A stretch of DNA of 8,371 nucleotides from Candidatus Altarchaeales archaeon WOR_SM1_86-2 (GTDB taxonomy: Archaea > Altiarchaeota > Altiarchaeia > IMC4 > MCBC01), in assembly GCA_001723855.1 (NCBI GenBank), contig MCBC01000045.1, forward strand, positions 1-8,371. The letters run 5' to 3'. Below the pieces are notes generated by a model. That model made no database searches and was not told the origin of the DNA. It saw nothing but the letters and a program-made list of their open reading frames with translations. Made by a program: the position numbers and the translations under genes. Positions 1-8,371 of this stretch are shown piece after piece. The stretch's first letter is position 1. The number at the start of each line of letters is the position of its first letter.

Positions 1-84
1 GAACAAACACATATGAAATCAAAAGCGTAATCCTGAGAGGATATTTATCGGCTAAATTATGGGAAATTATGGGAACATTAATGA

Positions 85-315
85 ATTACGGGGAAGGATC
101 AAGATGCAGATGTTGTGAATGAAACCATAAAAGAATACAAGCCCGATGTCGTATTTGGCACTTACAACGAGTGGACGGTTTCAAAGAAATTGAATATTCC
201 CGCCGTTATGGTAAGCGCACCCACGGACCGGTTTTATCGGTCGCGATCTAATGATTCGTTTGCGGGGTATGACGGGGCACATAATTTTATGAAATTGTTA
301 GATTCAATCTCATAA
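85..315 (+). pseudogene. C-terminal fragment of a nitrogenase component 1-like protein
   Basis: The open frame reads as the C-terminal end of the oxidoreductase/nitrogenase component 1 superfamily (BchB/ChlB, NifD/K, CfbD type). Visible family features are a PDVVFGT strand-turn, KKLNIPAVMVSAP, and the terminal FAGYDGAHNFMKLL helix that matches the family's G(Y/F)(D/E)GA ending. Complete members exceed 350 residues; only about 75 are readable here. Upstream in the same frame are stops at 28-30, 34-36, 79-81 and 82-84, while another frame is open from base 3 to about 119. A one-base shift near 90-97 could join the two, but the upstream frame shows no convincing family motif. A GTG at 115 could start a 66-residue product, but it would lack the cofactor-binding core. 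I read this as a degraded or frameshifted 3' end. CfbD (coenzyme F430 synthesis) is one possible parent, not provable from this piece. Confidence 0.55.
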
Positions 316-343
316 TTCTTCTATGCAGGGAGTTTTTGATTAT

Positions 344-712
344 TCATTTCCATCTCATCCACCACTGTGCCATGCTCACTACCGCATCTTTTAAATCCCC
401 CCCTTTTTCAGTCAGCGAGTATTCAACCCTGAGAGGGACTTCAGCATACGCCGCCCTGTTAATAATTTCCATCTTTTCCATCTCATTTAATCTACCGGAC
501 AATACCCCGGGACTTATCCCGTCCAGGGACCTCAAAAGTTCGTTAAACCTTCTTTTGCCGGCGAGTAATTCCCTCAATATGAGAATCACCCATTTTTTTC
601 CAAGCAATTTTGCCGTTTCTTCAACAGGACATTCTCCTGTTTCTTCCAATAAACACCTATCCGTCCCCATTACCGGGCAATTGGTACGGCTGTGTATATT
701 TGTCATTTTCAT
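344..712 (-). CDS. HxlR-family winged-helix transcriptional regulator with N-terminal cysteines
   Basis: The 122-residue protein has the HxlR (MarR-like winged helix) layout: CPVEETAKLLGKKW at 28-41, a helix with ILRELLAGKRRFNELLRSL, the recognition region GISPGVLSGRLNEMEK (65-80), and a wing ending in VEYSLTEKG. Members usually act as dimeric DNA-binding repressors or activators, often responding to redox or electrophile stress. Cysteines at 12, 20 and 28 precede or open the DNA-binding domain and could be redox- or metal-sensing; that is inference. A second in-frame Met is two codons in, so the start is ambiguous by 6 bases. The gene is divergent from the NrdD-tail-like gene at 844, and both promoters carry the same operator-like sequence, so it probably regulates itself and that neighbour. 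Family assignment is confident; the inducer is unknown. Confidence 0.92.
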   Translation of the reverse strand: MKMTNIHSRTNCPVMGTDRCLLEETGECPVEETAKLLGKKWVILILRELLAGKRRFNELLRSLDGISPGVLSGRLNEMEKMEIINRAAYAEVPLRVEYSLTEKGGDLKDAVVSMAQWWMRWK

Positions 713-729
713 TTTTTTATACTCATTAA

Positions 730-757
730 ATTAGTAGTTACTATTCTATTAAAAATT
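730..757 (-). promoter_or_regulatory. Promoter and operator-like site for the HxlR gene
   Basis: A perfect inverted repeat TAGTA-GT-TACTA occupies 732-743, inside the longer match ATTAGTAGTTA (730-740). On the minus strand a TATA-like TTTTTAATAG lies at about 747-757, placing the site between TATA box and expected transcription start, where a bound repressor would block initiation. The same 11-mer recurs inverted at 810-820 in front of the divergent gene. Confidence 0.5.
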
Positions 758-789
758 AAAATTTCTTTTTATTCAAATCATTTATCTAT

Positions 790-822
790 TTTAAATACTA
801 ATAACTAAATAACTACTAATAA
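790..822 (+). promoter_or_regulatory. Promoter and operator-like sites for the NrdD-tail-like gene
   Basis: A TATA-like TTTAAATA lies at 790-797, about 50 nt before the ATG at 844. Downstream is TAACTACTAAT (810-820), the exact reverse complement of 730-740, so each gene has the same 11-mer in the same orientation relative to its own TATA box. TACTAATAA is also directly repeated at 796-804 and 814-822 with 18-bp spacing, about two DNA turns, suiting two bound dimers on one DNA face. The repeats are seen directly; regulator binding is inferred. Confidence 0.5.
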
Positions 823-843
823 GATAGTTGAAAGAAACAAAAA

Positions 844-1101
844 ATGAAATGTGCGGTGTGTGGGAAGGAAATAAAAGGCGAGTATCTGCAGGCACGTGTT
901 GACAGAAATTTAAAACCAACGGACAAAGGAGATGTTGTGTGCTCAACGGAATGCGCAGATAAATATGCAGAGGACCTACCACACCGGGGGAGCGGGGTCC
1001 AGCACTGGTCTCGTATCACAGGTTATTATCAGAATGTGGTGGGCTGGAATAAAGGCAAAGTTCTGGAATTGAAAGACAGGCAGCGATATGGGATAAGATA
1101 G
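844..1101 (+). CDS. Small zinc-finger protein with an NrdD-like glycyl-radical C-terminal tail
   Basis: This 85-residue protein has two parts. Residues 1-45 hold a Cys4 finger, C3-x2-C6 and C33-x3-C37, with VCSTECADKY like the second half of TRASH/YHS-type zinc fingers. Residues 54-82 (WSRITGYY, then WNKGK and LKDRQRY) resemble the extreme C-terminus of class III anaerobic ribonucleoside-triphosphate reductase, where R-x-x-G-Y carries the glycyl radical about 25-30 residues from the end; here the glycine is G60 of 85. The ten-stranded catalytic barrel is absent, so it cannot reduce ribonucleotides alone. It could be a replacement radical domain (compare GrcA/YfiD for pyruvate formate-lyase), a zinc-binding accessory, or an NrdD fragment given a new role. 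The frame is intact and has its own promoter region. The tail match is good; the function is inferred. Confidence 0.8.
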   Translation: MKCAVCGKEIKGEYLQARVDRNLKPTDKGDVVCSTECADKYAEDLPHRGSGVQHWSRITGYYQNVVGWNKGKVLELKDRQRYGIR

Positions 1102-1572
1102 TATCAAAGGAATATCATGTAATCTTTCCATGGGTTTAACCCTCTTTTTGTCCGATTTTTCTTTAACCGTTACGCTTTGATTTATAAACACCTACCATGA
1201 ATTCCCTCTGCCCATCTCTAATTACCGGGAGTGGAAAGATGTTCATATTGTTATTAATTAGAAATAGAGGAAAAAACTAAGATGATCGCTTCATCCTTAT
1301 ATATTAGACCAGTTGCGAATTAACTCGTATTTCGCTATGCTGCGGCAAGATTTTGGCTTTTTCGCTAAATCGCTATGCGGAAGCCAGATTTGTCCTATTA
1401 CGCAACAACTCTATTATGCAAAACCTATAAAAAAGATAAACTGTTAAGATTTCCGTTAAGCTTTTATCTTGCCTTCGCTCTGCTCGGGCTCGCTTAAAGA
1501 ACAAAGACATCAATGGTAGATCAGTGAATTGGGGGGTTAACAGAATTTGGCGGGATATTTCAGAAAAGTCAA
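1102..1572. other. Intergenic region without a supported gene
   Basis: No convincing coding frame is present in about 470 bases. Seen directly: an 8-bp inverted repeat TCTAATTA/TAATTAGA (1217-1224, 1255-1262), a TATA-like CTTATATATT near 1296-1305, and downstream of it a GC-richer stretch whose TGGCTT and AAGCCA halves (about 1352-1357 and 1380-1385) can pair as a hairpin. These would fit a small RNA starting near 1325, but no terminator decides it. A 69-residue minus-strand frame (1373-1582) overlaps the end of the TPR gene and is Arg-rich without recognisable features. Confidence 0.4.
1433..1470. repeat. Inverted repeat (hairpin), 8-bp arms
   Basis: AAGATAAA (1433-1440) pairs with TTTATCTT (1463-1470) around a loop that contains GTTAAG twice. 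It lies about 100 bases past the end of the minus-strand TPR gene and could help end that transcript; no long T run supports this, so the role is open. Confidence 0.35.
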
Positions 1573-2210
1573 TCATAACCATCCGCCCACATTCATTTCA
1601 AAATTATGATCCATCCAGGTAGGAGTTGGCTCAATAATTCTCATGTCCCGGATGTCCACAAGCCCAGGATCTATTCTTACCGCTTCTTTAAATTCTTTTT
1701 CTGCATCCTCATATCTTTTTAGATGATAGTATAAGATTCCAAGGTTATTATGAGCTTTGATATGTTTGGGGTTTAATTTTATTGCCTTTTTAAATTTGCA
1801 CTCTGCCTCCATATATCTCTCTCTATTTTCCAACAAAACCCCAAGAGAATGATGAGCATCCGCTAAGTGTGGATTTAATCTTATCGCTTCTTTAAACTCT
1901 TTTTCTGCATCCCCATACTTATGTGACGTGCACAATAAAACCCCCTGTCATAATGAGCATCTGCTTTTTCTAAGGATATCTTTATTGCTTCCCTAAATTC
2001 CTTCTCAGCATCTTTATATCTTCCTGCCATATATAATAAAATCCCAAAGTTGTGATGAACTTTGACATTATTTGGATCCATCTCCAAGATTTTTTTGAAT
2101 ATCTTTTCTGCTAATTTCGGATCATTCATCGCTTTAGAACTCGCAGTTTCAATCAAAGTTTTTATGTCCTTAGACTCTATGGCATCTCCTAAGACCTTAT
2201 CAATATCCAT
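1573..2210 (-). pseudogene. TPR-repeat protein interrupted by a one-base frameshift
   Basis: Two overlapping minus-strand frames (1881-2210 and 1573-1935) are the halves of one tetratricopeptide-repeat protein of about 212 residues. The first half ends properly with EKADAHYDRG and then leaves the TPR pattern; the second frame resumes with VLLCTSHKYGDAEKEF. The break is at the G run read on the minus strand (plus 1942-1946, five C). Six bases would give D-R-G-V-L-L in one frame. The joined protein shows about four full repeats of the form AHxxLGxLLxxxxRYxDAEKEFKEAIRLNP plus partial ones, and no signal peptide or membrane segment. TPRs usually act as protein-binding scaffolds; the partner is unknown. 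The start at 2210 is preceded by AAAGGA about 10 bases upstream. A real mutation, slippage-based expression or a homopolymer sequencing error are all possible. Confidence 0.82.
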
Positions 2211-2272
2211 CCCCCGTATTTCCTTTTATGGTTCTTCTCCCGATCCAGAATGATTAGTAAACAAATCTAAGG

Positions 2273-2402
2273 GACGTGGCGGAACTTCGCTTGACATATG
2301 TCCGATGTGGCTGAGAGGATTTGCCTCTCAGACGCGCGTCTCAGAACCAAAGGTGTGGCGGAGCGAATCTCCGACACGTGTCTGACCAAAGGTCAGCCAC
2401 AT
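2273..2402. repeat. Three-unit structured repeat with covarying 10-bp palindromes
   Basis: Three related units each begin with GTGGC (2276, 2307, 2355), form a small hairpin, then carry a 10-bp perfect palindrome of pattern GAC-RYRY-GTC: GACATATGTC (2293-2302), GACGCGCGTC (2331-2340) and GACACGTGTC (2373-2382). The hairpins are GCGG/TCGC in unit 1, CTGAGAGG/CCTCTCAG (2311-2318, 2324-2331) in unit 2, and CGGAG/CTCCG (2359-2363, 2369-2373) in unit 3; their sequences differ but pairing is kept. A further hairpin, CTGACC/GGTCAG (2382-2387, 2391-2396), closes the array. ATGTGGCTGA (2305-2314) is also an exact inverted repeat of 2393-2402. The plus-strand frame across it (2298-2516) runs into low-complexity sequence and is not a credible gene. 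This may be a dispersed intergenic repeat or a structured RNA. Confidence 0.6.
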
Positions 2403-2573
2403 TTGCTCTTTGATTTTTTCTTGTTTTTATATATTATACATTTCATAAATAAAAATACATTCGTAGCAGGTCGATTTACTTTTATGTTTCAAAAAAGATT
2501 TTTAACATTTTTGTGAAAAATCAAAAATTTCTTTTCGTTTTCAAAAATATGGTGGAAATCTTAATCTAATTTT
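2403..2573. other. AT-rich intergenic stretch
   Basis: Mostly A/T with T-rich runs (for example 2414-2429). I see no coding frame with recognisable features and no clear paired promoter and terminator. Confidence 0.4.
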
Positions 2574-2763
2574 TTAGATAAAAATATAATAGAAAAAGCA
2601 TATCAGAACATCACTAACCATCTTTCCTAAATTCCGCGCACTTTCAATCCCGATCTCATCCGCGCCGCCATAGAAAGAAACTATCAACAAAATGAAAAGC
2701 CTGGGATTCTATTGCTTTTACTAAATCTTCGAATATGTCCTTTCTGGTAGATTTCGTAGAGAA
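2574..2763 (-). pseudogene. Frameshifted remnant of an unrecognised protein gene
   Basis: On the minus strand one frame is open from 2763 and reads protein-like sequence (KDIFEDLVKAIESQ, then FHFVDSFF) before a stop. The next frame continues with FYGGADEIGIESARNLGKMV and runs to a stop at 2574-2576. Together they read as about 60 residues of one amphipathic, globular-looking protein broken by a single-base shift near 2678-2686. No start codon is evident: a stop lies just upstream at 2764-2766, about 10 bases from the tRNA gene. I do not recognise the family. The case rests on composition, which contrasts with the AT-rich flanks, and on two consecutive protein-like frames. Chance is possible. 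Confidence 0.35.
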
Positions 2764-2775
2764 TTAGAATAAAAT

Positions 2776-2848
2776 TGGGCCCGCCCGGATTTGAACCGGG
2801 GATCTTCGCCTCGTAAAGGCGACGTCATAACCGCTAGACTACGGGCCC
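2776..2848 (-). tRNA. tRNA-Val (anticodon UAC)
   Basis: The minus strand folds as a full cloverleaf. The acceptor is GGGCCCG/CGGGCCC with discriminator A at 2776, and the D arm begins GTC and ends GAC. The anticodon stem TCGCC/GGCGA encloses the 7-base loop TTTACGA, giving UAC at positions 34-36. The variable loop has 5 bases, and the T arm is CCCGG-TTCAAAT-CCGGG. No intron is seen, and CCA is not encoded. The sequence after the 3' end on the minus strand is ATTTTATTC, a modest T-rich terminator. Confidence 0.97.
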
Positions 2849-2895
2849 TGTTAATCCTTATTAATATTATTATCTTAAAAAAATAAAAAGTAAGG
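2849..2895. promoter_or_regulatory. Short divergent promoter region (tRNA-Val / HD gene)
   Basis: Only 47 bp, nearly all A/T, separate the 5' ends of two divergent genes. For the HD gene, TTAATATTAT (2861-2870) sits about 30 bases before the ATG, which would give a nearly leaderless transcript. AAGG is directly next to the ATG, too close to act as a normal ribosome site. For the tRNA, A/T-rich sequence around 2868-2880 is at the expected TATA distance on the minus strand. Confidence 0.4.
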
Positions 2896-4086
2896 ATGAA
2901 GGGGAAAGTAATCAGAGATCCTATTCATGGAGACATTCAATTATCGGAGCTGGAGATAGAGCTGGTGGATACGCCGCAGATGCAGCGACTGCGGAATATA
3001 AAGCAGAACGGTCTGTGCTTTCTGGTTTATCCCGCGATGAACTCGACAAGATTTGAGCATTCTTTGGGGGTTATGTATCTGGCGGGGAATGTGAGTAATG
3101 CTCTTGATTTTGACGATGAGAAAGAAAGGTTATTGAGGGTAAGCGGTCTGCTGCATGATGTCGGGCATTTTCCTTTCTCGCACACGTCTGATGAACTGCT
3201 TTCAAAGATTGGCTACGGGCATGAGGAGAATTCATGCGAGATCATCAAAGGTACCGAAATAGGGGATATTTTAAACTCTTATGGTATACACCCGGGGGAA
3301 ATCTGCGATATCGTTCTTGGAAAGAAAGACTTAGGGAAGATAATCTCCTCCAGCATCGATATAGATAAGATGGACTATCTCACGAGAGACTCTTATCACG
3401 CCGGTGTAGCATATGGAATCATCGATTTGGACAGGGTTATCGGCGGTATGAAGATGATCAATGAAGAGTTGATTATAGAGAAAGGCAGTTTGGAAGCGGT
3501 AGAGTCCTTGCTTATAGGAAGGAACATGATGTTCCAGACCGTTTACAGGCACCATACCAAACGCATAGTTGAAGCGATGTTCAGGAGCGCCCTTGATTCG
3601 CTGTTAGGAAACGAGCTTTCATACCCCGAATTTACTAAAATGGATGATATAAACTTAATTTCAGCGCTCAGGTCTTCCTCCGGGTATGTGGGGGATATTA
3701 TGAAAAGGATCGATGAGAGAATGTTATTCAAGAGAGTTTTTGAGCAGGGGGTAAGCCCGATAGCGGAGCAGTTCAGGTTAGAACTGGAGCTGCATGCAAA
3801 GGAAATTCAGGTAAGGATAGCAGAGGATGCGGGGGTTGAGCGGGGCTATCTGCTTCTGGATATGCCGGAATCAAAATTCCAGGAGTTCAATATTCTGATA
3901 GAGGATGACGGCTTGCACAGGATCGATGAGATATCCGAATTGGCTAAAGCATTAAAGAAGTCCGAGGAAGAAAGATTAACGCTGTGCGTCTACACCCCTA
4001 AAGAACATATCGATAAAATAAAAGGATTTGATTTCGATAAACACATACAGTACACTCAAACCATGCTGAAGAAATTCTATGCTTGA
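2896..4086 (+). CDS. HD-domain phosphohydrolase, SAMHD1/dNTPase-like
   Basis: This 396-residue protein belongs to the HD superfamily group (COG1078 type) that includes SAMHD1 and bacterial dNTP triphosphohydrolases. The N-terminus has IRDPIHGDI (6-14) and QMQRLRNIKQ, then TRFEHSLGV with H55, LLHDVGHFPFSH with H87-D88, H91 and H96, and IDIDKMDYLTRDSYHAG (154-170) in which D157 is the expected fourth metal ligand. All four metal ligands (H55, H87, D88, D157) are present, so it should be catalytic. Likely chemistry is metal-dependent hydrolysis of a nucleoside triphosphate or related phosphoester; the substrate cannot be read from sequence. The C-terminal half is the helical extension typical of these oligomeric enzymes, without a SAM domain or membrane segment. 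The intact frame precedes the S12 gene by 48 bp, a spacer with its own promoter signals, so the two need not be co-transcribed. Confidence 0.93.
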   Translation: MKGKVIRDPIHGDIQLSELEIELVDTPQMQRLRNIKQNGLCFLVYPAMNSTRFEHSLGVMYLAGNVSNALDFDDEKERLLRVSGLLHDVGHFPFSHTSDELLSKIGYGHEENSCEIIKGTEIGDILNSYGIHPGEICDIVLGKKDLGKIISSSIDIDKMDYLTRDSYHAGVAYGIIDLDRVIGGMKMINEELIIEKGSLEAVESLLIGRNMMFQTVYRHHTKRIVEAMFRSALDSLLGNELSYPEFTKMDDINLISALRSSSGYVGDIMKRIDERMLFKRVFEQGVSPIAEQFRLELELHAKEIQVRIAEDAGVERGYLLLDMPESKFQEFNILIEDDGLHRIDEISELAKALKKSEEERLTLCVYTPKEHIDKIKGFDFDKHIQYTQTMLKKFYA

Positions 4087-4087
4087 C

Positions 4088-4134
4088 TTTTTATTATTTA
4101 TTTTTATAATAATAATCAATAAGGAATAAATAAA
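4088..4134 (+). promoter_or_regulatory. Promoter and ribosome-binding region of the S12 gene
   Basis: The spacer is almost pure A/T. TATA-like TTTTTATAAT (4101-4110) would start transcripts near the ATG, while the upstream TTTTATTATTTAT (4088-4100) would leave a leader that keeps AAGGA (4121-4125), a Shine-Dalgarno-like sequence 9 bases before the start. Which is used cannot be decided here. Confidence 0.45.
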
Positions 4135-4563
4135 ATGGGTAAGGGAGAATTCGCAGCAAAAAAACTGAGATCGCACAGGAAAGGCTATAGATGGAAGGAG
4201 GAATCATATAAACGCAGAGTGCTGGATTTGAAAAAGAGGGGGGATCCGTTAGAAGGTTCTCCTCAGGGGCGGGGAATAGTTCTGGAGAAGGTTGCAATAG
4301 AAGCAAAGCAGCCGAATTCGGCACTTAGAAAGTGCGTTAGAATACAGCTGATCAAGAACGGCAGGCAGCTCACGGCATTCTGTCCGGGAGATAAAGCGAT
4401 CTCCTTCATTGAGGAGCACGATGAAGTTCATGTCGAAGGAATTGCAGGAAGAAAAGGAAGATCATACGGCGATCTCTCCGGGGTCAGGTACAGGGTCTTT
4501 AAAGTTAATGACGTCTCCCTTAACGAATTAGTCCACGGCAGAAAGGAGAAGCCTGTGAGATAA
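4135..4563 (+). CDS. rpsL: Small ribosomal subunit protein S12 (uS12), archaeal type
   Basis: This 142-residue basic protein is uS12 of the archaeal/eukaryal (S23e) form. The N-terminal tail [20 protein letters not shown] and the decoding-centre loop with [19 protein letters not shown] are diagnostic, as is [18 protein letters not shown]. uS12 lies at the 30S/50S interface, contacts the decoding site and controls tRNA selection fidelity. Length is normal for archaea. In many archaea this gene stands between nusA and the S7 gene with the elongation factors; here it follows an HD phosphohydrolase and is followed after 1 nt by a secreted coiled-coil protein, so the usual operon is broken up. Confidence 0.98.
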
Positions 4564-4564
4564 A

Positions 4565-4975
4565 ATGAAATTATTTGCGATCTTATCTATTTTGGTTATT
4601 ATTGTACAGCCGGTTTCGGCAGTGGACCTGTCCGATGCTGCTGGAACGTACCACACCGATCTGGAGGAAAATACTGGTTTAGAGGAAAACAACTCAAACC
4701 TTAAAGATGAAATTGAAGTATGGGGGGCGGACATTGAGAATTTAGACGCATCAATATCCGAGTTAAATGTAAAAATCAACGCCACTTCAGGGAATATAAC
4801 ACTTGTAAAGCAAAAAATCAATTCAATTGATGCAAATATCGCGCACCAGAATGATGAGAAAGATGGGTTGGAGAGGCAAAGCGGCAATATTTTCGGTATC
4901 CTGGGGGGCATCCCATCGTTCCTGATTGGTTTGTGGATAGCTATCGCAGTATTTCTTGTCTGGAAAAGAGACTGA
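4565..4975 (+). CDS. Secreted coiled-coil protein with C-terminal membrane anchor
   Basis: The 136-residue product starts with a clear Sec signal peptide (hydrophobic to about residue 15, then PVSA, likely cleavage after A19). An acidic, Asn-rich, heptad-like segment (about 33-105) with DIENLDASISELNVKIN character indicates a coiled coil. A hydrophobic helix (about 110-133) then ends in WKRD. The expected topology is an extracellular stalk with a short cytoplasmic tail. N-x-S/T sequons at N42, N72 and N77 allow archaeal N-glycosylation. The ATG lies one base after the S12 stop codon, so it is probably co-transcribed and translationally coupled, with no functional link to translation obvious. 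No enzyme motif is seen. Coiled-coil cell-surface or secretion-linked proteins have this shape, but I do not recognise a family. Confidence 0.85.
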   Translation: MKLFAILSILVIIVQPVSAVDLSDAAGTYHTDLEENTGLEENNSNLKDEIEVWGADIENLDASISELNVKINATSGNITLVKQKINSIDANIAHQNDEKDGLERQSGNIFGILGGIPSFLIGLWIAIAVFLVWKRD

Positions 4976-5012
4976 TTCTTTATCTTATTGTAATCCATAT
5001 TATTCATAAAGG

Positions 5013-5522
5013 GTGGAAGTAGAATCCTCGGAGAACATCAGAAGGGATGTAAAGACGAGGTACAATAAAAATCCGAGAAACTGGCAGTTTTTGGTGGGCA
5101 GAGACGAGAGTAATTACCTTAATTCCGTGATCCTGCATGGGAAGGACATGTGGATAATAAAGGAGGAAGCAATTAATCCATATAAATCTCTCGGACTGGG
5201 GGTTAAAACCAAGATCGACAGGAATTTCAAACCATCTCCCTACTCGTTTGGTTTAAGGCCTATAAGTCATGATCTGGAAATGGAAATCCTCGGCGGAGAT
5301 ATTCCTGCAGCGGTCGAGATTATTGAAAAAATACTGCGCAAAAAGCCGGTTTCGTATGATAAGGTCGGTAAAGAGAATTTAATCCTTCAAGGTCCTGTAA
5401 TCTCCCAGGAAAAGCCCATCACCTTCTCAAAAGCGCAGCAGGAATTGGACAGAAAATTAAGAAAAAGCCTCAGAGACCTGATTTACAAAAAACGCCCGGA
5501 TTTGATGACTCCTTATGTATAA
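5013..5522 (+). CDS. Uncharacterised 169-residue soluble protein
   Basis: The frame is intact, rich in Lys/Arg and aromatic residues, with no signal peptide or membrane helix. The N-terminal half reads like a compact alpha/beta domain (NPRNWQFLVGRDESNYLNS, then DMWIIKEEAINPYKSLGLG). The C-terminal part contains PAAVEIIEKILRKKP and a basic helix ending RKSLRDLIYKKRPDLMTPYV, possibly for nucleic-acid or protein contact. The start is a GTG at 5013; a TAA two codons upstream rules out a longer frame, and no ATG competes nearby. It lies 37 bases after the coiled-coil gene, so it may be the last member of the S12 transcript; T/A-rich sequence follows its stop. I recognise no family or motif. Confidence 0.75.
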   Translation: MEVESSENIRRDVKTRYNKNPRNWQFLVGRDESNYLNSVILHGKDMWIIKEEAINPYKSLGLGVKTKIDRNFKPSPYSFGLRPISHDLEMEILGGDIPAAVEIIEKILRKKPVSYDKVGKENLILQGPVISQEKPITFSKAQQELDRKLRKSLRDLIYKKRPDLMTPYV

Positions 5523-5657
5523 AAAATTGAAAATTTTTGATAAAAAATCAAGTTGCAAGGAGTAGTTATAAAAAAACTGAAAATCATACAAGAAAAGTAT
5601 TTAGTATATTAAATTTTAATGAAAGAAAATTTAAGAAAAAAAGGATAATGTTATAAG
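5523..5657. other. AT-rich spacer before the structured RNA
   Basis: Low-complexity A/T sequence with a weak hairpin TTGAT/ATCAA (5537-5541, 5547-5551) just after the preceding stop codon, which may contribute to transcript ending. No gene is seen. Confidence 0.35.
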
Positions 5658-5677
5658 AAAAAAAAGGTTTTTATATT
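5658..5677 (+). promoter_or_regulatory. Strong archaeal promoter for the structured RNA
   Basis: A purine-rich run of A ending in GG (5658-5667) looks like a TFB-recognition element directly followed by the TATA box TTTTTATAT (5668-5676). Spacing predicts transcription start near 5698-5700, exactly where the terminal helix of the predicted RNA begins. Confidence 0.6.
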
Positions 5678-5698
5678 CAAGATGTTAATAATCTTTAT

Positions 5699-5994
5699 AG
5701 ATATATGGGGAATTCAAGTAATTCATCAAACAGACGCCTCATTGATGTGCAAATAGGGACGCATGTCGATTTTGCAACAACTTGCTTCGGCGGTTTGCTG
5801 TGAAACGCCCTTCGGGGAGGTGAAGTGTGCTGGAGAATTCGCTCTTAAGTGGTTAATTGGCTTCGGTCGATTAATTGCCTGTAGGGTTTTGATGAATATA
5901 TTACATGTCGCAACTTTCGGGTTGTGAGTGTCCAGCGCTTCGGTGCCGAACATAATGTAATATGGTTCGCCCTGCTTGGCCCTATAATATATCC
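5699..5994 (+). ncRNA. Candidate structured non-coding RNA of about 295 nt, family unknown
   Basis: No coding frame fits, but the plus strand folds into a closed architecture. P1 joins the ends: GATATAT/ATATATC (5700-5706, 5987-5993), extended by GGG/CCC (5707-5709, 5980-5982) past a 4-base bulge. Inside, P2 is a 10-bp helix (5721-5730 with 5888-5897), and P3 a 9-bp helix (5898-5906 with 5955-5963), giving a three-way junction. P2 encloses hairpins including a 13-bp stem 5849-5861/5866-5878; P3 encloses two more. UUCG tetraloops cap hairpins at 5786-5789, 5811-5814, 5862-5865, 5916-5919 and 5939-5942. UUCG is the stabilising loop only on this strand, which together with promoter and poly-T positions sets the orientation. 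Size and end-pairing resemble RNase P or SRP RNA, but their conserved core sequences are not found. Other options are a regulatory or lineage-specific RNA. Confidence 0.65.
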
Positions 5995-6009
5995 TTTTTC
6001 TCTTTTTTA
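5994..6009 (+). terminator. Poly-T terminator of the structured RNA
   Basis: Two T runs (CTTTTTC and CTTTTTT) follow immediately after the last paired base of the predicted P1 helix, the usual archaeal intrinsic termination signal. Confidence 0.55.
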
Positions 6010-6051
6010 AATCTCTTAATGTTTCTTCTTATACTGTTTCTATAATTAAAT

Positions 6052-6948
6052 ATGCAAGCGGTAATACCCTGTGCAGGAAAGGGAAAGCGCATGCTGCCAC
6101 TGACAAAATTTAAGCCGAAACCAATGCTCCCCATACTGAACAAGCCCGTATTAGAGTATGTTATTGAAAAGTTAAAGGCTTCGGGGATCGATGAGATAAT
6201 CTGTGTTATAGGGGAAAAGGGGGGCGGAATAAGAGATTATTTTTCAGATTTGATTTTCGTTGAGCAGAGAATTCCACTCGGGACTGCGGATGCCGTGCTG
6301 AGATGCAGAGGACTAATTAAAGATGACTTCCTGTTGGTTTGGGGCGACCACCTCTTTGAATTTGATATAAAAAAGACCGTGGAATTTCATAAAAAATACC
6401 GCTGTGATGCGACCCTTTCCCTCCAGAGAGTGGAACATCCGGAAAGAATTGGCGTTGCGGAGGTTGATGGATCGAAAATAATCGGGGTCTGCGAAAAACC
6501 AAGAAAACCAAAAACGGATATTGGAACCGTCGGATCATATATTTTAAGCCCTGTGATTTTTGATTATTTAGAAGATTTAAATGTTGTGTCTAAGGGAGAA
6601 TATGAGTTTACCGACGGAATACAAAAAATGATAGCTGCGGGCTGCGAGGTTAGAGGGAGATTTGTGAGAAAGTGGCGTAAGAATCTCACAACACCATTTG
6701 ATTTGCTGGAAGTAAATCTCAGGTTTTTGAATAAGAAAAAGAAAAAATTTTTATATGGGGAAAATTGCAAAATAGATTCTGATGTTCATAACTCAGTGAT
6801 CGGGAATAATTGTTCACTAAAAAACTGTGAAATAGAAGATTCATTGATTCTTGATGATGTGGAGATTAAAAACTCAAAGATAAAGGGCTCTGTGATAAAC
6901 TACAAAAGCAGGTTATCCGGGATGGAAGTCATTGACGAAATTGTTTAA
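6052..6948 (+). CDS. Sugar-1-phosphate nucleotidyltransferase with short C-terminal beta-helix
   Basis: This 298-residue protein is a nucleotidyltransferase of the glucose-1-phosphate uridylyl/thymidylyltransferase and GlmU type, making an NDP-sugar from NTP and sugar-1-phosphate. Visible are the nucleotide-binding loop PCAGKGKRMLPLT (6-18) with KPKPMLPI, GTADAV (77-82), the metal-binding WGD (97-99), GVAEV (134-138) and EKP (148-150). Residues from about 244 on (NCKIDSDVHNSVIGNNCSL and following) have the spaced hydrophobic pattern of a left-handed beta-helix, but only a few turns. That is too short for a full acetyltransferase, so it probably serves oligomerisation. Substrate specificity is not decided by sequence; likely roles are cell-surface glycan or glycosylation precursors. 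The ATG has no Shine-Dalgarno and A/T-rich sequence just upstream, suggesting a leaderless or short-leader mRNA. It converges on argS with one base between the stops. Confidence 0.92.
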   Translation: MQAVIPCAGKGKRMLPLTKFKPKPMLPILNKPVLEYVIEKLKASGIDEIICVIGEKGGGIRDYFSDLIFVEQRIPLGTADAVLRCRGLIKDDFLLVWGDHLFEFDIKKTVEFHKKYRCDATLSLQRVEHPERIGVAEVDGSKIIGVCEKPRKPKTDIGTVGSYILSPVIFDYLEDLNVVSKGEYEFTDGIQKMIAAGCEVRGRFVRKWRKNLTTPFDLLEVNLRFLNKKKKKFLYGENCKIDSDVHNSVIGNNCSLKNCEIEDSLILDDVEIKNSKIKGSVINYKSRLSGMEVIDEIV

Positions 6949-6949
6949 T

Positions 6950-8371
6950 TCACATCCTCTCAGGAGCATCAATTCCAAGCAAATCCAGCCCGCTCTTCAA
7001 AACATTTCTTGATGTATTAACCAGGAGGATTCTCCTTTCCTCAATTTCTACCCCGCTCCCAATGACCATGCATTTATTGTAGAACCTGCTGAACTCGGAT
7101 GCCAGCTCATATAGATAATTTGCTACAAGGTTCGGCTTCAACTCCTGTGCCGCTCTATCAACAACTTCATCGAATTTTCCGATCACCTTAATTAACTCTT
7201 TTTCTTCCCTCTCTAGTTCTATCTTACTTAAAATTCCATCAATATCAATCCCCTCAACCTCTACTTCCGACTTTTCAATTATTCGGTTTGCTCTCGTATA
7301 AGCATATTGTATGTAGGGTGCGGCATCGCCCTCAAAACTCAATGCTTCCTGCCAGGAGAATGTTATTGGCTTTAGAGGATCCCTTTTGATGATATGATAC
7401 TTTACTGCCCCGATTCCGATTACGGGTGCTATACTTATGTCTGCAATCTTTCTTTTCTTAATTTCCTTCTCTGCCTTTGAGATCGCTTCATCGATCAATT
7501 TATCTACGGTAACGGTTTGTCCTTTTCGCGTTGAAAGTTTTGCTCCCTCAATATTGACAAATGAGAAATGCACAGCATCCATTTCAACTTTAACCCCGAA
7601 GAATTCTTGAAGTATGGTTTTTAACTCCCGGAATTCAAATCGGTGGTCTTCGCCCAAAACATTTATTATGCGATCAAAGCTTTTGCTTTTTTTTAGGTGA
7701 TACGCAATATCCTTTGCTAAATAAATTGAGGTTCCATCGGATCTCGTTAAGAGCGTAGCGCCGCCTTCTCTTTTTAGCCCGAATTCAGAGAGATCCAGGC
7801 CAAAACAGTCCCCTACAGCCTGATGGTATTTCTTTATTTTTTCATTTTTTAAAAAATCCAAAACCTTGCTTACGGAATTATCAACTATAAAATCAGACTC
7901 GTAATCGAATTTATCAAAACTAATGCCGAGTTTCTTAAATGTTTCCTTCTGCCCTTTAAGACATTTTTTTGCCGCAGAAGTTATTTCCCTCAAAGAATCT
8001 TTATCGCCCTCCTCGGCTTTCTTTATCAATTCCTGAACCATGCCTTGAAATTCCTCGTCTGCTTCAAATTTCTTATGGGCAGCAACATACTCAAAGAATA
8101 TTTGAAAGTCCTCTTTATCCCCGTACTCCCTGTATTGGGATACGATATCCTCTTCTGCTTCAATCCCCTCCATGAACCCCTCTGCAATTATCGCTATCTG
8201 TTTCCCCATATCATTGACATAGTAATGAACCTCAACATCATAACCCTCAAATCTTAAAATTCTCGCAAGCGAATCGCCAATCAGTGAATTCCTGAGGCGC
8301 CCTACATGCACGGGTCCTGTCGGATTCACGGAAGTGTGCTCAAGAATTATTCTCTTATCCCTTCTGATTTT
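6950..8371 (-). CDS. argS: Arginyl-tRNA synthetase (5' end beyond the window)
   Basis: The frame is open to the window edge, giving 473 residues of ArgS, a class Ia synthetase that charges tRNA-Arg with arginine using ATP. The visible start reads IILEHTSVNPTGPVHVGR, where HVGR is the HIGH signature. LRNSLIGDSLARILRFEGYDVEVHYYVNDMGKQ-like sequence follows (split here: NSLIGDSLARIL and YYVNDMGKQ), then LLTRSDGTSIYLAKDIAYH and the KMSKS counterpart AKLSTRKGQ at about 7518-7546. The C-terminal DALR anticodon-binding domain includes YELASEFSRFYNKC and ends GLDLLGIDAPERM. Codons upstream of the GTG at 8327-8329 continue the conserved sequence, so that GTG is internal and the N-terminal tRNA-binding domain, roughly 100 residues, lies outside. 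ArgS needs bound tRNA for adenylation, a known feature of the family. No regulatory signal is visible. Confidence 0.97.
   Translation of the reverse strand, partial: KIRRDKRIILEHTSVNPTGPVHVGRLRNSLIGDSLARILRFEGYDVEVHYYVNDMGKQIAIIAEGFMEGIEAEEDIVSQYREYGDKEDFQIFFEYVAAHKKFEADEEFQGMVQELIKKAEEGDKDSLREITSAAKKCLKGQKETFKKLGISFDKFDYESDFIVDNSVSKVLDFLKNEKIKKYHQAVGDCFGLDLSEFGLKREGGATLLTRSDGTSIYLAKDIAYHLKKSKSFDRIINVLGEDHRFEFRELKTILQEFFGVKVEMDAVHFSFVNIEGAKLSTRKGQTVTVDKLIDEAISKAEKEIKKRKIADISIAPVIGIGAVKYHIIKRDPLKPITFSWQEALSFEGDAAPYIQYAYTRANRIIEKSEVEVEGIDIDGILSKIELEREEKELIKVIGKFDEVVDRAAQELKPNLVANYLYELASEFSRFYNKCMVIGSGVEIEERRILLVNTSRNVLKSGLDLLGIDAPERM

What the first reader, a model, noticed from the sequence alone, without database searches (positions are those of the whole stretch)
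5658..6009. Unassigned structured RNA with three-way junction and multiple UUCG-capped hairpins
A complete transcription unit is visible: purine run plus TATA box, pairing of the two ends (5700-5709 with 5980-5993), long-range helices of 10 and 9 bp, five hairpins with UUCG loops, and a poly-T end. Promoter-predicted start and terminator coincide with the ends of the fold. It does not show the conserved core of RNase P RNA or the SRP helix 8 motif that I can recognise, so it may be a new or highly diverged RNA.
Basis: partly seen in the sequence, partly recalled or inferred. Interest (0 to 1): 0.78.

Follow-up and report, generated by a model that had tools for sequence, protein, structure and literature searches.

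The report
New orphan structured RNA in archaea
This stretch is very probably the gene of a folded, non-protein-coding RNA of about 295 bases that matches no catalogued RNA family, has two relatives with the same fold in another archaeal genome, and has an unknown job.

Summary
Window 5700-5993 (+) looks like an archaeal structured-RNA gene: TATA-like box 30 nt upstream, paired ends, five UUCG-capped hairpins (0.1 expected), T-rich end. Rfam gives nothing there (best E 3.6). A one-sequence covariance model hit 1 of 29 genomes of the Altiarchaeota phylum (G027, E 9.7e-15); a two-sequence model then found a second G027 copy that was not in it (E 3.5e-27). The three RNAs (299, 207, 208 nt) share one fold. 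On my hand-fitted core alignment 23 of 60 pairs change on both sides (1-3 when slid); an unfitted alignment gives 12 of 62, only some free of misalignment. DNA similarity between the G027 copies stops near the RNA's ends. G027 has separate SRP and RNase P RNAs. Neighbouring genes are unrelated, so I favour a trans-acting RNA (0.65) over a leader (0.2); function and transcription are not shown. Known range: this window and one genome.

The parts
5670..5676 (+). TATA-like box TTTATAT, preceded by a purine run (possible BRE)
   Evidence: Sequence; 38 nt before the conserved GGGAA here, 36 in B, 45 in C. No promoter assay.
5700..5996 (+). The RNA, about 295 nt; start and end inferred from the promoter, the P1 helix and the reach of the covariance-model match
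5700..5710 (+). P1, 5' strand (pairs with 5980-5983 and 5987-5993)
   Evidence: 4 of 10 modelled P1 pairs change on both sides; 3 of them also in the unfitted alignment
5980..5993 (+). P1, 3' strand, with 3-nt bulge 5984-5986 (AUA; AUA in B, AUG in C)
5714..5720 (+). P2, 5' strand (pairs with 5973-5979)
   Evidence: 7 of 7 pairs standard in all three RNAs, 1 changed on both sides
5973..5979 (+). P2, 3' strand
5721..5730 (+). P3, 5' strand (pairs with 5888-5897)
   Evidence: 5 of 10 pairs change on both sides; not in the minimum-energy fold
5888..5897 (+). P3, 3' strand
5735..5738 (+). P4, 5' strand (with 5819-5822); register uncertain: RNAalifold pairs this strand further 3', with the conserved GUGU segment
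   Evidence: 1 of 4 pairs changes on both sides in my register; other register, without changes on both sides
5741..5770 (+). h1 hairpin, stem 5741-5750/5761-5770, loop with AUAGG conserved in all three
   Evidence: 10 of 10 pairs standard in all three, 2 changed on both sides
5771..5804 (+). h2 hairpin, UUCG loop here and in B, not in C
5808..5817 (+). h3 hairpin, UUCG loop here, UCAG in B and C
   Evidence: 1 of 3 pairs changes on both sides
5849..5878 (+). h4 hairpin, 13 bp with UUCG; variable between copies, placed by hand in the alignment
   Evidence: Probability 0.5-1.0 in the window RNA
5898..5963 (+). h5: 9-bp stem with two UUCG hairpins (three-way junction); a single short hairpin in B and C
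5970..5972 (+). Unpaired CCC before P2', conserved in all three; possible partner of the h1 loop
   Evidence: invariant columns; the pairing itself is not shown
5994..6008 (+). T-rich tract, likely termination region
   Evidence: Sequence

Best explanation
It is a stand-alone noncoding RNA gene of a new family. RNA polymerase starts near 5700 from a TATA promoter and stops in the T-rich tract (inferred). The RNA closes on itself through P1 and P2, stacks P3 on them, and presents a multibranched domain (P4, h1, h2, h3) plus side hairpins h4 and h5. Shown: the conserved fold with covariation in three copies, and that only the RNA is conserved between the two G027 copies. Inferred: it acts in trans, as a scaffold for protein(s) or by base pairing. 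The invariant unpaired elements (AA between P1 and P2, AUAGG in the h1 loop, GUGU after P4, CCC before P2', AU in the P1 bulge) are the likely contact sites; the h1 loop may dock on CCC or on CCUAU as a pseudoknot.
For: Single-sequence model hits 1 of 29 genomes at E up to 1, with E 9.7e-15; a second copy, not in the model, at E 3.5e-27. 23 of 60 pairs with changes on both sides and 98.9% of 178 cells paired on the hand-fitted alignment, against 1-3 pairs and 35-48% when slid. In the unfitted alignment 12 of 62; the 3 in P1, 1 in P2 and 1 in h3 are free of alignment doubt, 2 in P3 are real between B and C. Similarity of the two G027 loci is one 203-bp segment matching the RNA to within about 10 bp at E up to 0.01. 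TTTATAT upstream of all three. Unrelated neighbouring genes in the three places. Every frame on both strands of the three RNAs holds at least one stop.
Against: Only three sequences, two of them paralogues in one genome. No expression data. The hand alignment was fitted with the structure in view. The comparative structure of the window RNA is less stable than its minimum-energy fold (-82.3, or -87.7 with further pairs allowed, against -92.5 kcal/mol), and P3 is not in that fold. The P4 register is ambiguous. Copy C has its TATA-like box 7-9 nt farther off and no clear T-run. All three copies precede a same-strand gene, as a leader would.
Confidence: 0.65

Rival explanations
1. Cis-regulatory leader (riboswitch or attenuator): the RNA lies in the 5' leader and controls the downstream gene, for example by choosing between P1 (GGGR with UCCC) and pairing of the h1 loop AUAGG with CCUAU before a U-tract.
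For: 3 of 3 copies are followed by a same-strand gene after 58, 132 and 52 nt; 1 in 8 by chance if orientation is random. AUAGG and CCUAU are both invariant and complementary.
Against: The downstream genes are unrelated: a sugar nucleotidyltransferase-like protein, an Ssb-like OB-fold protein and a 476-aa protein without Pfam match. Each gap holds a TATA-like hexamer in a simple pattern scan that had no chance control. 200-300 nt is large for a leader.
Confidence: 0.2
2. A highly diverged copy of a known RNA (RNase P/MRP-like, SRP-like or another Rfam family) that the models miss.
For: Size of 200-300 nt and paired ends fit such RNAs in general.
Against: No Rfam match of note for three divergent copies; G027 has its own RNase P and SRP RNAs.
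Confidence: 0.08
3. A palindromic mobile element (MITE-like) whose terminal repeats only look like P1.
For: The ends pair; two copies 48 kb apart in G027.
Against: Changes on both sides in internal helices; only two copies in G027 at E up to 10; no match of the window RNA in phages or of B and window 4980-6060 in plasmids; no reported repeat lies close on both sides of B or C. Short target-site duplications were not tested.
Confidence: 0.04
4. Chance structure or a coding region.
For: Energy z-score only -1.75; an antisense 75-aa reading frame at 5726-5953.
Against: Covariance-model matches and double changes; at least one stop in every frame of each RNA.
Confidence: 0.03

Closest known systems
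Archaeal SRP RNA (Rfam RF01857)
   Same: Stand-alone archaeal RNA of about 300 nt with paired ends (general knowledge of SRP)
   Different: No match of the window RNA, B or C to it; G027 has its SRP RNA elsewhere (C6)
Archaeal RNase P RNA (Rfam RF00373)
   Same: Similar size, P1 formed by the two ends, multibranched (general knowledge)
   Different: No match; G027 has its RNase P RNA elsewhere (C3); the conserved CR-I/CR-V core, as recalled, is not visible
Orphan structured RNAs found by comparative genomics (Weinberg et al. 2010, PMC2864571; abstract and passages seen)
   Same: Found by covariation, function unknown, several thought to act in trans
   Different: In the passages shown, crcB and flpD are the motifs marked for archaea or Euryarchaeota, both with Rfam numbers; the Rfam scan of the window RNA, B and C showed neither
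Riboswitch or attenuator leaders
   Same: Lies before a same-strand gene and is followed by a T-tract in the window
   Different: Unrelated downstream genes in the three places

Membership tests
Archaeal RNase P RNA | Match to RNase P covariance models | tested here: not met
   None; the same model rings elsewhere in G027 (80.5 bits)
Archaeal SRP RNA | Match to the RF01857 model (helix 8 motif included) | tested here: not met
   None; G027 has one elsewhere (159.6 bits)
Box C/D guide RNA | C box (RUGAUGA) and D box (CUGA) next to a kink-turn | tested here: not met
   UGAUGA at 5890-5895 lies in P3 and is not in B or C (read); only a chance C/D-family match at E 3.6 on the other strand. Motifs recalled
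Box H/ACA guide RNA | ACA-type box about 3 nt from the 3' end, pseudouridylation pocket | tested here: inconclusive
   By eye no ACA before the inferred 3' end at 5993-5996; the pocket was not tested and the 3' end is inferred. Motif recalled
Structured RNA gene | Changes on both sides that keep pairs | tested here: met
   23 of 60 pairs fitted, 12 of 62 unfitted
Structured RNA gene | A transcript of the predicted size | not testable with these tools
   No RNA data at hand
Cis-regulatory leader | Constant type of downstream gene | tested here: not met
   Three unrelated downstream genes; only three copies
MITE-like mobile element | Several near-identical copies with flanking duplications | tested here: inconclusive
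   Two copies, 82% alike over 203 bp, in G027; no close flanking repeat reported in L113 or L144; short duplications not tested; the window's genome not available

The most novel reading that the evidence does not exclude
A founding example of a new class of archaeal trans-acting RNA, present in more than one copy per genome and able to switch between P1 closure and an h1-loop/3'-strand pseudoknot (AUAGG with CCUAU), serving as the RNA part of an unknown ribonucleoprotein.
Probability: 0.3. Interest if true: 0.8.

Novelty: categorically new. Interest (0 to 1): 0.6.

Why it matters
Few large archaeal RNAs outside rRNA, RNase P and SRP are catalogued (general knowledge). A covariation-supported RNA of 200-300 nt with no Rfam relative, duplicated in one genome, gives a concrete target for metatranscriptomics, structure probing and pull-down. 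'Categorically new' refers to the RNA family (sequence and fold); the mechanism is not shown.

Tried and rejected
Nucleotide BLAST of the RNA against the 29 genomes at E up to 10 gave only short matches in all 29 (best E 0.0044 in G028, in the AT-rich tail; the list was cut); one of them (G027, 77% over 39 nt, E 0.27) later proved to be the real relative. A 17-base pattern with up to 3 mismatches was uninformative: 29 of 29 genomes matched, with similar numbers for the reversed control (list cut). A gapped pattern from the three RNAs matched two viral contigs, which the R2 model did not support (0 of 2 at E up to 10): chance. Phages (window RNA) and plasmids (B, and window 4980-6060): no match. 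R2 in 7 genomes reached through other S12 loci: 0 of 7. R3 in 389 genomes of the phylum of G030: 1 of 389 at E up to 0.1 (E 0.056, G253), taken as chance over that many genomes; that search used stricter filters. R3 over the 29 genomes also gave one match in G017 at E 2.4, taken as chance. The nucleotidyltransferase gene did not lead to the RNA in relatives: 29 of 29 genomes have homologues, the best-scoring about 37% identical, and G027's listed ones are not next to its two RNAs. A kissing pair UUACGC/GCGUAA, seen by eye in B and C, is the same in both and absent from the window RNA: inconclusive. A pseudoknot of the h1 loop with CCC or CCUAU: partners nearly invariant, so untestable here.

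Full report
Where it lies. The window is archaeal: archaeal-type ribosomal protein S12, ArgS, a sugar nucleotidyltransferase-like protein, an HD-domain protein and tRNA-Val. S12 is 75% identical to that of a Candidatus Altiarchaeota contig (L001) and 70-73% to nine other loci titled Euryarchaeota or Thermoplasmata archaeon (10 of the 19 loci compared). The 169-aa gene upstream of the RNA has relatives in 2 of 29 genomes of the phylum of L001. Placement in or near Altiarchaeota is therefore likely, not proven. No whole genome is held for the window.

The observation. All stated features are there. Five UUCG-capped hairpins of 3 bp or more lie in 294 nt; 2000 dinucleotide shuffles average 0.114 and none reaches five. 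The minimum-energy fold alone is weak evidence (z -1.75, 7 of 100 shuffles as good).

Rfam. The whole window at E up to 5 gives the tRNA, an antisense match on the tRNA and one chance match at 2484, none at the RNA. The element alone at E up to 10 gives one match at E 3.6 on the other strand, far below its family threshold. The stretches of the two relatives give one match at E 1.1, far below its threshold, and none.

Finding relatives. A model from the window RNA alone (R1), run over 29 genomes of the phylum of L001, hit 1 of 29 at E up to 1: G027 C12:475305-475511, 62.8 bits, E 9.7e-15; call it B. A model of window RNA plus B with a corrected structure (R2) hit the same genome twice and no other of the 29 at E up to 10. 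The second place, C12:427328-427535 minus, scored 85.9 bits, E 3.5e-27, although it was not in the model; call it C. A three-sequence model (R3) added nothing beyond these two except an E 2.4 match in G017, and gave 1 of 389 genomes of the phylum of G030 (by kin titles Thermoplasmata-type) at E 0.056, which is expected by chance over that many genomes. Seven genomes reached through S12 loci gave 0 of 7 with R2. So the known range is this window and one genome. The 389-genome search used stricter filters, and only these two phyla could be reached, so absence elsewhere is not shown. On the core alignment the window RNA is 60.5% identical to B (177 columns) and 51.7% to C (176), and B to C 77.4% (199).

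The fold. P1 (5700-5706/5987-5993 and 5707-5710/5980-5983, 3-nt bulge AUA/AUA/AUG), a 3-nt AAW bulge, P2 (5714-5720/5973-5979), P3 (5721-5730/5888-5897), P4 (5735-5738/5819-5822) closing h1, h2 and h3, then h4 inside P3 and h5 between P3 and P2. On the hand-fitted core alignment (204 columns, 60 pairs, 178 cells) 98.9% of cells pair and 23 pairs have changes on both sides; shuffles average 9.0 (0 of 500 reach 23), and sliding the partners by 1-3 columns gives 1-3 such pairs and 35-48% paired. Caveats: the structure was derived with these sequences in view; h2, h4 and h5 were placed by hand; bases were trimmed or padded with N. The first 61 nt and last 24 nt of the window RNA and B align without gaps, so P1 and P2 do not depend on that freedom. 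An unfitted MAFFT alignment folded by RNAalifold gives 12 of 62 pairs changed on both sides: 3 in P1, 1 in P2 and 1 in h3 are free of alignment doubt; 2 in P3 are real between B and C, with the window row misaligned; in the other 5 the window row is misaligned, so they should not be counted. That fold also pairs the 5' strand of P4 in another register, with the conserved GUGU segment, and without any change on both sides there; P4 is therefore the least certain core helix. P3 is not in the window's own minimum-energy fold, and the comparative structure is less stable than that fold (-82.3, or -87.7 with further pairs allowed, against -92.5 kcal/mol): a point against, or a sign that proteins or tertiary contacts help.

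What is conserved. Of 84 unpaired core columns 26 are invariant, and 59 of 120 paired ones (N-padded columns count as not invariant). The unpaired ones include AA after P1, AUAGG in the h1 loop, GUGU after P4, CCC before P2' and AU in the P1 bulge. UUCG loops are not conserved: B has UUCG only in h2, C has none there, and both have UCAG in h3.

Unit of conservation. The two 16-kb stretches around B and C share only one matching segment at E up to 0.01: 203 bp at 82%, coinciding with the RNA to within about 10 bp. Every frame on both strands of the three RNAs holds at least one stop.

Not RNase P or SRP. G027 has both elsewhere (RNase P 80.5 bits on C3, below the 84-bit cut-off but full-length and E 8.3e-23; SRP 159.6 bits on C6). 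In the phylum set RNase P matched in 25 of 29 genomes at E up to 1 (16 of 29 over the cut-off) and SRP in 24 of 29, so the same tools do find those RNAs there.

Cis or trans. All three copies precede a same-strand gene (58, 132 and 52 nt), but the genes differ and each gap holds a TATA-like hexamer in a simple scan without a chance control. I favour trans action; three copies cannot settle it. TTTATAT lies upstream of each copy, but 7-9 nt farther from the conserved GGGAA in C, and C lacks a clear T-run.

Literature. Six searches: Altiarchaeota with non-coding RNA, Altiarchaeota with RNase P, Altiarchaeum with small RNA and transcriptome (one paper each), and three on new structured archaeal RNAs (20 of 37, 20 of 32 and 5 of 5 papers listed). 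Nothing in the listed titles and abstract starts describes this RNA. I saw the abstract and passages of PMC2864571 and passages of PMC12133352, and only listings of the rest. That is not proof that it is unpublished.

Noticed in passing
window 2265-2410: A strongly foldable palindromic intergenic stretch (begins and ends with complementary GAUGUGGCUGA / UCAGCCACAU): z -2.94 on + and -2.71 on -, 1 of 200 shuffles as good on each strand. Possible MITE-like element or second structured RNA.
   Followed up: partly
G020 and G026: Weak extra RNase P-model matches beside the main one (G020: 40.0 and 32.3 bits; G026: 21.7 bits), possibly diverged or second RNase P-like RNAs.
   Followed up: no
window 5013-5522 (+): A 169-aa protein without Pfam or NCBIfam match; a search of 5.8 billion proteins lists only 5 relatives including the window's own, plus matches in 2 of 29 genomes of the phylum.
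   Followed up: partly
window 4135-4563 (+): The S12 gene stands apart from the ribosomal-protein genes that follow it in L001 (names of the L001 proteins recognised by eye).
   Followed up: no
window 1573-2210 (-): Two overlapping reading frames in different frames that both look like tetratricopeptide repeats by eye, perhaps one interrupted gene; the DNA shows four 47-nt repeats about 102 apart.
   Followed up: no
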